DNA of 64,000 nucleotides from contig DVNB01000083.1 in NCBI GenBank assembly GCA_018714695.1, positions 1-64,000 on the forward strand, written 5' to 3'. Source of the stretch: Candidatus Ornithomonoglobus merdipullorum. Lineage in GTDB: Bacteria > Bacillota > Clostridia > UBA1381. The position numbers and the translations under genes were made by a program. Shown here in pieces: positions 1-64,000 of the stretch. Each line of letters starts with the position of its first letter. The first letter of the stretch is position 1. Under the pieces are notes generated by a model that made no database searches, was not told the DNA's origin, and worked only from the letters and a program-made list of their open reading frames with translations.

Positions 1-46
1 TACAACTCCTCCTACCGTGTTTTGTAGTGTATTTTTCCTCAAATAC

Positions 47-75
47 AGTATATCAAAAAAACAGCCGCTTGTCAG
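47..75 (-). promoter_or_regulatory. Promoter of a divergent gene beyond the left edge
   Basis: On the minus strand CTGACA and TATACT are separated by exactly 17 bp, and an AGGAGGAG ribosome binding site follows at 7-14 (complement) just before the window edge. The start codon of a minus-strand gene should therefore lie a few bases outside the window. The signals are directly visible; the gene itself is not. Confidence 0.55.
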
Positions 76-126
76 CACTTTCATTCCTATTTGTGCCGAC
101 GCTTTAGCGGCGGAATGGAGATTTTT

Positions 127-642
127 ATGAAGCTTATGATAGCATCGGATCTTCACGGATCCGAATATTACACGCGTCTGCTTTTGGACGCATATAAAAG
201 GAGCGGGGCAGAGCGTCTGGTATTATTGGGGGATCTGCTCTACCACGGGCCTCGAAACGATCTGCCGAAGGGCTACGAGCCCAAAGCCGTTATCGAGCTT
301 TTGAATTCCGTATCGAAGGAGATCATCTGCGTTCGCGGAAACTGTGATACGGAGGTCGATCAGATGGTGCTCGATTTTCCGATAATGGCGGATTATGCGG
401 TGCTGTTTCTGGACGGCAGAGCGTATTATATAACGCACGGGCACAAATACGGCACTGATGATATGCAGTATGTGAAGCCGGGCGATGCGATAATACAGGG
501 ACACACGCACGTTCCCATGTATGAGGAGAGGGAAGGTGTGCTGTGCATAAACCCGGGCTCCGTATCGATACCGAAAAACGGGAGTGCGCATCAATGCATG
601 ATCTATGAGGACGGTAAATTCGACACGCTGATACTGGAGTAA
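127..642 (+). CDS. yfcE: YfcE-type metallophosphodiesterase
   Basis: This 171-residue protein is a compact calcineurin-like phosphoesterase of the YfcE/MJ0936 family, which hydrolyses phosphodiesters with a dinuclear metal centre; the physiological substrate is unknown. Metal-ligand motifs are in the family order: D8-x-H10 near the start, GD at 35-36, GNCD in the middle, a GH histidine pair, and a GHTH motif followed by NPGS. Length matches the family (about 170-185). I chose ATG 127 because it gives the standard MKLMIASD start; the upstream in-frame ATG at 91 adds 12 unconserved residues. It stands alone just ahead of the thiamine operon promoter, with its stop only a few bases from the -35 element, so the two are probably transcribed separately. 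Soluble, cytoplasmic. Confidence 0.9.
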   Translation: MKLMIASDLHGSEYYTRLLLDAYKRSGAERLVLLGDLLYHGPRNDLPKGYEPKAVIELLNSVSKEIICVRGNCDTEVDQMVLDFPIMADYAVLFLDGRAYYITHGHKYGTDDMQYVKPGDAIIQGHTHVPMYEEREGVLCINPGSVSIPKNGSAHQCMIYEDGKFDTLILE

Positions 643-649
643 TTTTAGC

Positions 650-678
650 TTGACAAAACGGTGTATCCATGGTAAAAT
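650..678 (+). promoter_or_regulatory. Promoter of the thiazole operon
   Basis: TTGACA at 650-655 and TAAAAT at 673-678 are spaced by 17 bp, a near-perfect vegetative sigma factor promoter. Transcription should begin near 685, leaving a leader of about 118 nt before thiS. Confidence 0.8.
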
Positions 679-726
679 AGTTGATGTCAAGATACCAAGG
701 ACGCTTTGGCAATGAAATTCTGAGGG

Positions 727-787
727 ATCAAAATAAGGGGGCGCACCACCACGGGTACGAAGCTCTTGTTTTGCTCCCTTTTTTGAT
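727..787 (+). terminator. Leader hairpin with terminator character before thiS
   Basis: The arms at 727-742 and 773-787 pair over 15 bp with one bulged T and one G-T pair; the inner core AAGGGGGC/GCTCCCTT runs straight into TTTTTT. The loop is 30 nt. It lies between the thi promoter and the thiS ribosome binding site, so it would act as an attenuator or end a short leader RNA. The hallmarks of a TPP riboswitch (CTGAGA and the ACCTGATC segment) are absent. A small upstream hairpin (CCAAG/CTTTGG, about 694-709) may be part of a competing fold. Confidence 0.6.
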
Positions 788-802
788 ATGAGGGGTGATA
801 AG

Positions 803-1000
803 ATGATAAAGGTGAACGGAGAGACGCTTGAAGGCAGGGACGGGATAACCGTTGCGGAGCTGTTAAAGGAGCGCGGCTATAAGACCGTGTTTATCGCTGT
901 CGAGGTAAACGGCGTTATCGTCAAAAAAGACGAATATGCCGCTTATGTTCTGAACGACGGCGACAAGGTCGAAGTCGTGAATTTTGTCGGCGGAGGTTGA
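803..1000 (+). CDS. thiS: Sulfur carrier protein ThiS
   Basis: This 65-residue ubiquitin-fold protein carries the sulfur for thiamine thiazole as a C-terminal thiocarboxylate. It ends in Val-Gly-Gly-Gly, keeping the terminal Gly-Gly needed for adenylation by ThiF. The start at ATG 803 gives the usual MIKVNGE opening and has GAGGGGTG seven bases upstream; an in-frame ATG at 788 overlaps the leader hairpin and lacks a ribosome site. First gene of the thiS-thiF-thiG-thiH-tenI operon; thiF begins 4 bases after its stop. Confidence 0.93.
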   Translation: MIKVNGETLEGRDGITVAELLKERGYKTVFIAVEVNGVIVKKDEYAAYVLNDGDKVEVVNFVGGG

Positions 1001-1004
1001 TTTG

Positions 1005-1649
1005 ATGAAAAAGATGATACCGTCTGCGGAGGAGTTTGAGCGTGTTATGACAGAGCGCCACACGCGTTCGGTGTATTGCAGACTTAAGAAGGCGTCGGTC
1101 GCGGTCGCGGGCCTTGGCGGACTTGGCTCTAATATTGCCGTATCGCTTGCAAGAGCCGGTGTGGGCAGACTTTTTCTTGTCGATTTCGACAGGGTGGATA
1201 TTACTAATCTGAACCGACAGCAGTATGGGGTAAGCGATATAGGTGAATACAAGACCGAGGCATTAAAACGGATAATAGGCGGCATAGCGCCGTATGTAAA
1301 GGTAGAGACCGAGAACGTTCGAGTAACGGAAGAGAATGCGGCGGAGCTTTTTTACGGCTTTAAAATAGTGTGTGAGGCATTTGACGGTGCCGCGCAGAAG
1401 GCTATGCTGATAAACGAGCTTCTCGGGAAATGCCCGGAGACCGTTGTAGTGTCGGGTTCCGGCATGGCCGGGATGCTGAGCTCCAACACGATAGTTACGC
1501 GCCGGGCGTTTTCAAGGCTCTATCTCTGCGGCGACGGAGTCACGGATATTGCAGATGCAAACGGATTGATGGCGCCGCGTGTCGCAATATGCGCAAATCA
1601 TCAGGCAAATATGGTCCTTCGTCTCATAATGGGTGAGACGGAGCCGTAA
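1005..1649 (+). CDS. thiF: ThiS adenylyltransferase ThiF (short clostridial type)
   Basis: ThiF activates the ThiS C-terminus with ATP so that it can accept sulfur. The 214-residue protein has the ThiF/MoeB/E1 Rossmann motif GLGGLGSN at about 36-43, followed by the acidic end of strand 2 (LVDFDRVD) and the NLNRQQY segment that is typical of the family. It is shorter than the E. coli type, as in the subfamily common in Clostridia. ATG 1005 was preferred because CGGAGG lies about 8 bases upstream; a TTG at 984 overlaps thiS. Cytoplasmic, cotranscribed with thiS. Confidence 0.92.
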   Translation: MKKMIPSAEEFERVMTERHTRSVYCRLKKASVAVAGLGGLGSNIAVSLARAGVGRLFLVDFDRVDITNLNRQQYGVSDIGEYKTEALKRIIGGIAPYVKVETENVRVTEENAAELFYGFKIVCEAFDGAAQKAMLINELLGKCPETVVVSGSGMAGMLSSNTIVTRRAFSRLYLCGDGVTDIADANGLMAPRVAICANHQANMVLRLIMGETEP

Positions 1650-1718
1650 CATAAAGCCCTGAGAAGGGCTTACATATGTGAAAAGAGCTTTATATATAAT
1701 CGAAAGGGGAACGATACA

Positions 1719-2486
1719 ATGAAAGATACATTTAAGCTGGGAGATCATGAATTTACGTCGAGGTTCATATTAGGCTCCGGCAAATACTCGCTTGACCTGA
1801 TAAAGGCGGCTGTAGAGAATGCCGGTGCGCAGATAATAACGCTTGCGCTGCGCCGTGCCGTAACGGGCGATGTTGCGAATATCCTCGACTACATACCGGA
1901 GGGCGTGACGCTGCTCCCGAACACGTCGGGCGCGAGAAACGCAGAGGAGGCCGTAAGGATAGCGCATCTTGCCAGAGAGGTCGGCTGCGGCGATTTTATA
2001 AAGATAGAATGCATAAGAGATTCGAAATATCTGCTGCCGGATAATTACGAGACTGCCAAAGCCACGGAGATCCTTGCAAAGGAAGGTTATGTGGTAATGC
2101 CGTACATGTATCCGGATCTCAACGCTGCGCGCGATATGGCAAATGCGGGCGCTGCCTGCATCATGCCGCTCGGCGCGCCTATAGGCACGAATAAGGGGCT
2201 TTGCACAAAGGAATTCATAAAGATACTAATCGACGAGATAGATCTGCCTGTGATAGTTGACGCGGGTATAGGCAGACCGTCACAGGCGTGTGAAGCTATG
2301 GAGATGGGAGCCGCGGCTGTTATGGCGAACACAGCTATAGCTACGGCGGGCGATGTTCCGGCGATGGCGGAGGCGTTCAAGAAGGCTATAGAGGCGGGAA
2401 GAACGGCATATTTGAGCGGACCGGGACGCGTGCTTGAAAAAGGAGCCTCAGCATCATCGCCGCTTACGGGATTTCTTGAGGATTGA
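1719..2486 (+). CDS. thiG: Thiazole synthase ThiG
   Basis: ThiG condenses DXP, dehydroglycine (from ThiH) and ThiS-thiocarboxylate to the thiazole phosphate. It is a TIM barrel of 255 residues, the normal length. The N-terminal GSGKY motif, the FIKIECI strand with the probable imine-forming lysine, the [12 protein letters not shown] phosphate loop and the [12 protein letters not shown] segment are all present. It starts at ATG 1719 behind AAAGGGGAACG. It follows thiF after a 69-bp gap that holds no obvious terminator, so the operon probably continues through it. The dxs gene at 15892 would supply its DXP substrate. Confidence 0.95.
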
Positions 2487-2497
2487 GGTGAGAGACG

Positions 2498-3655
2498 ATG
2501 GCTGAAAGGATAGATCACATGAAATACCTCCCGGATATGGAAGTAATAGATTCCGATATGCTTGACAGGGTAGTTTCCGAGATGGATGCTTACGATTATA
2601 ATACTTATTCCGAGGCTGATGTAAGGGCTGCTCTTGATGCGGACGTGCTTTCGCCGCATGATTTCCGGGCGCTGCTCTCACCGGCAGCCGAGCCGTTTAT
2701 AGAGGAGATAGCTCAGCGTGCTCAGACTGAGACGAGAAAGCATTTCGGAAATTCGGTAATGATGTTTACTCCTGTTTACATTGCGAATTATTGTGAGAAT
2801 TATTGTATCTATTGCGGCTTTAACTGTCACAACAAGATACGCCGCGCAAAGCTTAATATGGAGGAGGTGGAGCACGAGTTTTCCGAGATAGCAAAGACGG
2901 GATTACAGGAGGTGCTCATCCTCACGGGCGAGAGCCGCAGGATGTCAGACGTTAAATACATCGGAGAGGCGTGCAGGATCGCGAAGAAGTATTTCAAGGT
3001 GATAGGCGTGGAGGTCTATCCGATGAATTCGGACGAATACAGGTATCTCCATGAATGCGGTGTCGATTACGTCACGGTATTTCAGGAGACATATAACAGC
3101 GATAAATACGAAACGCTACATCTTGAGGGCCACAAGCGTATATTCCCGTACAGATTTTACGCTCAGGAGCGTGCTGTGCTCGGCGGGATGCGCGGAGTGG
3201 GATTCGCGGCATTGCTTGGGCTTGATGATTTCAGAAAGGACGCATTTGCTACAGGATATCATGCGTACCTGCTGCAGCAGAAGTATCCGCACACTGAAAT
3301 AGCGATCTCGTGTCCAAGGCTCAGACCTATAATAAACAACGATAAGATCAATCCGAAGGACGTGCATGAGAAGCAGCTTCTGCAGGTGATATGCGCGTAC
3401 AGGCTGTTTTTGCCGTTTGCGAGCATCACGATATCGACGCGTGAGCGCGCGGGTTTCCGTGACAATATCATAAAGATCGCGGCGACGAAGATCTCCGGCG
3501 GCGTGAGCGTAGGTATCGGCGGACACGGCGAGAATGAGGAAGAAAAGGGCGACGAGCAGTTCGATATTTCCGACGGCAGAAGTGTCAAGGAGGTATATGA
3601 CGCGATAGAGAAAGCCGGTATGCAGCCGGTCATGAGTGATTATATATATGTGTGA
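2498..3655 (+). CDS. thiH: 2-iminoacetate synthase ThiH (radical SAM)
   Basis: ThiH cleaves tyrosine to p-cresol and dehydroglycine (2-iminoacetate), the glycine-imine donor for ThiG. This oxygen-sensitive route is typical of anaerobes; aerobes generally use the oxidase ThiO. The radical-SAM cluster motif CxxxCxxC is at C99, C103 and C106 (CENYCIYC). At 385 residues it is full length, with the C-terminal thiazole-associated domain. It begins 11 bases after thiG and its end overlaps the start of tenI by 8 bases, indicating translational coupling. Confidence 0.95.
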   Translation: MAERIDHMKYLPDMEVIDSDMLDRVVSEMDAYDYNTYSEADVRAALDADVLSPHDFRALLSPAAEPFIEEIAQRAQTETRKHFGNSVMMFTPVYIANYCENYCIYCGFNCHNKIRRAKLNMEEVEHEFSEIAKTGLQEVLILTGESRRMSDVKYIGEACRIAKKYFKVIGVEVYPMNSDEYRYLHECGVDYVTVFQETYNSDKYETLHLEGHKRIFPYRFYAQERAVLGGMRGVGFAALLGLDDFRKDAFATGYHAYLLQQKYPHTEIAISCPRLRPIINNDKINPKDVHEKQLLQVICAYRLFLPFASITISTRERAGFRDNIIKIAATKISGGVSVGIGGHGENEEEKGDEQFDISDGRSVKEVYDAIEKAGMQPVMSDYIYV

Positions 3656-4262
3656 GCTTATATGCGTGACCAACCGGAAAATATTCTATGATACATTCGG
3701 GATCACTGCATCGTTTGCCGGAAGAGTGCGCGAGATCCTGAGTGAGGGTATCCGTGTGATACTCAGAGAAAAGGATCTCTCGGAGGATGAATATTACAGG
3801 CTGCTGTGCGAGGTGGGAGACAGGCGTGTGACAGCCCACAGTTTTCCTGATGCGGCACGCCGTTTCGGCTGTACCTCGCTGCATATGCCGCTGAACGCTT
3901 TAAGCTCCTCAGATGTGTCGGAGTTTGAGACGGTCGGCTGCTCCGTGCACTCTGCAGAACAGGCGGTTTTGGCTTATAAATACGGAGCAACGTATCTCAC
4001 CGCGGGACATATATTCGTTACCGACTGTAAAAAAGGTCTGGCGCCGCGCGGTACAGAGCTTATAAAGGATATACTTTGTGTGACGTCGCTTCCCGTATAC
4101 GCAATAGGCGGGATAACACCGCAAAATGCGGGTATGACAGCAGAGGCCGGAGCCGCCGGCGTGTGCGTAATGTCCGGTTTTATGAAATGTGCCGATCCCG
4201 CGGAGCTTGCGGATAAATTCAGAACAGTTTTTCGGAATAACGGGCAAAAGAGTAACATATAA
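3648..4262 (+). CDS. tenI: Thiazole tautomerase TenI (ThiE-like fold)
   Basis: This 204-residue TIM barrel belongs to the ThiE/TenI superfamily, but its active-site loop reads GHIFVTDCKKGLAPRG (about 120-135, with H121). That matches the TenI signature GHxFxTDCKKGL rather than the GxxFxTxTKxDA loop of true thiamine-phosphate synthases. TenI isomerises the thiazole made by ThiG to the aromatic carboxylate tautomer. Placement as last gene after thiG-thiH supports that role, and a genuine ThiE is encoded at 44799. ATG 3648 gives a normal N-terminus (CELICVTNR) and overlaps thiH by 8 bases. An automated pipeline would probably label it thiamine phosphate synthase; a weak second ThiE activity cannot be excluded. 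Confidence 0.8.
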   Translation: MCELICVTNRKIFYDTFGITASFAGRVREILSEGIRVILREKDLSEDEYYRLLCEVGDRRVTAHSFPDAARRFGCTSLHMPLNALSSSDVSEFETVGCSVHSAEQAVLAYKYGATYLTAGHIFVTDCKKGLAPRGTELIKDILCVTSLPVYAIGGITPQNAGMTAEAGAAGVCVMSGFMKCADPAELADKFRTVFRNNGQKSNI

Positions 4263-4380
4263 CTAGATCAGGATGTCCCCGCCTTTCGGGCGCGGATCCG
4301 GATCCACCGCACGGACATCGCGTCGGCAGCTGGCCGATATTTAATGTTCGGAGCGAGATCATACGGAAGGGAAGGATAAG
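4263..4380 (+). promoter_or_regulatory. Palindrome-rich 5' leader of the SLH glucosaminidase
   Basis: This 118-bp gap carries nested inverted repeats: GATGTCC/GGACATC enclosing a small CGCC/GGCG hairpin and a GGATCC-containing palindrome, then TCGGC/GCCGA. It ends in a GGAAGGGAAGGA ribosome binding stretch. It looks like a folded leader RNA or the structured end of the thi transcript. There is no T-tract, so it is not a simple terminator, and I cannot assign it to a riboswitch class. Confidence 0.35.
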
Positions 4381-5520
4381 ATGCTGAAAAAAATAATAGC
4401 CGCTTCGCTTTGTGCAGCTATGCTCTGTGCGCAGACCGCATCGTGCGCATCTGCGGCCGGTGATTACTCATGGGCAGAAACGGAAATAGAATACTGCCGA
4501 CAAAACGGGATAATGACAGGTGATGAAAACGGTGACCTTGATCCCGGCGGAACACTCACACGGGCGCAGATGGCAAAGATGCTGATCGAAAGCTTCGGCG
4601 CTGATGACGCGGCAGATGCGGGCGGGCAGCAGTTCTCTGATATATCGCCCGATCAGTGGTATTACGATTATGCGCGGGAGATCAGACAGTATATGACCGA
4701 GCCGGGTGCTGAGTTTAACGGCAATGAGCCCGTTACGCGAGAGGAATTTGCGTCGACTCTTGTCCGCGCAAGCGGGCTGACGGCGGGAAATGTGAGGAAC
4801 AGCGATATTCTGACAGATAATTTTCCGGATGCGGACGAGGTCTCGGATAAGTATAAAACGCTGATGTGCATAGCCGTTGAGCGGGCATATTTCCGCGGGT
4901 CCGACGGTTACCTTCGTCCGAAGGATGATCTGACCCGAGCCGAGGTCTGCGCGCTTTTGTACAGGGTGATAGAAAGTGTCAAGGGAGAGATCGAGCTCAC
5001 ATGGGAGGATCTCGGGGTACCCAAAACATCCACACCGATACTCGGAGCCGCCGAGATAACTGTTGACGCGGCGAAGGAATGGGCGGCTTCAAGAGGCGCG
5101 GCGCAGCTGTTTTTAGACGCGGCGGATATATATTGGAAATACGGAGAGCTTACCGGGATACGTCCTGAGGTACTGTATGCTCAGGCTGCAAAGGAGACAG
5201 CGTTCGGCAATTACGGAGGCGCAGTGCTGCCGGAGATGAACAACTTTGCCGGAATAAAAAAATACGGTGCCACCGGTGACGCTACCGAGGATCATGAAAG
5301 CTTTGCGACTCAGGACGACGGAGTAAGAGCGCACTTCAATCATATGTCGGCATATGTCGGCCTCGAACCGATAGGGGAGGTACACGGAAGGTATAACTCG
5401 GTAAAATCGCTCTCATGGGCGGGGACAGTAAAATATGTGGAAGCGCTCGGCGGAAGATGGTGCCCGGATCTGTACTACGGATATTCGATAGTAAAGACCA
5501 TGCTTGCGGATATGTATTGA
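4381..5520 (+). CDS. SLH-anchored N-acetylglucosaminidase (autolysin)
   Basis: A 379-residue exported protein. Residues 1-26 are a signal peptide (MLKKIIAASL, Ala/Cys-rich core). Three SLH repeats follow (about 28-90, 91-140, 145-205; for example GDENGDLDPGGTLTRAQMAKML and GSDGYLRPKDDLTRAEVCALLYRV), which would bind pyruvylated wall polymer. The C-terminal 130 residues are a glucosaminidase/FlgJ-like domain with the probable catalytic Glu272 (AKETAFGNYGG), the MNNFAGIK motif and AHFNHMSAYVG. It should cleave the peptidoglycan glycan chain at the cell surface during growth or division. Monocistronic; the bidirectional terminator at 5563-5610 follows. Confidence 0.88.
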   Translation: MLKKIIAASLCAAMLCAQTASCASAAGDYSWAETEIEYCRQNGIMTGDENGDLDPGGTLTRAQMAKMLIESFGADDAADAGGQQFSDISPDQWYYDYAREIRQYMTEPGAEFNGNEPVTREEFASTLVRASGLTAGNVRNSDILTDNFPDADEVSDKYKTLMCIAVERAYFRGSDGYLRPKDDLTRAEVCALLYRVIESVKGEIELTWEDLGVPKTSTPILGAAEITVDAAKEWAASRGAAQLFLDAADIYWKYGELTGIRPEVLYAQAAKETAFGNYGGAVLPEMNNFAGIKKYGATGDATEDHESFATQDDGVRAHFNHMSAYVGLEPIGEVHGRYNSVKSLSWAGTVKYVEALGGRWCPDLYYGYSIVKTMLADMY

Positions 5521-5562
5521 CTTATTTGCTGCGGAAATTGGTGATATTCACTTTATGGACAT

Positions 5563-5610
5563 AAAAAGACAGGGACAGAAAACCATTGATTTTCTGTCCC
5601 TGTCTTTTTT
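5563..5610. terminator. Bidirectional intrinsic terminator
   Basis: AAAAAGACAGGGACAGAAAA pairs perfectly with its inverted copy across a short loop, with T-runs on both strands. It separates the converging SLH glucosaminidase (+) and stalk-domain gene (-); its right end overlaps the last two bases of the latter. Confidence 0.9.
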
Positions 5611-6877
5611 ATGCAGCCGGTGCGGCTGCCTGATCCGCTGCGTCTGTGCCGGTCGTATCCGCCGGAGTTTCAACGGTGCTTTCAGTTGTGCTGTCTGCAG
5701 CCGTTTCGGTGACAGACGTGTCAGCAGCCGGAGCGGACTCCGCCGCGTCGGTGCGGATCGAAAGATCCACATATCCGCCGAAAGAGATGCGAAGCGTTAC
5801 CGGATTCCACTGATCACGTGCATCGAAATTATAGAATTTCGTATCCGCGGAGTAATACGGAACGGGATCGGCGCTGATCTCGATGTAGTCAGATGTTATA
5901 TACGATTGTGCCGCATCGAGAGTAAAGTTCTCAATATTTGTTATCGTTGCCGAGTCATGCTTATACATATTCGATGTGTCACATGTTATGTATACTGTTT
6001 TGGTATTGCCGTCCCAGTCGACCTGTGCGCCGAATGCTTCAGATATGACTCTTAACGGAACATATGTGCGGTCATTTATTATCACCGGCTGAAAATCCGT
6101 TATCGGTATTTCGGTCCTGGTTGACGAGGATGTGTCCGCGTTCTCCCATTTTGAGAGAGACCATACATTGTATCCGGACTCGTTGAATGTCCTTAAAAAC
6201 TGAACTATCGTCGAGTTTTTCGTGCATGTTATCGACTGCGCTCTGAGAATGTCTGTCCTCTGATAATCGTCCCAGTATACGTTTATGCCCATATCGTCGA
6301 AAACACTTCTGAGCGGGACATAGGTATAGTCGTTTATGATCGTGGGACGGATGCTCACCGGGAAGCTTACCGGCGCGTTGTTGAGCATGACCGTTATTCC
6401 AAGGTCGGGAGCCGGAGTTGTGTCAACGAACGTGGGCGGCTGTGTCGGAGCGGTGTAAGGATCAAGCGTGAACTGCGGATACATTATCCCGTCAAAAAGA
6501 TGCTGACCCTGATCCGAATCGCATGACAGTCTCACACACCAGCTGTCAAGCGTCATTACCATCGTTCCCCCCGTTACATAGCTTCCGTCCTGATAGCTGA
6601 CGTTAAATCTTATAGTGCCTTTGTTGTCGTCCATTGTACCGTCGAGACATTCGTATATGAGCTGCTCGTTATTGTTTTTAACAAATTTGAATCTGACCGA
6701 TACCGATGTATCCGTGCAGGAAAGTATATCGAGACTCGCGTAATTATCGCTTGTGGCGCCCGCGGAAAGGTATGATCCGACGAACGCTTCGTTTACGAAG
6801 GTGTTTGCGTATGCCGACGGCATAAGCGATGCCGTAACGGTGAATGCCGCCAGAACGGCTGCTGCTTTTTCAATCAT
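5609..6877 (-). CDS. Secreted stalk-domain (copper amine oxidase N-terminal-like) protein
   Basis: The 422-residue product starts at ATG 6877 behind AAGGAG; the open frame extends 26 codons further upstream but without a ribosome site. It has a signal peptide (MIEKAAAVLAAFTVTASLMPSAYA), a beta-rich N-terminal half with no family I recognise, then two copies of the copper-amine-oxidase N-terminal-like 'stalk' domain. Each has the pattern P-x-I-I-N-D-x-T-Y-V-P-L-R-x-[VI] followed by W-D. The last 45 residues are low-complexity Ala/Thr/Glu/Asp and probably unstructured. Stalk domains in Clostridia occur on wall-associated proteins; the name does not imply copper or amine oxidase activity. Function unknown. 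Confidence 0.8.
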   Translation of the reverse strand: MIEKAAAVLAAFTVTASLMPSAYANTFVNEAFVGSYLSAGATSDNYASLDILSCTDTSVSVRFKFVKNNNEQLIYECLDGTMDDNKGTIRFNVSYQDGSYVTGGTMVMTLDSWCVRLSCDSDQGQHLFDGIMYPQFTLDPYTAPTQPPTFVDTTPAPDLGITVMLNNAPVSFPVSIRPTIINDYTYVPLRSVFDDMGINVYWDDYQRTDILRAQSITCTKNSTIVQFLRTFNESGYNVWSLSKWENADTSSSTRTEIPITDFQPVIINDRTYVPLRVISEAFGAQVDWDGNTKTVYITCDTSNMYKHDSATITNIENFTLDAAQSYITSDYIEISADPVPYYSADTKFYNFDARDQWNPVTLRISFGGYVDLSIRTDAAESAPAADTSVTETAADSTTESTVETPADTTGTDAADQAAAPAA

Positions 6878-6919
6878 GTTTTCTCCCACTCCTTTGTTCC
6901 GGTTCCTGTACAAAACTAA

Positions 6920-6944
6920 TGCAGGACGCCTTTTGCGCCCTGCA
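6920..6944 (-). terminator. Hairpin downstream of fba
   Basis: TGCAGGACGC and GCGCCCTGCA pair around a TTTT loop. On the minus strand it lies just after fba and is followed by a weak T-rich stretch, so it probably ends the ogg-fba transcript. Confidence 0.5.
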
Positions 6945-6971
6945 TGATCTGTCACATTGCGCTTCTTTGCG

Positions 6972-7835
6972 TTAAGCCTTGCCGATCGAGCCGAACAGCT
7001 CCATCTTTTCTTTAACTATAGCCTTTATGCCCTCATATCCGGGTGCGAGAAGCTTTCTCGGATCATAGCCCTTGCCCTGGAGATCCTTGCCCTCTTCGAT
7101 ATATTTTCTTGTTGCCTCCTGGAAATAGAGCTGGCATTCTGTGTTTACATTGATCTTTGCAACGCCGAGCGATATAGCCTTCTTTATCATATCAGCCGGG
7201 ATTCCTGTGCCGCCGTGGAGAACGAGCGGAAGATCGCCTATGAGTTCCTTGATCTTTGCAAGAGCATCAAAATCGAGTCCCTTCCAGTTCTCGGGATACT
7301 TGCCGTGGATGTTTCCGATGCCTGCAGCAAGGAAATCAACGCCGAGATCGGCTATCATCTTGCACTCGGCAGGATCAGCAATCTCGCCCGCGCCTACAAC
7401 GCCGTCCTCTTCGCCGCCGATCGAGCCTACCTCAGCCTCGATCGAAAGACCCATGTTGTGAGCCGCGTGAACGAGCTCGGTCGTCTTTGCTATATTTTCA
7501 TCAATGGGGAAATGCGAGCCGTCAAACATGATCGATGAGAATCCGGCTTTTATGCACTTGTAGCATCCCTCATATGTTCCGTGATCAAGATGAAGAGCGA
7601 CAGGAACTGTAATGCCGAGCGATTCTATCATGGCCTTTACCATTGCAGCGACCGTGCCGAAGCCGGTCATGTACTTGCCTGCGCCTTCTGAAACACCGAG
7701 GATCACAGGTGAATTGTTCTCCTGCGCGGTAAGAAGTATAGCCTTTGTCCATTCAAGATTGTTGATGTTGAACTGACCTATGGCATAATGGCCTTCAACC
7801 GCCTTCTTTAGCATTTCTGTAGCTGTTACCAACAT
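6972..7835 (-). CDS. fba: Class II fructose-1,6-bisphosphate aldolase
   Basis: This 287-residue zinc-dependent aldolase interconverts fructose-1,6-bisphosphate with DHAP and glyceraldehyde-3-phosphate in glycolysis. It has the class II motifs: HLDHGTYE with the metal-binding His and catalytic Asp, GSIGGEEDGV, and HGGTGIP in the phosphate-binding region. The start is ATG 7835 (MLVTATEML) with GGGAGG 10 bases upstream; the open frame continues 41 codons further through a hairpin-rich leader and is not used. It lies downstream of the zinc-ribbon gene, with which it may be cotranscribed. Confidence 0.95.
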   Translation of the reverse strand: MLVTATEMLKKAVEGHYAIGQFNINNLEWTKAILLTAQENNSPVILGVSEGAGKYMTGFGTVAAMVKAMIESLGITVPVALHLDHGTYEGCYKCIKAGFSSIMFDGSHFPIDENIAKTTELVHAAHNMGLSIEAEVGSIGGEEDGVVGAGEIADPAECKMIADLGVDFLAAGIGNIHGKYPENWKGLDFDALAKIKELIGDLPLVLHGGTGIPADMIKKAISLGVAKINVNTECQLYFQEATRKYIEEGKDLQGKGYDPRKLLAPGYEGIKAIVKEKMELFGSIGKA

Positions 7836-7870
7836 AATTTTATATCCTCCCTTAGGTAATTTTAAGTTCC

Positions 7871-7941
7871 GGCGCCCGGCTTTGATTGGGCGCCGATCTA
7901 TATTTAACCGCGCAGCCCGTTTACGCGCTGTGCGGTCGGTA
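7871..7941 (-). other. Two hairpins in the fba 5' leader
   Basis: GGCGCCC/GGGCGCC (7871-7877 with 7888-7894) and CCGCGCAGC/GCTGTGCGG (about 7909-7941) form adjacent stems between the zinc-ribbon gene and fba. Neither has a proper T-tract on the minus strand. They could limit read-through or stabilise processed fba mRNA. Confidence 0.4.
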
Positions 7942-7947
7942 GCTTTT

Positions 7948-8574
7948 TCAGCCTCCAATTATCACTTCGCTTGCGTTCATCAGCCGCAAAAGGTTGTCCT
8001 TTGTGGCGGCGAATGCTTTTTTTCTGCCGCAGCGACTGCAGATAATGAGTATATCGTTGTTTTCATAATCGAATTTTATATCGGAGCTTCCGCATACACA
8101 GTTTACCGAGTGCTCCGAGCACATCCTGTCAAAGATCATAAGGATCTCCGCAAGTATAGGGTCTGTGCCGGGAGCGATAAACAGCTCGTCCGGACCTGCT
8201 GTCTCATCCGCATCCAATGCTGATTCTTCAAGCTCATGCGACAGCTTGTCAAGATCGCCGCCATAGAGAAACAGCTTTATCCCGAACGCCGGACAGCAGA
8301 GCGACGCGCTGTCCGCGGTCCAGAGCTCGGACCCGGATATGGTCCTGCTGTGAGTTTCGCCGCAGTACGGGCATTGCGCGCTTATCCTGTATTTGCCGTC
8401 ATTCAGCTTCTTTATCTCGGCGCATGCCGAGCCGCATACGCTGTCGGCACATCTGAATCTGTACGGCTTGCGGTCTGAAAGTCTGAACAGGCTGAAGCCG
8501 GTCGTATAGGTCCCGAAGCATACGGGGCAGACGTATATAAAATGACATGTTTCGTTGATGTTCATATCGGTCAC
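7948..8574 (-). CDS. Zinc-ribbon protein of unknown function
   Basis: A 208-residue soluble protein rich in paired cysteines: CPVC (about 16-19), CADSVC, CPYC, CVC and CSRC, suggesting two or three zinc ribbons or rubredoxin-like knuckles. Its middle has an acidic stretch (SHELEESALDADETAGPDE). No enzymatic motif is visible. It begins two bases after the ogg stop with a GTG at 8574; an internal ATG at 8565 is an equally good start. Lying between ogg and fba on the same strand, it is likely in one transcript with them. I do not recognise a named family; a nucleic-acid or metal-buffering role would be a guess. Confidence 0.7.
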   Translation of the reverse strand: MTDMNINETCHFIYVCPVCFGTYTTGFSLFRLSDRKPYRFRCADSVCGSACAEIKKLNDGKYRISAQCPYCGETHSRTISGSELWTADSASLCCPAFGIKLFLYGGDLDKLSHELEESALDADETAGPDELFIAPGTDPILAEILMIFDRMCSEHSVNCVCGSSDIKFDYENNDILIICSRCGRKKAFAATKDNLLRLMNASEVIIGG

Positions 8575-8576
8575 CG

Positions 8577-9458
8577 TTATTTTGTCCCTATGCGCAGCTC
8601 ACGCGCATAGAAAAACAGGTACTGCTGAGCCATGCCGCCGAGCTCGCCGAATTTTTTATCGGCAAATTCCGATATGGTCTTGATGCTCTGCGGAGTATTG
8701 TCAAAGTAGCAGTATTCCATAATACGCTTTATCCATACATCGACGGGGAACGAGTCACATCTGCCGAGACCGAAGAGTAATATGCAGTCCGAGACCTTGT
8801 TGCCGATCCCCCATATGCTCATGAGAGCTTTTTTTGCGTCGGGAGTAGGCATTGCACGTATCGCGTCGAGATCAATCTCTCCCGAGACGACCTTTTTTGC
8901 GCAGTCCAGGATGTATTTACTGCGAAAGCCCGCGCGGATGATATCCAGCTCCTCGAGCGACAGACCGGCTATCCGCTCGGGTGAGGGGAACGAATAGTAT
9001 ATTTTGCCGCGGTATTCATGCGGTTCTCCGAAGCTTTCGCATAAAGTGCCTATGATCTTCTTTATACGCGGTATATTATTGCTTGCCGAAATTATAAATG
9101 AGATCATCGTCTCCCAAAGCTCCTGCCTCAGTATGCGTATCCCGTTCCCGAAGCGCACAGCCTCAGCCATTACCGGATCGCCGTCTTCCGTCAGCGAACG
9201 TTTTATAGCGCTGTAGTCGCGGCTGAGATCGAGATAATCATACCACACATCGTTAAAGTCCTCCATAGCTGTGTCGTGCAGTATTATACTGTTTCCCTCA
9301 GCAGTGAGCTTTACCGTTTTTCCGAACGCCGTGCCGATATATGAGTCATCGCCGTCGGGATCGAAACGGAAGCACTGTCCGCAGTCAAAAATATGCCTCA
9401 GGTCAAAATCGCTCTGACCCGTTATATGTATGTCTTTATCTATAGTTTTTACTTCCAT
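8577..9458 (-). CDS. ogg: 8-oxoguanine DNA glycosylase/AP lyase
   Basis: A 293-residue OGG1-type base-excision enzyme that removes 8-oxoG and cleaves the AP site. The C-terminal HhH-GPD fold has the catalytic pair: Lys221 in GIGNKVSDC and Asp240 in FPVDVWIKR. The N-terminal part shows the OGG fold (CGQCFRF). The start chosen is ATG 9458; the frame is open 26 codons further, but those overlap the promoter (9465-9493). Only 6 bases separate the -10 box from ATG and no ribosome binding site exists, so the message appears leaderless. First gene of ogg-zinc ribbon-fba. Confidence 0.92.
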   Translation of the reverse strand: MEVKTIDKDIHITGQSDFDLRHIFDCGQCFRFDPDGDDSYIGTAFGKTVKLTAEGNSIILHDTAMEDFNDVWYDYLDLSRDYSAIKRSLTEDGDPVMAEAVRFGNGIRILRQELWETMISFIISASNNIPRIKKIIGTLCESFGEPHEYRGKIYYSFPSPERIAGLSLEELDIIRAGFRSKYILDCAKKVVSGEIDLDAIRAMPTPDAKKALMSIWGIGNKVSDCILLFGLGRCDSFPVDVWIKRIMEYCYFDNTPQSIKTISEFADKKFGELGGMAQQYLFFYARELRIGTK

Positions 9459-9464
9459 GTTATT

Positions 9465-9493
9465 ATTATAACACAATCCTTCGTCATTATCAA
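9465..9493 (-). promoter_or_regulatory. Promoter of ogg (leaderless)
   Basis: On the minus strand TTGATA (9493-9488) and TATAAT (9470-9465) are spaced by 17 bp. The predicted +1 falls at or next to the A of the ogg ATG at 9458. Confidence 0.75.
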
Positions 9494-9591
9494 GGAAATA
9501 ATCAAAATATTTTAACTTTGTAAAAATTGCAAACAACAGGTATGCAACCCGGGTGCCAGATATGAATATTGAATAAAAGCACGAGTCATAC

Positions 9592-9620
9592 TTGAAATAA
9601 AGAAAAAAATGTGGTATGAT
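9592..9620 (+). promoter_or_regulatory. Promoter of the M18 aminopeptidase
   Basis: TTGAAA at 9592-9597 and TATGAT at 9615-9620 with 17 bp spacing, 36 bp before the start codon. Confidence 0.7.
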
Positions 9621-9656
9621 GTAAGCAGTAATAACTATAGAAAGAAGGTATATATT

Positions 9657-11063
9657 ATGACGGATAAGGAGCTTTATAAGAGTCTTTCATACGAGAAGAA
9701 GAACGCATATCTCGCGATGAGCGAAGATGAGCTTTCTAAGATGCGGTCGCTCTCATCTGATTACATGAAATTTCTCGATAACGGCAAGACGGAGCGCGAA
9801 TGCGTGCGTGAGGCTGAAAAAGCTGCCATTGCCGCAGGATTCAAAAAATTGAGTGACATATCGGAATTGAAGCCGGGCGATAAGGTGTACAAGATAAACA
9901 GGGGCAAGAATATATTCATGGCGGTCATAGGTACGGAGGATATACTTGACGGTATAAATATAGTCGGAGCGCATATAGATTCGCCGAGACTCGATCTCAA
10001 GCAGAATCCGCTCTATGAGAGCACTGATATGGCGCTGTTAAAGACGCATTATTACGGCGGACTCAAGAAGTATCAGTGGCCCACGCTCCCGCTTGCGATA
10101 CACGGTGTCATATACAACAGTAAGGGCGAAAAGCTTGATATATGTATAGGCGAAAAGGATGATGATCCTGTATTCGTTATAACCGATCTTCTTCCGCACC
10201 TTGCGAAGGATCAGATGTCAAAGAAGATGACGGAGGGGATAGAAGCGGAAAATATGAATGTCCTTGTCGGAGGTATGCCTGTTGAAGCTGAGGATGTAAA
10301 AGAAAAGGTCAAGTTTGCGATCCTAAAGCTCCTGAACGAGCGTTACGACATAACCGAAAAGAGCTTCCAGAGCGCGGAATTTGAGATAGTCCCGGCACAG
10401 AAGGCGAGAAACGTAGGTCTTGACGAGAGCTTTATAGGCTCGTACGGTCATGACGACAGAGTATGTGCTTATACGACGCTCCGCGGGATAATAGACATAC
10501 CGTCGCCGAAACGTACAGCGGCGGCTATACTTGTCGATAAAGAGGAGATCGGTTCAATGGGCAACACCGGAGCCCAGAGCGCGTTTATGATGATGGCGAT
10601 AGCGGAGATGGTAGAAAAGGCGATCGGGACATGCACAGTGACGCAGCTCAACCGTGTTATAGAGAATTCGGCGTGCATGTCATCGGATGTTTCCGCGGCT
10701 GTTGATCCGAATTATCTTAGTGTTTCGGAGGAGCGCAATTCCTCGTATGCCGGTTACGGTGTAGCAATAATGAAATACACCGGTTCAAGAGGCAAATATG
10801 ATTCGTCCGATGCCGGGGCGGAATTTGTGTACGAGATAGGCAGCATCATGGACAGCAATGATGTTATCTGGCAGACAGGCGAGCTCGGCAAGGTAGACCA
10901 GGGCGGCGGCGGAACGATAGCGCAGTATGTCGCAAACCTAAACATGAACGTCATAGACTGCGGCGTTCCCGTGCTTTCTATGCATTCTCCGTTCGAGGTC
11001 GTGGCAAAGAGCGACGTGTATATGGCATATAAGGCATATAAGGCGTTTTATATGAACAGATGA
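9657..11063 (+). CDS. M18 family aminopeptidase
   Basis: A 468-residue cytosolic metallo-aminopeptidase of the aspartyl aminopeptidase/aminopeptidase I family, which frees N-terminal residues from peptides with two metal ions. Metal and catalytic motifs are GAHIDSPRLDLK (first ligand His), VDKEEIGSMGNTGAQS (catalytic and ligand glutamates) and the C-terminal MHSPFEVVAKSDVYMAYKAY with the ligand His. Start at ATG 9657 with AAAGAAGG upstream; the in-frame ATG at 9609 lies inside the promoter. Monocistronic, ending at the hairpin 11149-11185. Confidence 0.92.
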   Translation: MTDKELYKSLSYEKKNAYLAMSEDELSKMRSLSSDYMKFLDNGKTERECVREAEKAAIAAGFKKLSDISELKPGDKVYKINRGKNIFMAVIGTEDILDGINIVGAHIDSPRLDLKQNPLYESTDMALLKTHYYGGLKKYQWPTLPLAIHGVIYNSKGEKLDICIGEKDDDPVFVITDLLPHLAKDQMSKKMTEGIEAENMNVLVGGMPVEAEDVKEKVKFAILKLLNERYDITEKSFQSAEFEIVPAQKARNVGLDESFIGSYGHDDRVCAYTTLRGIIDIPSPKRTAAAILVDKEEIGSMGNTGAQSAFMMMAIAEMVEKAIGTCTVTQLNRVIENSACMSSDVSAAVDPNYLSVSEERNSSYAGYGVAIMKYTGSRGKYDSSDAGAEFVYEIGSIMDSNDVIWQTGELGKVDQGGGGTIAQYVANLNMNVIDCGVPVLSMHSPFEVVAKSDVYMAYKAYKAFYMNR

Positions 11064-11148
11064 ACAAAACTTAATATCGTATCAAAAAGCCGCATCTGCG
11101 CAGGACTTCATAAAACAGTAAAGTAAATGGCTGTCAGACACGGCACTG

Positions 11149-11185
11149 AAAGGGCATATCGCAGCAGCTGTGTGATATGCCCTTT
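11149..11185 (+). terminator. Intrinsic terminator-like hairpin
   Basis: AAAGGGCATATC at 11149-11160 pairs perfectly with GATATGCCCTTT at 11174-11185 across a 13-nt loop, 85 bp after the aminopeptidase stop. The trailing sequence is only weakly T-rich. The rest of 11064-11467 shows no supported gene. Confidence 0.65.
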
Positions 11186-11467
11186 CCTCGTGTGCCGGGA
11201 GGAAATCCGCATGATCTGTAAGCAATAAAAAGCTTATATGCACGGAACGATGATATTTTGATAAAATACATAGCTATCATGAAAAATACATTCCAACTTA
11301 AATGCAGCTTTTGCGTGTAATATCATAGAGACAGGCAAACGCAAAATACTGCCTCGTTTTATTTGCCACTTATATTATTACAGTTGCGAAAAACACCTTT
11401 ATCGATCATACACGCAGAAACAGAGCCGTGTTCAGCGATATATCGGAGCTGGAAATGCAAAGTACAG

Positions 11468-11671
11468 ATGATGTTGAGAGCAGAACAATGTGATGTTTAT
11501 GATATATTGGATAATAATTGCACTGTGGGTGTATCAGAATGCGCAGCGTTCGCACTTATCGGGTCCTGTGTGGGGGCAGGGCACATAGAATCATACTACG
11601 CGGCGCGAGATGAATACGAGCGAAAGATAAGCGAATTTTTTGGCTTTTCGATGCCAACGGATAGATCATAG
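11468..11671 (+). CDS. Doubtful short ORF (67 codons)
   Basis: An open frame starting MMLRAEQCDVYDIL and ending in a plausible helical segment (ESYYAARDEYERKISEFFGF). The ribosome site is poor, there is no recognised homology and no promoter. It may be a decayed remnant or a small orphan gene. The composition of the last 25 residues looks coding-like, which is the main reason for listing it. Confidence 0.25.
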   Translation: MMLRAEQCDVYDILDNNCTVGVSECAAFALIGSCVGAGHIESYYAARDEYERKISEFFGFSMPTDRS

Positions 11672-11698
11672 AAAAAATGTTCTATGTAACATATACAG

Positions 11699-11730
11699 AA
11701 GACCGGGGCTAAACAATAGCACCCGGTCTT
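11699..11730. terminator. Hairpin between the short ORF and the membrane protein gene
   Basis: AAGACCGGG (11699-11707) pairs with CCCGGTCTT (11722-11730). It sits between converging genes and may terminate either; no long T-run on either side. The remainder to 11853 has no supported gene. Confidence 0.5.
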
Positions 11731-11853
11731 AAATTTCTGAAAGTTAAAATGCCGATCTAAACAATGATTACCTTTGCAGCAGCCCATTTTTCTGATTCTG
11801 CTTGACCGACAATATAATTTACTGTTTTAACAGTGTCAGCCAAAGGCTATATT

Positions 11854-12495
11854 TTACTTATACCTTGAGCGAAGCTTTATCCCGCCGCGTTTCCTTGAGC
11901 CCGAATACAGCTTTCCGCCCATGCGTCTGTGCTTGGGTCTGAACATCTTTTCCATCCCGGACGAAAGATGCATCTTATGTACCGATCTTGATCTTTTGCT
12001 TCCGCCCTTGAACACGCTTGCAACGTTTACGTTCGAGCGTCTCTTTCCCATAGCGTCAACGTGCTTCTTGGGATTGAACTTGCGCACTTTTTTGAGCGAT
12101 TCGTTTGTGACCTTTACGATCATCAGAGCTATAATGAAGAACAGAGACGAAAGTATCGTAGGCAGAAGTCTTATGCATATCGTCCTCTGTGAAAAGAACA
12201 ACGCTATCGATACGAATACCGGCCATGCAAGCGATGCCGCTCCAAGCAGGATCTGTAAATTTATCCTTGCCATCGCTTTTTTATCAATGAGCGCGAACAG
12301 CCCGCAGGCAAATACCAGAACACCGCTGATAAACACGAGATATGAAAGCTGTATGCCGCCGGTCTCGATCACGGTCGATGCATTTGTCTTCATGATCCCG
12401 GTAAATTCGACAATGCCACAGCCTATAAGGAACAGCCCCAGAAGCAGATCTATAAAAGCCGCGACCGTCCATAGCTTCATGTGTTTGAGATTCAT
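11854..12495 (-). CDS. Four-TM membrane protein with a long basic tail
   Basis: A 213-residue protein with four predicted membrane segments (about 9-33, 48-68, 79-101, 108-128). A strongly basic cytoplasmic-looking tail of about 80 residues follows (FNPKKHVDAMGKRRSNVNV, then repeated RR/KR/RK and Gly-rich segments ending GGIKLRSRYK). The tail resembles nucleic-acid-binding or lipid-binding basic extensions, but I recognise no family. ATG 12495 has AGGGGTG upstream and its own promoter at 12532-12560, so it is transcribed separately from the coiled-coil pair. Confidence 0.65.
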   Translation of the reverse strand: MNLKHMKLWTVAAFIDLLLGLFLIGCGIVEFTGIMKTNASTVIETGGIQLSYLVFISGVLVFACGLFALIDKKAMARINLQILLGAASLAWPVFVSIALFFSQRTICIRLLPTILSSLFFIIALMIVKVTNESLKKVRKFNPKKHVDAMGKRRSNVNVASVFKGGSKRSRSVHKMHLSSGMEKMFRPKHRRMGGKLYSGSRKRGGIKLRSRYK

Positions 12496-12531
12496 TTGTA
12501 AAACACCCCTTAGACAAGATTTACATTTACA

Positions 12532-12560
12532 ATTATAGCACGATTAACGTTTTTTGTAAA
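12532..12560 (-). promoter_or_regulatory. Promoter of the four-TM protein gene
   Basis: Minus-strand TTTACA and TATAAT with 17 bp spacing, 37 bp upstream of the start codon. Confidence 0.65.
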
Positions 12561-12588
12561 GGGGATTTTCGGTTTTTATTTCAATTCT

Positions 12589-13206
12589 TTACGAGAGCGG
12601 AGTTATGCTCACTTCACCTTCGATCTTTATCTTCTCGCCGGAGCTTATTTCGAATTCGTATGAATGGCTGTCTATGGTCGAAAGATTCTCGCGGACGGTG
12701 AGGGAATTGGCTATGTTATAGACATAGATAGTACCCTCGCCCTCGGCGCGGTATCTGCCGCTTTTGAGATCGGCGGGACATTTGTATTCGCCGTCCTTGA
12801 GCTCTCTCGCTTCACCCTCGGCGCTGTCAGTGCCTATGGATGACAGATTGTCGAGATACTCCTGTTTTTCGGTGAGCTGCGAATTGAGTTCCGAATTCCT
12901 TTGCCTTGCGTTCTCAAGATCGGCGTTATAGCTGTCAAGCTCACTGTTGAGTGAGGTTACCTCGTTTATGAGAGTGCTGTTGGCATTTATGATCTGGTTG
13001 TAACCTGCGATCTCGATATTAAGGTCATCGATCTGTGAATTGAGCTCCGAGATCTGCGAATTCATATCATTTTTTTCGCCGGCGACCATAAGCGCCGCCT
13101 TTGAGCTCGTGCCTATGCTGTTGTGGAACACAAGAAGCAGAACGCCGATAACGACGCTGACAATTATTGGTATCATTGTGATATAAAAGCTTTTTCCGTT
13201 ACGCAT
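12589..13206 (-). CDS. Membrane-anchored coiled-coil protein with C-terminal 'GRY' domain
   Basis: A 205-residue bitopic protein. One TM helix (about 9-28) is followed by a coiled coil of about 80 residues (repeated SQISELNSQIDDLN, Asn/Leu/Glu-rich heptads). A small beta-type domain follows (about 138-205) with LKDGEYKCPADLKSGRYRAEGEGTIYVYN. The domain pattern L-x(2)-G-x-Y-x-[CA]-x(3)-[IL]-x-[PS]-G-R-Y-x(2)-x-G-x-G is shared with the neighbouring 309-residue protein, so the two are paralogs. The coiled coil and domain should face outside. Function unknown; a surface sensor or scaffold is possible. Confidence 0.6.
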   Translation of the reverse strand: MRNGKSFYITMIPIIVSVVIGVLLLVFHNSIGTSSKAALMVAGEKNDMNSQISELNSQIDDLNIEIAGYNQIINANSTLINEVTSLNSELDSYNADLENARQRNSELNSQLTEKQEYLDNLSSIGTDSAEGEARELKDGEYKCPADLKSGRYRAEGEGTIYVYNIANSLTVRENLSTIDSHSYEFEISSGEKIKIEGEVSITPLS

Positions 13207-13224
13207 ATTTTCACCTCGTATATA

Positions 13225-14154
13225 TCAGTTGAGCGGTGTGAATTTTGTGGTCGAGTTGAGCGATATCCTGTCGCCGTCCTCAAGCGTTACCTCAACTCCC
13301 GACTCTATCTGCTCATTCACCTTGGATTCGCCCTCGCTTGACGCCACGACAAGGTTTCCCGTGCCGGTCACCGAATATCTTCCGGGCGCTATCTGCTCTC
13401 CCGCTGTGTATCGTCCTGCCGAGAGCGTTATGGATGATCCGACCCTGTTCTGTATCTGAGCGTCAAGATCATTGACCTGCTGCTGGAGCGCCGTGTTTTC
13501 ATCGTTTACAGTCACAAGCTCCGATTGGAGTGATGATATCTGAGATCTCAGCGCGGCACGCGTGTTTTCGAAATCAACGAGACCTTCGGAAAGCTCCTTT
13601 TTTTCGGCTGCGCTTTCCTCCAGCGCCGCCGCCTCCGCAGCGACAGACTCGTATTCGTTCTTCAATGAGATGTAATCATCTTCCGCGCGAAGAGCGTCGG
13701 CAGCCGCGTTTAAGACCTCCTCGTCCTTGGGCATGTTCAGCGCGCATACGAATGCCGCGGCTATGACAGCGAGCGATACTGCGCCGCTTATGCAGTATGA
13801 GAGGATCTTTTTTGCTCTGTCCGAAAGTCCGTTTGAGCTGTCGTGTATGTTCTCGTCACCGCTCTCCGACATTATCCCGCCTTCGGCTATCGTTTCGTCC
13901 TTGATATCGTTATCGTCCGTCTTGCCGGAGTAGTATTCGGCTATATCGTCTAGCTTTTCCGCCTCGATAAGGCTCTCAAGCTCATCCGCAGTGTATTCAT
14001 CCGGAAGCATTCCCTTATACTCCGGTACCTTGGATATATCCGAGACGGCTGTGGACTCAGACTTTACCTCGTTCTGCGCCTCTGTGTCCGAGACTGCTGA
14101 GCCGTCCTCCGGGAGCTGCGGGCTGGTATTCGGTTTTTCGTTATCATTGCTCAT
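13225..14154 (-). CDS. Larger paralog: membrane coiled-coil protein with 'GRY' domain
   Basis: A 309-residue protein. An acidic, Ser/Asp/Glu-rich N-terminal region of about 110 residues lies presumably in the cytoplasm. A single TM helix follows (about 120-142), then a coiled coil (about 150-240; Ala/Glu/Leu heptads, LQQQVNDLDAQIQN), and a C-terminal beta domain (ITLSAGRYTAGEQIAPGRYSVTGTGNLVV). The last domain matches that of the next gene. AGGAG precedes ATG 14154; the two genes are 18 bp apart and follow ispE by 44 bp, so both may ride on the dxs operon. No known family recognised. Confidence 0.6.
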   Translation of the reverse strand: MSNDNEKPNTSPQLPEDGSAVSDTEAQNEVKSESTAVSDISKVPEYKGMLPDEYTADELESLIEAEKLDDIAEYYSGKTDDNDIKDETIAEGGIMSESGDENIHDSSNGLSDRAKKILSYCISGAVSLAVIAAAFVCALNMPKDEEVLNAAADALRAEDDYISLKNEYESVAAEAAALEESAAEKKELSEGLVDFENTRAALRSQISSLQSELVTVNDENTALQQQVNDLDAQIQNRVGSSITLSAGRYTAGEQIAPGRYSVTGTGNLVVASSEGESKVNEQIESGVEVTLEDGDRISLNSTTKFTPLN

Positions 14155-14198
14155 TCTGCTCTGTCTCCTCTCATGACGCGTTCTAAAATGACGCCGTT

Positions 14199-15080
14199 TC
14201 AGTTTACCGGCTCTGTTATGAACACGTCCTTGAATTGGTATGCGAAGCTGTCGTGCGACCGCTTTGCCGATGCGAAATCCGGGAATATCCCGAACACGGT
14301 CGGTCCGGAGCCGCTCATCTCGGCGCCTATTGCGCCGTTCTTTATCATTTTTTCCTTTATGCCGCGAACGATGGGATACATATCCTCCGTGACCGCACCC
14401 ATCACATTTGAAAGTCCCGCGGCTATCTGTTCTATATCACCGCGTCCGAGCGCGTCGGAAACGGCTTGTGTATCGGGCCTAAGCTCGATCTTTGCATTGT
14501 CTATGGCGTTGTACACCGCGGCTGTCGATACGTTTATCGCAGGCTTAACCATAAGTATTGTGCATTTCGGCATAGGGGGAAGGGGAGTGAGCCTTTCGCC
14601 TATGCCCTCTGCGAGATATGTTCCGCCGAGTATGCAGTACGGAACATCTGCGCCGAGTCTCAGACCTATCCGGCAGAGCTCATCCGCCGTAAGACCTGCG
14701 CCGCAGAGTTTGTTGAGCGCCGCGAGCACCGCAGCCGCGTTGCCGCTCCCGCCTGCAAGCCCGGCCGCGACCGGGATGTTCTTGTGTATCATTATCTTGC
14801 ACCCGCCGCGTATGCCTGTGGCGCTGAAAAATTCGCGCGCCGCAAGGTATGCGAGATTTTTCTCGTTCACCGGCAGGAATTTCAGGTTCGTCTTTACCCC
14901 GATACCCTTCTCGGTCCTGTCAACGAGGACGAGATCAAAAAGTGATACGGTCTGCATTATCATCCGCACGTCGTGATAACCATCATCGCGTCTGTCAAGC
15001 ACGTCAAGCGTCAGATTGATCTTCGCGAACGATCGCGATATCGCGCGGTTCCCTGTTATAATTATATGATCGGAAAGCAT
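14199..15080 (-). CDS. ispE: 4-diphosphocytidyl-2-C-methyl-D-erythritol kinase IspE
   Basis: A 293-residue GHMP kinase that phosphorylates CDP-ME in the MEP isoprenoid pathway. Motifs: SFAKINLTLDVLDRRDDGYHD at the N-terminus (substrate Lys and catalytic region), the ATP loop IPVAAGLAGGSGNAAAVL, and the C-terminal GAEMSGSGPTVFGIF. The N-terminus has about 12 residues more than usual before the AKINL motif. Downstream of dxs and tlyA on the same strand. Confidence 0.95.
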   Translation of the reverse strand: MLSDHIIITGNRAISRSFAKINLTLDVLDRRDDGYHDVRMIMQTVSLFDLVLVDRTEKGIGVKTNLKFLPVNEKNLAYLAAREFFSATGIRGGCKIMIHKNIPVAAGLAGGSGNAAAVLAALNKLCGAGLTADELCRIGLRLGADVPYCILGGTYLAEGIGERLTPLPPMPKCTILMVKPAINVSTAAVYNAIDNAKIELRPDTQAVSDALGRGDIEQIAAGLSNVMGAVTEDMYPIVRGIKEKMIKNGAIGAEMSGSGPTVFGIFPDFASAKRSHDSFAYQFKDVFITEPVN

Positions 15081-15092
15081 GATTATTCTCCT

Positions 15093-15911
15093 TTATCTGT
15101 CGAGCTCGGCATGTGACTCTTGAACCGTCGCCTCTATCATCTCATCTGTTATGCTTCTTTCAAGCCCCTTGTCGGGCGATTTTACAAGGTATGCAAGGTA
15201 TTCTATGTTGCCCTCCGGACCCTTTACCGGCGAAAAGGAGAGCCCCTCGGTCAGGAATCCCGCATCCGCCGCAAAATCGAGCACCGTCTTGATCACCTCA
15301 AAATGTACGTTTTTATCACGGACAACCCCTTTTTTTCCGACCTGACCGCGTCCGGCTTCAAACTGCGGCTTTATAAGCGCCGCCACCTCGCCGCCGTCCC
15401 TCAGAAGACTGTAAGCGACTGGAAGAACCAGCCTCAGCGAGATAAACGAAACGTCGATCGACGCGAAGTCGAGCGCCTCGCCTATATCCTCGGGTGTTAC
15501 GTAACGTATGTTCGTGCGTTCCATGTTTACCACACGCGGATCCTGTCTGAGCTTCCACGCGAACTGACCGTAGCCGACGTCTACCGCATAGACCTTTTTC
15601 GCGCCGTTCTGGAGCATGCAGTCTGTAAATCCACCGGTGGAGGCACCTATATCCATCGCTGTCTTTCCCTCAAGCGTTATCGGGAATTCCTTCATGGCTT
15701 TTTCAAGCTTGAGTCCGCCGCGGCTCACGTATTTAAGCTGCTCGCCGCGTATCTCCACATCCTTTTCGTTTTCGTCTATCATAGTTCCCGCCTTGTCGCA
15801 TTTCTGGTTCTTTACGAACACCTGACCTGCCATAATGAGCGCCTTTGCGCGCTCGCGGCTCTGTGTCATGCCGTTTTCGACAAGGTATGTGTCAATTCTT
15901 ATCTTTGCCAT
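15093..15911 (-). CDS. tlyA: TlyA-type rRNA 2'-O-methyltransferase (hemolysin family)
   Basis: A 272-residue protein with an N-terminal S4 RNA-binding domain (MAKIRIDTYLVENGMTQSRE) and an FtsJ-like SAM methyltransferase domain (TAMDIGASTGGFTDCMLQNGAKKVYAVDVGYGQ). TlyA homologs methylate 16S/23S rRNA riboses; haemolysin activity is historical. It lies between dxs and ispE, a common clostridial arrangement, and its start overlaps the dxs end by 20 bp, indicating tight coupling. Confidence 0.92.
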   Translation of the reverse strand: MAKIRIDTYLVENGMTQSRERAKALIMAGQVFVKNQKCDKAGTMIDENEKDVEIRGEQLKYVSRGGLKLEKAMKEFPITLEGKTAMDIGASTGGFTDCMLQNGAKKVYAVDVGYGQFAWKLRQDPRVVNMERTNIRYVTPEDIGEALDFASIDVSFISLRLVLPVAYSLLRDGGEVAALIKPQFEAGRGQVGKKGVVRDKNVHFEVIKTVLDFAADAGFLTEGLSFSPVKGPEGNIEYLAYLVKSPDKGLERSITDEMIEATVQESHAELDR

Positions 15912-17778
15912 CCTGTTGTTTCCTCACCATTCTGATCATAGTATCCGCTATTGTCTGCGCGTCTGTGCCGTATTTTTTGTCCAGCTCGTCTACAGTGCCG
16001 TGTTCTATCGGCACGGACGGGAATCCGAACGACTTAAACGCGCATTTGATCCCCTTATCCATCAGCAGTGCGGCGATGTGCTCGCCGAAACCGCCGGAGA
16101 GTACGTTATCCTCTATCGTTATGACGGTACCTGTTTTCATTGCCGCCGCGATTATCGCCGCCTCGTTCAGCGGATGTGCCGTCGGAACCTCAGTTATCTC
16201 TGCGCTTATGCCGTGGGATCTCAATATCAGCTCCGCCTCAGCGGCGCGCCGAACCATCCTTCCGAGCGTTATAATGGTTACGTCATGTCCGTGCATACGC
16301 GTATATACGGCGTTCGGAACAAATCCGTCATAGGGATACGGCGACTGTGTACCGCCGCGCGGATAGCGTATCGCTATCGGTCCCTTATGCACGTTCACCG
16401 CGTATTCGAGCATATCCTCAAGCTGCGCAAAGGACGAGGGTGACAATACCGTCATGTTCGGCATCGCTGATAGGTATGAGAGATCATACACACCCTGATG
16501 CGTCTCGCCGTCAGCTCCCACAAGCCCGGCTCTGTCTATCGGGAATACTACATGCAGATCCTGCAGGCATACGTCGTGAAGCGTCTGATCGTAGGCGCGC
16601 TGCAAAAATGTCGAATAGAGCGGTATCACCGGAGTGTATCCTGCCGCAGCCATCCCGGCGGCAAAAGTGACGCCATGCTGCTCTGCGATCCCCACGTCAA
16701 AGAACCTGTCTTTAAAGCGTTTGGAGAATTCAACAAGCCCCGTCCCGTCCGGCATCGCGCAGGTTATCGCGGTAACGAGTCTGTTGCGTTCCGCTATCTC
16801 AATAAGCTTTTTTCCGAACCGAGAGCTGTAGCATTCTCCGCCCGGCGCTATCGCTCCTGTTTTCGGATCAAATGTGCCGACACCGTGGAAACAGTCGGGG
16901 TGTTTCTCAGCCGGCGGGTATCCCTTGCCCTTTACCGTCTTTACATGTATGAGCACCGGCTTTTTCTCCGATCTTGCGTATTCGAAGCAGGCTATGAGCG
17001 AGCCGAGATCGTGACCGTTCACAGGCCCGATATACTTAAAGCCCATATCCTCGAAAAGCGTTGTCGGCAGCACCTTGCGCCTTATCCATGTCTTGCAGCG
17101 CTCTATCATATGCTTTATAGGCGGTCCTGCCAATGGTATATGATCGAGCACATTTGAAACATGACGCTTCGAACGGAAATAGAGCCTGTTTATGCGTATG
17201 TTCCTGAGATGGCGCGATACCGCGCCGACGTTTTTTGCGATCGACATCGTGTTGTCGTTAAGAACAAGTATAAGAGGCGTTTTCGTGTGTCCCGCATCGT
17301 TCAGTGCCTCGTATATCTCGCCGCCGGTCAGGGCGCCGTCGCCGAAAAGCGCTATAATATTTGAATGCCCGCCGTCGAGATCGCGCGCTCTCGCCATACC
17401 GAGCGCCGCGGATACGGACGTGGACGAGTGTCCCGTATCGAACACGTCGTATTCGCTCTCCGCGCGTTTCGGGAACCCCGAAAGCCCGCCGAATTTTCTG
17501 AGCGTGGCGAATTTATCCTTCCTTCCGGTAAGTATCTTGTGCACATATGCCTGATGTCCCACATCGAAAACGATCTTGTCCGACGGAAAGTCGAATACGC
17601 GGTGCAGCGCCACCGTAAGCTCCACCACGCCGAGATTCGACGCGAGGTGCCCGCCGGTCCTGCTGATGTTTTCGACAAGAAAGCCGCGTATCTCGCCGCA
17701 CAGCTGTTTCAGTCCCCGAATATCAAGCTTTTTGACATCACCGGAAGCTTGTATATTGTCAAGCAAATTTTCCATCAT
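15892..17778 (-). CDS. dxs: 1-deoxy-D-xylulose-5-phosphate synthase
   Basis: A 628-residue TPP-dependent transketolase-like enzyme making DXP from pyruvate and glyceraldehyde-3-phosphate, the entry to the MEP pathway and the precursor for thiamine thiazole. It has the HLASNLGVVELTVALH histidine region, the GDGALTGGEIYEALNDAG TPP motif ending with LNDN, and the C-terminal DRAGLVGADGETHQGVYDLS motif. Full length. The promoter is at 17830-17858. Confidence 0.96.
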   Translation of the reverse strand: MMENLLDNIQASGDVKKLDIRGLKQLCGEIRGFLVENISRTGGHLASNLGVVELTVALHRVFDFPSDKIVFDVGHQAYVHKILTGRKDKFATLRKFGGLSGFPKRAESEYDVFDTGHSSTSVSAALGMARARDLDGGHSNIIALFGDGALTGGEIYEALNDAGHTKTPLILVLNDNTMSIAKNVGAVSRHLRNIRINRLYFRSKRHVSNVLDHIPLAGPPIKHMIERCKTWIRRKVLPTTLFEDMGFKYIGPVNGHDLGSLIACFEYARSEKKPVLIHVKTVKGKGYPPAEKHPDCFHGVGTFDPKTGAIAPGGECYSSRFGKKLIEIAERNRLVTAITCAMPDGTGLVEFSKRFKDRFFDVGIAEQHGVTFAAGMAAAGYTPVIPLYSTFLQRAYDQTLHDVCLQDLHVVFPIDRAGLVGADGETHQGVYDLSYLSAMPNMTVLSPSSFAQLEDMLEYAVNVHKGPIAIRYPRGGTQSPYPYDGFVPNAVYTRMHGHDVTIITLGRMVRRAAEAELILRSHGISAEITEVPTAHPLNEAAIIAAAMKTGTVITIEDNVLSGGFGEHIAALLMDKGIKCAFKSFGFPSVPIEHGTVDELDKKYGTDAQTIADTMIRMVRKQQDGKDKN

Positions 17779-17829
17779 TTAAGCAACTCTTTCCCCAAAA
17801 TATAATATCGGTTATCTGTCGTTTTTCTT

Positions 17830-17858
17830 ATTATAACATAGCAGTAAACAAAAGTCAA
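17830..17858 (-). promoter_or_regulatory. Promoter of the dxs operon
   Basis: Minus-strand TTGACT (17858-17853) and TATAAT (17835-17830) spaced 17 bp, 52 bp before dxs. Confidence 0.75.
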
Positions 17859-17882
17859 TGAACGTCATGTTAATTATATTTC

Positions 17883-17911
17883 TTGACAGGGTGTGCCTGT
17901 AATGGTATAAA
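17883..17911 (+). promoter_or_regulatory. Upstream promoter P1 of rhuM
   Basis: TTGACA (17883-17888), 17 bp, TATAAA (17906-17911). Confidence 0.65.
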
Positions 17912-17925
17912 ATACGGCGTGGATG

Positions 17926-17955
17926 TTGACACGTGGTGTCGGTATATGTTATAAT
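17926..17955 (+). promoter_or_regulatory. Downstream promoter P2 of rhuM
   Basis: TTGACA (17926-17931), 18 bp, TATAAT (17950-17955), immediately after P1. Two consensus promoters in tandem before one small accessory gene is unusual. Confidence 0.7.
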
Positions 17956-18026
17956 CGAATAAAGCCAAGAAATATAGATAATAACAAGCAATATAGTACA
18001 GCATGATCGCGGAAAGGAAAAATATC

Positions 18027-18647
18027 ATGTCAAAGGTCGACAAAAACGAGATAACCATTCGTTCAAGCGCAGCAGAATATTTAACTTATGTTGCGTCTAT
18101 AGGCGACGAATCGAGCAGTATGGAAATGCGCTATGAGGACGAGGACATTTGGTTGACTCAAAAAATGATGGCAACATTATATGATGTTGATGTGAGAACA
18201 ATAAATTATCATATAAAAAAGATATTTAACGACAGCGAATTACAGGAGAATTCAGTTATCCGAAAATTTCGGATAACTGCTCAGGACGGAAAAATAAAGA
18301 AAAGCGATGTTACCATTGCAAAAAATTATTTATCTGAATTTGAAATGAGGCAGCTTGACCGTATGGTTTCGGCTTATTTGGATTTTGCTGAAAGTATGAC
18401 TTTAAGACATATTCCCTTAACTATGCAGGATTGGGAAACAAGACTTAACGGATTTATTGAAATGTTTGAATATGGACTTCTGAAAGATGCCGGTAAGGTA
18501 TCAGCTGAAATAGCGAAGCTTCATGCAGAGACAGAATTTGAAAAATACAGAGTAATTCAGGATAAGCAATTTATGTCCGACTTTGACAGGTACATGCTTG
18601 AGCTTGAAGAGATCGAAAAGACTGTCGGAAAACAAAAAAATAACTAA
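18027..18647 (+). CDS. RhuM family protein with an internal deletion
   Basis: RhuM-family proteins (named for a Salmonella island gene) are usually about 330-350 residues; this one has 206. The N-terminal part (SSAAEYLTYVASIGD through WLTQKMMATLYDVDVRTINYH, an HTH-like region) and the C-terminal part (GKIKKSDVTIAKNYLSEFEM through AKLHAETEFEKYR) are both well conserved. They join directly at an AQDGK/GK boundary, so about 130-140 middle residues are missing in frame. ATG 18027 has GGAAAGGA upstream. Two promoters precede it. Function of the family is unclear (linked to Fic/defence-type islands). This copy may be inactive or encode a shortened DNA-binding product. Confidence 0.75.
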   Translation: MSKVDKNEITIRSSAAEYLTYVASIGDESSSMEMRYEDEDIWLTQKMMATLYDVDVRTINYHIKKIFNDSELQENSVIRKFRITAQDGKIKKSDVTIAKNYLSEFEMRQLDRMVSAYLDFAESMTLRHIPLTMQDWETRLNGFIEMFEYGLLKDAGKVSAEIAKLHAETEFEKYRVIQDKQFMSDFDRYMLELEEIEKTVGKQKNN

Positions 18648-18722
18648 ATTATATAATAAACACGATATAGGTTATACTAAAGAAAAAACACGCGCAGACG
18701 GCGCCGGATTTACGGAGATTAC

Positions 18723-20999
18723 ATGGACAGAAAAGAAAAACTGATAAATTATATGTCGTCAAGCACATATGTACCGCTGAAGCTTGACGAGCTTGAGATC
18801 GTGCTTGACGTGCCCAAGGATGACCGCGGGGAGCTTGAGGAGCTGCTCTCGGAGCTCATAAACGAGGGCAGGATATTTAAAACGAAAAAGGGACGCTATT
18901 GCGCCGTGAGCGGCAAAACACTTACGGCGTCTGGAAAGCTCATGTGCAGCGCCCGCGGCGGGTTCGGCTTTGTGCGCCCGGATGAGGAAGGCGCGCAGGA
19001 TATATTTGTGGCGGCTGAAAACCTCGGCGGCGCATATGACGGTGACAGGGTGCTTGTGCGCATAGACAAAAAGGATAACAGCTACGGTCACAGTGAGGGA
19101 CACGTGACCGCTGTTATAGAACGCGGTAACGAAACCCTTGTGGGAATCATATCCGGGATAAAAAACAAAACGTACCGGTTGATCCCGGACAGGCGCTCGT
19201 TTTTCTCTCAGGTGCGTATCTCGCCCGCAAAGCTGGGCGGGGCGGCTGTAGGCGACAGGGTAATAGTAAGGATAGATGAGTACAACAAAAAGGGAAAGCC
19301 GGTCGGCGAGGTAATTACCGTGCTCGGAAGGGCGGACAGCGCCGAGAGCTGTCTAAACGGCATTATTTCGGAAAACGGGATAAGGGCACGTTTCCCGAAA
19401 CCTGTGACAGACGAGGCGGAAAAGGTTCCGGAGAGTGTATCCAAGTCGGCGATCAGGGGGCGTGAGGACCTGCGCTCCATGAAGATATTCACCATAGACG
19501 GCGATGATTCAAAGGATTTTGATGATGCCGTTTCGCTCGAAAAGCTCGATAACGGAAACAGCCTGCTCGGTGTGCACATTGCGGATGTGTCGCATTACGT
19601 AAAGGAGGGCTCCGAGCTTGATAAGGAGGCTTTAAAGCGCGCAACGAGCGTATATATGCCGCATAAGGTGATACCGATGCTCCCGAAAAAGCTGTCAAAC
19701 GGCATATGTTCTCTTAACCCGGGTACAGACAGGCTCACTTTTACGGTGTTTATGGAGATAGACGGGGACGGAAAGATCGTATCTCACAGGCTCGTGAAAT
19801 CGGTGATACACTCGTGCGAGCGTTTGACTTACAATAACGTGAACAAGCTGCTCGACGGCGATACGAGGCTGAGGGAGCGTTATTCCGAGATAGTGCCGGT
19901 GCTCGAGGCGATGGACAGGCTTTCGGATAAGCTTGCGTCGCTGAGGAGCGAGCGCGGCGCGATAGATTTCGATTTTCCGGAGACAAAGGTCATATGCGGA
20001 GAAGACGCGCAGCCGCGCGAGATAGCCGTAGCGGACCGCGGAAGGTCGCAGCGGATGATAGAATCGTTCATGCTTGCCGCGAATGAGACGGTGGCGGAGG
20101 ACGCATACTGGGCGGAGCTGCCTTTTGTGTACCGTGTGCATGAGCCGCCGAGCGCCGATAAGCTCACTGCGTTCAATGAGTTTATAAAGAATTTCGGATA
20201 TTCGCTGAGGGGAAAGCTGGATCCCGATACGATACACCCGAAGGATCTGCAGAGAATAGCCGAGCAGGCAAAGGGAACGCCTGAAGAGCTGATGATCTCA
20301 ACGGTGATGCTGCGCTCCCTCATGAAGGCGGGCTACCGTGACACGAACAGCGGTCATTTCGGGCTTGCTGCGCGGTATTACTGCCATTTCACTTCCCCGA
20401 TACGGCGTTATCCCGACCTTATGATACATCGTATACTTTCGGAGTATATAGACGGCGGGATAGACGACAGCGAGCACAACCGGCTCGTGCCGATAGTCAG
20501 GGAGGCGGCGGAGCAGTCTAGCGAGAGAGAGATAGCGGCTGAGAAGGCCGAGCGCGACGCGGAAGACCTTCTGAAGACGGTGTACATGCAGGCATATCTC
20601 GGCGAATCGTTCGATGCGGTAATATCGTCGGTCACATCGTTTGGGATCTTTGCAATGATGAACAACTCATGCGAGGGACTTATCCGGTGCGAGACGATGA
20701 CGGCGGACTATTTCGAATTTGACGAGAGCCGCCGCATACTCACGGGAAAGCGCACCGGCAAGGTATATAAGATAGGCGACAGGATACGCGTGACGGTAGC
20801 CGGGTGCAGCGTGCTTTTAAGACAGATCGATCTTGTATTGGAGGAGGACGCGAACCCGTCTCTTCTGCGGCGCGTGAGCGAGAGGGCTCAGAAAGCGGAG
20901 CGCAGAAGTGACGAGAAGAAGGAAAAGACAGGCAAAGCGAAACGGCGCGGGTATCAAAAACGAGGACGCCGCGGTAAACGCAACGGGAAAAAGAGATGA
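18723..20999 (+). CDS. rnr: Ribonuclease R
   Basis: A 758-residue 3'-5' exoribonuclease of the RNase II/R family that degrades structured RNA. It has an N-terminal winged-helix region, cold-shock domains (GRADGGFGFVRP-like GGFGFVRPDEEGAQDIFV), the RNB catalytic core with the acidic metal cluster in TIDGDDSKDFDDAVSLE, and a C-terminal S1 domain (FDAVISSVTSFGIFAMM). A 50-residue Lys/Arg tail (KTGKAKRRGYQKRGRRGKRN) follows. Here it is followed by an rRNA methyltransferase and an HD hydrolase with no large gaps, a likely RNA-metabolism operon. smpB and secG, often neighbours, are absent. Confidence 0.95.
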   Translation: MDRKEKLINYMSSSTYVPLKLDELEIVLDVPKDDRGELEELLSELINEGRIFKTKKGRYCAVSGKTLTASGKLMCSARGGFGFVRPDEEGAQDIFVAAENLGGAYDGDRVLVRIDKKDNSYGHSEGHVTAVIERGNETLVGIISGIKNKTYRLIPDRRSFFSQVRISPAKLGGAAVGDRVIVRIDEYNKKGKPVGEVITVLGRADSAESCLNGIISENGIRARFPKPVTDEAEKVPESVSKSAIRGREDLRSMKIFTIDGDDSKDFDDAVSLEKLDNGNSLLGVHIADVSHYVKEGSELDKEALKRATSVYMPHKVIPMLPKKLSNGICSLNPGTDRLTFTVFMEIDGDGKIVSHRLVKSVIHSCERLTYNNVNKLLDGDTRLRERYSEIVPVLEAMDRLSDKLASLRSERGAIDFDFPETKVICGEDAQPREIAVADRGRSQRMIESFMLAANETVAEDAYWAELPFVYRVHEPPSADKLTAFNEFIKNFGYSLRGKLDPDTIHPKDLQRIAEQAKGTPEELMISTVMLRSLMKAGYRDTNSGHFGLAARYYCHFTSPIRRYPDLMIHRILSEYIDGGIDDSEHNRLVPIVREAAEQSSEREIAAEKAERDAEDLLKTVYMQAYLGESFDAVISSVTSFGIFAMMNNSCEGLIRCETMTADYFEFDESRRILTGKRTGKVYKIGDRIRVTVAGCSVLLRQIDLVLEEDANPSLLRRVSERAQKAERRSDEKKEKTGKAKRRGYQKRGRRGKRNGKKR

Positions 21000-21009
21000 G
21001 GTGATGGAC

Positions 21010-22158
21010 ATGAATGAGACGTTTGAAATAATAATACCTACGCTGTTCGGACTTGAATCGCTCGTGTCAAAGGAGCTTTACAGGCTCGGTTATGACACGA
21101 CGCGTGTGGAAAACGGCAGAGTGACTTTCAAGGGCGATTACGACGCGGTATGCCGTGCGAATATGTGGCTCAGATGCGGCGAGAGGGTGCTCATAAAGGT
21201 CGGCGAGTTCAAGGCAGAGACCGCGGACGAGCTTTACGAGGGCGTAAAGGCGCTTGAATGGGAGAATTTCATAGACCGACGCGACGCGTTCCCTGTAAAG
21301 GGGCGCACCACGCGGTCAAAGCTTGCAAGCGACAGATCGAGCCAGATCATGATAAAGAAGGCGATAGCCGACAGGCTGGGCGAGGAGTACGGCATTTCGT
21401 GGCTGCCGGAGGACGGCGTGACGTATCAGATACAGTTCACAATAATTGCCGATACTGTAACGCTGATGATAGACACGACCGGGGCGGCGCTCCATAAGCG
21501 CGGCTACAGGGCGCAGTCGAACCTTGCGCCGCTGAGGGAGACGATCGCGGCGGCGATGGTGATGCTGAGCTTCTGGAAATTCGAATATCCGCTTTCGGAT
21601 CCGTTCTGCGGCTCCGGTACGATCCCTATCGAGGCGGCGATGTTCAAGCGCAATATTGCGCCGGGACTTAGGCGGCGTTTCGCGTTCATGGATTTCCCGC
21701 AGATAACGGAAAGCATGGTAAGGGATATCATAGACGAGGCGCGCTCGGAGGTGCACGAGAACGTGAAGCCGGAGATATTCGCAAGCGATATAGATCCCGA
21801 AGCAGTGGAGCTGACTAAGCAGAATGCCCAAAAAGCGGGGGTAGGGGAGTATATAAACGCATTTGCAAAGGACGCGAGACGCATAAGCTTCTCAAGACCG
21901 TTGGGCACAATAATCACGAACCCGCCCTACGGTGAGCGGTTAAGCGATATAGATGAGTGCAAAAAGCTCTACAGGGACATCGGCAGAAACTTCTCGAAGC
22001 TTGACAGGTGGTCATATTACATCCTCACCTCGCACGAGGAATTCGAAAAGGAGTTCGGCAGGACTGCCGATAAACGCAGAAAGCTCTATAACGGCATGCT
22101 GAAATGCTGTTTGTATCAGTATTACGGCGCACCGCCGAAGAAAAAGAGGGAACAGTGA
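21010..22158 (+). CDS. THUMP-domain 23S rRNA methyltransferase (RlmL/YpsC type)
   Basis: A 382-residue class I RNA methyltransferase: N-terminal ferredoxin-like/THUMP region (TFEIIIPTLFGLESLVSKEL), then a UPF0020 Rossmann MTase domain with the motif DPFCGSGTIPIEAA and the catalytic NPPYGERL (N6/N2 base methylation). The B. subtilis homolog YpsC and E. coli RlmL modify 23S rRNA guanine. The frame is open 34 codons upstream inside rnr, but ATG 21010, with GAGGTG 6 bases ahead, is the better start. Its stop overlaps the HD gene's ATG by one base (TGATG). Confidence 0.92.
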   Translation: MNETFEIIIPTLFGLESLVSKELYRLGYDTTRVENGRVTFKGDYDAVCRANMWLRCGERVLIKVGEFKAETADELYEGVKALEWENFIDRRDAFPVKGRTTRSKLASDRSSQIMIKKAIADRLGEEYGISWLPEDGVTYQIQFTIIADTVTLMIDTTGAALHKRGYRAQSNLAPLRETIAAAMVMLSFWKFEYPLSDPFCGSGTIPIEAAMFKRNIAPGLRRRFAFMDFPQITESMVRDIIDEARSEVHENVKPEIFASDIDPEAVELTKQNAQKAGVGEYINAFAKDARRISFSRPLGTIITNPPYGERLSDIDECKKLYRDIGRNFSKLDRWSYYILTSHEEFEKEFGRTADKRRKLYNGMLKCCLYQYYGAPPKKKREQ

Positions 22159-22703
22159 TGGCACGGTATATAACTACATACACCGGAGCCCATTTCTATC
22201 CAACGGAGCCGAGAGCGGAGGATATATGTATCGAAGATATAGCTCATTCGCTCTCAATGCTCTGCCGTGCGAACGGTCACTACCGCAGATTTTATTCGGT
22301 AGCCGACCACTGCATAGACTGCGCGGCAGAGGCGGAGGCGCGCGGACTTGGAGACAGAATGGTGATGTTCTGTCTTCTTCACGATGCCGCCGAGGCATAC
22401 ATATCCGACATCCCGCGCCCGGTAAAGCGGGAGCTTGCCGGGATAGATGAGACAGAGGAGCGGCTGATCTGCATGATATTTGAAAAATTTGCGGGAAGGC
22501 TCCCGGATGCGGCAGAGATGAAACAGATACGCGAAATAGACGATGCGATGCTGTTTCACGAATTCAAGGCGAACATGGGTGAGATACTCGGGCAAGCTGA
22601 GATAAAGGCAAAACGCACATTTGAAACAAGACCGCCCGAGACAGCGGAACGGGGGTTTTTGGAGCTGTTTGATAGAACAGAAAAAGCGCTGCAAGCGCTG
22701 TGA
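22158..22703 (+). CDS. HD-domain phosphohydrolase (YfbR-like)
   Basis: A 181-residue HD-superfamily metal-dependent phosphohydrolase. Residues His and His-Asp typical of the fold are visible in SLSMLCRANGHYRRFYSVADHCIDCA and in FCLLHDAAEAYISDIPRPVK, with the downstream Asp in REIDDAMLFHE. Relatives include 5'-nucleotidase YfbR and phage HD hydrolases, so a nucleotide substrate is likely. ATG overlaps the preceding stop by one base, implying translational coupling with the rRNA methyltransferase. Confidence 0.85.
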   Translation: MARYITTYTGAHFYPTEPRAEDICIEDIAHSLSMLCRANGHYRRFYSVADHCIDCAAEAEARGLGDRMVMFCLLHDAAEAYISDIPRPVKRELAGIDETEERLICMIFEKFAGRLPDAAEMKQIREIDDAMLFHEFKANMGEILGQAEIKAKRTFETRPPETAERGFLELFDRTEKALQAL

Positions 22704-22821
22704 TATAACGGAGGTCAAGCTGATCAACGATAAAACGATGGTACCGCTGCGGTTCCTGTCGGAGAATATGGGCTACACGGTAACATGGGATGAGGCGGCA
22801 AGGACTGCTGTTATTGAGTGA
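22704..22821 (+). pseudogene. Orphan fragment of a stalk domain
   Basis: Directly after the HD gene stop, 37 codons encode TEVKLINDKTMVPLRFLSEN and then MGYTVTWDEAARTAVIE, a textbook C-terminal half of a copper-amine-oxidase-like stalk domain, ending in a normal stop. There is no signal peptide or start codon with a ribosome site, so this is a remnant whose 5' part has been lost. The HD gene now occupies the place of the missing part, suggesting a deletion junction near 22704. Confidence 0.65.
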
Positions 22822-22830
22822 GGGTTATTT

Positions 22831-24060
22831 GTGGAAAAATCAATGAATAAGAATATAAATAACATGAATATGTACAATGATCCTTTCAAGGAATATATAA
22901 AACAGGTCGAGCCGGATAAACGATATAAAGGCTATGTATGGAGCACTGCCATAGGACTTCAAGCGGTGGATGGGCTGAAGCCGTCAGAGCGGCTTTTGAA
23001 AACAGCCGTAGACAACATCGAGGGCAATATTTCCATCGAGGATGCCGAAAGCGTGATCGATAGCTATTATGCCGCAAGACCGCATAGCTCCGGAAGTGAC
23101 AGAACGGAAGAGGCGGACAGGGTGTCTGTGCGCATTGCTGCGATCCTTTCGGAAACGTCGTTTTCCTTTGCGGCTAGTGAATATATCGGTATCCATAAGA
23201 AGCTTTTTTCAGGTATATACAAACACGCCGGAAAGATAAGAGATTACAACATCACAAAAAAAGAGTGGGTCCTTGGCGGCGATACGGTTATATATGGAAA
23301 TGCTGCATACCTTCGTGAGACATTGGAGTACGACCTCGCCGAGGAACGGAAATTCAGCTATAAAGGACTTTCTCAGTATGAGATCATCAAGCATTTAGCA
23401 TATTTCATTTCAAGACTGTGGCAGATCCATATTTTTGGTGAAGGCAACACGAGAACAACTGCGGTATTCTTTATTAAATATCTAAGATCACTCGGCTATG
23501 ACGCTACGAATGATATATTTGCCGAAAATGCATGGTATTTTCGCAATGCGCTTGTAAGAGCGAATTATACCGATCTGAAGCGTAATATACATGAAACAAC
23601 GGAATATTTGGAGATGTTCATCAGGAATCTTCTACTGAATGAAAATAATGAACTTAAGAACCGTTATTTACACATCAATGGTCTGCTTGTGCCTGAAAAA
23701 CAGGCTATTGACAACGAAAATCGAGCTATTGAGGCAAAAAAGCAGGCTATTGACAGCGAAAATCGAGCTATTGAGGCAAAAAAACAGGCTATTGAAAGCA
23801 AAAATCAAGCTATTGAGACGAGAATAGAGGGACTCGGGTTCAATATTAACACAAAAAACAATGTGGTAATCTTATACTCAAGACTCGGTACGAGAGGTAT
23901 ATTTGGAAGAGGGATTGTTTCCGATGTCTGCGGTATCTCGTATTCGGCGGCGGGTATGCTTCTCTCAAAAATGAAGGAGCATGGGCTTGTCGAAGAAGTA
24001 AAGGGCCACGGAAAAGGAAAATACAAATTTGCAATTAACGATACAAACGAGATAGTTTAA
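22831..24060 (+). CDS. Fic family protein with heptad-repeat linker and winged helix
   Basis: A 409-residue Fic (AMP/UMP-transferase) protein. The Fic core motif is H200-IFGE-GN-x-R208 (HxFx[D/E]GNxR), with the catalytic His, acidic metal ligand and anion-binding loop intact. An N-terminal IEGN segment (E64) resembles the inhibitory helix of class II Fic proteins, although the preceding Ser/Thr is not at the usual position. Residues 290-331 are six tandem heptads (KQAIDNE/NRAIEAK type) predicted to form a coiled coil. The C-terminus (about 340-409) is a winged-helix domain (ILYSRLGTRGIFGRGIVSDVCGISYSAAGMLLSKM), suggesting DNA binding. Start is GTG 22831 behind GTGAGGG. Targets unknown. Confidence 0.88.
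   Translation: MEKSMNKNINNMNMYNDPFKEYIKQVEPDKRYKGYVWSTAIGLQAVDGLKPSERLLKTAVDNIEGNISIEDAESVIDSYYAARPHSSGSDRTEEADRVSVRIAAILSETSFSFAASEYIGIHKKLFSGIYKHAGKIRDYNITKKEWVLGGDTVIYGNAAYLRETLEYDLAEERKFSYKGLSQYEIIKHLAYFISRLWQIHIFGEGNTRTTAVFFIKYLRSLGYDATNDIFAENAWYFRNALVRANYTDLKRNIHETTEYLEMFIRNLLLNENNELKNRYLHINGLLVPEKQAIDNENRAIEAKKQAIDSENRAIEAKKQAIESKNQAIETRIEGLGFNINTKNNVVILYSRLGTRGIFGRGIVSDVCGISYSAAGMLLSKMKEHGLVEEVKGHGKGKYKFAINDTNEIV
23698..23823 (+). repeat. Six 21-bp tandem units in the fic gene
   Basis: Six consecutive 21-bp units alternate between two types (AAACAGGCTATTGACAACGA-like and AATCGAGCTATTGAGGCAAA-like), giving a 42-bp higher-order repeat. Each unit encodes one heptad with Ala-Ile at fixed positions. 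Expansion or contraction would change linker length by whole heptads without frameshift. Confidence 0.85.
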
Positions 24061-24061
24061 A

Positions 24062-24090
24062 GGGGGCTGCAGCAAAATGCATGCGCCCCC
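24062..24090. terminator. Hairpin between fic and sbcC
   Basis: GGGGGC (24062-24067) pairs with GCCCCC at the other end (about 24085-24090), with an inner TGCA/TGCA pairing. Lies between convergent genes; T-rich stretch GCTTATTTTA follows on the plus strand. Confidence 0.6.
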
Positions 24091-24099
24091 GTGCTTATT

Positions 24100-26877
24100 T
24101 TATACCACGATCTCCGTGCGGCTCCCGCCTGCACGGTCTTTTTTTACTCTTATCTGCTTATCTATACGTTCTTTCAGCTCCGCTACATGCGAGATTATAC
24201 CGACGGTCCTGTTCCCTTCGGCAAGCCCGGAGAGCGCGCTTATAGCGTGGTTCAGCGCCTCGTCATCGAGCGAGCCGAAACCCTCGTCAACAAACATCGC
24301 ATCAAGTCGGATGCCGCCCGAATATGACTGTATCTCGTCCGAGAGCCCGAGCGCGAGGGACAGCGACGCCATGAACGATTCGCCTCCCGAAAGCGTGTTG
24401 ACGCCGCGCACCGAACCGTTGTAATGATCCTTAACGTCCAGCTCAAGTCCGCTCTGCGAGCGTATGCTCCCGTTCTCTGTGCGTCTCCGAAGCTCGTACT
24501 GACCGTCGCTCATGATAAGTAACCTCTCATTTGCGCGGGCAAGTATCCTGTCAAAGTAGATCGTCTGCGCAAACGTCTCAAGTGAGATCTTGTCCTTGCC
24601 GGTGATCACGCCGTTGAACGTGTCGGAGAGCGACCGCACTGCCGAAAGCTCTTTTTCGGCTTTTTCAAGCCGCGGCAGCTCGCGTCCGATATGATCTTTT
24701 ATGGACGTATTCGTTTTTATCCTGAGCATCAGCGTGTCGCGTTTCTGCGTTATTCCTGAGAGTTTTTCTTCAAGCTCCGCCGATTCCAAGCTTAATTTGC
24801 CGGTATCTCCGGCATCGGCCGCGGCTATCTGCTTTTTCAGTGTTTCCGCCGCAGCGCGGCTCTTTTCTGTCTCGGCGCGGCAGGTCTCATATTCCTTTTT
24901 TGCCTTATCAGCCGCCGATACGCGTTCGTCTATCCTGCGTCTTAATTCGTCTATGTGCCTCTGCGCCGCGCTCCCGCTCTCAAATGTCAGAGACGCCAAT
25001 ATTTCCGAATGACGTTTCTTGAGCGCCGCATGCTCTGTTTCGGCAGCCGCAAGCTCCTTCTCTGCGGCGTGCTGCTCATCGGAAAGCACCTCAAGCTGCT
25101 TTTCACCGTCAGCTATTACCGCCTCAAGTTCATCATACCGTTTGCGACCGTCTTTTGCCTCTTTAAGACTTATTTTAAGCATGTCGACTTCCTTTGAAAG
25201 CTCGTTGGAAAGCTCCGCAGCAGCATCTTCCAACGATCCAACGGTTTGTGTGTCTCCGAACAGCTTTGACGCATGCGCAAGCACGCTGCGTTCAGCTTCG
25301 TTTGCCTTCGTTTCTGCCGCAGCTCGTCTTGTGGAAGCTGCACTGGCATCGTTTCTGAGCTTTTCGACATTCTCCTTGATGGCTTTAAACTCTTCTTCGG
25401 ATGGGGCGTTTTCGGCTTTTTTTGCAGGATGCGGATGCTCTGTCGATCCGCATACAGGGCACGGCTCATTGGGCTTGAGTTCACTGTTGGCAAGTATTCC
25501 TGCCATGTTGGCGATGAACAGAATGTCTGCTTCTTTGTATGCGTCATGTCCCAACTTCAATTTTTCGTTTGCCTTTACGAAAGCCTTGTCTGCCTTCTCA
25601 AACTCTTTTTTCAGCTTGCCAAGCTTTTTAAACTCATCCGAAACAGCTCTGCATTCTTCGAGATTCTTTTCTACGCGCTCTATATCCGCCTGAAGCTTTA
25701 TGCACCTTTCACCGCAGTTCTTTAAGCGTTCACGTTCCGTTCCGAGATCCTCAAGCTCCTTAGAGAGCTTTTCACGCTTCGTTTCCGTGTTTTTCATATC
25801 AGTCTCAAGACAGCCGATCTTTTCCGTAAGCGCGTCGGTGTCCTTTCTGACCTTATCGGCATCGTCATAGGCGGAAAGCTCGCGCTCTATCGCCGCCGCC
25901 TCCACAAGCAAAGAGTCATTTTCCTTCAACGCTTTTTCAGCAGTCTCAAAAGCCTCCTTGAACTCCGAAAGCTTAGGCTCCGCGTTTTTCAAAAACTCGT
26001 TTTCCCTGTCAAGCTCCTTTTGCGCCTGCGCTTTTGCTTCGGCTTTACCTAGCTCTGTATTTAACTCGTCAAGCCGTTTTCTTATTTCCGACATGCTTTC
26101 CGAGAGCGTCTTTGCTTCGGCTTCGTCCTCGGCTATGACGTGACCGATAAGCTCCGGTATCTCTTTAGCATCAGGGAAACCGCCCAAGGTTCTGATACGC
26201 TCTACATCTTCGCAATAACAGCTCTCTTCGGAGCATTCCGTTTCGGAGACCCTGCTGCTTATGCTCTTTGATATATCGTCAAACTCGTCCGTAAGCTGTT
26301 TCTTTTCAGCTTTGAGCCGTTCCTGCAGCTTTGCGTATATGCCAGTATTGAATATCCTGCTGAGTATCTTTCCGCGCTCTTTGGTCTTTGCGAGCAGCAG
26401 CTTCAGAAAATCGCCCTGCGCTATCATCGCGATCTGCGAGAACTGCTCCTTGTCAAGCCGTATCAGATCCGTAACGGCGCGAGTAACGTCTCGCTCGGAG
26501 CTGACCGTCTCGCCGTTCGGATAAGTCAGGACAGCGTCGCCCTTCTGCATCGTAACTCCGCCGCCGCGCAGCTTCGGACGCTCGTAGGACGGACTGCGCC
26601 GCACGTTATACACCTTGCCGCCTATACGGAAATCCATATCGACGTATGTCGCGGTCTCCGGCTCGGCATATTTGCTTCTGAGACTGTCCGCCGTTCTTGC
26701 GCTGCCGCTCGCCTCGCCGTAGAGCGCATAGGATATGGCGTCGAATATAGTGGTTTTTCCGGCGCCCGTGTCGCCGGTTATAAGGTACAGTCCGCTTTCT
26801 CCCAGCTTTGTGAAATCTATTTCCTCTTTGCCGGAATAAGGTCCGAACGCTGATATTGTAAGCTTCAACGGTCTCAT
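24100..26877 (-). CDS. sbcC: Exonuclease subunit SbcC
   Basis: A 925-residue SMC-like ATPase (Rad50 homolog) that with SbcD opens and trims DNA hairpins and protein-blocked ends. Walker A GDTGAGKTT (35-43) follows LKLTISAFGPYSGKEEIDF. Two long coiled-coil arms flank a zinc-hook CPVCGSTEHPHP near residue 475. The C-terminus holds the ABC signature NTLSGGESFMASLSLALGL and Walker B MFVDEGFGSLD. Length is within the Firmicutes range. Its ATG overlaps the sbcD stop by 4 bases. Confidence 0.95.
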   Translation of the reverse strand: MRPLKLTISAFGPYSGKEEIDFTKLGESGLYLITGDTGAGKTTIFDAISYALYGEASGSARTADSLRSKYAEPETATYVDMDFRIGGKVYNVRRSPSYERPKLRGGGVTMQKGDAVLTYPNGETVSSERDVTRAVTDLIRLDKEQFSQIAMIAQGDFLKLLLAKTKERGKILSRIFNTGIYAKLQERLKAEKKQLTDEFDDISKSISSRVSETECSEESCYCEDVERIRTLGGFPDAKEIPELIGHVIAEDEAEAKTLSESMSEIRKRLDELNTELGKAEAKAQAQKELDRENEFLKNAEPKLSEFKEAFETAEKALKENDSLLVEAAAIERELSAYDDADKVRKDTDALTEKIGCLETDMKNTETKREKLSKELEDLGTERERLKNCGERCIKLQADIERVEKNLEECRAVSDEFKKLGKLKKEFEKADKAFVKANEKLKLGHDAYKEADILFIANMAGILANSELKPNEPCPVCGSTEHPHPAKKAENAPSEEEFKAIKENVEKLRNDASAASTRRAAAETKANEAERSVLAHASKLFGDTQTVGSLEDAAAELSNELSKEVDMLKISLKEAKDGRKRYDELEAVIADGEKQLEVLSDEQHAAEKELAAAETEHAALKKRHSEILASLTFESGSAAQRHIDELRRRIDERVSAADKAKKEYETCRAETEKSRAAAETLKKQIAAADAGDTGKLSLESAELEEKLSGITQKRDTLMLRIKTNTSIKDHIGRELPRLEKAEKELSAVRSLSDTFNGVITGKDKISLETFAQTIYFDRILARANERLLIMSDGQYELRRRTENGSIRSQSGLELDVKDHYNGSVRGVNTLSGGESFMASLSLALGLSDEIQSYSGGIRLDAMFVDEGFGSLDDEALNHAISALSGLAEGNRTVGIISHVAELKERIDKQIRVKKDRAGGSRTEIVV

Positions 26878-28010
26878 TGCTCCGCCTCCTTTATCTCATC
26901 AAAAAGCCTTCTCACAAGCTCCGCCTGCTCCTCGGTCATCTCCGTGCCGTTCTGACTTCTGTAAAAATCTGCGGCAAGCTCCATCGGCGTTCTGCGCTCT
27001 GATGCGGACAGCTCGCTGAGCTCCGGTCGGGTGCGGGTCGAGGTGTTGTCATAGGCAAGCTGCATTATATTGGGGTATATAGCACGCAGCCGGTCCATAG
27101 CGCGGGGTATCTCCGTCTCGTCCGTCAGCACGGCTCTTATGTAATCGTGTCTGTTCTCTTCGGTATATGACTTTCTGTCCGCCAGTTCGTCATACGTTCC
27201 GCGTATCTCGCGCAGATCGTGAAGCGGCTTGAGCGGACATTTCGTTATTTCGATATCACCCTTCCTTTTTATATCCACTATAGTCACCGACTTTTCATCA
27301 TTCGCCTCAGAGAACGAATATTTTAGCGGCGTTCCGCAGTAGCGTATGCGTCCGCCCTCCATACTCTGGGGTCGGTGGATATGTCCGAGAGCTGTATAGT
27401 CGAATTTATCGTACAGCGCCGCATCCACGTTTTCAAGCCCGCCGACTGACAGCTCCTCAGACTCGGATGTGACAGCCCCGGTCACAAACTGGTGAGAAAC
27501 GATAACGTTTCGTTCAGCCGGATACGTCTCTATCGCGCCTATAGCGGCAGCGAGCGCGTCATTGTGTGTCTCTATCTCCGCATCCGGGAAAAACCGGCGC
27601 ACGTTTGCCGGCTTTAGGAAGGGGAGAAGGTATATGTATATGGCTCCGTATTCGTCGTTTAATACGACCGGCTCGACGGATCCGGAATATACGGGTGAGA
27701 AATATATCCCGCCGCGTCTCATGACCGAGGAGCCGAACGCGACACGCTCTGCGGAGTCGTGGTTGCCGCTTATGATAAGCGCGGTCACTCCGGAATCCGA
27801 GAGCGAGGTGATGAATTTATCAAAAAGCTTTACAGCCTCCGCAGGCGGGATCGGCTTATCGTAAACATCGCCCGCGATAATTACCGCGCTTATATCCTCT
27901 TTTGCCGCAATATCAAGTATCTGATCAAGAATATGCTCCTGATCCTCAAGCAATGAAAACTCGTTGAGCCTTTTGCCGAGGTGCAGGTCTGAAATATGCA
28001 TAAATTTCAT
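26874..28010 (-). CDS. sbcD: Exonuclease subunit SbcD
   Basis: A 378-residue Mre11-like metallophosphoesterase nuclease. Motifs in order: FMHISDLHLGKR (D-x-H), AGDVYDK, SGNHDSAER, SHQF and ALGHIHRPQ, giving the dinuclear Mn site, then the capping domain. ATG 28010 gives the standard MKFMHISDLHLG start and is correctly spaced from AAGGAT; the upstream in-frame ATG 28022 sits immediately on the ribosome site. First gene of sbcDC. Confidence 0.95.
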   Translation of the reverse strand: MKFMHISDLHLGKRLNEFSLLEDQEHILDQILDIAAKEDISAVIIAGDVYDKPIPPAEAVKLFDKFITSLSDSGVTALIISGNHDSAERVAFGSSVMRRGGIYFSPVYSGSVEPVVLNDEYGAIYIYLLPFLKPANVRRFFPDAEIETHNDALAAAIGAIETYPAERNVIVSHQFVTGAVTSESEELSVGGLENVDAALYDKFDYTALGHIHRPQSMEGGRIRYCGTPLKYSFSEANDEKSVTIVDIKRKGDIEITKCPLKPLHDLREIRGTYDELADRKSYTEENRHDYIRAVLTDETEIPRAMDRLRAIYPNIMQLAYDNTSTRTRPELSELSASERRTPMELAADFYRSQNGTEMTEEQAELVRRLFDEIKEAEQ

Positions 28011-28120
28011 ACCGCAATACATCCTTTCGATTAATTTGGTAATATTGTATCATACTTTTGTGAAAAAATCTATAGCAAACGACAATATTTGCAGCCGTAT
28101 TATATTTTTTGAAAATGCTA

Positions 28121-28149
28121 TTGAAAAAAGACTCGGTTTGTGATAAGAT
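28121..28149 (+). promoter_or_regulatory. Promoter of uxuA
   Basis: TTGAAA (28121-28126), 17 bp, TAAGAT (28144-28149). The leader is about 65 nt and ends in AAGGAGG. Confidence 0.7.
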
Positions 28150-28219
28150 ATTACATATATTGATCAGAGAGGGGAAAATATATCGGTGCGTGTACGCGCC
28201 GTTTTAAGGAGGAACAGCT

Positions 28220-29284
28220 ATGCAAATGACATTTCGCTGGTACGGCGAAGGCAACGACAGCGTAACGCTCGATCAGATCCGCCAGATCCCGGGCGTTGAG
28301 GGCATCGTGTGGGCGCTGCACGGCAAGCAGCCGGGCGAGGTTTGGGAAAAGGAGGAGATCGCCGAGGTCAAAAAGCAGCTTGACCGCTATGGCTTTAATA
28401 TGGATGTCGTGGAGTCGGTGAACGTGCACGACGACATAAAGATCGGGCTGCCGACGCGCGATAAGTACATCGAAAATTACTGCAAAACGCTCAGAAATCT
28501 GAAGGAATTCGGAGTAAAGGTGGTATGCTACAACTTTATGCCGGTATTCGACTGGACGAGGACAGATCTTTTTCATCCGGTGGGCGACGGCTCGACCGCG
28601 CTTTTTTACGAGAAGGACAAGATAGTTGATGATCCGGAGGAGATGGCAAAATACATACTTGAAAAGAGCGGGGATTACACAATGCCCGGCTGGGAGCCTG
28701 AGCGTATGGCAAAGCTCAGGGAGCTTTTTGAGGCGTACAAGCCGGTCACGAAGGAAAAGCTCTGGGAAAATCTGAAGTATTTCCTTGAGGCAATAATGCC
28801 GACATGTCACGAGTGCGATATAAAGATGGCGATACATCCCGACGATCCGCCGTGGGATATATTCGGGCTTCCGCGCCTTTTGGTAAATGAGGAGTCGATC
28901 GGCAGATTCGTATCGATGGTGGACGACCCATACAACGCGCTTACACTCTGTTCCGGCTCTCTCGGTGCAAACCCGGATAACAATGTCGCTGAGATAGTTA
29001 GAAAGTACTGCGACAGGATAGCGTTCGCGCATGTGCGCAACGTAAAGCATTTTGAAAACGGTGATTTCAGCGAGGCATCGCACCGCGACTGCGACGGTGA
29101 CACGGGGATACTGGAGATAATGAAGGCGTATCACGACTGCGGCTTTGGCGGATACATGCGTCCCGATCACGGCAGACATATCTGGGGCGAGAAGTGCAGA
29201 CCCGGCTACGGGCTTTATGACCGCGCATTGGGCATTATGTATCTTTTGGGCATCTGGGACACTCTCGAAAAATACGATATATAA
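28220..29284 (+). CDS. uxuA: Mannonate dehydratase
   Basis: A 354-residue TIM-barrel enzyme that dehydrates D-mannonate to 2-keto-3-deoxygluconate in glucuronate catabolism. Recognisable from the N-terminus (FRWYGEGNDSVTLDQIRQIPG), KVVCYNFMPVFDWTRTDL, IHPDDPPWDIFGLPR, the LCSGSLGANPDN segment and the C-terminal YMRPDHGRHIWGE with metal ligands. It stands alone with its own promoter and terminator; uxaC, uxuB and a transporter are not adjacent, so the rest of the uronate pathway must be elsewhere. Confidence 0.96.
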   Translation: MQMTFRWYGEGNDSVTLDQIRQIPGVEGIVWALHGKQPGEVWEKEEIAEVKKQLDRYGFNMDVVESVNVHDDIKIGLPTRDKYIENYCKTLRNLKEFGVKVVCYNFMPVFDWTRTDLFHPVGDGSTALFYEKDKIVDDPEEMAKYILEKSGDYTMPGWEPERMAKLRELFEAYKPVTKEKLWENLKYFLEAIMPTCHECDIKMAIHPDDPPWDIFGLPRLLVNEESIGRFVSMVDDPYNALTLCSGSLGANPDNNVAEIVRKYCDRIAFAHVRNVKHFENGDFSEASHRDCDGDTGILEIMKAYHDCGFGGYMRPDHGRHIWGEKCRPGYGLYDRALGIMYLLGIWDTLEKYDI

Positions 29285-29318
29285 AGACCGCGTGTCTGTA
29301 ATAAAGTCTGCAAGCTTG

Positions 29319-29362
29319 AAGCCTTCTGTGTCAGAATATGATCAAACACAGGAGGCTTTTTT
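29319..29362 (+). terminator. Terminator of uxuA
   Basis: AAGCCTTCTGTG pairs with CACAGGAGGCTT (one mismatch), followed by TTTTTT. Confidence 0.85.
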
Positions 29363-29407
29363 ATTCTGTTAATACATAATGTAATAAAAAATGATACGGA
29401 GAGGGCT

Positions 29408-30679
29408 ATGACGCAGGAAGAATTGATAAACGTTTTAATAGTATTTTCGCATACCTTTCTTGGGGCGTATGTAATGATGTTTACAGAGTTCCGTGAACCC
29501 CGGCGTGTATGGAGACTGCGTTGGGCTGTGACGGCAGAGCTTGATATAGCGGCGAATGGATTGCTGTGTGCTGTCATAGGCAGGGATATATGGATGTACT
29601 GCGCGGTATTCACGCTGACCATACCAATCATTATTATTACTGTTTTCTGTTCTCTGCATAAAGGTCTGCGTGTAGTATTCAGTGTATGTACTTGTCTTTG
29701 GGTAGGATGTGTGGCGTTTTCGTGTTCGGAGACAGCATATTGGCTTTCAGGAGGCAATTTATGGATCAGGCTTGCGGTTCACGTAGCGGCATATGTGGCA
29801 CTGTATTTTGTCCTGTGCCGTTTCCGTCCGTATTATAAAAGGATGGTGCGCCTGCTTGATCACGGATGGAGCGTTCTGTGTATGATCCCGACTGTTACCT
29901 TTTTAGTTGCCTTGTATATAATAAATTTCCTGTTGACAGAAAAAACGATGATATCAGTCATTGCGATATGTGGCATAACGATCATCTGTACCTGTGCATA
30001 TAGTCTTATCTATTTGTTTTTTGTCAAGGTGTTGGATGACTATGAGCTGAAAACCAGCAGTGATCTTGCCGAAGTAAGACGTTTTGCGCTTGAGCGCCAG
30101 CTTGAAGAAACCAGAGAGGCTGAGAATCTGATGCGTGTACAGCGCCGTGATATGAGCTGTCGCTGGATGATGCTTTCGAGTTTTGTGGAAAAAAATGATA
30201 CTAGTGCGATAGCAGAGCTTATCGGCGGGGCACAAAAGAAGCTTGATGAATCCGTATCGGTGGTTTGGTGTAAAAATCAGATGCTGAATGCAACTGTAGC
30301 TGCTTATTTTACAAAGGCAAAACGTGAGGGAATAACCGTTGAAGCAAAATTAGATATTCCTGACGATATACCGGTAGATGCGGCAGAATTATCGATGGTG
30401 TTTGCGAACGCCCTTGAAAATGCAATTAATGCCTGTACACTGCTGCCGCCGGGAAAGCGTAAGATCATATGTAAATGTGTAGAATATCCTAGGTTTATGC
30501 TGAAGGTGGAGAACACTTACAACGGTAAAGTGAGGTTTGGCAGTGACGGGCTGCCGCTGTCTTCGGAAGACGGGCATGGCATCGGAACACGTTCAATAGC
30601 GGCGTTTTGTAAAAAATACGATGCCTCATGGAGCTATGATGCTTCGGACGGGTGGTTTACATTGAGAATAGCGTTTTAA
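29408..30679 (+). CDS. GHKL sensor kinase paralog 1: ATPase intact, phosphoacceptor His lost
   Basis: A 423-residue membrane sensor of the AgrC/GHKL type. Six to seven TM helices fill residues 1-215; a coiled-coil dimerisation segment follows, then the CA domain. N-box NALENAINAC and G-box GHGIGTRSI are good, so ATP binding looks possible. The H-box, normally QRHDMRHQ, reads QRRDMSCR: residue 247 is Arg, and the second His is Cys. It therefore cannot autophosphorylate in the standard way. The next gene is a clear tandem paralog (shared TEFREPxRxWR and GLRVVF-x-CTCLWxGC blocks). GAGAGG precedes ATG 29408. Confidence 0.8.
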   Translation: MTQEELINVLIVFSHTFLGAYVMMFTEFREPRRVWRLRWAVTAELDIAANGLLCAVIGRDIWMYCAVFTLTIPIIIITVFCSLHKGLRVVFSVCTCLWVGCVAFSCSETAYWLSGGNLWIRLAVHVAAYVALYFVLCRFRPYYKRMVRLLDHGWSVLCMIPTVTFLVALYIINFLLTEKTMISVIAICGITIICTCAYSLIYLFFVKVLDDYELKTSSDLAEVRRFALERQLEETREAENLMRVQRRDMSCRWMMLSSFVEKNDTSAIAELIGGAQKKLDESVSVVWCKNQMLNATVAAYFTKAKREGITVEAKLDIPDDIPVDAAELSMVFANALENAINACTLLPPGKRKIICKCVEYPRFMLKVENTYNGKVRFGSDGLPLSSEDGHGIGTRSIAAFCKKYDASWSYDASDGWFTLRIAF

Positions 30680-30762
30680 CTTATATTTTGGCTGCTCCAT
30701 CATGGTCCGTTCGGTCTGACATCAGATGTACGGATATAAAAAGTGGATTTGAGGGAATTTAT

Positions 30763-31629
30763 ATGGTATACAATAATTATATGAATGCGCTGATGGTGCT
30801 TTTAACGCAGATGTTTCTCGGCAGTTATGTCTTGATGCTGACGGAGTTTAGGGAACCTGTGCGTATATGGAGATCTATTTGGACAGCTGTCATCGTTTCG
30901 GTGGTGTGCATAAATATTCTATTGATATTGTTTTTTGATTTTTTGGATATTTATAAACGAGTTGGGATATTGACGGTCACGCTTCCGTATGTTTTGATGA
31001 CCTTGCTGTGTTCACGCTATAAGGGGCTTCGGGTCGTATTTAATATATGCACATGCCTTTGGATCGGATGCATAGGGAATGCCAACGGTATAGCGGCTCA
31101 TGCACTGATGCCGGAAAATGTTTGGATAAATGTAGCAGCACGCAGTGCTTCATATTTTGTGCTGTATTTTGTGGTAAGATTTTTTAAACCGTATTACAGT
31201 CAAATGCTTCAGCTTTTGGATAAAGGGTGGGGCACATTATGCCTGATCCCTTTTACTACTTTTATATTGACTCTTTGCATGATAAATAATCTTCTTCAGG
31301 AGGAGCCTCTGGCTGCGTCTGTAATTATTTATGGGATCATGATATTATGCACATGCTCATACATTCTCATATATCTGTTCTTTATGAGGGTATTGCAGGA
31401 ATATGAGCTTAAAAACAGCCGTGAACTGATCAACGTTCAAATAGCAGCGCTTGAACGTCAGTCGGAATCAAATCGGGAGATCAATGAGAAAATGCGTATA
31501 CAGCGTCATGATATGCGCCATCAATGGATAACTGTATCAGCTTTGATAGAGAATGGCGACAAGCGGGCTGTATTGGAATTCATCGATACTGTGCAGAGAC
31601 AGCTCAATGGCATTGATCAGGAGCAATAA
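30763..31629 (+). CDS. GHKL sensor kinase paralog 2: H-box intact, ATPase domain missing
   Basis: A 288-residue paralog of the preceding kinase with the same membrane domain. Its H-box is canonical (IQRHDMRHQWITVSALI, His249), but the protein stops 39 residues later at a TAA, before any N- or G-box. No GHKL remnant is visible in other frames downstream. Start is ATG 30763 behind GAGGGA; the frame is open 37 codons further upstream, overlapping paralog 1, without a ribosome site. It is either a truncated relic or, with paralog 1, half of a split kinase. A response regulator is encoded next door on the other strand. Confidence 0.75.
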   Translation: MVYNNYMNALMVLLTQMFLGSYVLMLTEFREPVRIWRSIWTAVIVSVVCINILLILFFDFLDIYKRVGILTVTLPYVLMTLLCSRYKGLRVVFNICTCLWIGCIGNANGIAAHALMPENVWINVAARSASYFVLYFVVRFFKPYYSQMLQLLDKGWGTLCLIPFTTFILTLCMINNLLQEEPLAASVIIYGIMILCTCSYILIYLFFMRVLQEYELKNSRELINVQIAALERQSESNREINEKMRIQRHDMRHQWITVSALIENGDKRAVLEFIDTVQRQLNGIDQEQ

Positions 31630-31675
31630 ATAGGCTGCCTTTCTGGTATTTAGGGTTAGTAAGAGCTTTTAAACC

Positions 31676-31729
31676 ACGGACAGGATCCATCCGTTTGCAG
31701 TATAATATTTTCGGATGAGTTCTGTCCGT
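31676..31729. terminator. Large hairpin between kinase 2 and the response regulator
   Basis: ACGGACAG (31676-31683) pairs with CTGTCCGT (31722-31729), with an inner CATCCG/CGGATG stem. It lies between convergent genes and probably terminates one or both; a long T-run is lacking. Confidence 0.5.
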
Positions 31730-31781
31730 TCCGTATCTAAAATTATGCGGCTGAATTAGTTTCATAACGCGAAAATTTCAT

Positions 31782-32507
31782 CTATTCTTCCATCCAATAA
31801 TCCATCCATTTGTTCAGAATATCATTTCGTGCGCCTTTTGGTATTGCCAATGATTTTTCATTGGTCAATATCAGCTCTTTTTTGCCTACCTTTTTTATAT
31901 AATGGAGATTGATCAGGAAGCTTGAGCCGAGCATAATGAAATTGTCTCTTTCAAGCAATTCACCGACCGCTTTTTGAAATGATATCCTAAGTTTCTGGCT
32001 GTCAACAACGGTTTCGTTTATCAGATTGTACCGTACAGACCGCTCGTAAAGCTCAGCGTAAAGGATATCGGATATGTTTATGACAACTGTGCCGTCGGAT
32101 GTATTTACGGTTATCGAATGTGCTTTAAGCCGCGCGGTAAGTATCTCCGCCTGTTTTATAGCCGAAAACAATTTTTCTTTTTCGACAGGCTTTACAAGAT
32201 AATGAAGAGCATGTACACTGTAGGATTCAACAGCGTAGTCTTTTGAGCTTGTAAGGTAGATAATGGGCGCGCAAACGTCCATGCCGCGAAGCTGCAGTCC
32301 AAGCTCTATTCCGGAAAGCTCAGGCATGATCACATCAAGTATGTAAAGATCGAATAGTTCTTTTCCGCTCCATTCGACACGGTCAAGCAGCATTTGGCTG
32401 TTTGTAAACACAGTTAAATTTACGTCAGTTTTGAAATACTCCAAAATATATTCCTTGATTTTGTCAATTTGATCGACGTCATCATCACATAAAGCAATTT
32501 TCAGCAT
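31782..32507 (-). CDS. LytTR-family response regulator (AgrA/VirR type)
   Basis: A 241-residue regulator with an N-terminal receiver domain (IALCDDDVDQ acidic pocket, Asp58 in LYILDVIMPELSG, conserved Lys in LVKPVEKEKLF). A LytTR DNA-binding domain follows (about 135-235; HSITVNTSDGTVVINISDILYAE, FQKAVGELLERDNF, SFLINLHYIKKV). Start ATG 32507 follows AGGAGATG. LytTR proteins bind paired about 9-bp direct repeats spaced about 21 bp; such a pair lies at 32586-32615, upstream of the divergent surface protein. It is presumably the partner of the two GHKL kinases. Confidence 0.9.
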   Translation of the reverse strand: MLKIALCDDDVDQIDKIKEYILEYFKTDVNLTVFTNSQMLLDRVEWSGKELFDLYILDVIMPELSGIELGLQLRGMDVCAPIIYLTSSKDYAVESYSVHALHYLVKPVEKEKLFSAIKQAEILTARLKAHSITVNTSDGTVVINISDILYAELYERSVRYNLINETVVDSQKLRISFQKAVGELLERDNFIMLGSSFLINLHYIKKVGKKELILTNEKSLAIPKGARNDILNKWMDYWMEE

Positions 32508-32538
32508 AGCATCATCTCCTGTATAATAATCAATCTTA

Positions 32539-32567
32539 ATTATATCAGAAAAGTATGAAATAATCAA
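32539..32567 (-). promoter_or_regulatory. Promoter of the LytTR regulator
   Basis: Minus-strand TTGATT (32567-32562) and TATAAT (32544-32539), 17 bp apart. Confidence 0.7.
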
Positions 32568-32585
32568 CTTTAATATTTTTATAAA

Positions 32586-32615
32586 TCGTCACAAAAAGAA
32601 CCTGAATTGTCACAA
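32586..32615. promoter_or_regulatory. Putative LytTR direct-repeat binding site
   Basis: TCGTCACAA (32586-32594) and TTGTCACAA (32607-32615) match at 8 of 9 positions and are offset by exactly 21 bp, two helical turns. That is the geometry bound by LytTR dimers. The pair ends 4 bp before the weak -35 of the divergent surface-protein promoter, an activator position. Confidence 0.55.
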
Positions 32616-32619
32616 TATC

Positions 32620-32648
32620 TTATAAAATGAGAATTTTTATGTTACAAT
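32620..32648 (+). promoter_or_regulatory. Activator-dependent promoter of the surface protein
   Basis: A good -10, TACAAT (32643-32648), has only TTATAA as -35 at 17 bp spacing. A weak -35 next to the direct repeat fits positive control by the LytTR regulator. Confidence 0.5.
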
Positions 32649-32735
32649 AGAATAAAGATATTTTTAATATAGACATATTTCCAACCGCGGATGGATCGAC
32701 ACCGTGTATCGGATAAAAGAGGAGATGAAAAGCGT

Positions 32736-35423
32736 ATGAAATGGACAAAGTTTTTCAAGAATACAGTGAGTATCGCGGCAGCGGCGGCAGCGCTTTTTAC
32801 GGCAATTGCGCTCCCATCCCCGAACCGCGCTGCGGCTGCCGGGGAAGATCAGGTTTCAGATTTACCAACAAAGCTTATGAACGGTGATTTTGAATGGCCG
32901 AATATTGACACGGCGTTGGAGAAGGCTAGTATAGATGCAAACAGCAGCGGAACCACGAGCGGAACGTATCGCGGAACGTATCGCGATTATTCGATATCAA
33001 ATAATGATACCGAGGATACGGATATCATTTTCAGACGGCACCGCATTAGCTCGGGCGGGTGGTGGAATCCGACATATACCAATTATGATGATCCGTGGTT
33101 CGTGACCACGCGTTCTATATATGACGATATTTCTTCCGATCAATCCTCGGATCACGATAAACGCGAGTTTTACTGGAAGACTACCGCGTCAGATGACAGG
33201 ATAGAGCTTGCGGCGGCACGAGATATACGATCTTGGGATGGTGGTAGCACAGTAGGTTATTTCAGAGACGGGAACACTGAAACGAGGACGAATGAGGCGG
33301 CAAGCGGCGGTCAGTTCGCGGAGCTTGTGGCTACAGAACAGTCTTCGCTTTACCAGACCATACAGACTGCCGAGGACAATGTTCTCACATGGAGGCTTGA
33401 TCACCGTGCCAGAACCAGTACAGGAGGCATGGATTCCATGGCGGTGTTCATCGGTCCTAAACAGGACGGACTGAAAAAAGCGAGTGAGTCCGCGCAGGAT
33501 GTATTCAGCGCAATGGTCGATCTGATCAGAGAAAATCCCGGAGAGACAACGCAGCCGGGGATGTCGGTGGCGGCAAGAAAGATCTATTCGGCAAAAATAA
33601 GTGACGGTATGAAAATAACAGATGCCGATGTCAGCAATAATAAAACCGATCACTGCGATCAGGAATGGACCTGCTGGATAATAACGAGTGATGACATGTC
33701 GTGGCAGGAGTACAGCGGTACTTATAAAGTGCCGGAGGGACAGAACGCAACTACATTTGCTTTTGCGGCGCTTAACAGAGCTGCCGCCAATCCTGAAGGA
33801 AACTGTCTTGATAACATTGTGTTCGGAATACAGTATCCGCTTACTGTTACAGCAACAGCAGGCGGGACCGGCACCGTATCCGGCGGCGGCATTTCAAATG
33901 CTGAGGTCTCACACGGCAATGCGTATAACGGAAGCGCAAATGAGGGCGAAACCGTTACAATAACAGCGAGACCTAATGATGCTAATCACAAATTTGTCGG
34001 CGCGACGGTTAACGGCAATTATGTCAGGATAGGAGAAAACGGATTCGTTCAGCAGCAGGATGGTTCGTACACGTATCAGCTGACAATGGATGGAGCCAAA
34101 AATGTCGAGCTGATATTCGCCTCCGTTGGCTATGTCACATATGATCTTAACGGCGGAACCTGGGATAGCGATATCCAAACTTCATACGAACTGGATAGCT
34201 TGCTAAATAACGATTTTGAGCAGAAAAATGAGCCCGAACTGACGGGCAGTAGATTCCTTCACTGGGAGGTGTACGCGGCAAACGGCACGGACTCGTTAAA
34301 TGGTAAAGTATATACTCCCCATACAATAACGTATACGGTGGATGAGGGTGACTGGTGGAATCCATGGGATGATGATACGCATACGTTCACGATCACCGAC
34401 AGCAGCGGAGAAAAGGTTATTGAGATAGAAGACGGTGCTGACGAGTATGCGATAGTGCTTCGCGCGGTATATACTCACACTGTAGACGCCGTATCCTGCA
34501 CGAAATATTTCGCCTCAAACGATGCTAATCATAAAGATGCCACGGGAGGCTCGGTCACGATCAAAAAAAATACTGACACGACCTCAAATACCGATACGGG
34601 ATCTATATCGGTAGAAAACGGTGATTCATTCACGGTAACGGCAACGCCGAACGAAGGGTTTGAGGTTGATTCATGGTGGTATTCATATATTGATGACAAT
34701 GAAAACGAGGTGCTCGAGTTGATACCTGACGCTTCCGGCGATTCATACACAGCAACGTATAACGGGAGCCGAAATGTAACGATACATGCTCAGTTTGCGG
34801 AATTGCCCATAGGTCCGTATCTGTCTGTGGTAGCAGAGAACGAAGAGACACGGAAACAGCTTGATGAAAAGGGTATAGAGTCAGAGCATGGTCATGTTAA
34901 AGGAAACGGATCAGACACGCCTGTGAGTAAGCTTTACGGCGGTGAGAAATACGGCAATACGATCTCTACCGGATTTTTTGCAAAACGCAAGTTTGAAGGT
35001 GCCACTGTTGATCTCAGCGGTACATGGTCGATAAATATTCCTGCGAACGGGACATATTTCAAGATAGCTGTTGAAGATGTAAATAGTTATGAGCATATAA
35101 ATAAAACGCCCGTATTGGGTGATGATAAGGCGGAATACAACAGCGGCGCGATCTATAAAGCGGCTGATAATACAGAAAACAATTATAATAGGCAGGTGCA
35201 ATTCTACGTTGATGGTCCTACGGTCAGCGGAAATTCTGAGATCATCTTCGGGATAATAGTCGATAACCTTTACGCCCCGAATGCGCAGGCAGGTTTCAGG
35301 CTTGGAGATAATACAGCGGGACTTGGCGAGCTCAACGAGAGCAATTCAGTTACAGTGACCGAGCAAAATAAATATGATCCGACAGCGCTTGACAATTTGT
35401 CGGATACGCAAACTATAGACTAA
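32736..35423 (+). CDS. Large secreted repeat protein (InlB B-repeat-like)
   Basis: An 895-residue exported protein. Start ATG 32736 with GAGGAGATG upstream; the open frame begins 15 codons earlier. Signal peptide about 1-36 (MKWTKFFKNTVS, Ala-rich core, cut near AAAA-GED). Residues about 45-370 form a Trp/Asp-rich domain (LMNGDFEWPN, SGGWWNPTYTNYDDPWF, GGQFAELVATEQSSLYQTI) resembling carbohydrate-binding beta-sandwich modules of clostridial surface proteins. Residues about 380-700 contain three repeats of InlB/bacterial-repeat type (VTATAGGTGTVSGGG, GYVTYDLNGGTWDS, SFTVTATPNEGFEVDSWW). The last 180 residues are a further unknown beta domain. There is no LPXTG, TM anchor or SLH domain, so it is secreted or held by another protein. 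It forms an operon with the small peptide gene downstream. Confidence 0.75.
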   Translation: MKWTKFFKNTVSIAAAAAALFTAIALPSPNRAAAAGEDQVSDLPTKLMNGDFEWPNIDTALEKASIDANSSGTTSGTYRGTYRDYSISNNDTEDTDIIFRRHRISSGGWWNPTYTNYDDPWFVTTRSIYDDISSDQSSDHDKREFYWKTTASDDRIELAAARDIRSWDGGSTVGYFRDGNTETRTNEAASGGQFAELVATEQSSLYQTIQTAEDNVLTWRLDHRARTSTGGMDSMAVFIGPKQDGLKKASESAQDVFSAMVDLIRENPGETTQPGMSVAARKIYSAKISDGMKITDADVSNNKTDHCDQEWTCWIITSDDMSWQEYSGTYKVPEGQNATTFAFAALNRAAANPEGNCLDNIVFGIQYPLTVTATAGGTGTVSGGGISNAEVSHGNAYNGSANEGETVTITARPNDANHKFVGATVNGNYVRIGENGFVQQQDGSYTYQLTMDGAKNVELIFASVGYVTYDLNGGTWDSDIQTSYELDSLLNNDFEQKNEPELTGSRFLHWEVYAANGTDSLNGKVYTPHTITYTVDEGDWWNPWDDDTHTFTITDSSGEKVIEIEDGADEYAIVLRAVYTHTVDAVSCTKYFASNDANHKDATGGSVTIKKNTDTTSNTDTGSISVENGDSFTVTATPNEGFEVDSWWYSYIDDNENEVLELIPDASGDSYTATYNGSRNVTIHAQFAELPIGPYLSVVAENEETRKQLDEKGIESEHGHVKGNGSDTPVSKLYGGEKYGNTISTGFFAKRKFEGATVDLSGTWSINIPANGTYFKIAVEDVNSYEHINKTPVLGDDKAEYNSGAIYKAADNTENNYNRQVQFYVDGPTVSGNSEIIFGIIVDNLYAPNAQAGFRLGDNTAGLGELNESNSVTVTEQNKYDPTALDNLSDTQTID

Positions 35424-35485
35424 TAGGGAATACTGCATCAAAACGGCAGTCTGAGGAGACTAACATAAAAGGAGGAATGCACATC

Positions 35486-35689
35486 ATGGTGAAATATGAC
35501 ACTCCAAATATAGAGATAACTTATTTTGATGAGCTTATAGGCATGACCAATACTGCCATGGTCTCTGATCCAACAAGGACCGCAGCTCAGAATATGAATG
35601 AGGCCGCATTTATGCAGAACGGTCCTATAAATGCGGCGGCGGCAAGGACTGTGAGAGTGCAGACCATTCTGCAGTTCAACACGGAATAA
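35486..35689 (+). CDS. Small peptide (67 aa), possible precursor or signalling peptide
   Basis: A 67-residue product with an excellent ribosome site (AAAAGGAGG, 10 bases before ATG 35486; ATG 35477 is too close). The opening VKYDTPNIEITYFDELI resembles the short leader pattern K-Y-x-x-P-x-[IL]-E-[IV]-x-x-F-x-x-x-[DE]-[VLI] common at the start of small clostridial peptides of unknown role, some near peptide-modifying enzymes. The rest is Ala/Asn/Met-rich and unlike the leader. There is no signal peptide, Cys or AgrD-like motif. Cotranscribed with the surface protein and followed by a strong terminator. Confidence 0.6.
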   Translation: MVKYDTPNIEITYFDELIGMTNTAMVSDPTRTAAQNMNEAAFMQNGPINAAAARTVRVQTILQFNTE

Positions 35690-35726
35690 TTGACACAGGG
35701 AGAACAGTAAACGGATATGATCACCT

Positions 35727-35769
35727 AAAAAGGCTGAGATCTGCCACATAGCATGGATCTCAGCCTTTT
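35727..35769. terminator. Bidirectional terminator
   Basis: AAAAGGCTGAGATC pairs perfectly with GATCTCAGCCTTTT across a 14-nt loop, with T-runs on both strands; it separates the peptide gene from the convergent purF-like gene. Confidence 0.9.
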
Positions 35770-35830
35770 CATCCATTTATTACAGCCTTATTTTAATCAC
35801 GTCATATGATCGAGTGACCTTGCAATTTTA

Positions 35831-37252
35831 TTATTCTTTTCCGTTCCAGCAGTATGTGCAGAGCTTGCATGGATCTATCTCGACCGAGTCTATCAGATCG
35901 TCAAGTCTGGTATACGCCAGAGTTGTGAAATGCAGCTTCTCACCGATCGTTTTGACCATTTTCTTGTATTCCTTGCTTTCGGGATCGGCATATTTCTGAA
36001 GCGTCTCCTCATCCGGCTCTCCGCCTTCAAGCTCCTTTATAACGCGGCGCGTTATCAGCTCCATCTCGGATTTCGATCTCGAGAAATTAAGGTATTTGCA
36101 GCCATAGAGAAGGGGAGGACAGCCTGTCCTTATGTGGACCTCCTTAGCGCCGCTCTCGTAGAGAAACTCGGTGGTCTCCCTGAGCTGTGTGCCGCGGACG
36201 ATGGAATCGTCGATAAGCAGAAGTTTCTTGTCCTTTATCAAATCGTGTATCGGTATAAGCTTCATCTTCGCTATAAGATCTCTCTTGCTCTGATGCGTGG
36301 GCATGAACGAGCGCGGCCATGTCGGAGTGTATTTTACGAACGGACGCGAGAATTTTATTCCCGACGCGTTTGCGTAGCCCACCGCATGGGCGATGCCCGA
36401 ATCAGGAACGCCCGCGACGTTGTCGGGAGCGATGTCCCCGAGCTCTTCCTTGTCACGCTCCGCAAGATGCTTGCCGCAGTTGTAGCGCATCCTCTCGACG
36501 CTTATTCCTTCATATGAGGATGACGGGTAGCCGTAGTAGACCCATAGGAACGTGCATATCTTCATATCCTTGCCGGGTGTGACCAGCGTCTTGACGCCGT
36601 CAGGTGTCATCACAGCGATCTCGCCGGGCCCCAGCTCACGGTTATCTGTATAGCCGAGGTTCAGATATGCAAAGCTTTCAAAGCTTGCGCAGTAGCCTTC
36701 ATCCTTCTTTCCTGTGCAGATAGGAGTTCTTCCGTGCTTATCGCGCACAAGGTATATTCCTTTCGGAGTGAGTATCATCATACTCATCGAGCCGTCAATT
36801 ATCTCCTGCGCGTAACGGATGCCTTCGATAAAGTTTTCCTTACGGTTTATTATCGCCGCAACTAGCTCCGTCTGGTTTATGTCTCCGCCCTGCATCTCAA
36901 AGAAATGCGTGTGCTCCTTTATTATATCGTTTACGATCTCGTCGGAATTGTTTATCTTGCCGACGGTCGTGATGGCAAACGTGCCGTGGTGCGAGCGAAC
37001 GAGTATAGGCTGAGCCTCAAAATCGGAGATACATCCGATGCCCAGCTCTCCGTGCATCGAGTTCGATTCGCTTGTGAACTTTGTCCTGAACGGAGCGTTC
37101 TCGATGTTGTGTATTGCCTTGTCAAAGCCGTTCTCGCTGCTGTATACCGCCATGCCGGCGCGGCGCGTGCCGAGATGCGAATGGTAGTCAGTGCCAAAAA
37201 ACAGATCGAAAACACAGTCTCCCTTTAATGCTGTACCGAAAAAACCGCCCAT
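35831..37252 (-). CDS. PurF-like amidophosphoribosyltransferase lacking the N-terminal Cys
   Basis: A 473-residue homolog of glutamine PRPP amidotransferase. The PRPP loop LLLIDDSIVRGTQLRE and flanking residues are intact. Cysteines in positions corresponding to the Fe4S4 ligands of the B. subtilis enzyme can be seen (CTFLW, CKYLNFSRS, CKLCTYC). The N-terminus, however, is MGGFFGTALKGDCVFDLFFG: Gly-Gly replaces the Cys that is exposed as residue 1 in PurF (normally MCGIxG). The glutaminase should be inactive. Such MGGFFG proteins form a subfamily in Bacteroidetes and Firmicutes; an ammonia-dependent or different phosphoribosyl transfer role is possible. It is alone, away from other pur genes, with its own promoter. 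Confidence 0.8.
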   Translation of the reverse strand: MGGFFGTALKGDCVFDLFFGTDYHSHLGTRRAGMAVYSSENGFDKAIHNIENAPFRTKFTSESNSMHGELGIGCISDFEAQPILVRSHHGTFAITTVGKINNSDEIVNDIIKEHTHFFEMQGGDINQTELVAAIINRKENFIEGIRYAQEIIDGSMSMMILTPKGIYLVRDKHGRTPICTGKKDEGYCASFESFAYLNLGYTDNRELGPGEIAVMTPDGVKTLVTPGKDMKICTFLWVYYGYPSSSYEGISVERMRYNCGKHLAERDKEELGDIAPDNVAGVPDSGIAHAVGYANASGIKFSRPFVKYTPTWPRSFMPTHQSKRDLIAKMKLIPIHDLIKDKKLLLIDDSIVRGTQLRETTEFLYESGAKEVHIRTGCPPLLYGCKYLNFSRSKSEMELITRRVIKELEGGEPDEETLQKYADPESKEYKKMVKTIGEKLHFTTLAYTRLDDLIDSVEIDPCKLCTYCWNGKE

Positions 37253-37294
37253 ATTTTTCTTCCTTTCACGTATCTTAGAATTAATTGCAACAGT

Positions 37295-37323
37295 ATTTTA
37301 TCATAAACCTTCATCAGTTTCAA
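37295..37323 (-). promoter_or_regulatory. Promoter of the purF-like gene
   Basis: Minus-strand TTGAAA (37323-37318) and TAAAAT (37300-37295) with 17 bp spacing. Confidence 0.7.
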
Positions 37324-37327
37324 TAGG

Positions 37328-38566
37328 CTAATTCGACAAATTATCCCCGGATTTTTCGGTATCAGCCGTGTCGCTGTCCGGCGGAGATATCTGAGCTTCA
37401 AGCTGTCCCGATTCCTCCGCGATCTTCATCTCACGGTGCTCCGTCGCCTCACGGACGAGCGTGTAGAGCGCGGAAGCGGTGGGTACGCCTATAAGCATTC
37501 CCAGGGGACCGCCGATGGATCCGCCGACAGTTACGGCGGCAAGCACCCACATAGCAGGAAGTCTTATGGACGCTCCAACGACCTTCGGGTAAATAAGATT
37601 TCCCTCTATCTGCTGCAAAACGAGCAGGAATATGACAAAGATCACGGTCTTTATGGGATCTACAGCAAGTATCATAAACGCGCCTACTATCGTTCCTATG
37701 AACGCGCCTATTACCGGTATCAGCGCTGTGACTCCGACAAGCGCGCTTATCATAGGCACATACGGGAGCCTCAGGATCATCATCCCGACAGCGCAGAGCG
37801 AGCCCAGTATCAGTGCCTCGGTCGTCTGTGCGGTTATGAAGTTTTTGAATGTTTCACAGAACACCGAAGCCACATGCTGCGAATAGCGGGAAATCCTCGA
37901 AGGAAGCCACGCATTCATCAGTCTTCGCGCCTGCGACTGGAGCTTTTCCTTATGGAAAAGCGAGTATATCGAGAACACCGTTCCCACAACGAAATTGAGA
38001 AGCCCGCCCGCGACCGAACCGACGGTGCCGAGCGCGGTGTTCATAAAATCGCCGCTGTAGGTTCTTAAGATAGAGTTGATCGCGTCTCTTGCCGAGTTCC
38101 AGTCAATATCAAAGAAGTTGGCGAGATAATCCCCGAACGGAAGATCCTCAAGCGGCATGCTCGATTCGAGTGTTGCCAGTTTGTCGATCAGGTCCAGGAG
38201 CATATTAGCCAAAAGCGGAACGGCATTTATAAGCTCCGGTATTACCAGCGCCGCTACGAGCATGAATATACCGAAGACAAGAAGCTCCGCAAGGATTATC
38301 GCAAGCGGTCTTTTCAGCTTCAGAAGTCTTGGCTTATTTGTCTTTGTAAAGAGCCGCTTTTCTATCGAGCTCATCGGAACGTTTATTATGACTGCTATTA
38401 TAACGCCGACTATAAGCGGCATAAACAGGCCTATTATGTTCGATATTACCGACAGTATCACGTCAAGATTGCTTGCCGCGATGAATATGAGTATACAGGC
38501 AGCGGCTATGCCTATTATCCATTTTGTAAGGCGTTTTATCCTGCGATCGGATCTTTTTGGTTCCAT
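37328..38566 (-). CDS. AI-2E family transporter (PerM/YtvI type)
   Basis: A 412-residue polytopic protein with about eight TM helices and the family's features: the N-terminal triple-helix block (IIGLFMPLIVGVIIAVIINVPM), an amphipathic region with LESSMPLEDLPFG, and the C-terminal LIPVIGAFIGTIVGAFM and PKVVGASIRLPAMWVLAAVTVGG. Members export small molecules or ions; AI-2 transport is shown only for a few. The C-terminal 40 residues are acidic and probably cytoplasmic. Confidence 0.9.
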   Translation of the reverse strand: MEPKRSDRRIKRLTKWIIGIAAACILIFIAASNLDVILSVISNIIGLFMPLIVGVIIAVIINVPMSSIEKRLFTKTNKPRLLKLKRPLAIILAELLVFGIFMLVAALVIPELINAVPLLANMLLDLIDKLATLESSMPLEDLPFGDYLANFFDIDWNSARDAINSILRTYSGDFMNTALGTVGSVAGGLLNFVVGTVFSIYSLFHKEKLQSQARRLMNAWLPSRISRYSQHVASVFCETFKNFITAQTTEALILGSLCAVGMMILRLPYVPMISALVGVTALIPVIGAFIGTIVGAFMILAVDPIKTVIFVIFLLVLQQIEGNLIYPKVVGASIRLPAMWVLAAVTVGGSIGGPLGMLIGVPTASALYTLVREATEHREMKIAEESGQLEAQISPPDSDTADTEKSGDNLSN

Positions 38567-38593
38567 CGTATCAGCTCCTTTATATTTTATCGG

Positions 38594-39283
38594 TCATGCC
38601 GCGCCCTGCGCGCCGCGCTTCTTTATCCGCTTATAGATACAGTAAAACAGCGCGGAGCCGGCGGAAAGCGCCGCTGTCAGTATCACTGAGCAGAAGAATG
38701 CCGGAGAGGCCGGATCGGATATGCTTCCGCCGATGATCGTAGCAGCGATCACGCCGGGCGCCGCCCCAAGCATACTTGCGGCGATGTATTTGCCGTAAGG
38801 TATACCCGACGCGCCGAGATACATGCTTACGATGTCAAGCGGCAGTGAATTTACGATCCTAAGAAAGAATGCGATGAAGAAATCGTTGTCGTCCTGCCAT
38901 TTCATCACCGTTTCGAGCTTCGGATATTTTAAACGCAGCTCCGATACGAGTCCGTGCCCCGAAAAGCGTCCGAAAGCGTAGGAGACCGTAAGGCTCAGCG
39001 CCATTCCCATAAGGCTTACGGCTGCCGCGGTCACAGGATCAAAAATATATCCGCTTACCGCGCACAGCACAAGAATGGGAAATACAATGGAGATACTTTT
39101 TAGAGCAAACAGGAGCAGCAGCACGCCTGCCGCAAGCAGCGGGCTGCTCGGTGTATACGAAAGCAGAGCCTCAGCCGAAAACTCATTGCCGGAGAAATAA
39201 TAGACTGCTATAAGCGCGAGACATACCGCAAACGGGAGAAGTCTCAGAGCTGTCATAAGCTTCTTGTTCTTGAAAAAATTCAT
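38594..39283 (-). CDS. TVP38/TMEM64 (VTT domain) membrane protein
   Basis: A 229-residue protein with five or six TM helices and the VTT/SNARE-associated signature: FPILVLCAVSGYIFDPVTAAAVSLMGM, SYAFGRFSGHG, and FFIAFFLRIVNSLPLDIVSMYLGASGIPYGKY. Related DedA-superfamily members act in lipid flipping and envelope homeostasis. Promoter at 39358-39386. Confidence 0.88.
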   Translation of the reverse strand: MNFFKNKKLMTALRLLPFAVCLALIAVYYFSGNEFSAEALLSYTPSSPLLAAGVLLLLFALKSISIVFPILVLCAVSGYIFDPVTAAAVSLMGMALSLTVSYAFGRFSGHGLVSELRLKYPKLETVMKWQDDNDFFIAFFLRIVNSLPLDIVSMYLGASGIPYGKYIAASMLGAAPGVIAATIIGGSISDPASPAFFCSVILTAALSAGSALFYCIYKRIKKRGAQGAA

Positions 39284-39357
39284 ATACAGATATTCACTTT
39301 CCTTATTAAAAATTTACGCCGGAGCGCCTTTTCGGGCAGAAAAGCCCCATGATCTCA

Positions 39358-39386
39358 ATTATATCATACGTTAAGAAAAAATACAA
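39358..39386 (-). promoter_or_regulatory. Promoter of the TVP38 gene
   Basis: Minus-strand TTGTAT (39386-39381) and TATAAT (39363-39358), 17 bp apart. Confidence 0.65.
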
Positions 39387-39446
39387 TATATTTTAAAAAT
39401 TCTTTACAATAATAAAAGCATAAGGCGTCTGAACTGAAGGGGGAAA

Positions 39447-39484
39447 TAAAAAACGCCCTGTTCACAATATGAGAACAAGGCGCA
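39447..39484 (-). terminator. Terminator of the zinc-ribbon membrane protein gene
   Basis: On the minus strand CGCCTTGTTC pairs with GAACAGGGCG (one mismatch), followed by TTTTTTATT. Confidence 0.85.
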
Positions 39485-39518
39485 TACGGACACAGCCGTA
39501 TCATATTTTCATTATGTA

Positions 39519-40043
39519 TCAGCGCAGGAAACCCAAAGATCTTACGATCGGAGGTTCTTTTGCCTTTCCGCCGCAGACATAGAAAAAACAGATGATCTTT
39601 ACTACCCACAGGATCACCATGCAAATTACACAGGCTATAGGAACTATGAATGTTACGAGCAGTACACTTCCTATTATGGCTAATAGTATGTTCAGTACCG
39701 TGAATTTGAGTGCCTGACGGACATGGAATGCCGCATATGCGGAACGGTTACTGCCGAGCAGAGCGATTATTATCCCGATCGTCCCCGTGAGATAGCACAG
39801 CATTGCCAATACCTTATTGTCGGAAATATCCTTCGCATCAAATTCTGCCGTATGGTCATAAGGCGGCGTATACGCGTAACCTCCCATAGGCTGCTGATAC
39901 GGCGGCTGCTGACGGTACGACTGCTGTTGCTGCTGTTCCTGTTGATTTTGCTCCTGCTCCTGCTGCTCCAGCCGTGTGCCGCAAGCTGTGCAAAACAGCG
40001 AATCGTCCTGCATCTGTGCGCCGCAGTTAGGACATGTTTTCAT
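39519..40043 (-). CDS. Zinc-ribbon, Gln-rich, DUF4870-like membrane protein
   Basis: A 174-residue protein: an N-terminal zinc ribbon with CPNCGA (4-9) and CTACGT (18-23), a Gln-rich linker (about 25-60, EQEQNQQEQQQQQ then Pro/Tyr/Gln), then three TM helices of DUF4870 type (VLAMLCYLTGTIGIIIALLG, AAFHVRQALKFTVLNILLAIIG). The His-Ala/Val-Arg-Gln motif after helix 1 is typical of that family. Function unknown; probably a membrane-associated housekeeping protein. It has a perfect consensus promoter. Confidence 0.82.
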   Translation of the reverse strand: MKTCPNCGAQMQDDSLFCTACGTRLEQQEQEQNQQEQQQQQSYRQQPPYQQPMGGYAYTPPYDHTAEFDAKDISDNKVLAMLCYLTGTIGIIIALLGSNRSAYAAFHVRQALKFTVLNILLAIIGSVLLVTFIVPIACVICMVILWVVKIICFFYVCGGKAKEPPIVRSLGFLR

Positions 40044-40132
40044 TTTATCCCCACCTTTCGTTTCTTACGGTGTCATAAAGACGCCTTTTTGTGTGTATTA
40101 TCCATGATAGGCCGTATATCACGGACACGATA

Positions 40133-40161
40133 ATTATATCACGCATCCGCATGAGTGTCAA
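40133..40161 (-). promoter_or_regulatory. Consensus promoter of the zinc-ribbon membrane protein
   Basis: Minus-strand TTGACA (40161-40156) and TATAAT (40138-40133), exactly 17 bp apart, with a leader of about 80 nt. Confidence 0.75.
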
Positions 40162-40199
40162 CACATATTTGTCTGAGCACCATGTCTTTTGAATGAGTG

Positions 40200-40502
40200 A
40201 ATTTTTGAAGCGTCTGTGCAAGCTCGCGCTGCCTCGACCTCCCTCCAGATCCGCATTGCGGATTTGGGCAAGGGGGTCGAAACGCCTTAGCGTTTCGGGG
40301 GGTTCAAGTGCCGTATTAAGCTGAAGCGGCATAGAGCACAATCACAACGCGGTTCAGCGTGCAGCTCACACTGTGCAGCATAGTGTAAGGCGGCGCTCGG
40401 ACCCCCTCAACACCTTCGGTGTTTGGCGTCGCTTCACTTTGCCGACCCCTTTGCCCGAATTTATTCGCGCGCAGCGCGATAAATTCGGAGGGGGTCAAGG
40501 AG
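40200..40502. repeat. Non-coding inverted-repeat element with several hairpins
   Basis: A roughly 300-bp gene-free segment. The left part has GGGCAAGGGGGTCG (about 40266-40279) and the right part an inverted CGACCCCTTTGCCC (about 40443-40456), matching at 13 of 14 positions. Between and beside them are local hairpins: ATCCGCA/TGCGGAT, CGAAACGC/GCGTTTCG, AACACC/GGTGTT, and CCGAATTTAT/ATAAATTCGG enclosing CGCGC/GCGCG. Local GC content is higher than in the flanks. It resembles a MITE or dispersed intergenic repeat; no transposase is present in the window. Confidence 0.5.
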
Positions 40503-40546
40503 TATCACTGAGGCTCACATTGACTGTGAATAGTAACAAAATATTA

Positions 40547-40882
40547 TTATTTCGCTTCCTTCTTTTCTTTTTCTTCAAGCATTTCTGCATACTCAAGCAC
40601 TTTTTGTTTATTGGTATCGGAAAGTCCAACATATATACGAACGATTTCAAATACACTGTTGAGAGGGACAGATTGAACCGAATGATCATTAGGGCGTTCC
40701 AAGAGGTAATCTACGGTCACATTGAAATAATCCGCTATTTTAATTATAGATGAAATATCGGGTACGCTGACCCCTCGCTCATATGCACTGTATGTTTGAC
40801 GCTTTATGTTCAGCATCTCAGCCATATCATCCTGCGTTACGCCCTTTGCTGCTCTAAGTTTTTTTAATATTTCCGATAGCAT
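40547..40882 (-). CDS. XRE-family repressor
   Basis: A 111-residue regulator: N-terminal Cro/CI helix-turn-helix (ILKKLRAAKGVTQDDMAEML, then NIKRQTYSAYERGVSVPD), a short linker and a C-terminal helical tail ending in a Glu/Lys-rich stretch (EMLEEKEKKEAK), probably for dimerisation. ATG 40882 is well placed after AAGGGGTGG; a GTG at 40891 overlaps that site. It is divergent from a 96-residue gene, and the region between holds five phased operator-like palindromes, one within each promoter spacer. Autorepression and control of the neighbour are likely. Confidence 0.88.
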   Translation of the reverse strand: MLSEILKKLRAAKGVTQDDMAEMLNIKRQTYSAYERGVSVPDISSIIKIADYFNVTVDYLLERPNDHSVQSVPLNSVFEIVRIYVGLSDTNKQKVLEYAEMLEEKEKKEAK

Positions 40883-40915
40883 AAAATCCACCCCTTAAAG
40901 TTATACATTATTTAC

Positions 40916-40944
40916 ATTATAGCAAAAATAATTCATGTTTTCAA
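40916..40944 (-). promoter_or_regulatory. Promoter of the XRE repressor
   Basis: Minus-strand TTGAAA (40944-40939) and TATAAT (40921-40916), 17 bp. The half-conserved operator O1 (40922-40936) lies in the spacer. Confidence 0.75.
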
Positions 40945-41057
40945 TGATAGCAAACAATTATTGCGGAAGTTAAAACAAAGCAAATATTTTTTGCGAAAGC
41001 TATTGACACAGCAATGAGTATTTGCCACAATAAACCCAATAAGCAAATATTAATTGC
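40922..41057. promoter_or_regulatory. Five phased operator palindromes
   Basis: Four 15-bp imperfect palindromes of the form GCAAAnAnTnnTTGC lie at 40950-40964, 40980-40994, 41011-41025 (GCAATGAGTATTTGC) and 41043-41057. A half-conserved fifth (GCAAAAATAATTCAT) lies at 40922-40936. Start-to-start distances are 28, 30, 31 and 32 bp, about three helical turns, placing all on one face of the DNA. One fills the spacer of each divergent promoter. They are the probable binding sites of the adjacent XRE protein. Confidence 0.75.
41003..41031 (+). promoter_or_regulatory. Promoter of the 96-residue gene
   Basis: TTGACA (41003-41008), 17 bp, CACAAT (41026-41031). Operator O4 (41011-41025) sits entirely within the spacer and abuts the -10. 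Confidence 0.65.
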
Positions 41058-41080
41058 CAAACATATAAGGAGGGCTTACA

Positions 41081-41371
41081 ATGAATTTTATAGAAGAACT
41101 ATATTACGGAAATATTGATCCTAACCGGAAGAAGTTTGATAAAAATACACAAATTGCAGAGGCTTTAAAGCTGTTTTGCGAGAACGAAAGCAGGCTGAAC
41201 GAAGTTTTGACAGGGGATGACCTGAGACTATTTCATGACATGGTCAATGCCGGTGATGAAATAACGGCTTGTACAGGTGTGGAAAATTTTAAGATAGGAT
41301 TTATACTTGGTGTTCGTATAATGATCGATTGCTTTAAGTCAGATGAAAATATGATATTTAAGGACATTTGA
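41081..41371 (+). CDS. Small helical protein, DUF6809-like
   Basis: A 96-residue, all-helical acidic protein (MNFIEELYYGNIDPNRKKF ... FKIGFILGVRIMIDCF). The opening I-E-E-L-Y-Y-G-x-I-x-P, and the GFxLGxRIMI end, are typical of a small family common in Clostridia next to XRE regulators or on mobile elements. Function unknown. AAGGAGGG precedes ATG 41081. The divergent XRE gene and shared operators imply it is the main regulated partner. Confidence 0.7.
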   Translation: MNFIEELYYGNIDPNRKKFDKNTQIAEALKLFCENESRLNEVLTGDDLRLFHDMVNAGDEITACTGVENFKIGFILGVRIMIDCFKSDENMIFKDI

Positions 41372-41397
41372 ATCAGAAACTAATTAAATAAAAAGTA

Positions 41398-41426
41398 TTG
41401 AATTTTTTTTGTTTTTATTGTATTAT
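41398..41426 (+). promoter_or_regulatory. Promoter of the AraC regulator
   Basis: TTGAAT (41398-41403), a T-rich 17-bp spacer, TATTAT (41421-41426). Confidence 0.65.
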
Positions 41427-41450
41427 ATTTATATGAAAGGGGATGATCCT

Positions 41451-42260
41451 ATGGCTGCGGAATATTTGCGTGTATGGGATGATTTTTGCTGTGAGTATTC
41501 GATGAGAAGAAAGGGATGGTGCATGAACAAGATGCACTATCACCGCTCATACGAGCTTTTCATCATGACCTCAGGTGAGACCGAGCTCATGAACGAGGAT
41601 CACATTATCAGCATGAAAAAAGGCGATGTGGCTCTTTTCAGAAAAAATGTCCTGCACAAAAACAACGGCGGATCCGCTCACGGGCGTTATGCGGTGAATT
41701 TTTCGGATAACTTTCTCTCCGAGCATTTTATGCCTAATGTCATACCCGAGATGCTCCGCTGCTTTGACCGCGAGAAGATAAGCATATCGAAGGAGTATTT
41801 CGAGTATGCCGCCGCGCTTCTCAAGCGAATGAGAGAACCCGGAGGCGAATACGCGTATCTTGCGGCGCTGCTGACAGCGCTCGGGGATATAGCGGAACGA
41901 AGCGGCAACGCGGGAACGGGCGCGGTTAAGCGCGGCAATGTCGATCCCATACTTGAATACATCAATAAGTATTACGGCACGATCGAGAATATAGACGAGA
42001 TAGCCGATTTTGTGCATATGTCAAAGTCGTATCTTTGCCAGAAATTCAAGCGCGAGACCTCAATGACCGTTTCGGAATACTTAAACAGCGTACGTATAAA
42101 AAACGCCTGCGCCATGCTTGCCGACGGTTTCAGCGTCAGCGACACGGCTCTGCGCTGCGGCTACAGCACATCCTCATATTTCTGCAAGATGTTCAAGAGC
42201 ATAGTGAGCATGACACCGAGCGAATACAGGCGCTATGACGAGGACATGCGCAATATCTGA
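41451..42260 (+). CDS. AraC-family transcriptional regulator
   Basis: A 269-residue regulator: N-terminal cupin-type sensor (HYHRSYELFIMTSGETELMNEDH, KKGDVALFRKNVLHKN) that probably binds a sugar, and a C-terminal double HTH (IDEIADFVHMSKSYLCQKFKRETSMTVSEYLNSVRI, SDTALRCGYSTSSYFCKMFKSIVSMTPSEYRR). ATG 41451 has AAAGGGGATG upstream. The following oligogalacturonate-lyase-like gene and permease on the same strand are its likely targets. Confidence 0.88.
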   Translation: MAAEYLRVWDDFCCEYSMRRKGWCMNKMHYHRSYELFIMTSGETELMNEDHIISMKKGDVALFRKNVLHKNNGGSAHGRYAVNFSDNFLSEHFMPNVIPEMLRCFDREKISISKEYFEYAAALLKRMREPGGEYAYLAALLTALGDIAERSGNAGTGAVKRGNVDPILEYINKYYGTIENIDEIADFVHMSKSYLCQKFKRETSMTVSEYLNSVRIKNACAMLADGFSVSDTALRCGYSTSSYFCKMFKSIVSMTPSEYRRYDEDMRNI

Positions 42261-42336
42261 CTTACGTATCATATTGCGGAAAGATATGTGATAAAACATA
42301 GAATATGAAAAAGAAAAAACGGAGGTAACGGTACGA

Positions 42337-43419
42337 ATGAAAAACGTAAAGGTATATAAGATATCCAATGGAGAGAATTCGACGCTTACAGGGATGAACG
42401 GCGGAGATATAGAGAGTCCCGACGGATCAATGATAGTTTATGCGGCAAAACCGGATCTTGACGATCCTCACACAGAGCTTTGGGTGTGCGACAGGGATCT
42501 TAAAGGGCACAGAAGGGTGTATACAGTGTCATGCATGAACCATAACGGTCCCTCCGCATCGTTTGTGGATAACGACACGATAGTGTTCAGAGATATGAAA
42601 GACGATATCCCGTCCTTTATACTTTACGATGTAGAACGGAACGAGGAAAAGTGCAGGATATACGGTAAGATGGGGCATCGTGTTTCGGGTGAGCTGTTTC
42701 CGTTCTCGGTCCGCGAGGGGCAGCTTGGGAAAAACGGCGCGTTTCCGAATATCGACAGGTGCGGCGTATATATGATAAACGTGAGGACAGGGGAGATCAC
42801 TTTTCTGATAAGCGATGATGAGATGAACGATATAGCTCTGAGCCGCGGATACGGCATAAAGCCGAACACATGTGATGTGAGCCATCTGCAGCTGAGCCCA
42901 GACTGCTCCGCCGTAATGATGCGCATGGGCATACCGGACTGCCCGACCTTCGGGGCGCTCGGCTGCATGGACCTGGCGACAAGGAAAACGCATCTGATAC
43001 CTGATAAGCCTGTGCATCAGCTCTGGTTCGACAATGACACGTATATGGCGACAAGACAGTTTGAGATCGACGGCAGGATCGATATGGCAACAAGCTACAT
43101 TGCGAGGTTTTCGAAGGACGGCGAGGAGCTTGAGGTCTTGGGCGGAATAGGGAATCATATAGACGGAAATGCCGACAGAACGCTTTTTGCGGGTGACCGC
43201 TGTTATCCCGGATACGCGACAAACGTGTACGTCTACGAGCGAGGGAACAAGACTCCCATTGCAGAAATAGAGATCGATGATCTGCCGGAGACAGTGTGGA
43301 AGAAGCAGGTACACCCAAACCCATCGTTTTCGGGCAACGGAAAAAGACTGTATTTCAACAGACCGGTTTCCAATGACAGGACAGAAGCGTCGTTTGTAAA
43401 GATAGATGAAGTGCATTAA
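42337..43419 (+). CDS. Beta-propeller protein of the oligogalacturonate lyase type
   Basis: A 360-residue cytoplasmic-looking protein (no signal peptide) with WD/PD40-like blades (ESPDGSMIVYAAKP, LQLSPDCSAVMMRM, HPNPSFSGNGKRLYFNRP). The latter motif and an upstream HIDGNADRTLF match oligogalacturonide lyases (PL22), where a propeller His binds Mn. That would make it a cleaver of short pectin fragments to 4-deoxy-L-threo-5-hexosulose uronate. Similarity is moderate and the catalytic His cannot be assigned securely, so it could be a related propeller of other function. AraC upstream and permease downstream support a sugar role. Confidence 0.65.
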   Translation: MKNVKVYKISNGENSTLTGMNGGDIESPDGSMIVYAAKPDLDDPHTELWVCDRDLKGHRRVYTVSCMNHNGPSASFVDNDTIVFRDMKDDIPSFILYDVERNEEKCRIYGKMGHRVSGELFPFSVREGQLGKNGAFPNIDRCGVYMINVRTGEITFLISDDEMNDIALSRGYGIKPNTCDVSHLQLSPDCSAVMMRMGIPDCPTFGALGCMDLATRKTHLIPDKPVHQLWFDNDTYMATRQFEIDGRIDMATSYIARFSKDGEELEVLGGIGNHIDGNADRTLFAGDRCYPGYATNVYVYERGNKTPIAEIEIDDLPETVWKKQVHPNPSFSGNGKRLYFNRPVSNDRTEASFVKIDEVH

Positions 43420-43443
43420 ATGCGGAATTAAAATAGTTAAAGC

Positions 43444-44556
43444 ATGAAGAAAATAATAAATTTTGTAAAAACGGAAAGCGTGCTCACTATCTCGGTGCTG
43501 CTTGCGGCAGTGTCGTGCTTTGCCGTGCCGCCCGACTCGGAATATGCGGGGTATATAGATGTGAAGGTCATTTCGCTGCTGTTTTCGCTTATGGCGGTGA
43601 TGGCGGGCTTTCAGAGCATGTTTGTGTTCCGAAGGATCGGCAGAGCGCTGCTTTCAAAAACAAAAAATACAGTTGAGCTTGCGGCGGTGCTCGTCATGCT
43701 CTGTTTTTTCTCGAGCATGTTCGTGACGAACGATGTGGCGCTGATCACTTTTGTGCCGTTTGCGGCGGAGCTTTTCATGATGTGCGGCAAGAGGAAGCAG
43801 CTGCTTGTGACCGTGGTACTCCAGACAATAGCGGCGAATCTCGGCAGTATGCTGATACCTCCGGGCAACCCGCAGAATCTGTATCTCTACTCCGTTTCCG
43901 GGATGAGCATGGCGGAATTTGTATCGGTGATGCTGCCGTTTTCGGCGCTTTCGTTCGCGCTCCTCTGCATATCGCTCATTTTCGTAAAAAAAGAGCCGAC
44001 CGAGCTGCCGGAGCAGAAGGAGGTATATCCTGCTGTAAACCGTAAAAGGCTCATCATGTACATACTGCTTTTCGCTGTGTGTCTCTGCGCGGTATTAAAG
44101 CTTATACCGCACTATCTGTCGTTTGCGGCAGTGGCTGTGTGTCTTGCGCTGTTTGACAGACGGATATTTGCGCGCATCGATTACGGACTGCTTCTGACCT
44201 TTGCAGCACTCTTTGTACTTGTCGGGAATCTTGCGAGGATCCCGGCGGTATATGGGTTTGTCTCATCTCTTACGGAGTCTCATCCGTTTGCTGTATCCGT
44301 CGGCGCAAGTCAGGTCATAAGCAACGTACCCGCGGCGCTTCTGATAAGCGGATTCACGGAGAATTATACGGAGATACTGAAGGGCGTAAACATAGGAGGT
44401 CTCGGCACGCTCATCGCATCTATGGCAAGCCTTATATCCTATAAGCTTTACGTAAGAACGGAGGGCGCTGAAAAGGGGAGATATATGGCGGTTTTCACAC
44501 TGCTGAATGTGGTGTTTCTTGCGGCGCTGTGTGTGTTGAATATGATATTACACTAA
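43444..44556 (+). CDS. SLC13/citrate-type anion permease
   Basis: A 370-residue polytopic protein with about 10-11 TM helices and the two reentrant motifs of the ion-transporter superfamily: SSMFVTNDVALITFVPFA and SMLIPPGNPQNLYLYS, with a later SNVPAALLISGF. This resembles CitMHS/ArsB/SLC13 permeases that move di- or tricarboxylates, usually with Na+ or H+. Context (AraC, oligogalacturonate-lyase-like protein) suggests an organic acid, possibly uronate-derived. ATG 43444 is 24 bp after the previous stop, suggesting an operon. Confidence 0.82.
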   Translation: MKKIINFVKTESVLTISVLLAAVSCFAVPPDSEYAGYIDVKVISLLFSLMAVMAGFQSMFVFRRIGRALLSKTKNTVELAAVLVMLCFFSSMFVTNDVALITFVPFAAELFMMCGKRKQLLVTVVLQTIAANLGSMLIPPGNPQNLYLYSVSGMSMAEFVSVMLPFSALSFALLCISLIFVKKEPTELPEQKEVYPAVNRKRLIMYILLFAVCLCAVLKLIPHYLSFAAVAVCLALFDRRIFARIDYGLLLTFAALFVLVGNLARIPAVYGFVSSLTESHPFAVSVGASQVISNVPAALLISGFTENYTEILKGVNIGGLGTLIASMASLISYKLYVRTEGAEKGRYMAVFTLLNVVFLAALCVLNMILH

Positions 44557-44762
44557 GTAATTGCAAAACGCGGCAGCGCTTTGTAATTACTTCCCTATAC
44601 TGGGGTGCTCGAGGGTAATACCCTCGAATTGGATCAATTTCTGACGACATGCGCGTCAGAAATTGGGGTTAAAAAAGTTTCAACGAACAGTTTTATCCTA
44701 TCGGATGGAACTTTTTTAACCTACCTATGCTTGATGGATTGCGAAACGAATGTTTCGCAATC
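44555..44762 (+). ncRNA. Array of five consecutive strong hairpins (possible structured RNA)
   Basis: Five perfect or near-perfect inverted repeats follow each other without overlap. H1 44555-44592 (13-bp stem, one G-T). H2 44609-44627 (TCGAGGGTA/TACCCTCGA). H3 44635-44665 (CAATTTCTGACG/CGTCAGAAATTG). H4 44667-44721 (GGTTAAAAAAGTT/AACTTTTTTAACC, 29-nt loop with its own ATCC/GGAT). H5 44737-44762 (GATTGCGAAAC/GTTTCGCAATC). The stems total about 58 bp in 208 bp. H1 overlaps the permease stop and the array ends 36 bp before thiE. It may be an untranslated leader, a repeat element, or serial terminators; no TPP-riboswitch signature is visible. Confidence 0.6.
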
Positions 44763-44798
44763 ACCTAATGATATTGTATTGATTTGGAGATGATATTA

Positions 44799-45413
44799 AT
44801 GGAGCTGTCAAGGCTTTATGCAATAACCGACAGAAAACTTATACAGTCCTCGCTCGGCGAGGACATAGCCGCCGCGGTAAAAGGCGGCGCGGGGCTGATA
44901 CAGCTGCGTGAAAAAAATGTGACAGAGGATGAATATATCGCTTATGCAAGGGAGGCGCTTGCGGTCTGCCGCAGTCTCGGCGCAAGACTGATAATAAACG
45001 ACAGTGTAGCCGTGTGCGCCGCTGCCGGCGCCGACGGCGTGCATCTTGGGCAGGGTGATACAGATCCGAAGGAGGCTCGGCGGATCCTTGGCGGCAATGC
45101 GATAATCGGCGTTACGGCGAAGACTGTAGAGCAGGCGCAGAGGGCAGAGACGGACGGCGCCGACTACCTCGGCAGCGGAGCCGTATTCGGAACATCGACA
45201 AAGGCGGACGCTGTGAAAATGGATATCGAAACGCTGAGAGAGATCGTATCATCTGTAAGCATACCGGTCTACGCTATAGGCGGGATAAATGCGGAAAACA
45301 TATCGCAGCTCAGGGGCAGCGGCATATATGGAGCGGCTGTCGTGTCGGGGATATTCAAGGGCGATATAGAAAAAAATGCGGCGCGGCTCAAGGAGGAGGT
45401 CGAGCTTCTGTGA
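44799..45413 (+). CDS. thiE: Thiamine-phosphate synthase ThiE
   Basis: A 204-residue TIM barrel joining HMP-PP and thiazole phosphate to thiamine phosphate. It has the ThiE motifs LYAITDRKL, LIQLREKN, LIINDSVAVCAAAGADGVHLGQGD and the loop GSGAVFGTSTKADA, then VYAIGGINAENI. This distinguishes it from the TenI at 3648. ATG 44799 is 11 bases after TTGGAGATG; the frame extends 15 bases upstream to a TTG. Its stop overlaps the thiD GTG by 4 bases. Confidence 0.93.
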   Translation: MELSRLYAITDRKLIQSSLGEDIAAAVKGGAGLIQLREKNVTEDEYIAYAREALAVCRSLGARLIINDSVAVCAAAGADGVHLGQGDTDPKEARRILGGNAIIGVTAKTVEQAQRAETDGADYLGSGAVFGTSTKADAVKMDIETLREIVSSVSIPVYAIGGINAENISQLRGSGIYGAAVVSGIFKGDIEKNAARLKEEVELL

Positions 45414-46195
45414 AAACATTTTTGAGTATCGCAGGCTCCGATCCGAGCGGCGGCGCCGGCGTGCAGGCGGATATAAAGACGGCATCTGCGTTTGGACTTT
45501 ATGCCATGGGGGCTGTGACCGCGCTGACCATTCAGAATACCACCGGAGTGAAGGACATGATCCCCGCGGGCGCAGATGCGGTATACCGCCAGGCGGAGGC
45601 GGTGTTTGAGGACATATTCCCGGACTGCGTAAAGATAGGGATGTGCGCCGATGCTGATACGGTATCAGCCATAGCCGATCTGCTGAAGCGTTTCAGACCG
45701 CGTAATGTCGTGCTCGACACAATACTGCTCTCAACGAGCGGGCACGAGCTGTTGAGCCGTGAAGGCGCTGAGATAATGAAGGAACGGCTGTTTTCTATGG
45801 CTGACATAATAACGCCGAACGTTCCGGAGGCGGAGTATATAACAGGAGAGAAAATAGAAACGAGAGCCGACATGGAGCGTGCCGCGGCGGCGCTTTATGA
45901 AAAATACGGCTGCGGCGTGCTAATAAAAGGCGGACACCTGGGCGGCTGCGATGTGTTCTATGACGGTACCTTGTCGGTATTTGAGCATAAGCTGACGGAC
46001 AGCAAAAACACACACGGCACCGGCTGTGCGCTGTCATCTGCCGCAGCATGCCTATTGGCACTCGGGAAAACGAAAAGCGAGGCAGCTTTGGGAGCCGCGC
46101 GGTACGTGGTAGGGGCAATAGAAGCGGGGCTTGATCTCGGCAAAGGAAACGGCCCGCTCGATCTGTTTTACGGGAGGAGAAAACAATATGGATAG
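45410..46195 (+). CDS. thiD: HMP/HMP-P kinase ThiD
   Basis: A 261-residue ribokinase-fold enzyme that phosphorylates hydroxymethylpyrimidine twice to HMP-PP, the partner of ThiE. Motifs: SIAGSDPSGGAGVQADIKT, DTILLSTSGHELLSREG, ITPNVPEAEYITG and the C-terminal anion hole KNTHGTGCALSSAAAC. GTG 45410 overlaps the thiE stop (GTGA). ThiC, the HMP synthase, is not in the window. Confidence 0.94.
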   Translation: MKTFLSIAGSDPSGGAGVQADIKTASAFGLYAMGAVTALTIQNTTGVKDMIPAGADAVYRQAEAVFEDIFPDCVKIGMCADADTVSAIADLLKRFRPRNVVLDTILLSTSGHELLSREGAEIMKERLFSMADIITPNVPEAEYITGEKIETRADMERAAAALYEKYGCGVLIKGGHLGGCDVFYDGTLSVFEHKLTDSKNTHGTGCALSSAAACLLALGKTKSEAALGAARYVVGAIEAGLDLGKGNGPLDLFYGRRKQYG

Positions 46196-46844
46196 ATACA
46201 AAAAGATCGCCGTACCTATAATGCTCGCCGCATTGGCGGCGGCGCTGATATTTGGCGGCTGGAGACATTTTAGGCAGGGTATCTACATTGCAGACAGGTT
46301 TTTCTATAGAATAGATGAAAATCTGTACAGAAGCAATGAGGATAATAGGATAAGCCGCAGTGAGGCGGACGGTGTTATACGCTTTGACTGTGTTTTTGAA
46401 GGCGAGAATTCAAGCGCTCTGCTTGAGCGGAGCGGGGATAATATAACACTTACATATGATGACGGTACGGCTGTAAGCGGCGTCTGGAAGAATGACAGAC
46501 TCTTGGATGGAGAAGGGATACCGGCAGCATATTCGGAGGGAATATCTGTTACATTCAATGATGAACGGATGTCTATAGGAAAGGGAGCGCTCAGTGATGC
46601 TCTATGCCGGATAGAATTCGGTGACACGGAGGTAAGGGGATATTGGGGCTTGCCTGTCATAGGCGTACTTATATATGCACTCGGCGTGTTTGGATTCCTT
46701 TTCCCTGATAAGACGCACTTTTTCTTGCGCGGATGGGCGTACCGGGTTCCCGAGCTTTCCGAAGAAGGGGCAGCCGCGCAGCGGATAGGAGGCATTGTGC
46801 TTATGATCTTGGGAGTGCTTGCAATAACGATGCCGTTTTTGTGA
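46188..46844 (+). CDS. Membrane protein of unknown function
   Basis: A 218-residue protein with one N-terminal TM helix (about 9-24), an extracellular beta-rich domain of about 120 residues (FEGENSSALLERSGDNITLTYDDGTAV), and two C-terminal TM helices (about 158-176, 197-217). GGGAGGAG precedes ATG 46188, which overlaps thiD by 8 bases, so it is cotranscribed with thiED, although no thiamine role is evident. No known family recognised. Confidence 0.6.
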   Translation: MDRYKKIAVPIMLAALAAALIFGGWRHFRQGIYIADRFFYRIDENLYRSNEDNRISRSEADGVIRFDCVFEGENSSALLERSGDNITLTYDDGTAVSGVWKNDRLLDGEGIPAAYSEGISVTFNDERMSIGKGALSDALCRIEFGDTEVRGYWGLPVIGVLIYALGVFGFLFPDKTHFFLRGWAYRVPELSEEGAAAQRIGGIVLMILGVLAITMPFL

Positions 46845-46867
46845 AGATTTTAAAGGAGTGGCAGCAT

Positions 46868-47380
46868 ATGAAAAAATATATTGGCTATATACCTGCAGTT
46901 ATTTTAACTGCGGCGTATATGATCTTCAGCCGGGGCACAGTCATGCCAGTTATTATCGTGGGACTTCTGCTGATCTGGGCCTCGGCATTTTTATTACATA
47001 AGGGATTCTTTTGGGGCGGTGCTTTCGGAACGCTTTCTGCGGTTGGGCTGATCTGTACGGGAATAAAATACACCGCTGCGGCTGAGCTGCTGATAGGGAT
47101 CGCTTTGGCCGTATTTTACGTAATATGCGGTATTTTTCTACGAAAGAAAGGGGATCCCGTAAAAACACCAAATTCCGAAGCCCTGAAAATGCTGGTCAGG
47201 GTAGTACTTACAATAGCGGTTATACCGATAAGTATGTATGCAGCCATTGTATCTGCAATGTTTTTGATGTGGAATCAAATAAATCATGTATTGGCATACA
47301 TCGGGATGATAGCGCTCCCGTCATTGGCTTTGGTATTATCGAACAGGTCTCTGATTACAAAAACAAATCAAACTCCATAG
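46868..47380 (+). CDS. Polytopic membrane protein, probably with a replaced C-terminus
   Basis: A 170-residue protein with six hydrophobic segments (MKKYIGYIPAVILTAAYMIF ... VLAYIGMIALPSLALVL). The last 13 residues (SNRSLITKTNQTP) are read out of frame from a sequence that encodes a phosphate-binding-protein fragment in another frame (47335-47628). The native 3' end has therefore probably been lost in a deletion. GGAGTGG precedes ATG 46868. Function unknown. Confidence 0.5.
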   Translation: MKKYIGYIPAVILTAAYMIFSRGTVMPVIIVGLLLIWASAFLLHKGFFWGGAFGTLSAVGLICTGIKYTAAAELLIGIALAVFYVICGIFLRKKGDPVKTPNSEALKMLVRVVLTIAVIPISMYAAIVSAMFLMWNQINHVLAYIGMIALPSLALVLSNRSLITKTNQTP

Positions 47381-47628
47381 GATTCTCATTCAGATTCTAT
47401 GTTGAAGGCATAATAAAGAACCCTGATATCAAAATGATCGCGGTAGACGGAGCTGAACCGACGGCTGAAAATATAAGAAACGGAAGCTATCCGATCGTAA
47501 CACCTATATATGCCGTAACATATGCAGAAAACACAAACGAAAACACAGACAGGCTGCTTGAATGGATATTGTCCGAGGAGGGACAGTATATCATAGAAAA
47601 AACGGGATATGTCGGGATTCGGAGATAG
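47335..47628 (+). pseudogene. C-terminal fragment of a phosphate-binding (PstS-like) protein
   Basis: About 97 codons ending in a normal stop read IIEQVSDYKNKSNSIGFSFR, then AVDGAEPTAENIRNGSYPIV, then LLEWILSEEGQYIIEKTGYV. This is the characteristic end of PstS/substrate-binding PBP-like domains (I-G-[YF]-S, PTAENIRNGSYP, [WY]ILSxEGQxIIEKTGYV). No N-terminal part, signal peptide or start is present; upstream it overlaps the membrane protein gene out of frame. Confidence 0.7.
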
Positions 47629-47681
47629 GCGATAATATGGTGAAAGATGAAGATAAGTATAGATTGACATGATATTTTTCG

Positions 47682-47710
47682 TTGCAATCTTAGGATAATT
47701 ATGTTATAAT
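47682..47710 (+). promoter_or_regulatory. Promoter of the MNT/HEPN pair
   Basis: TTGCAA (47682-47687), 17 bp, TATAAT (47705-47710). Confidence 0.7.
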
Positions 47711-47750
47711 TGTCTTAGATAATAAGATACTGTATGCTAAAGGATGTGAG

Positions 47751-48092
47751 ATGATGTGCGATAAATTATTGTTAAATGAGCTTATTTCAAAACTGACGGC
47801 ATATGCAAAAGAGCTTTTTGGCGACAAGCTTAGGCATGTTATTCTGTACGGTTCCTATGCCAGAGGTGACTATGATGAAGAATCTGATATTGACGTAATG
47901 ATAATGGCGGATCTGTCGCCGGAAGAATTGAGTCGCTACAGATGGGAGCTCAGTTGTTTCTGTGCAGATTTAAATGTAGAAAACGGAGTTTTTATAACTA
48001 CAAAGCTGCAAAGTTCAGAAACCTTTGAACGCTGGAAGACCGTTTTGCCATTCTATAAAAATGTTTTGAAAGATGGGATAATATATGCGTGA
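47751..48092 (+). CDS. MNT-type nucleotidyltransferase (antitoxin)
   Basis: A 113-residue minimal nucleotidyltransferase with the signature GSYARGDYDEESDIDVMI (GS-x10-D-x-D). In HEPN/MNT modules this protein neutralises the HEPN RNase by complex formation and, in studied cases, by adding AMPs to a tyrosine on the toxin. The ATG pair at 47751/47754 follows AAAGGATGTGAG. The last 8 bases overlap the HEPN gene. Confidence 0.87.
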   Translation: MMCDKLLLNELISKLTAYAKELFGDKLRHVILYGSYARGDYDEESDIDVMIMADLSPEELSRYRWELSCFCADLNVENGVFITTKLQSSETFERWKTVLPFYKNVLKDGIIYA

Positions 48093-48492
48093 TGGTGCAA
48101 AATATGATCTTGCAATATATCGTTTGGAAAAGGCGGGTATTTGCTTAAAAGATGCTGTGTTATTGTTACAGAACAATAGATTCATGGCGGCTGCCAATAG
48201 AGCATATTATGCCATATTTCATAGTGCACGGTCTGTGCTTGCATTGAATGGTGAAGACAGAAAACGTCATTCAGGAGTAATATCATATTTTCAAGAGCAT
48301 TATATAAAAACGGGTATTATTGAAAAAACATATTCATATATTCTACAAAATGCTTTTGAAATACGTCAAGAATCGGATTATGAAGATTTTTATGTTCTAT
48401 CTAAACAAGACGCGGAGCAGCAAGTGGCAAATGCCGAAAAATTTTTGACAAGAATAAAAGAATATATATGCTGCTACAACGATAATCAATAG
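48085..48492 (+). CDS. HEPN-domain protein (toxin of the MNT/HEPN pair)
   Basis: A 135-residue four-helix HEPN protein (AANRAYYAIFHSARSVLALNG). The R-x4-6-[HY] region typical of HepT-like RNases reads RQESDYEDFY (R94, Y99); the Tyr is the residue AMPylated in characterised systems. Its start overlaps the MNT gene by 8 bases, as is usual for this class of toxin-antitoxin module. The intrinsic terminator at 48525-48562 ends the unit. Confidence 0.85.
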   Translation: MRDGAKYDLAIYRLEKAGICLKDAVLLLQNNRFMAAANRAYYAIFHSARSVLALNGEDRKRHSGVISYFQEHYIKTGIIEKTYSYILQNAFEIRQESDYEDFYVLSKQDAEQQVANAEKFLTRIKEYICCYNDNQ

Positions 48493-48524
48493 GATCTGGC
48501 ATAGAATTATGAAGCGTATCGGGG

Positions 48525-48562
48525 TGCAAAAGGGCGATCGTTGTTTCGATTGCCCTTTTGCA
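48525..48562 (+). terminator. Terminator of the MNT/HEPN operon
   Basis: TGCAAAAGGGCGATCG pairs with CGATTGCCCTTTTGCA (one G-T) over 16 bp with a 6-nt loop. Confidence 0.8.
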
Positions 48563-48600
48563 ATACATATGCTAAACTCTATCAGAAGGAGAGATAAAAC

Positions 48601-49071
48601 ATGGATCAGAAGATCATCAGCTTAAGGGAGAGACCGGAATTAAAGGAGCAGGCTGCTGCTTGGTTCCATGAAAAATGGGGTGTTCCTTTAAAAGAATACC
48701 GCGACAGCATGGATGCGTGCTTAAATGGAGGCGGCGCAGTTCCGCAGTGGTATATGGTTATGGAAAATTCCCGTATCATTTGCGGCATGGGTGTTATAGA
48801 AAATGATTTTCATAACAGAAAGGATCTTTCGCCGAATGTATGCGCTGTCTATACAGAGAAAGACCGCCGAGGCAGAGGCATCGCGGGCGCGCTTCTCGAT
48901 CATGTTTGCAAAGATATGAGCTCAATGGGTATCGATACATTGTATCTTCTGACTGATCACACCTCATTTTATGAGAGATACGGATGGGAATTCCTCTGTC
49001 CCGTTCAGGGTGGCGGTGAGACCGAAATGTCGAGAATGTATATCCACAGAGCACGGCAGAAAGGGAGATAA
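48601..49071 (+). CDS. GNAT-family N-acetyltransferase
   Basis: A 156-residue acetyltransferase with the acetyl-CoA loop VYTEKDRRGRGIAGALLDHV (motif A, R-x-x-G-x-G/A) and the downstream LYLLTDHTSFYERYGWEF. Substrate unknown. AAGGAGAG precedes ATG 48601. It ends 2 bases before the response regulator ATG, so it probably shares a transcript with the two-component system that follows. Confidence 0.87.
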   Translation: MDQKIISLRERPELKEQAAAWFHEKWGVPLKEYRDSMDACLNGGGAVPQWYMVMENSRIICGMGVIENDFHNRKDLSPNVCAVYTEKDRRGRGIAGALLDHVCKDMSSMGIDTLYLLTDHTSFYERYGWEFLCPVQGGGETEMSRMYIHRARQKGR

Positions 49072-49073
49072 AC

Positions 49074-49730
49074 ATGAAGCATATACTTGTGACAGAGGAC
49101 GACAGGGCGTTAAACGACGGAATAAGGCTGTCCTTGAGCGGAGCGGATTATTCCGTATCTCAGGCATTTTGCATTGAGGATGCGCGGGCGGCAGGAAAGA
49201 CGGACCTTGTCATACTTGACATAAATCTGCCGGACGGCAGCGGCATTGATCTTTGCCGTGAGATAAAGGAGAAATACGGAACGCCGGTGATATTCTTGAC
49301 GGTGAACGATCTTGAATCGGATATTGTCACAGGTCTTGAAAGCGGCGGAGACGATTACATAACAAAACCGTTCTCACTGGCAGTGCTCCGCGCGAGAGTA
49401 AACGCTGTGCTGCGCAGGAATGAACCCGGAGTGAAAAGCGGCGGGATAGAGCTTGATTTTGAAAATATGCGCTTTTACAAAAACGGCAGGGAGCTTGAAC
49501 TGAGCAAAACGGAGCAGCGGCTTTTAAGGCTGCTCTCGAAGAATCCTGGTGTTACGATGCAGCGGGAGCGCCTTATAGACCGGATATGGTCTGACGGCGC
49601 CGAATTTGTAGACTCGAATGCGCTGTCTGTGGCTGTAAAAAGGCTGCGCGACAAGATCGAAGACGATCCACAGAAGCCGGAGCTGATAAAGACGGTCTAC
49701 GGTATAGGATACGTTTGGAACGGAAAGTGA
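49074..49730 (+). CDS. OmpR-family response regulator
   Basis: A 218-residue regulator: receiver domain (TEDD acidic pocket, phosphoacceptor Asp49 in LVILDINLPDGSG, Lys in YITKPFSLAVL) and winged-helix DNA-binding domain (ELSKTEQRLLRLLSKNPG, RLIDRIWSDGAEFVDSNALSVAVKRLRDKI). It begins two bases after the GNAT stop and is followed by its kinase. It probably activates the ABC transporter encoded downstream. Confidence 0.92.
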   Translation: MKHILVTEDDRALNDGIRLSLSGADYSVSQAFCIEDARAAGKTDLVILDINLPDGSGIDLCREIKEKYGTPVIFLTVNDLESDIVTGLESGGDDYITKPFSLAVLRARVNAVLRRNEPGVKSGGIELDFENMRFYKNGRELELSKTEQRLLRLLSKNPGVTMQRERLIDRIWSDGAEFVDSNALSVAVKRLRDKIEDDPQKPELIKTVYGIGYVWNGK

Positions 49731-49735
49731 CTGAT

Positions 49736-50635
49736 ATGGAACTGATTTGTATTTTTATAGCCGCGGCATCGCTGATGTATGCAGTTTTTACCAAGATGAA
49801 AACTGCAGGCACGATAGGCAGGCTCGACGCAATGACGGAAAGCGCCGTAAACAGGACTTTAAAAGAGACGGAATTTGACGAGAGCAGGCTTTCACGTCTG
49901 GAATCACGGCTTTATCGGTTTTTGAAGGAAAATACGCTTTCCGAACAAACTATGGCAAATGACCGTGAAAAAATAAAATCACTTATAGGCGATATTTCGC
50001 ATCAGACCAAAACACCTGTGGCAAATATCACGCTTTATTCCGAGCTGCTCTGCGAGCGGGAGGACATGAGCCGTGATGCTCACCTGCTTGCCGAGCAAGT
50101 GCACAGCCAATCGGAAAAGCTTACATTTCTCATAAACTCGCTTGTTAAGACCTCGCGGCTTGAAAGCGGCATAATAACGCTTTTACCCGAACGGAACAAT
50201 CTTAAGGAGCTTGCTGAAACGGTCGCGGAGGCATGCGGAGCGGCGGCAGAGGAAAAGAGAACGGAGCTTATATGCTGTGCGGATGCGGATGTTTACGCGG
50301 TCTTCGATATGAAGTGGACGGCAGAGGCGGTGCTGAATATCGCCGATAATGCCGTAAAGTATACCCCGCCGGGCGGAACGATAGTCATATCATATATGGA
50401 ATACGAAAGCTTCTCGGCGATATCCGTGACTGATAACGGAGAGGGGATAGACGAGGAGGAGAGCGCAAAAATATTCGGCAGATTCTTCCGCGGCAGACAT
50501 CATTCGGATATACCAGGTGCGGGAATAGGTCTGTATATTGCGAGAGACATAGTCTCGCGTGAGGGCGGGTATATACGGCTGAGATCAAAGCCGGGCGAGG
50601 GCTCGGAGTTCACAGTGTTTCTGCCGAAACGATAA
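49736..50635 (+). CDS. Sensor histidine kinase with minimal sensor
   Basis: A 299-residue kinase with one TM helix (about 2-20) and no extracellular domain, an intramembrane-type sensor. H-box GDISHQTKTPVANITLYSELL, N-box VLNIADNAVKYTPPGG, G1 DNGEGIDEEE, F-box FGRFFRG and G2 GAGIGLYIARDIV are all present. Such kinases often sense through the neighbouring FtsX-type transporter. ATG 49736 lies just after the regulator stop; the frame overlaps further upstream but without a ribosome site. Confidence 0.9.
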   Translation: MELICIFIAAASLMYAVFTKMKTAGTIGRLDAMTESAVNRTLKETEFDESRLSRLESRLYRFLKENTLSEQTMANDREKIKSLIGDISHQTKTPVANITLYSELLCEREDMSRDAHLLAEQVHSQSEKLTFLINSLVKTSRLESGIITLLPERNNLKELAETVAEACGAAAEEKRTELICCADADVYAVFDMKWTAEAVLNIADNAVKYTPPGGTIVISYMEYESFSAISVTDNGEGIDEEESAKIFGRFFRGRHHSDIPGAGIGLYIARDIVSREGGYIRLRSKPGEGSEFTVFLPKR

Positions 50636-50721
50636 ATCTTTCAAAACCGTAAGATTTCGGAAAGACTCTCGAAAGAGCGATATTGTATAATGAAATAAAC
50701 AAATCGAAAGGAGAGGGTCTT

Positions 50722-51399
50722 ATGGACATACTAAAAACAAAGGATCTGAAAAAATACTACGGCAGCGGTGACAATGTTGTAAAAGCGCTTGACGGTATCG
50801 ATCTCACGGTCGCCGAAGGTGAATTTGCGGCTATAGTCGGAACATCCGGAAGCGGCAAATCGACATTGCTGCATATGCTAGGCGGGCTTGACAGACCGAC
50901 CTCCGGCAGTGTAACGGTGGACGGTCACGACATGTTCAGTCTGCGTGACGACGAGCTTACGATCTTTAGGCGCCGGAATATAGGCTTTGTGTTCCAGAGC
51001 TATAATCTCATACCGACACTGAGTGTATACGAGAATATAGTAATGCCGATAGAGCTTGACGGGAACAGGGCTGACGATTCGTATATAGGCGAGATCGTGC
51101 GCACCCTTGGGCTTGAGGAACGGTTAGACAGCTTCCCGAATCAGCTTTCGGGCGGACAGCAGCAGCGCGTGGCTATCGCGCGTGCTCTTGCGGCAAAGCC
51201 CGCGATAATACTTGCGGATGAACCGACAGGCAACCTTGACAGCAGGACAAGCCTTGATGTGATAGGACTTCTGAGAGTGACGAGCGAAAAATTTGCTCAG
51301 ACTATAGTGATGATAACCCACAATGAGGAGATCGCTCAGACTGCGGACAGGATAGTCCGTATAGAGGACGGAAGGATCGCAGGTGAGAGCCATGTATAA
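50722..51399 (+). CDS. ABC transporter ATP-binding protein (LolD/MacB/BceA type)
   Basis: A 225-residue ATPase: Walker [15 protein letters not shown], signature [15 protein letters not shown], Walker [14 protein letters not shown]. The family powers mechanotransmission permeases of FtsX type that expel or detach antimicrobial peptides or lipoproteins. GGAGAGGG precedes ATG 50722; its -10 (TATAAT at 50686) has a poor -35 overlapped by an imperfect inverted repeat (about 50656-50677), a possible response-regulator site. It overlaps the permease by 8 bases. Confidence 0.93.
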
Positions 51400-53908
51400 G
51401 GTGAACAGCAAAAAGGCGATAAACCGTCTCACGAGAGGAGCCCTCAGCGGAAACAAGACGAGAAACATAATAGCCGTGGCTGCTATAGCTCTTACAGCAA
51501 TGCTGTTTACGGCGCTTTTTACAGTGGGCAGCGGTATGATCGAAAATATACAGCGTCAGACGATGCGTCAGGCGGGAGGCGACGGGATGGCTGTGCTCAA
51601 ATACATCACCGATGAGCAGTATGAGGCTGTCAGGGATCACGAGCTTATAGACGAGATATCATATAACAGGCTGATGTGCAGCAGTGTAAATGATCCGGAG
51701 CTGATAAAACGGCGCGGTGAGCTTTATTATATGGACGATACCGCGATAAAGCTCGGTTTCTGTGAGCCTGTCGAGGGGCATAAGCCGACAGCTGAAAATG
51801 AAATAATGATGGACACCACAACGATAAGGCTACTTGGGATAGAGCAGCGTATAGGCGAGCCTGTTACGCTCAGCATCACGGTACACGGTGAAGATATCAC
51901 GCGTGAATTTGTGCTTTCCGGCTGGTGGGAGGCTGATCCGGTGTTCAATGCATCTATAATGATAACGTCGCGGGCATACATGGAGGCACATGCAGACGAG
52001 CTGCAGAACACATTCGGAGAAAATGGCGACATGACCGGTACGATAAACAGCTATATAATGTTCAAAAATTCGTTCGGTCTGCAGGAAAAGCTTGAGCGCG
52101 TAATAACCGAGAGCGGTTATTCAATGGACGAAAACGCTCAGAACTATATAGCATGCAATGTCAACTGGTCGTATCTTTCCACAAACTTTGATCTTTCACC
52201 CGGCATCATCGCCGCGGCTCTGGCGGGGATACTGGTAGTTGTATTTACCGGGTATCTTATAATCTACAATGTGTTCCAGATATCCGTTATAAAAGACATA
52301 CGCTTTTACGGACTGCTTAAAACGATAGGCACGACAGGCAGACAGATAAAAAAGCTCATACGCCGCCAGGCTGCGGTGCTTGCGGTCATTGGAGTTCCGA
52401 TAGGGCTGATACTCGGCTATCTTATCGGCAAGCAGCTCGTTCCGCTCATAATGGAGCAGAGCGCGTATGCGGCATCGGATTATACTACCTCGGCAAACCC
52501 GGTGATATTTATAGGCAGCGCGGTATTTGCAGTTGTTACGGTATTTATCGGCACGAACAAGCCGGGGCGGATAGCGGCTAAGGTGTCGCCGGTGGAAGCT
52601 GTGCGCTATACGGAGACTGCGGATGGGAAACATAAAAGACGCTCTGCGCGCAAAGGCGCGGGCATATTGCGTATGGCTGCGGCGAATCTCGGCAGGAACA
52701 AAAAGTCTACGGTGCCGGTGATAGTATCGCTTTCTTTGAGCCTTGTGCTTTTCAATACCGTCTACACGTTCAGCCTCGGCTTTGATATGGATAAATTCCT
52801 TTCAAAGTTTGTAGACAGCGACTTTCTCATAGCTTATGCTTCGTACTTCAGCTATATATATTCCGGAACAGACACGGCTCTTTCGGAAAGTATGATATCT
52901 GCGGTCAGCGAACAGCCCGGATTTACCGAGGGCGGCAGGATATACGCAAATGTGCGTGACGCGGAATATTTTTCGGTAAAAACCGATGATCCCGAGGAAA
53001 GCGACTGTGTTGTGTACGGGCTTGACGATTTCCCGCTTGGAGAGCTTGAGATAATCGAGGGAGAGCTTGATCCGGAAAAGCTCAAAAGCGGAAAATATAT
53101 AATAGAGGGCGTAAGACTTGACGACAACAACCGTCCCATTTGGGAAAGTGCGAAATATGAGATAGGCGATAAGGTGACACTCTCAAACCATAGAGGGAGC
53201 GGCGGGACAGCGTCACAAAACGAATACAGCGAATATGAGTATGAGGTCATGGCGAAGGCTGCGATCCACTACTATACCAACTCATGCGGAGTTTGGTATT
53301 CGAATTCATTCTATCTGCCGAGTGAGGTGTATTTTACTATGGTCGATGAGCCGGCAGTCATGAATTACTGGTTCGATGTTGAGGACGGCGGGGAGAACGC
53401 GATGGAGTCGTTCCTCAAAAGCTATACGGAGACCATTGAGCCGATGATGAGCTACAGCTCTAAAGCGACAAGAGCATCGCAGTTTGAAGGGATGCGGAAC
53501 ATGATCCTTGTCGTAGGCGGCTCGCTGAGCGTGGTCATAGGTCTTATAGGAGTGCTGAACTTTGTAAATTCGGTCATGACGAGCATAATATCGCGGCGCA
53601 GAGAGTTTGCAGTATTAAGCGCCGTTGGGATGACTGTAAAGCAGCAGCGGCGGATGCTCATACTCGAAAGCTTGTTCTGCGCAATGGCGGCTGCGGCTTC
53701 GGGAACGGTGCTTGCCGCCGGCTTTTCGGCGCTCGCGGCGGGAACTATAGCGGAAAGCCTGTGGTTCTTCACATATAAATTCACGCTCGTACCGGTGCTT
53801 GCGTCTATACCTGTGCTGGCTGCGGTGAGCGTGATTCTGCCGGTGATCGTATTCTCAAGGATAGGGAAGCAGAGCGTGGTGGATCGCCTTCGTGAAAACG
53901 AGGGCTGA
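51392..53908 (+). CDS. FtsX-type ABC permease
   Basis: An 838-residue permease with two FtsX domains, each with a TM block and a large extracellular loop. N-terminal TM (RNIIAVAAIALTAMLFTALFTVG), first three-helix block about residues 270-400 (GIIAAALAGILVVVFTGYLIIYNVFQISVIKDIRFYGLLKTIG), a second long loop and C-terminal block (FVNSVMTSIISRRREFAVLSAVGMTVKQ). The length and duplication fit the RR-HK-ATPase-permease systems of Firmicutes that respond to cell-envelope antibiotics; the substrate is unknown. ATG 51392 follows AGGTGAG. Confidence 0.9.
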   Translation: MYKVNSKKAINRLTRGALSGNKTRNIIAVAAIALTAMLFTALFTVGSGMIENIQRQTMRQAGGDGMAVLKYITDEQYEAVRDHELIDEISYNRLMCSSVNDPELIKRRGELYYMDDTAIKLGFCEPVEGHKPTAENEIMMDTTTIRLLGIEQRIGEPVTLSITVHGEDITREFVLSGWWEADPVFNASIMITSRAYMEAHADELQNTFGENGDMTGTINSYIMFKNSFGLQEKLERVITESGYSMDENAQNYIACNVNWSYLSTNFDLSPGIIAAALAGILVVVFTGYLIIYNVFQISVIKDIRFYGLLKTIGTTGRQIKKLIRRQAAVLAVIGVPIGLILGYLIGKQLVPLIMEQSAYAASDYTTSANPVIFIGSAVFAVVTVFIGTNKPGRIAAKVSPVEAVRYTETADGKHKRRSARKGAGILRMAAANLGRNKKSTVPVIVSLSLSLVLFNTVYTFSLGFDMDKFLSKFVDSDFLIAYASYFSYIYSGTDTALSESMISAVSEQPGFTEGGRIYANVRDAEYFSVKTDDPEESDCVVYGLDDFPLGELEIIEGELDPEKLKSGKYIIEGVRLDDNNRPIWESAKYEIGDKVTLSNHRGSGGTASQNEYSEYEYEVMAKAAIHYYTNSCGVWYSNSFYLPSEVYFTMVDEPAVMNYWFDVEDGGENAMESFLKSYTETIEPMMSYSSKATRASQFEGMRNMILVVGGSLSVVIGLIGVLNFVNSVMTSIISRRREFAVLSAVGMTVKQQRRMLILESLFCAMAAAASGTVLAAGFSALAAGTIAESLWFFTYKFTLVPVLASIPVLAAVSVILPVIVFSRIGKQSVVDRLRENEG

Positions 53909-53932
53909 ACGATATGATGCGGAGGAATGGAT

Positions 53933-54960
53933 ATGAAGATACGCGTAATGGACAACGTGTTCAAGGATGATATGCGGCTCTACATGGAGCATATATGGGT
54001 AGACCATCATGTGTGTCCGGCGGAGCGCAAATATATCGCGCTCGCGTATATAGCATACGGAAGCGGAACGGTGATAATAGGGAACGAGAGATTCGATGCA
54101 TCTGCAAAGGATATCTTTGTCGTGCTGCCCGGAATAAAAGCCGAATTTATCTCCAGAAACATGTCAGCGGAAAATTACGATCTGGAGATCCATTATATCT
54201 TCTTTGAAAAGGAATTTCTCCGAGGCGAATGGGAGCGATACGGCGATGAGTTTTCAGATCTCGAACGCTTTTTTGACGGTACGGGGCAATATCATATAAA
54301 AGCCGCCGACAACGAAATGTCGGAGATCAGAAACTATATCGTCAGAATGACCAACGAATACTATGAGGATGCGCCGGGGAGGGAGAGCGCGCTTTTTGGA
54401 CAGCTCCTCTCCCTTCTGCCCATCGTTTTCAGACGTTACAATGTGAAAGAAGAGCGGCTTTTCAGCAGGAACATGCTCGTTGACCAGACGATAAGGCAGA
54501 TAAGGCATACCATATATTCCAATCCCAAGCCGGGCGAGATCGCCGCGCACAGATTTGTTACGACCGATCATCTCGGCACCGATACCGGGTTCGACGAAGC
54601 GGACCTCACGGCGCTGAAAAAAGGCGCCGGAACCCAGATCGGCAGCGATTTCACCGATACCGCAGCGAGGACATTGTCGTTTGATGTGGAAGCGGGACAC
54701 ACATACTCGATCCACACATATAACAGCGCATCATATATTACAGAAATGTATTATGAGTCCGAGGGCATCACGCCTCAGCCGACAGATACGCCAAGCGAGC
54801 AGCCGAGTGACGCTCCGACGGATACACCAAGCGAACAGCCGAGCGCGGAGCCGACAGACACACCGAGTGAGTAGCCGACAGCGGACCCGACGGATGCGCC
54901 GACCGGACAGCCTACGGCGGAACCTGCCGACACATATCCGGTCACACTCGGAGCGTATTA
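53933..54960 (+). pseudogene. Chimera of an AraC regulator and a secreted Pro/Thr-rich protein
   Basis: The frame 53933-54874 (313 codons) begins as an AraC regulator: cupin sensor (YIAYGSGTVIIGNERFD, DIFVVLPGIKAEFISRNM) and the first HTH helices (IRQIRHTIYSNPKPGEIAAH, then RFVTTDHL). Near 54575 it changes without frameshift into an unrelated extracellular module (TARTLSFDVEAGHTYSIHTY-like, then TDTPSEQPSDAP repeats). An in-frame TAG at 54872 is followed by continued repeat coding (PTADPTDAPTGQPTAEPADTYPV) to a TAA near 54960. This is a deletion fusion of two genes, with further decay. It cannot be a functional regulator, since the second HTH is missing. Confidence 0.75.
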
Positions 54961-55034
54961 AATATATCTTGCATTCAAGCCTTTAATATGATATAATATG
55001 CTTAAGGAAATCACATATGAAAGGCGGCGATCAA

Positions 55035-55358
55035 ATGGACAACGAAACAAGAGAAATGTTCAATACTTTGTTTGAGATGATAAAAGACATGCAAAACGAC
55101 ATGAAAGACATGCAAAACGACATGAAAGACATGCAAAACAAAGTTGACGGTCTAAGCTCCGAAGTCCACGACCTACGCGGACTGATCGAGAACGAGACTA
55201 ATAAGAATATCAAAATCATTGCTGAGGCGCATGAATTGCAGGTTGACAAACTCAACGATATTCAAAAAACCGTTGAAAATGTGCGTGCAAGACAAAATCT
55301 GACGGAAATTAGGCTTAACATCATCGAAGCCGATATTAAAATGCTCAAACGTGCATAA
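55035..55358 (+). CDS. Small coiled-coil protein
   Basis: A 107-residue, entirely helical protein: three near-identical heptads KDMQNDM/KDMQNDM/KDMQNKV near residues 17-37, then a continuous coiled coil (VDGLSSEVHDLRGLIENETN, DIKMLKRA). AAAGGCGG precedes ATG 55035. Similar small coiled-coil proteins are common in Clostridia; function unknown. Confidence 0.65.
   Translation: MDNETREMFNTLFEMIKDMQNDMKDMQNDMKDMQNKVDGLSSEVHDLRGLIENETNKNIKIIAEAHELQVDKLNDIQKTVENVRARQNLTEIRLNIIEADIKMLKRA
55086..55139 (+). repeat. 21-bp tandem repeats
   Basis: Nearly three copies of a 21-bp unit (GACATGCAAAACGACATGAA + A) in tandem, encoding identical heptads of the coiled coil. Copies are identical except for the last partial one, suggesting recent slippage. 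Confidence 0.8.
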
Positions 55359-55398
55359 CTTAGAAAGATGTGGGATGACACAGCTAAGCATCACATAT

Positions 55399-55422
55399 GA
55401 GGGACTGTATGACGCAGTCCCT
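55399..55422 (+). terminator. Terminator of the coiled-coil gene
   Basis: AGGGACTG pairs with CAGTCCCT across a 7-nt loop, followed by ATTTATTT. Confidence 0.7.
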
Positions 55423-55531
55423 ATTTATTTGCCGGCACTGAAAAAGTGTCCCAAAAATCAACATATTTCCGCATAGTTATGCGGTTTATATATAAATATT
55501 TATAAAATAATACAAAATCGTTCAAATTCTC

Positions 55532-55560
55532 TTGACAAATCGGCTCACAGATATTATACT
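55532..55560 (+). promoter_or_regulatory. Promoter of ilvB
   Basis: TTGACA (55532-55537), 17 bp, TATACT (55555-55560); the leader is about 165 nt. Confidence 0.75.
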
Positions 55561-55642
55561 ATATTAATGAGTGTTTAGTGTAATTACCTAATAATGATGC
55601 CGACATGACATGGAGATGATCAAAAGCATATCCGGTATTACA

Positions 55643-55674
55643 CCGCGCCGTACAACGGCGCGGCGCTGCTTTTT
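55643..55674 (+). terminator. Possible attenuator hairpin in the ilvB leader
   Basis: CCGCGCCGT (55643-55651) pairs perfectly with ACGGCGCGG (55655-55663) across ACA. A T5 run begins 6 nt downstream, within the leader and well before the ilvB ribosome site. It could cause regulated early termination. No leader peptide with its own stop or T-box motif was found. Confidence 0.45.
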
Positions 55675-55732
55675 CGGGAAAACAAGCCCTTTACCGGCAT
55701 CGATAATCTTAAATCGTAAAGGAGCTGCAATA

Positions 55733-57412
55733 ATGCAATTAACAGGTGCACAGATCGTTATTGAATGTATGAAGGAACAGGGCGTGGATACGATATTCGG
55801 GTATCCGGGCGGTGCGATCTTGAATATTTATGATGAGCTTTATAAGCATTCGGATGAGATACGCCATATACTCGTCTCGCACGAGCAGGGCGCGTCGCAC
55901 GCGGCTGACGGATATGCCCGCGCCGCTGGAAAGACGGGCGTATGCTTTGCGACATCGGGACCTGGTTCCACGAATCTCGTTACGGGTATCGCGACGGCGA
56001 ACATTGACTCCATACCGGTCGTTGCGATAACATGCAACGTCGGTACTCCGCTTCTCGGAAAGGACAGCTTTCAGGAGGTCGCCATTTCCGAGGTGGTAAA
56101 GCCGATCACAAAGGCAAGCTTTATCGTTATGGACGTAAACGAGCTTGCGGACACTATAAGAAAGGCGTTTTCGATAGCAGAGAGCGGCAGAAAGGGACCG
56201 GTCCTCATAGACATCCCCAAGGACGTTACGGCTGCTAAGGCTGAATACGAGGCGAAGGCTCCCGTAAAGCCGGAGCCTGTAACGGATACGATAGACGACG
56301 CCGCGATAGCAAGAGTCGCGGAGCTTATAAAGAATTCGAAAAAGCCGTATGTGTTCTGCGGCGGCGGTGTGGTATCGTCGGGTGCGTCAGAGGAGCTGAG
56401 AGAGCTTGTTAACAAGATAGACGCGCCGGTATGTGACACGCTCATGGGCAAGGGCGCGTTCCCCGGGACCGACCCGCACTATACCGGCATGCTCGGTATG
56501 CACGGGACGAAGACATCGAATTTCGGCGTTTCAAGCTGTGATCTTCTGCTTGCCGTAGGCGTGAGATTTTCTGACAGAGTTTACGGCAACGCCAAAAACT
56601 TTGCGAAGGATGCCAAGATAGTCCATATTGAGATAGACGAGAAAGAGGTCAATAAGAATATTGAGACCGACGAGCATATAATAGGCGATGCCAAGGAGAT
56701 CTTAAAAAGGCTCAGCGCGCTTATCGGTACATATGAGCATACCGAATGGCGAAACGAGCTTAAAGAGAAGTCAGAAAGATTTCCGCTCCGTTACAGAACG
56801 GACGTGCTTTCCGGCGGCGGCGCGATAACAGAGATATACCGTCAGACAAAGGGACAGGCTCTTATCACCACAGAAGTCGGACAGCACCAGATGTGGGCGG
56901 CTCAGTTCTACTATTACAGTGAGCCGAGGCAGTTCATAACCTCGGGCGGACTGGGAACGATGGGCTACGGCTTGGGCGCTGCGATAGGCGCGAAGACGGC
57001 AAGACCGGATAAGACAGTCGTAAACATAGCCGGTGACGGCGGATTCAGGATGAACATGAACGAGATAATCACATCAGTGCGGAACAATATACCGATAATC
57101 GAGGTCATCATCGACAACCGCGTTCTCGGCATGGTCCGCCAGTGGCAGACGCTTTTCTACGGCGGCAGATACTCGCACACCGTGCTTGAGGACCGGACCG
57201 ATTACGTAAAGCTTGCCGAGTCGATGGGCGCCATAGGTCTGAGGGCTGAAACTCCCGAGGAGTTCAGAGACGCGTTTGCAAAGGCGCTGAAAGCCGACAG
57301 GACTGTAGTTATCGACTGCCGCATCGATAAGGATGAGAACGTGTATCCTATGGTCGCGCCCGGAGATGCGATCTCACAGGCGTTCGACGCGGAGGATATG
57401 CAGAATATGTAA
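55733..57412 (+). CDS. ilvB: Acetolactate synthase, catalytic subunit
   Basis: A 559-residue TPP enzyme that condenses two pyruvates (or pyruvate with 2-ketobutyrate) in Val/Leu/Ile synthesis. Motifs: GYPGGAILNIYDEL, the catalytic Glu in SHEQGASHAADGYARA, FATSGPGSTNLVTG, and the TPP motif IAGDGGFRMNMNEI. ATG 55733 follows AAAGGAGCTG and gives the normal MQLTGAQIV start; an open extension to 55610 has no ribosome site. The regulatory subunit ilvN is not adjacent; the next gene is unrelated. Confidence 0.95.
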   Translation: MQLTGAQIVIECMKEQGVDTIFGYPGGAILNIYDELYKHSDEIRHILVSHEQGASHAADGYARAAGKTGVCFATSGPGSTNLVTGIATANIDSIPVVAITCNVGTPLLGKDSFQEVAISEVVKPITKASFIVMDVNELADTIRKAFSIAESGRKGPVLIDIPKDVTAAKAEYEAKAPVKPEPVTDTIDDAAIARVAELIKNSKKPYVFCGGGVVSSGASEELRELVNKIDAPVCDTLMGKGAFPGTDPHYTGMLGMHGTKTSNFGVSSCDLLLAVGVRFSDRVYGNAKNFAKDAKIVHIEIDEKEVNKNIETDEHIIGDAKEILKRLSALIGTYEHTEWRNELKEKSERFPLRYRTDVLSGGGAITEIYRQTKGQALITTEVGQHQMWAAQFYYYSEPRQFITSGGLGTMGYGLGAAIGAKTARPDKTVVNIAGDGGFRMNMNEIITSVRNNIPIIEVIIDNRVLGMVRQWQTLFYGGRYSHTVLEDRTDYVKLAESMGAIGLRAETPEEFRDAFAKALKADRTVVIDCRIDKDENVYPMVAPGDAISQAFDAEDMQNM

Positions 57413-57419
57413 GAATGCA

Positions 57420-57447
57420 GGGGAATGGCTTCATTCCCCGTTTTTTA
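57420..57447 (+). terminator. Terminator of ilvB
   Basis: GGGGAATG pairs with CATTCCCC across GCTT/ACTT-like loop bases, followed by GTTTTTT. Confidence 0.85.
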
Positions 57448-57466
57448 TACATGAAAGGGAAATGAT

Positions 57467-59032
57467 ATGATCAGAATTTCAAACATCAAGTACCCGATAG
57501 AGATGCCGGAGGAAAACATAATTGAGTTTGCGGTGCGGAAATACAGGATAAACGGTATTACCGACGTGCGTATAGTCAAAAAATCTATCGACGCGCGGAA
57601 GAAGGATGATATACACTATGTGTATACTCTGGATATAAGCGCGCAGGGCGAAAAAAAGCTTTTAAAGAGGCTGAAAAACGCATCAGAACCGAAATATGAG
57701 AGCTACGTTTTCCCGGATGGCAGACTGCCCGAAAAGCCTGTGGTCGTGGTCGGTTTCGGTCCGGCGGGCATGATGTGCTCGTATATGCTCGCAAAGAACG
57801 GATGCAAGGTCATAGTGCTTGAGCGCGGCAAAGCTGTGGATGAAAGGATGAAAGACGTTGCGGCGATGCGCGAAAGCGGCATACTCGATCCCGAATCGAA
57901 CGTTCAGTTCGGCGAGGGCGGCGCGGGGACGTTTTCCGACGGAAAGCTCACCACAGGCACGAACGACAGGCGCATCGGCTGTGTTCTCGAGGAGTTCGCG
58001 GCACACGGTGCGCCGGGGGATATACTATATAAGGCAAAGCCGCATGTGGGGACGGATAAGCTCGTGGGAATGGTGAAGTCGTTCCGGAAGAGTATAGAGA
58101 AAAGCGGGGGAGAGGTCAGGTTTTCATCAAGGCTTGACGGCATCAAGACCGAAAACGGCCGCGCTGCGGGCGCTGTCGTGCACTGCGGCGGCGAAACGTA
58201 TACGATAGAGACGGATCACATAGTGCTTGCCGCAGGTCACAGCGCAAGGGACACATTTTTGATGCTGAAAGAGCTTGGAGTGAAGATGGAGCGCAAGGTG
58301 TTCGCTGTAGGCGCGAGGATAGAGCACAGGCAGGAGGACATAAGCCGCAGCCAGTACGGTGAAATGTATAAAATGCTTCCGGCAGCAGATTATAAACTGT
58401 CGGTCAGAACTCCGACCGGCAGGAGCGCATACACCTTTTGTATGTGTCCGGGCGGAACGGTAGTCGCGTCGGCATCCGAGCCGGGCGGAGTTGTTACGAA
58501 CGGCATGAGCGAATACGCCCGCGACGGCGAAAACGCGAACAGCGCGCTGCTCGTGAATGTTATGCCGGAGGATATACCGGGTGATGACGTGCTCGGCGGG
58601 ATAGAGTTCCAGAGGAAGATAGAGAGAAGGGCATGCGATATTGCGGGGGGATATTTCGCGCCTGCGCAGACGGTGGGCGATTTTCTTCATGGTAACGGCG
58701 CGGAGCCAACCGTTGAGCCAACCTACAGACCGGGTGTGAGATTTTGCAGCCTTGACGATATTCTCCCGCCTTTCGTGACGGAAACGATGCGCGAGGCGCT
58801 GCCGCTTCTAGATAAAAAGCTCCACGGCTTCGCGGCAGACGGAGCTGTGCTCACCGCGCCCGAAACACGGTCCTCGTCGCCGGTGAGGATACTGCGCGAC
58901 GAAACGGGGCAGGCGAGTATAAAAGGGCTTTACCCATGCGGTGAGGGCGCAGGCTATGCCGGAGGCATAATGACGGCGGCTGTGGACGGGATAAAGACTG
59001 CGGAGAAGATCGTACTGGAAAACAGAAAATAA
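57467..59032 (+). CDS. FAD-dependent dehydrogenase (COG2509 type)
   Basis: A 521-residue flavoprotein. The N-terminal 85 residues form a small ferredoxin-like domain typical of the family. The FAD Rossmann motif is VVVVGFGPAGMMCSYMLAKNGCKVIVLERG (about 88-118), followed by the conserved NVQFGEGGAGTFSDGKLTTG and the C-terminal LYPCGEGAGYAGGIMTAAVDGIK. Widespread in anaerobes; the reaction is uncharacterised. AAAGGGAAATG precedes ATG 57467. Confidence 0.88.
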   Translation: MIRISNIKYPIEMPEENIIEFAVRKYRINGITDVRIVKKSIDARKKDDIHYVYTLDISAQGEKKLLKRLKNASEPKYESYVFPDGRLPEKPVVVVGFGPAGMMCSYMLAKNGCKVIVLERGKAVDERMKDVAAMRESGILDPESNVQFGEGGAGTFSDGKLTTGTNDRRIGCVLEEFAAHGAPGDILYKAKPHVGTDKLVGMVKSFRKSIEKSGGEVRFSSRLDGIKTENGRAAGAVVHCGGETYTIETDHIVLAAGHSARDTFLMLKELGVKMERKVFAVGARIEHRQEDISRSQYGEMYKMLPAADYKLSVRTPTGRSAYTFCMCPGGTVVASASEPGGVVTNGMSEYARDGENANSALLVNVMPEDIPGDDVLGGIEFQRKIERRACDIAGGYFAPAQTVGDFLHGNGAEPTVEPTYRPGVRFCSLDDILPPFVTETMREALPLLDKKLHGFAADGAVLTAPETRSSSPVRILRDETGQASIKGLYPCGEGAGYAGGIMTAAVDGIKTAEKIVLENRK

Positions 59033-59144
59033 TGAAAAGCAGGGCTATTTTAGCGATAGGATGGAAAAAACACGAAAAAGGAGAGAGAGATTATCCGGAG
59101 TCTTTAAAAACTAATATAAAACAGAATTTTAAGGAGAGATGAAT

Positions 59145-61490
59145 ATGAAGAAAAGAATTATTTCACTTATACTGTGCGGATGTATGTTTGCAAGCATGCC
59201 GGCAGTATGGGCAGCGGATGAGGATGCAACAAGAGGAGAAGTTGCCGAAATGCTTTTGCAGGCGGCTGATGACTATAATCCCGGAGTGGAAAAAACGGAC
59301 ATCATCAAAGGCTATGAGGACGGAGAGCTGCATGAGGATCGGTATGTCACCCGTGCCGAGGCGTTGGTGATGCTAAAGCGCGCTTTTGGTGATCTGCCCG
59401 AGCCGACTGGACACAATGCAAGAGTTGCCATACCGGCTGAGAGTTTCACCGACGTTCCCGAATGGGCGAAGACGGAGCTTGACGATGTGTTTGATGCGGG
59501 GATCGTAGCGGGAACTTCTGAGGGGATATTTTCACCCGACGAAAACGTGACGACAGAGCAGATGGAGCTTTTCATTGAGCGCGTATATTCGCTTTTTGGA
59601 ACAAATCTGAAAGACGATTTTTATGCCGCGGTGAATAAGGACACGTTAAACAGCCTCGTTATCCAGCCCGGACGTGTGATAAGCGGTACATTATATGACC
59701 TGCAGGATAAGAGCGCCGCTGCTGTCGATGAGATCATTCAGGAGCTTGTAAACGGTGAGTATGAAAAAGGCACAAAGGAGCAGAAGATAGCCGACTTTTA
59801 TAAAAATGTAGCCGATATGGATTCGAGAAATGAGATCGGCGCAGCCCCGCTCATGCCTTATATGGAGCTTATAGACACCGCGGAGACTATAGATGATCTT
59901 ATTGAGATACAGAGCAGATTGGTCGATGAATTATATATCTATCAGTACATGGGTTTCGGCTTGACGATCGACATGAAGGACAGCACAAAATACACGCTTG
60001 TGTTTTCACCGATCGCCATCAATCTTCCTAAGGATACGTATCAAAACGGGACCGAGCAGCAAATAGAGAGCTATCTTAATTATATGAAAACGCTGTTCGT
60101 ACTTGGCGGTGAAACGGAAGAGGATGCCGATAGAATGGCAAACGCTTGTTTTGAGATGGAAAAGGACTTGTCCTCGTCCATGATGAACACCGAGGATTCC
60201 GGAAATGTGGACAAAATATATAATGTATTCACCATGCAGGAGATACGCGACATGTTCCCGAATGTGGATATGGACGCGGTGTTTGCCGACTCCGGCTTAC
60301 AGCCGTCTGATGAGATAATCGTTGCCGATCTCGGATTTACCAAGGCGTTCTCCGATTATTTCACGGATGAACATGTTGACACCTTGAAGGCATGGGCAAA
60401 GCTTACGGTACTTCTCAGCTGGGGTGGTGCGTTCAATCAGGAGTTTATTGACGCAAGCAACACATTTAATCAGGAGTTTATGGGTGTATCCGGCAGCTAC
60501 ACGCCGGAGGAACGCGCAGCGCTCACGGTACAGAACACCATGCCCGATTATATCGGTGAGCTGTATGCCGAGAGGTATTTTTCGGAGCAGGCAAAGCAGG
60601 ATGTTGAACAGATGGTGCGCGATATTATAGAGGTGTACCGCACACGCATACAAAACCTTGACTGGATGAGCGACACGACAAAGGAGCGTGCGATAAATAA
60701 GCTTGACACCATGGGCGTCAAGATAGGCTATCCGGATGAATTTGAGTCTGCCATAGACAATGCGGAGATATTATCCGCTGAGGAGGGCGGAAGCTATTTC
60801 ACAAATATGCTCTCTATCACAGCAGCGCAGAAGAAGGAGAATATCGAGCTGCAGGGAAAGCCGGTTGATAAATCGGAATGGCTTATGTATCCATTCACCG
60901 TAAATGCCTGCTACAGTCCGCAGCAGAACGACATCACATTCCCGGCGGCGATATTACAGGCGCCGATGTATGATGTGAACGCGTCTTATGAGCAGAACCT
61001 CGGCGGCATAGGATATATAATTGCCCATGAGATAACCCACGCCTTTGACAACAACGGCGCAAAATTTGACGAGAACGGCAACGCCGCCGATTGGTGGACC
61101 GAAGAGGACTATGCTGCATTCCAGCAGCTTTGCCGGGAGATGATAGATTTTTATGATGGCAAGGAAGGTGTTCCCGGTATACCGATGAACGGTACGCTGA
61201 CCTTGAGCGAAAACGTAGCGGATCAGGGCGCAGTGGCATGTATTACAGAGATCACAGCCGGACTTGAAGATCCCGACTTTGAAACTCTTTATACGAGCAT
61301 GGCGAACAGCTGGGCGGCGACAGCCAGCCGTGAATATTGTCAGTATGCGGCGCAGGCGGATGTGCACAGCACCGAAAAGCTGCGTGTCAATCGAGTAGTC
61401 GTCAACTGCGACGAGTTTTACGAGACATTTGATATTAAAGAGGGTGACGGCATGTGGGTCGCACCCGAGGATCGTGTACAAATCTGGTAA
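59145..61490 (+). CDS. SLH-anchored M13 (neprilysin-like) metallopeptidase
   Basis: A 781-residue exported protease. Signal peptide 1-23 (MKKRIISLILCGCMFASMPA, VWA|AD cleavage). One or two SLH-like domains (about 24-150; DGELHEDRYVTRAEALVMLKRAF and GIFSPDENVTTEQMELFIERV) attach it to the wall. The M13 domain follows: NAxYSP-type NACYSPQQNDITFPAAILQAP, zinc motif HEITH (in IIAHEITHAFDNNGAKFDENGN), third ligand in ENVADQGAVA, and a C-terminal substrate Arg segment (RVNRVVVNCDEFYETF). It cleaves peptides outside the cell. Start is ATG 59145, 7 bases after AAGGAGAG; ATG 59139 is too close. Confidence 0.92.
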   Translation: MKKRIISLILCGCMFASMPAVWAADEDATRGEVAEMLLQAADDYNPGVEKTDIIKGYEDGELHEDRYVTRAEALVMLKRAFGDLPEPTGHNARVAIPAESFTDVPEWAKTELDDVFDAGIVAGTSEGIFSPDENVTTEQMELFIERVYSLFGTNLKDDFYAAVNKDTLNSLVIQPGRVISGTLYDLQDKSAAAVDEIIQELVNGEYEKGTKEQKIADFYKNVADMDSRNEIGAAPLMPYMELIDTAETIDDLIEIQSRLVDELYIYQYMGFGLTIDMKDSTKYTLVFSPIAINLPKDTYQNGTEQQIESYLNYMKTLFVLGGETEEDADRMANACFEMEKDLSSSMMNTEDSGNVDKIYNVFTMQEIRDMFPNVDMDAVFADSGLQPSDEIIVADLGFTKAFSDYFTDEHVDTLKAWAKLTVLLSWGGAFNQEFIDASNTFNQEFMGVSGSYTPEERAALTVQNTMPDYIGELYAERYFSEQAKQDVEQMVRDIIEVYRTRIQNLDWMSDTTKERAINKLDTMGVKIGYPDEFESAIDNAEILSAEEGGSYFTNMLSITAAQKKENIELQGKPVDKSEWLMYPFTVNACYSPQQNDITFPAAILQAPMYDVNASYEQNLGGIGYIIAHEITHAFDNNGAKFDENGNAADWWTEEDYAAFQQLCREMIDFYDGKEGVPGIPMNGTLTLSENVADQGAVACITEITAGLEDPDFETLYTSMANSWAATASREYCQYAAQADVHSTEKLRVNRVVVNCDEFYETFDIKEGDGMWVAPEDRVQIW

Positions 61491-61498
61491 TGTGTAAA

Positions 61499-61530
61499 AA
61501 ACGAACGGGCGCCCATGCGCCCAGTTCGTT
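61499..61530. terminator. Terminator after the M13 peptidase
   Basis: AACGAACGGGCGC pairs with GCGCCCAGTTCGTT (one mismatch), T-run following; between convergent genes. Confidence 0.8.
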
Positions 61531-61624
61531 TGCTCTGGATTTAGAACCCACAATCATATTTTCCATTATTACACAAAGCAAGCCGCCCGCACATCAGACA
61601 CCGGCGCAGACGGCTGTTTGATTT

Positions 61625-62266
61625 TTATACACCTTTTTTATACAGCACAAATGAATACACCGTAGGCAGGAAACATGCTATAAGCGCAAGCGCAAATACC
61701 GTTACCGCGGCATATCCTCCGAAAAATGCTGCCAGTATCATAAATAATCCGGCTATAACAAACATTTTTCCGCCGAACCGATGTGTCCTTTCCCAGTTTT
61801 CCTCGCTGTTCAGCGTCCATGGCAGCTTTATTCCCATTGTATAATTCTGTCTGCACTTAGGGAGATAGTTTCCCATCAGGACAAACAGTACACCTATCAG
61901 GATCGGGATGAATCTTACAAGATTAAGAGAATTGTCAAGCGCATACGATATTGTTATGCACTGCACAACTACACTTAAAATCGGTATTATCCATCGTGTT
62001 ATTGCCTTGAGCCTACCGTCCATCCCTCGTTTTTTTGGATCGGTCTCAAGCAGACAGATACATAAAACGAACATAGCTGTCATGAATGCCGGTATCCCGA
62101 ACAGCGCAAATTCGCGGCTGCTGTAATCGTCCGGCTGAAAATTATAGTCAAAATGTGTTGCCATCTGCTCCGGCATACGTCTGTAAAATACCGCGCCTAT
62201 CACAAACGGCAGAAGACATACGGCAAATGGTATAAGAAAGCTTCTGCTTTTAAATATGTTCTTCAT
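61625..62266 (-). CDS. sdpI: SdpI-type immunity/transport membrane protein
   Basis: A 213-residue protein with six TM helices: an N-terminal DUF1648 half (FVIGAVFYRRMPEQMATHFDYNFQPD) and the SdpI half (LPKCRQNYTMGIKLPWTLNSEENWERTHRFGGKMF). In B. subtilis SdpI gives immunity to the SDP toxin and sequesters SdpR at the membrane; here no sdpABC toxin genes are present. ATG 62266 is preceded by CGGAGTG; the frame is open 42 codons upstream over the sdpR end. Confidence 0.88.
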   Translation of the reverse strand: MKNIFKSRSFLIPFAVCLLPFVIGAVFYRRMPEQMATHFDYNFQPDDYSSREFALFGIPAFMTAMFVLCICLLETDPKKRGMDGRLKAITRWIIPILSVVVQCITISYALDNSLNLVRFIPILIGVLFVLMGNYLPKCRQNYTMGIKLPWTLNSEENWERTHRFGGKMFVIAGLFMILAAFFGGYAAVTVFALALIACFLPTVYSFVLYKKGV

Positions 62267-62358
62267 AAAGATCACTCCGTTCTGCCGCATATCGCGGCAA
62301 TTTTTTTTGCTGAAACGCGTCACTGGTATGCAAATTACAGCCGGTTCTACTGCGCAGT

Positions 62359-62628
62359 TTATTTCTGACCGTTCTGAAATTGCGCAAACCACATCATGAT
62401 ATCCTCAAAGACAGACGTATTCAGCTTGTAAAATATAAAGTTCTTTTCCTTTTCCTCGGTAATAAGTCCGGCTTTTTTTAATATAGATAAGTGGTACGAC
62501 ACCGTAGCATTTGTCATATCAAAACACGAGGCTATCTCGCCCGCAGATTTTTTTCCGCTGCGCAGCATAAGAAGTATCTCACGCCTTACCCCGTCGGACA
62601 AAGCCTTGAATGTCTCCTGAAAGCCCAT
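62359..62628 (-). CDS. sdpR: SdpR-type ArsR autorepressor
   Basis: An 89-residue ArsR-family winged-helix repressor (FQETFKALSDGVRREILLML, MTNATVSYHLSILKKAGLI). SdpR represses itself and sdpI; it lacks a metal-binding Cys cluster, as does B. subtilis SdpR. ATG 62628 has AAAGGAG about 9 bases upstream; a GTG at 62646 is also open. The promoter at 62674-62702 has a perfect palindrome across the start site. Confidence 0.9.
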   Translation of the reverse strand: MGFQETFKALSDGVRREILLMLRSGKKSAGEIASCFDMTNATVSYHLSILKKAGLITEEKEKNFIFYKLNTSVFEDIMMWFAQFQNGQK

Positions 62629-62649
62629 CGGCAATGCTCCTTTCACAAT

Positions 62650-62673
62650 CTATTTAGAAAATTTTCTAAATAG
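62650..62673. promoter_or_regulatory. Perfect 24-bp palindromic operator
   Basis: The sequence CTATTTAGAAAA followed by its exact complement TTTTCTAAATAG covers the predicted +1 region of sdpRI. A repressor bound here would block transcription; SdpR is the natural candidate. Confidence 0.8.
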
Positions 62674-62702
62674 ATTATAGCACGAGGTGTATCAGTTGTC
62701 AA
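62674..62702 (-). promoter_or_regulatory. Consensus promoter of sdpRI
   Basis: Minus-strand TTGACA (62702-62697) and TATAAT (62679-62674), exactly 17 bp apart, adjacent to the 24-bp operator. Confidence 0.8.
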
Positions 62703-62843
62703 TATATTTTATAAAAAATTTATGATGCGCTGTTTGAGGACGAAATTGTTATTAAAAGCGTGTGGTAATCGATTATATATTGAATTGTTAATGTAAAGAC
62801 AAAGAGTATATCACATAATTACGCGAATGATCATTGAAAAATA

Positions 62844-62872
62844 TTGATTTTTGTGTTAATTTATGATATAAT
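62844..62872 (+). promoter_or_regulatory. Promoter of putP
   Basis: TTGATT (62844-62849), 17 bp, TATAAT (62867-62872), leaving a leader of about 95 nt. Confidence 0.7.
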
Positions 62873-62974
62873 GACATATGTTCTGATTTTTTTTGCTTAA
62901 GCCGTGCAAAACCGGGGAGAATTCAGTGTTTTGCGGACGGCTGCAAAAATTTAAAACACGGAGGGAAATTTTTT

Positions 62975-64000
62975 ATGGATTCAAACCAAATCAAAGTATT
63001 GATCGCCATGAGTATCTATATGGCGGCAGTGATCTGCATAGGCTTAGCCTTTGCAAAACGCGCAAGTCAGAGTTCAGAGAACTATTTTCTCGGCGGGCGC
63101 TCGCTCGGACCTTGGGTCACGGCGATGAGCGCAGAAGCGTCGGATATGAGCGGCTGGCTGCTTATGGGTCTGCCAGGAGTGGCATATTGGTGCGGCATTG
63201 CGGACGCGGCATGGACAGCTATAGGTCTTGCTGTCGGCACATATATAAACTGGCTCATCGTTTCAAAACGTCTGCGCCGGTACAGCATTAAAGCCGATAA
63301 CTCTGTCACTCTGCCGGAATTCTTTTCAAACCGCTACCATGAGAACAAAAAGGTTATTATGACGATCTCGGCGGTCTTTATACTGATATTCTTTACAGTT
63401 TACGCCGCAAGCTGCCTTGTTACCTGCGGAAAGCTGTTCTCAACGCTGTTTGGTGCGCCATACATACCGATGATGATCTTGGGCGCACTGTTTGTGCTTG
63501 TTTACACAATCCTCGGCGGTTTTCTGGCGGAAAGCGCCTCGGATTTTATGCAGGCGATAGTTATGTTTGTCGCGCTGATCTGTATCGTTGTTGTAGGAAC
63601 GGTCTCAGCCGGGGGTATCTCTTCAGTAATCGAAAACGTAAAGGATATACCCGGATTCCTTGAAATGTTCGGAATGGCAGCTCCTGTGACCGAAGGCGGA
63701 GTGCAGCAGGTGTCAAACGGTGTTCCGCTGTTTGGCGCGCCCGAATCGTACAGCTTTATAAACATATGCTCAACACTTGCATGGGGACTGGGTTATTTCG
63801 GTATGCCGCAAGTGCTTCTGAGATTTATGGCTATACGCAGCGAGCGCGAGCTCACAAGCTCACGCCGGATCGCTACCGTATGGGTAGTTATATCACTTTC
63901 GGTTGCTGTATTTATCGGTGTTGTCGGACGTTCTCTTTTCCCGACCGCTCTCACGACCAGCTCTGAGGCGGAGAACATCTTTATTATACTGTCCACAAAT
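62975..64000 (+). CDS. putP: Sodium/proline symporter (partial at right edge)
   Basis: The first 342 codons of an SSS-family symporter, reading open to the window end. The opening QIKVLIAMSIYMAAVICIGL, the SENYFLGGRSLGPWVTAMSAEASDMSGWLLMGLPG motif of helix 2 and the FLAESASDFMQAIVMF segment are those of PutP, which imports proline with Na+. ATG 62975 has GGAGGGAAA upstream. The C-terminal third lies outside the window. Confidence 0.9.
   Translation, partial: MDSNQIKVLIAMSIYMAAVICIGLAFAKRASQSSENYFLGGRSLGPWVTAMSAEASDMSGWLLMGLPGVAYWCGIADAAWTAIGLAVGTYINWLIVSKRLRRYSIKADNSVTLPEFFSNRYHENKKVIMTISAVFILIFFTVYAASCLVTCGKLFSTLFGAPYIPMMILGALFVLVYTILGGFLAESASDFMQAIVMFVALICIVVVGTVSAGGISSVIENVKDIPGFLEMFGMAAPVTEGGVQQVSNGVPLFGAPESYSFINICSTLAWGLGYFGMPQVLLRFMAIRSERELTSSRRIATVWVVISLSVAVFIGVVGRSLFPTALTTSSEAENIFIILSTN

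Follow-up and report, generated by a model that had tools for sequence, protein, structure and literature searches.

Tandem AgrC-like kinases with complementary lesions as candidate halves of a split receptor kinase in Candidatus Ornithomonoglobus merdipullorum

Two adjacent genes of Candidatus Ornithomonoglobus merdipullorum encode membrane histidine kinases that are incomplete in opposite places, which raises the question of whether they represent one kinase distributed over two proteins or a duplicated kinase that is being lost. The stretch of DNA analysed (the window) comprised the 64,000 nt at positions 1 to 64,000 of contig DVNB01000083.1, and the features of the locus are collected in Table 1.

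Table 1. Position, strand and characteristics of the features at the kinase locus (window coordinates)
Feature	Position	Strand	Characteristics
K1, AgrC-like membrane kinase, putative catalytic half	29408..30679	+	6-TM sensor, Arg247 H-box, GHKL ATPase
K2, paralogous membrane kinase, putative phosphoacceptor half	30763..31629	+	same sensor as K1, His249, stops before ATPase
Conserved hairpin 3' of K2 stop	31676..31730	+	congener counterpart at L023, about 12785-12833
LytTR response regulator, convergent with K2	31782..32507	-	Response_reg 2.2e-15, LytTR 2.1e-7
Predicted promoter of regulator, TTGATT-17-TATAAT	32539..32567	-	consensus scan, 10/12 matches, extended -10
Predicted regulator box, GTCACAA-N14-GTCACAA	32588..32615	+	21-bp offset, recurs in six genomes
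-10-like hexamer TACAAT of secreted-protein gene	32643..32648	+	27 bp after box
Secreted protein, 895 aa, predicted output gene	32736..35423	+	N-terminal signal-peptide-like stretch
67-aa ORF downstream of secreted-protein gene	35486..35689	+	

Anatomy of the two kinases

The first kinase (K1) was 423 aa long and contained a GHKL ATPase domain (PF14501) at residues 325-422, with an E-value of 5.6e-15 in the profile search and with intact N-box (NALENAINAC) and G-box (GHGIGTRS) motifs. In its H-box region, QRRDMSCRW, Arg247 appeared at the position where the phosphoacceptor His is expected. The second kinase (K2), 288 aa long, presented His249 in the H-box QRHDMRHQW, but its stop fell just before the ATPase linker and no match to an ATPase domain was obtained in the profile search. 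The start of K2 was set at ATG 30763, with a GTG at 30652 giving an upstream extension. Both kinases shared 44% identity over 273 aa spanning the sensor and the H-box helix. Neither an ATPase remnant nor a frameshift was found in the sequence 3' of the K2 stop, and no third kinase copy appeared in the window genome (2.65 Mb, 124 contigs, 86% complete).

Thus, as in split kinases, the acceptor lies on K2 and the ATPase on K1, and neither protein is complete. Regarding the traits of the AgrC type, a HATPase_c_5 domain behind a multi-TM sensor was found in K1 and in the full-length relatives described below, while K2 alone lacked it; conversely, the acceptor His in the H-box was present in K2 and missing from K1. 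Agr quorum sensing would further involve agrB and agrD adjoining the kinase, and neither gene was recognised when the ORFs surrounding the locus were read in the window and in the congener. The sequence-only reading of this DNA had already described two tandem membrane kinases with complementary lesions and no agrB/agrD; the positions, Arg247, His249 and the truncation of K2 were all borne out, as was the absence of both agr genes among the ORFs read.

Conservation of the pair and its unsplit relatives

A congener (G008; uncultured Clostridia, record CAJFNT01) harboured a collinear block with 83% DNA identity to window positions 29398-34946, which began 10 bp before K1, reached into the secreted-protein gene, where the contig of the congener ends, and sat in flanks unlike those of the window. 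Within this block, the gene order and the regulator were the same, K1 carried the same Arg, and K2 (81% identical) ended at the same residue. The pairwise omega values between both genomes were 0.167 for K1 (95% CI 0.121-0.229), 0.149 for the ATPase part of K1 and 0.223 for K2 (95% CI 0.153-0.328), with a higher value for the K2 H-box helix (0.38, CI 0.18-0.76), while the LytTR regulator and the secreted protein showed values of 0.13 and 0.30, respectively. Moreover, when unconstrained substitutions were simulated over half of the observed synonymous distance, the frame remained open in 0 of 1000 cases for K1 and in 1 of 1000 for K2. Judged by these sequence comparisons, both kinase halves are maintained by purifying selection and are not decaying, since omega is low, the frames are open and the lesions are identical in the congener; the complete state, Arg plus truncation, is represented by two species of one genus, both with multi-contig assemblies.

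Few relatives were found when the genus, the family, the order and a sample of the class were searched, and none among the plasmids and viruses searched. Three genomes (G050, G071 and G127) had one full-length kinase each, with the His kept in RHDMRH. The structure model of the G071 orthologue, of moderate quality (mean pLDDT 69.5), displayed six TM helices, a long helix, an H-box hairpin and an ATPase domain, and its best matches among solved structures were AgrC (6e52, with an E-value of 4.8e-6, and 4bxi). In Candidatus Roslinia caecavium (G340, L030), a tandem pair was found, formed by a full-length K1 with Arg again (QRRDMRRQW) and a K2 with the H-box QRHDMRHQW, which extended into the ATPase linker up to the end of the contig. 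A separate contig of this genome, where the regulator orthologue was also located, opened with an ATPase tail of 97 aa (PF14501, E 5.8e-12), a member of the same family that likely belongs to K2. Roslinia therefore appears to be an intermediate, with Arg in K1 and the ATPase still present in the neighbouring K2, a half-way state that we infer because its K2 spans two contigs. The G-box of the tail attributed to K2 (L052 1-294) read EIGVGVRS instead of GHGIGTRS, perhaps as an early sign of relaxed constraint.

The simplest path would lead from a full-length kinase through tandem duplication to the loss of the His in one copy and then of the ATPase in the other, this order of losses resting on a poorly resolved tree. 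In that tree, a single origin of the Arg in K1 gave an AU P-value of 0.196, compatible with one or two origins. It had been anticipated that relatives with a single full-length kinase, together with no conservation of the split pair, would mark both copies as decaying: single full-length kinases do exist elsewhere, but the split pair is conserved. Apart from these genomes, a more distant seventh one (G243) encoded a full-length AgrC-like kinase with 29% identity, and there a LytTR regulator, a surface-type open frame of 1832 residues and this kinase adjoin (L037 1536-9431), an arrangement resembling that of the window.

The regulator, its predicted box and the target gene

The presence of a LytTR regulator beside the kinases, also part of the sequence-only reading, was corroborated by the matches to both a REC and a LytTR DNA-binding domain. 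An orthologue of this regulator with 60-85% identity was found in all six kinase-bearing genomes, on a different contig from the kinase in four of them and as two contig-end fragments in G050; the search covered kinase-bearing genomes, so the co-occurrence is to be read one way, from kinase to regulator.

The direct repeat with a 21-bp offset beside a weak -35 was likewise recovered as first described; it was unique within the window and occurred in 0 of 100 shuffles. It was conserved in the congener and present in all six system genomes with an offset of 20-21 bp, followed in each of them by a -10-like hexamer 26-27 bp downstream. In the genome scan, the exact motif was present in four system genomes out of six, as against 0 of 26 control genomes. 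The background control, a scan with an incorrect spacing (N14-15), yielded nine sites, none of them in any of the six system genomes. The only exact box outside ORFs in the window genome was the copy beside the regulator; extra exact boxes in that genome (C73, C109) and in G071 (C81) fell within ORFs and were regarded as chance occurrences. These are putative LytTR-type repeats about two helical turns apart, conserved in six genomes and at a fixed spacing from the -10, a layout that resembles AgrA-activated promoters, where repeats with such an offset lie upstream of a poor -35 (PMC4227749). The conserved box and the promoter geometry thus support the previously suggested circuit from the regulator to the surface gene.

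The location of the box varied among the relatives. In G127 it was found directly 3' of the kinase and in Roslinia 3' of the K2 tail, and in G050 and Roslinia the regulator was also preceded by a copy. In G071 (L028 8701, minus strand) and G050 (L026 ~9540), the box preceded a Xan_ur_permease (purine-type) gene situated right after the full-length kinase, and the target of the regulator seems for this reason to have changed in the genus of the window.

As for the predicted target itself, the 895-aa protein contained an InlB-B-repeat-like domain (Flg_new_2) just below the cut-off, no LPXTG was seen in it, and the congener copy, read as far as its contig extends, showed 81% identity over 737 aa. 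The 67-residue peptide encoded downstream had been put forward as a signal or cargo, a proposal that found no support, as no relative of it appeared among the fetched loci, the contig of the congener ending before the corresponding position. The hairpin 3' of the K2 stop showed two compensatory base-pair changes with respect to the congener and fold z values of -4.1 and -4.2 in the two species; it matched no Rfam family and is possibly a 3' end signal.

A candidate heterodimeric kinase, its alternatives and known systems

We consider it probable, from the sequence comparisons, that an AgrC-type histidine kinase is split here into an obligate heterodimer of K1 and K2, which acts via the LytTR regulator. 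Both proteins have the 6-TM sensor and the dimerisation helix in common; on receipt of a signal, the K1 ATPase would phosphorylate His249 of K2 across the dimer, K2~P would pass the phosphoryl group to the regulator, and the latter would bind the direct repeat and activate the promoter of the secreted-protein gene. According to a passage in PMC6066662 (citing George Cisar 2009), AgrC dimers phosphorylate in trans, a mode in which subunits lacking the His and subunits lacking the ATPase can make up for one another's defect, which is why K1 is proposed to phosphorylate K2, and K2 the regulator. That the kinases need each other, as initially proposed, gained good comparative support (the conserved pair, purifying selection, the relatives, and a regulator and box that travel with them), because the pair is conserved in two species and the relatives show how it may have arisen. 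Heterodimerisation is nevertheless not guaranteed, given that the identity between K1 and K2 is only 44%. On balance, we also lean towards a natural origin of this state, in which an AgrC-class membrane receptor was duplicated and its copies lost reciprocal parts, leaving an obligate heterodimer whose two sensors would have to assemble before signalling can begin.

Alternatively, K1 could be a regulatory pseudokinase, a modulator or decoy that heterodimerises or titrates, with K2 being phosphorylated by another GHKL kinase or serving mainly as a phosphatase of, or a sink for, the regulator. Such modulators are known, for example in RetS/GacS heterodimers (PMC12189002), about ten further GHKL loci above the cut-off were found in the window genome, and constraint on K2 is weaker in its H-box helix than elsewhere in the protein. 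However, the strong constraint on the K1 ATPase (omega 0.149) is hard to explain without ATP chemistry, several of the other GHKL kinases adjoin their own regulators, and the sensors of K1 and K2 are common only to each other, favouring mutual pairing, so this alternative is judged unlikely. Even harder to sustain is the decay of both genes as remnants of a duplicated kinase, which the lack of one normally essential element in each gene and the single full-length orthologues in other genomes might suggest. It is strongly contradicted by the open frames, by omega values far below 1 for both genes between the two species and by the identical lesions of the congener, on which grounds it was ruled out, and the regulator and the box are conserved as well; hence hardly any weight is given to it.

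A further possibility keeps the heterodimer as proposed but has the regulator mainly repressing, or acting chiefly on another gene. Sequence does not reveal the direction of control, and in G050 and G071 the box stands before the purine-type permease gene rather than a surface gene. Opposed to this are the position of the box, 26-27 bp before a -10-like hexamer that is combined with a poor -35, as in the AgrA-activated layout (PMC4227749), and the fact that the other exact sites of the window genome are all inside ORFs, which leaves this variant rather improbable. The preferred reading thus remains that of a heterodimer activating the secreted-protein gene.

His-less and ATPase-less subunits of engineered EnvZ or AgrC mutants complement each other in trans; the present pair combines the same two kinds of subunit, but those were laboratory mutants, while this one appears to be natural and fixed. 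Split kinases as such are already known, and the natural ones found in the literature searched were CheA-type, no description of an AgrC-type split pair being found there. In Rhodobacter sphaeroides, the distribution of kinase and acceptor over CheA3 and CheA4 is functional (PMC3591291), and Synechocystis has a split kinase in Hik36/Hik43 (PMC7656254); the splitting of EnvZ has also been mentioned, 3.66% of HisKA proteins were counted as having no ATPase domain, and split histidine kinases have been predicted to permit switch-like responses (PMC3591291). As in CheA3/CheA4 and Hik36/Hik43, the acceptor His and the ATPase would here be on two proteins acting jointly on one regulator. In contrast to those CheA-derived, chemotaxis-type kinases split by domain, K1 and K2 are paralogous AgrC-type membrane receptors, each with a sensor and a dimerisation helix, of which one lost only the His and the other only the ATPase, the predicted output being a LytTR transcription factor. 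The present pair is set apart by its AgrC-type class, by the combination of a one-residue and a one-domain lesion, and by the existence of living relatives that are unsplit or apparently half-split. A receptor kinase made an obligate heterodimer by reciprocal loss would have both a testable mechanism and a testable evolutionary path, its two sensors could diverge into an AND gate, and the conserved regulator box allows the regulon to be traced as its target apparently shifts, with a secreted-protein gene taking the place of a permease gene.

With AgrC/AgrA and related GHKL-LytTR systems, the locus shares the 6-TM sensor, the RHDMRH H-box, the GHKL ATPase, the LytTR regulator and direct repeats upstream of a weak promoter. 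Unlike in AgrC/AgrA, the kinase is encoded by two genes, no peptide maker was seen, the sensor has no recognisable sequence relation to that of AgrC, and the predicted target is a secreted-protein or permease gene. Furthermore, a periplasmic sugar-binding-type protein was encoded near the regulator or the kinase in G050 (L055 1697-4360), G071 (L028 1-1725) and Roslinia (L052 1714-2499), accompanied in G050 and G071 by an adjacent CstA-family transporter, and these neighbours give a hint that the ancestral system served nutrient uptake.
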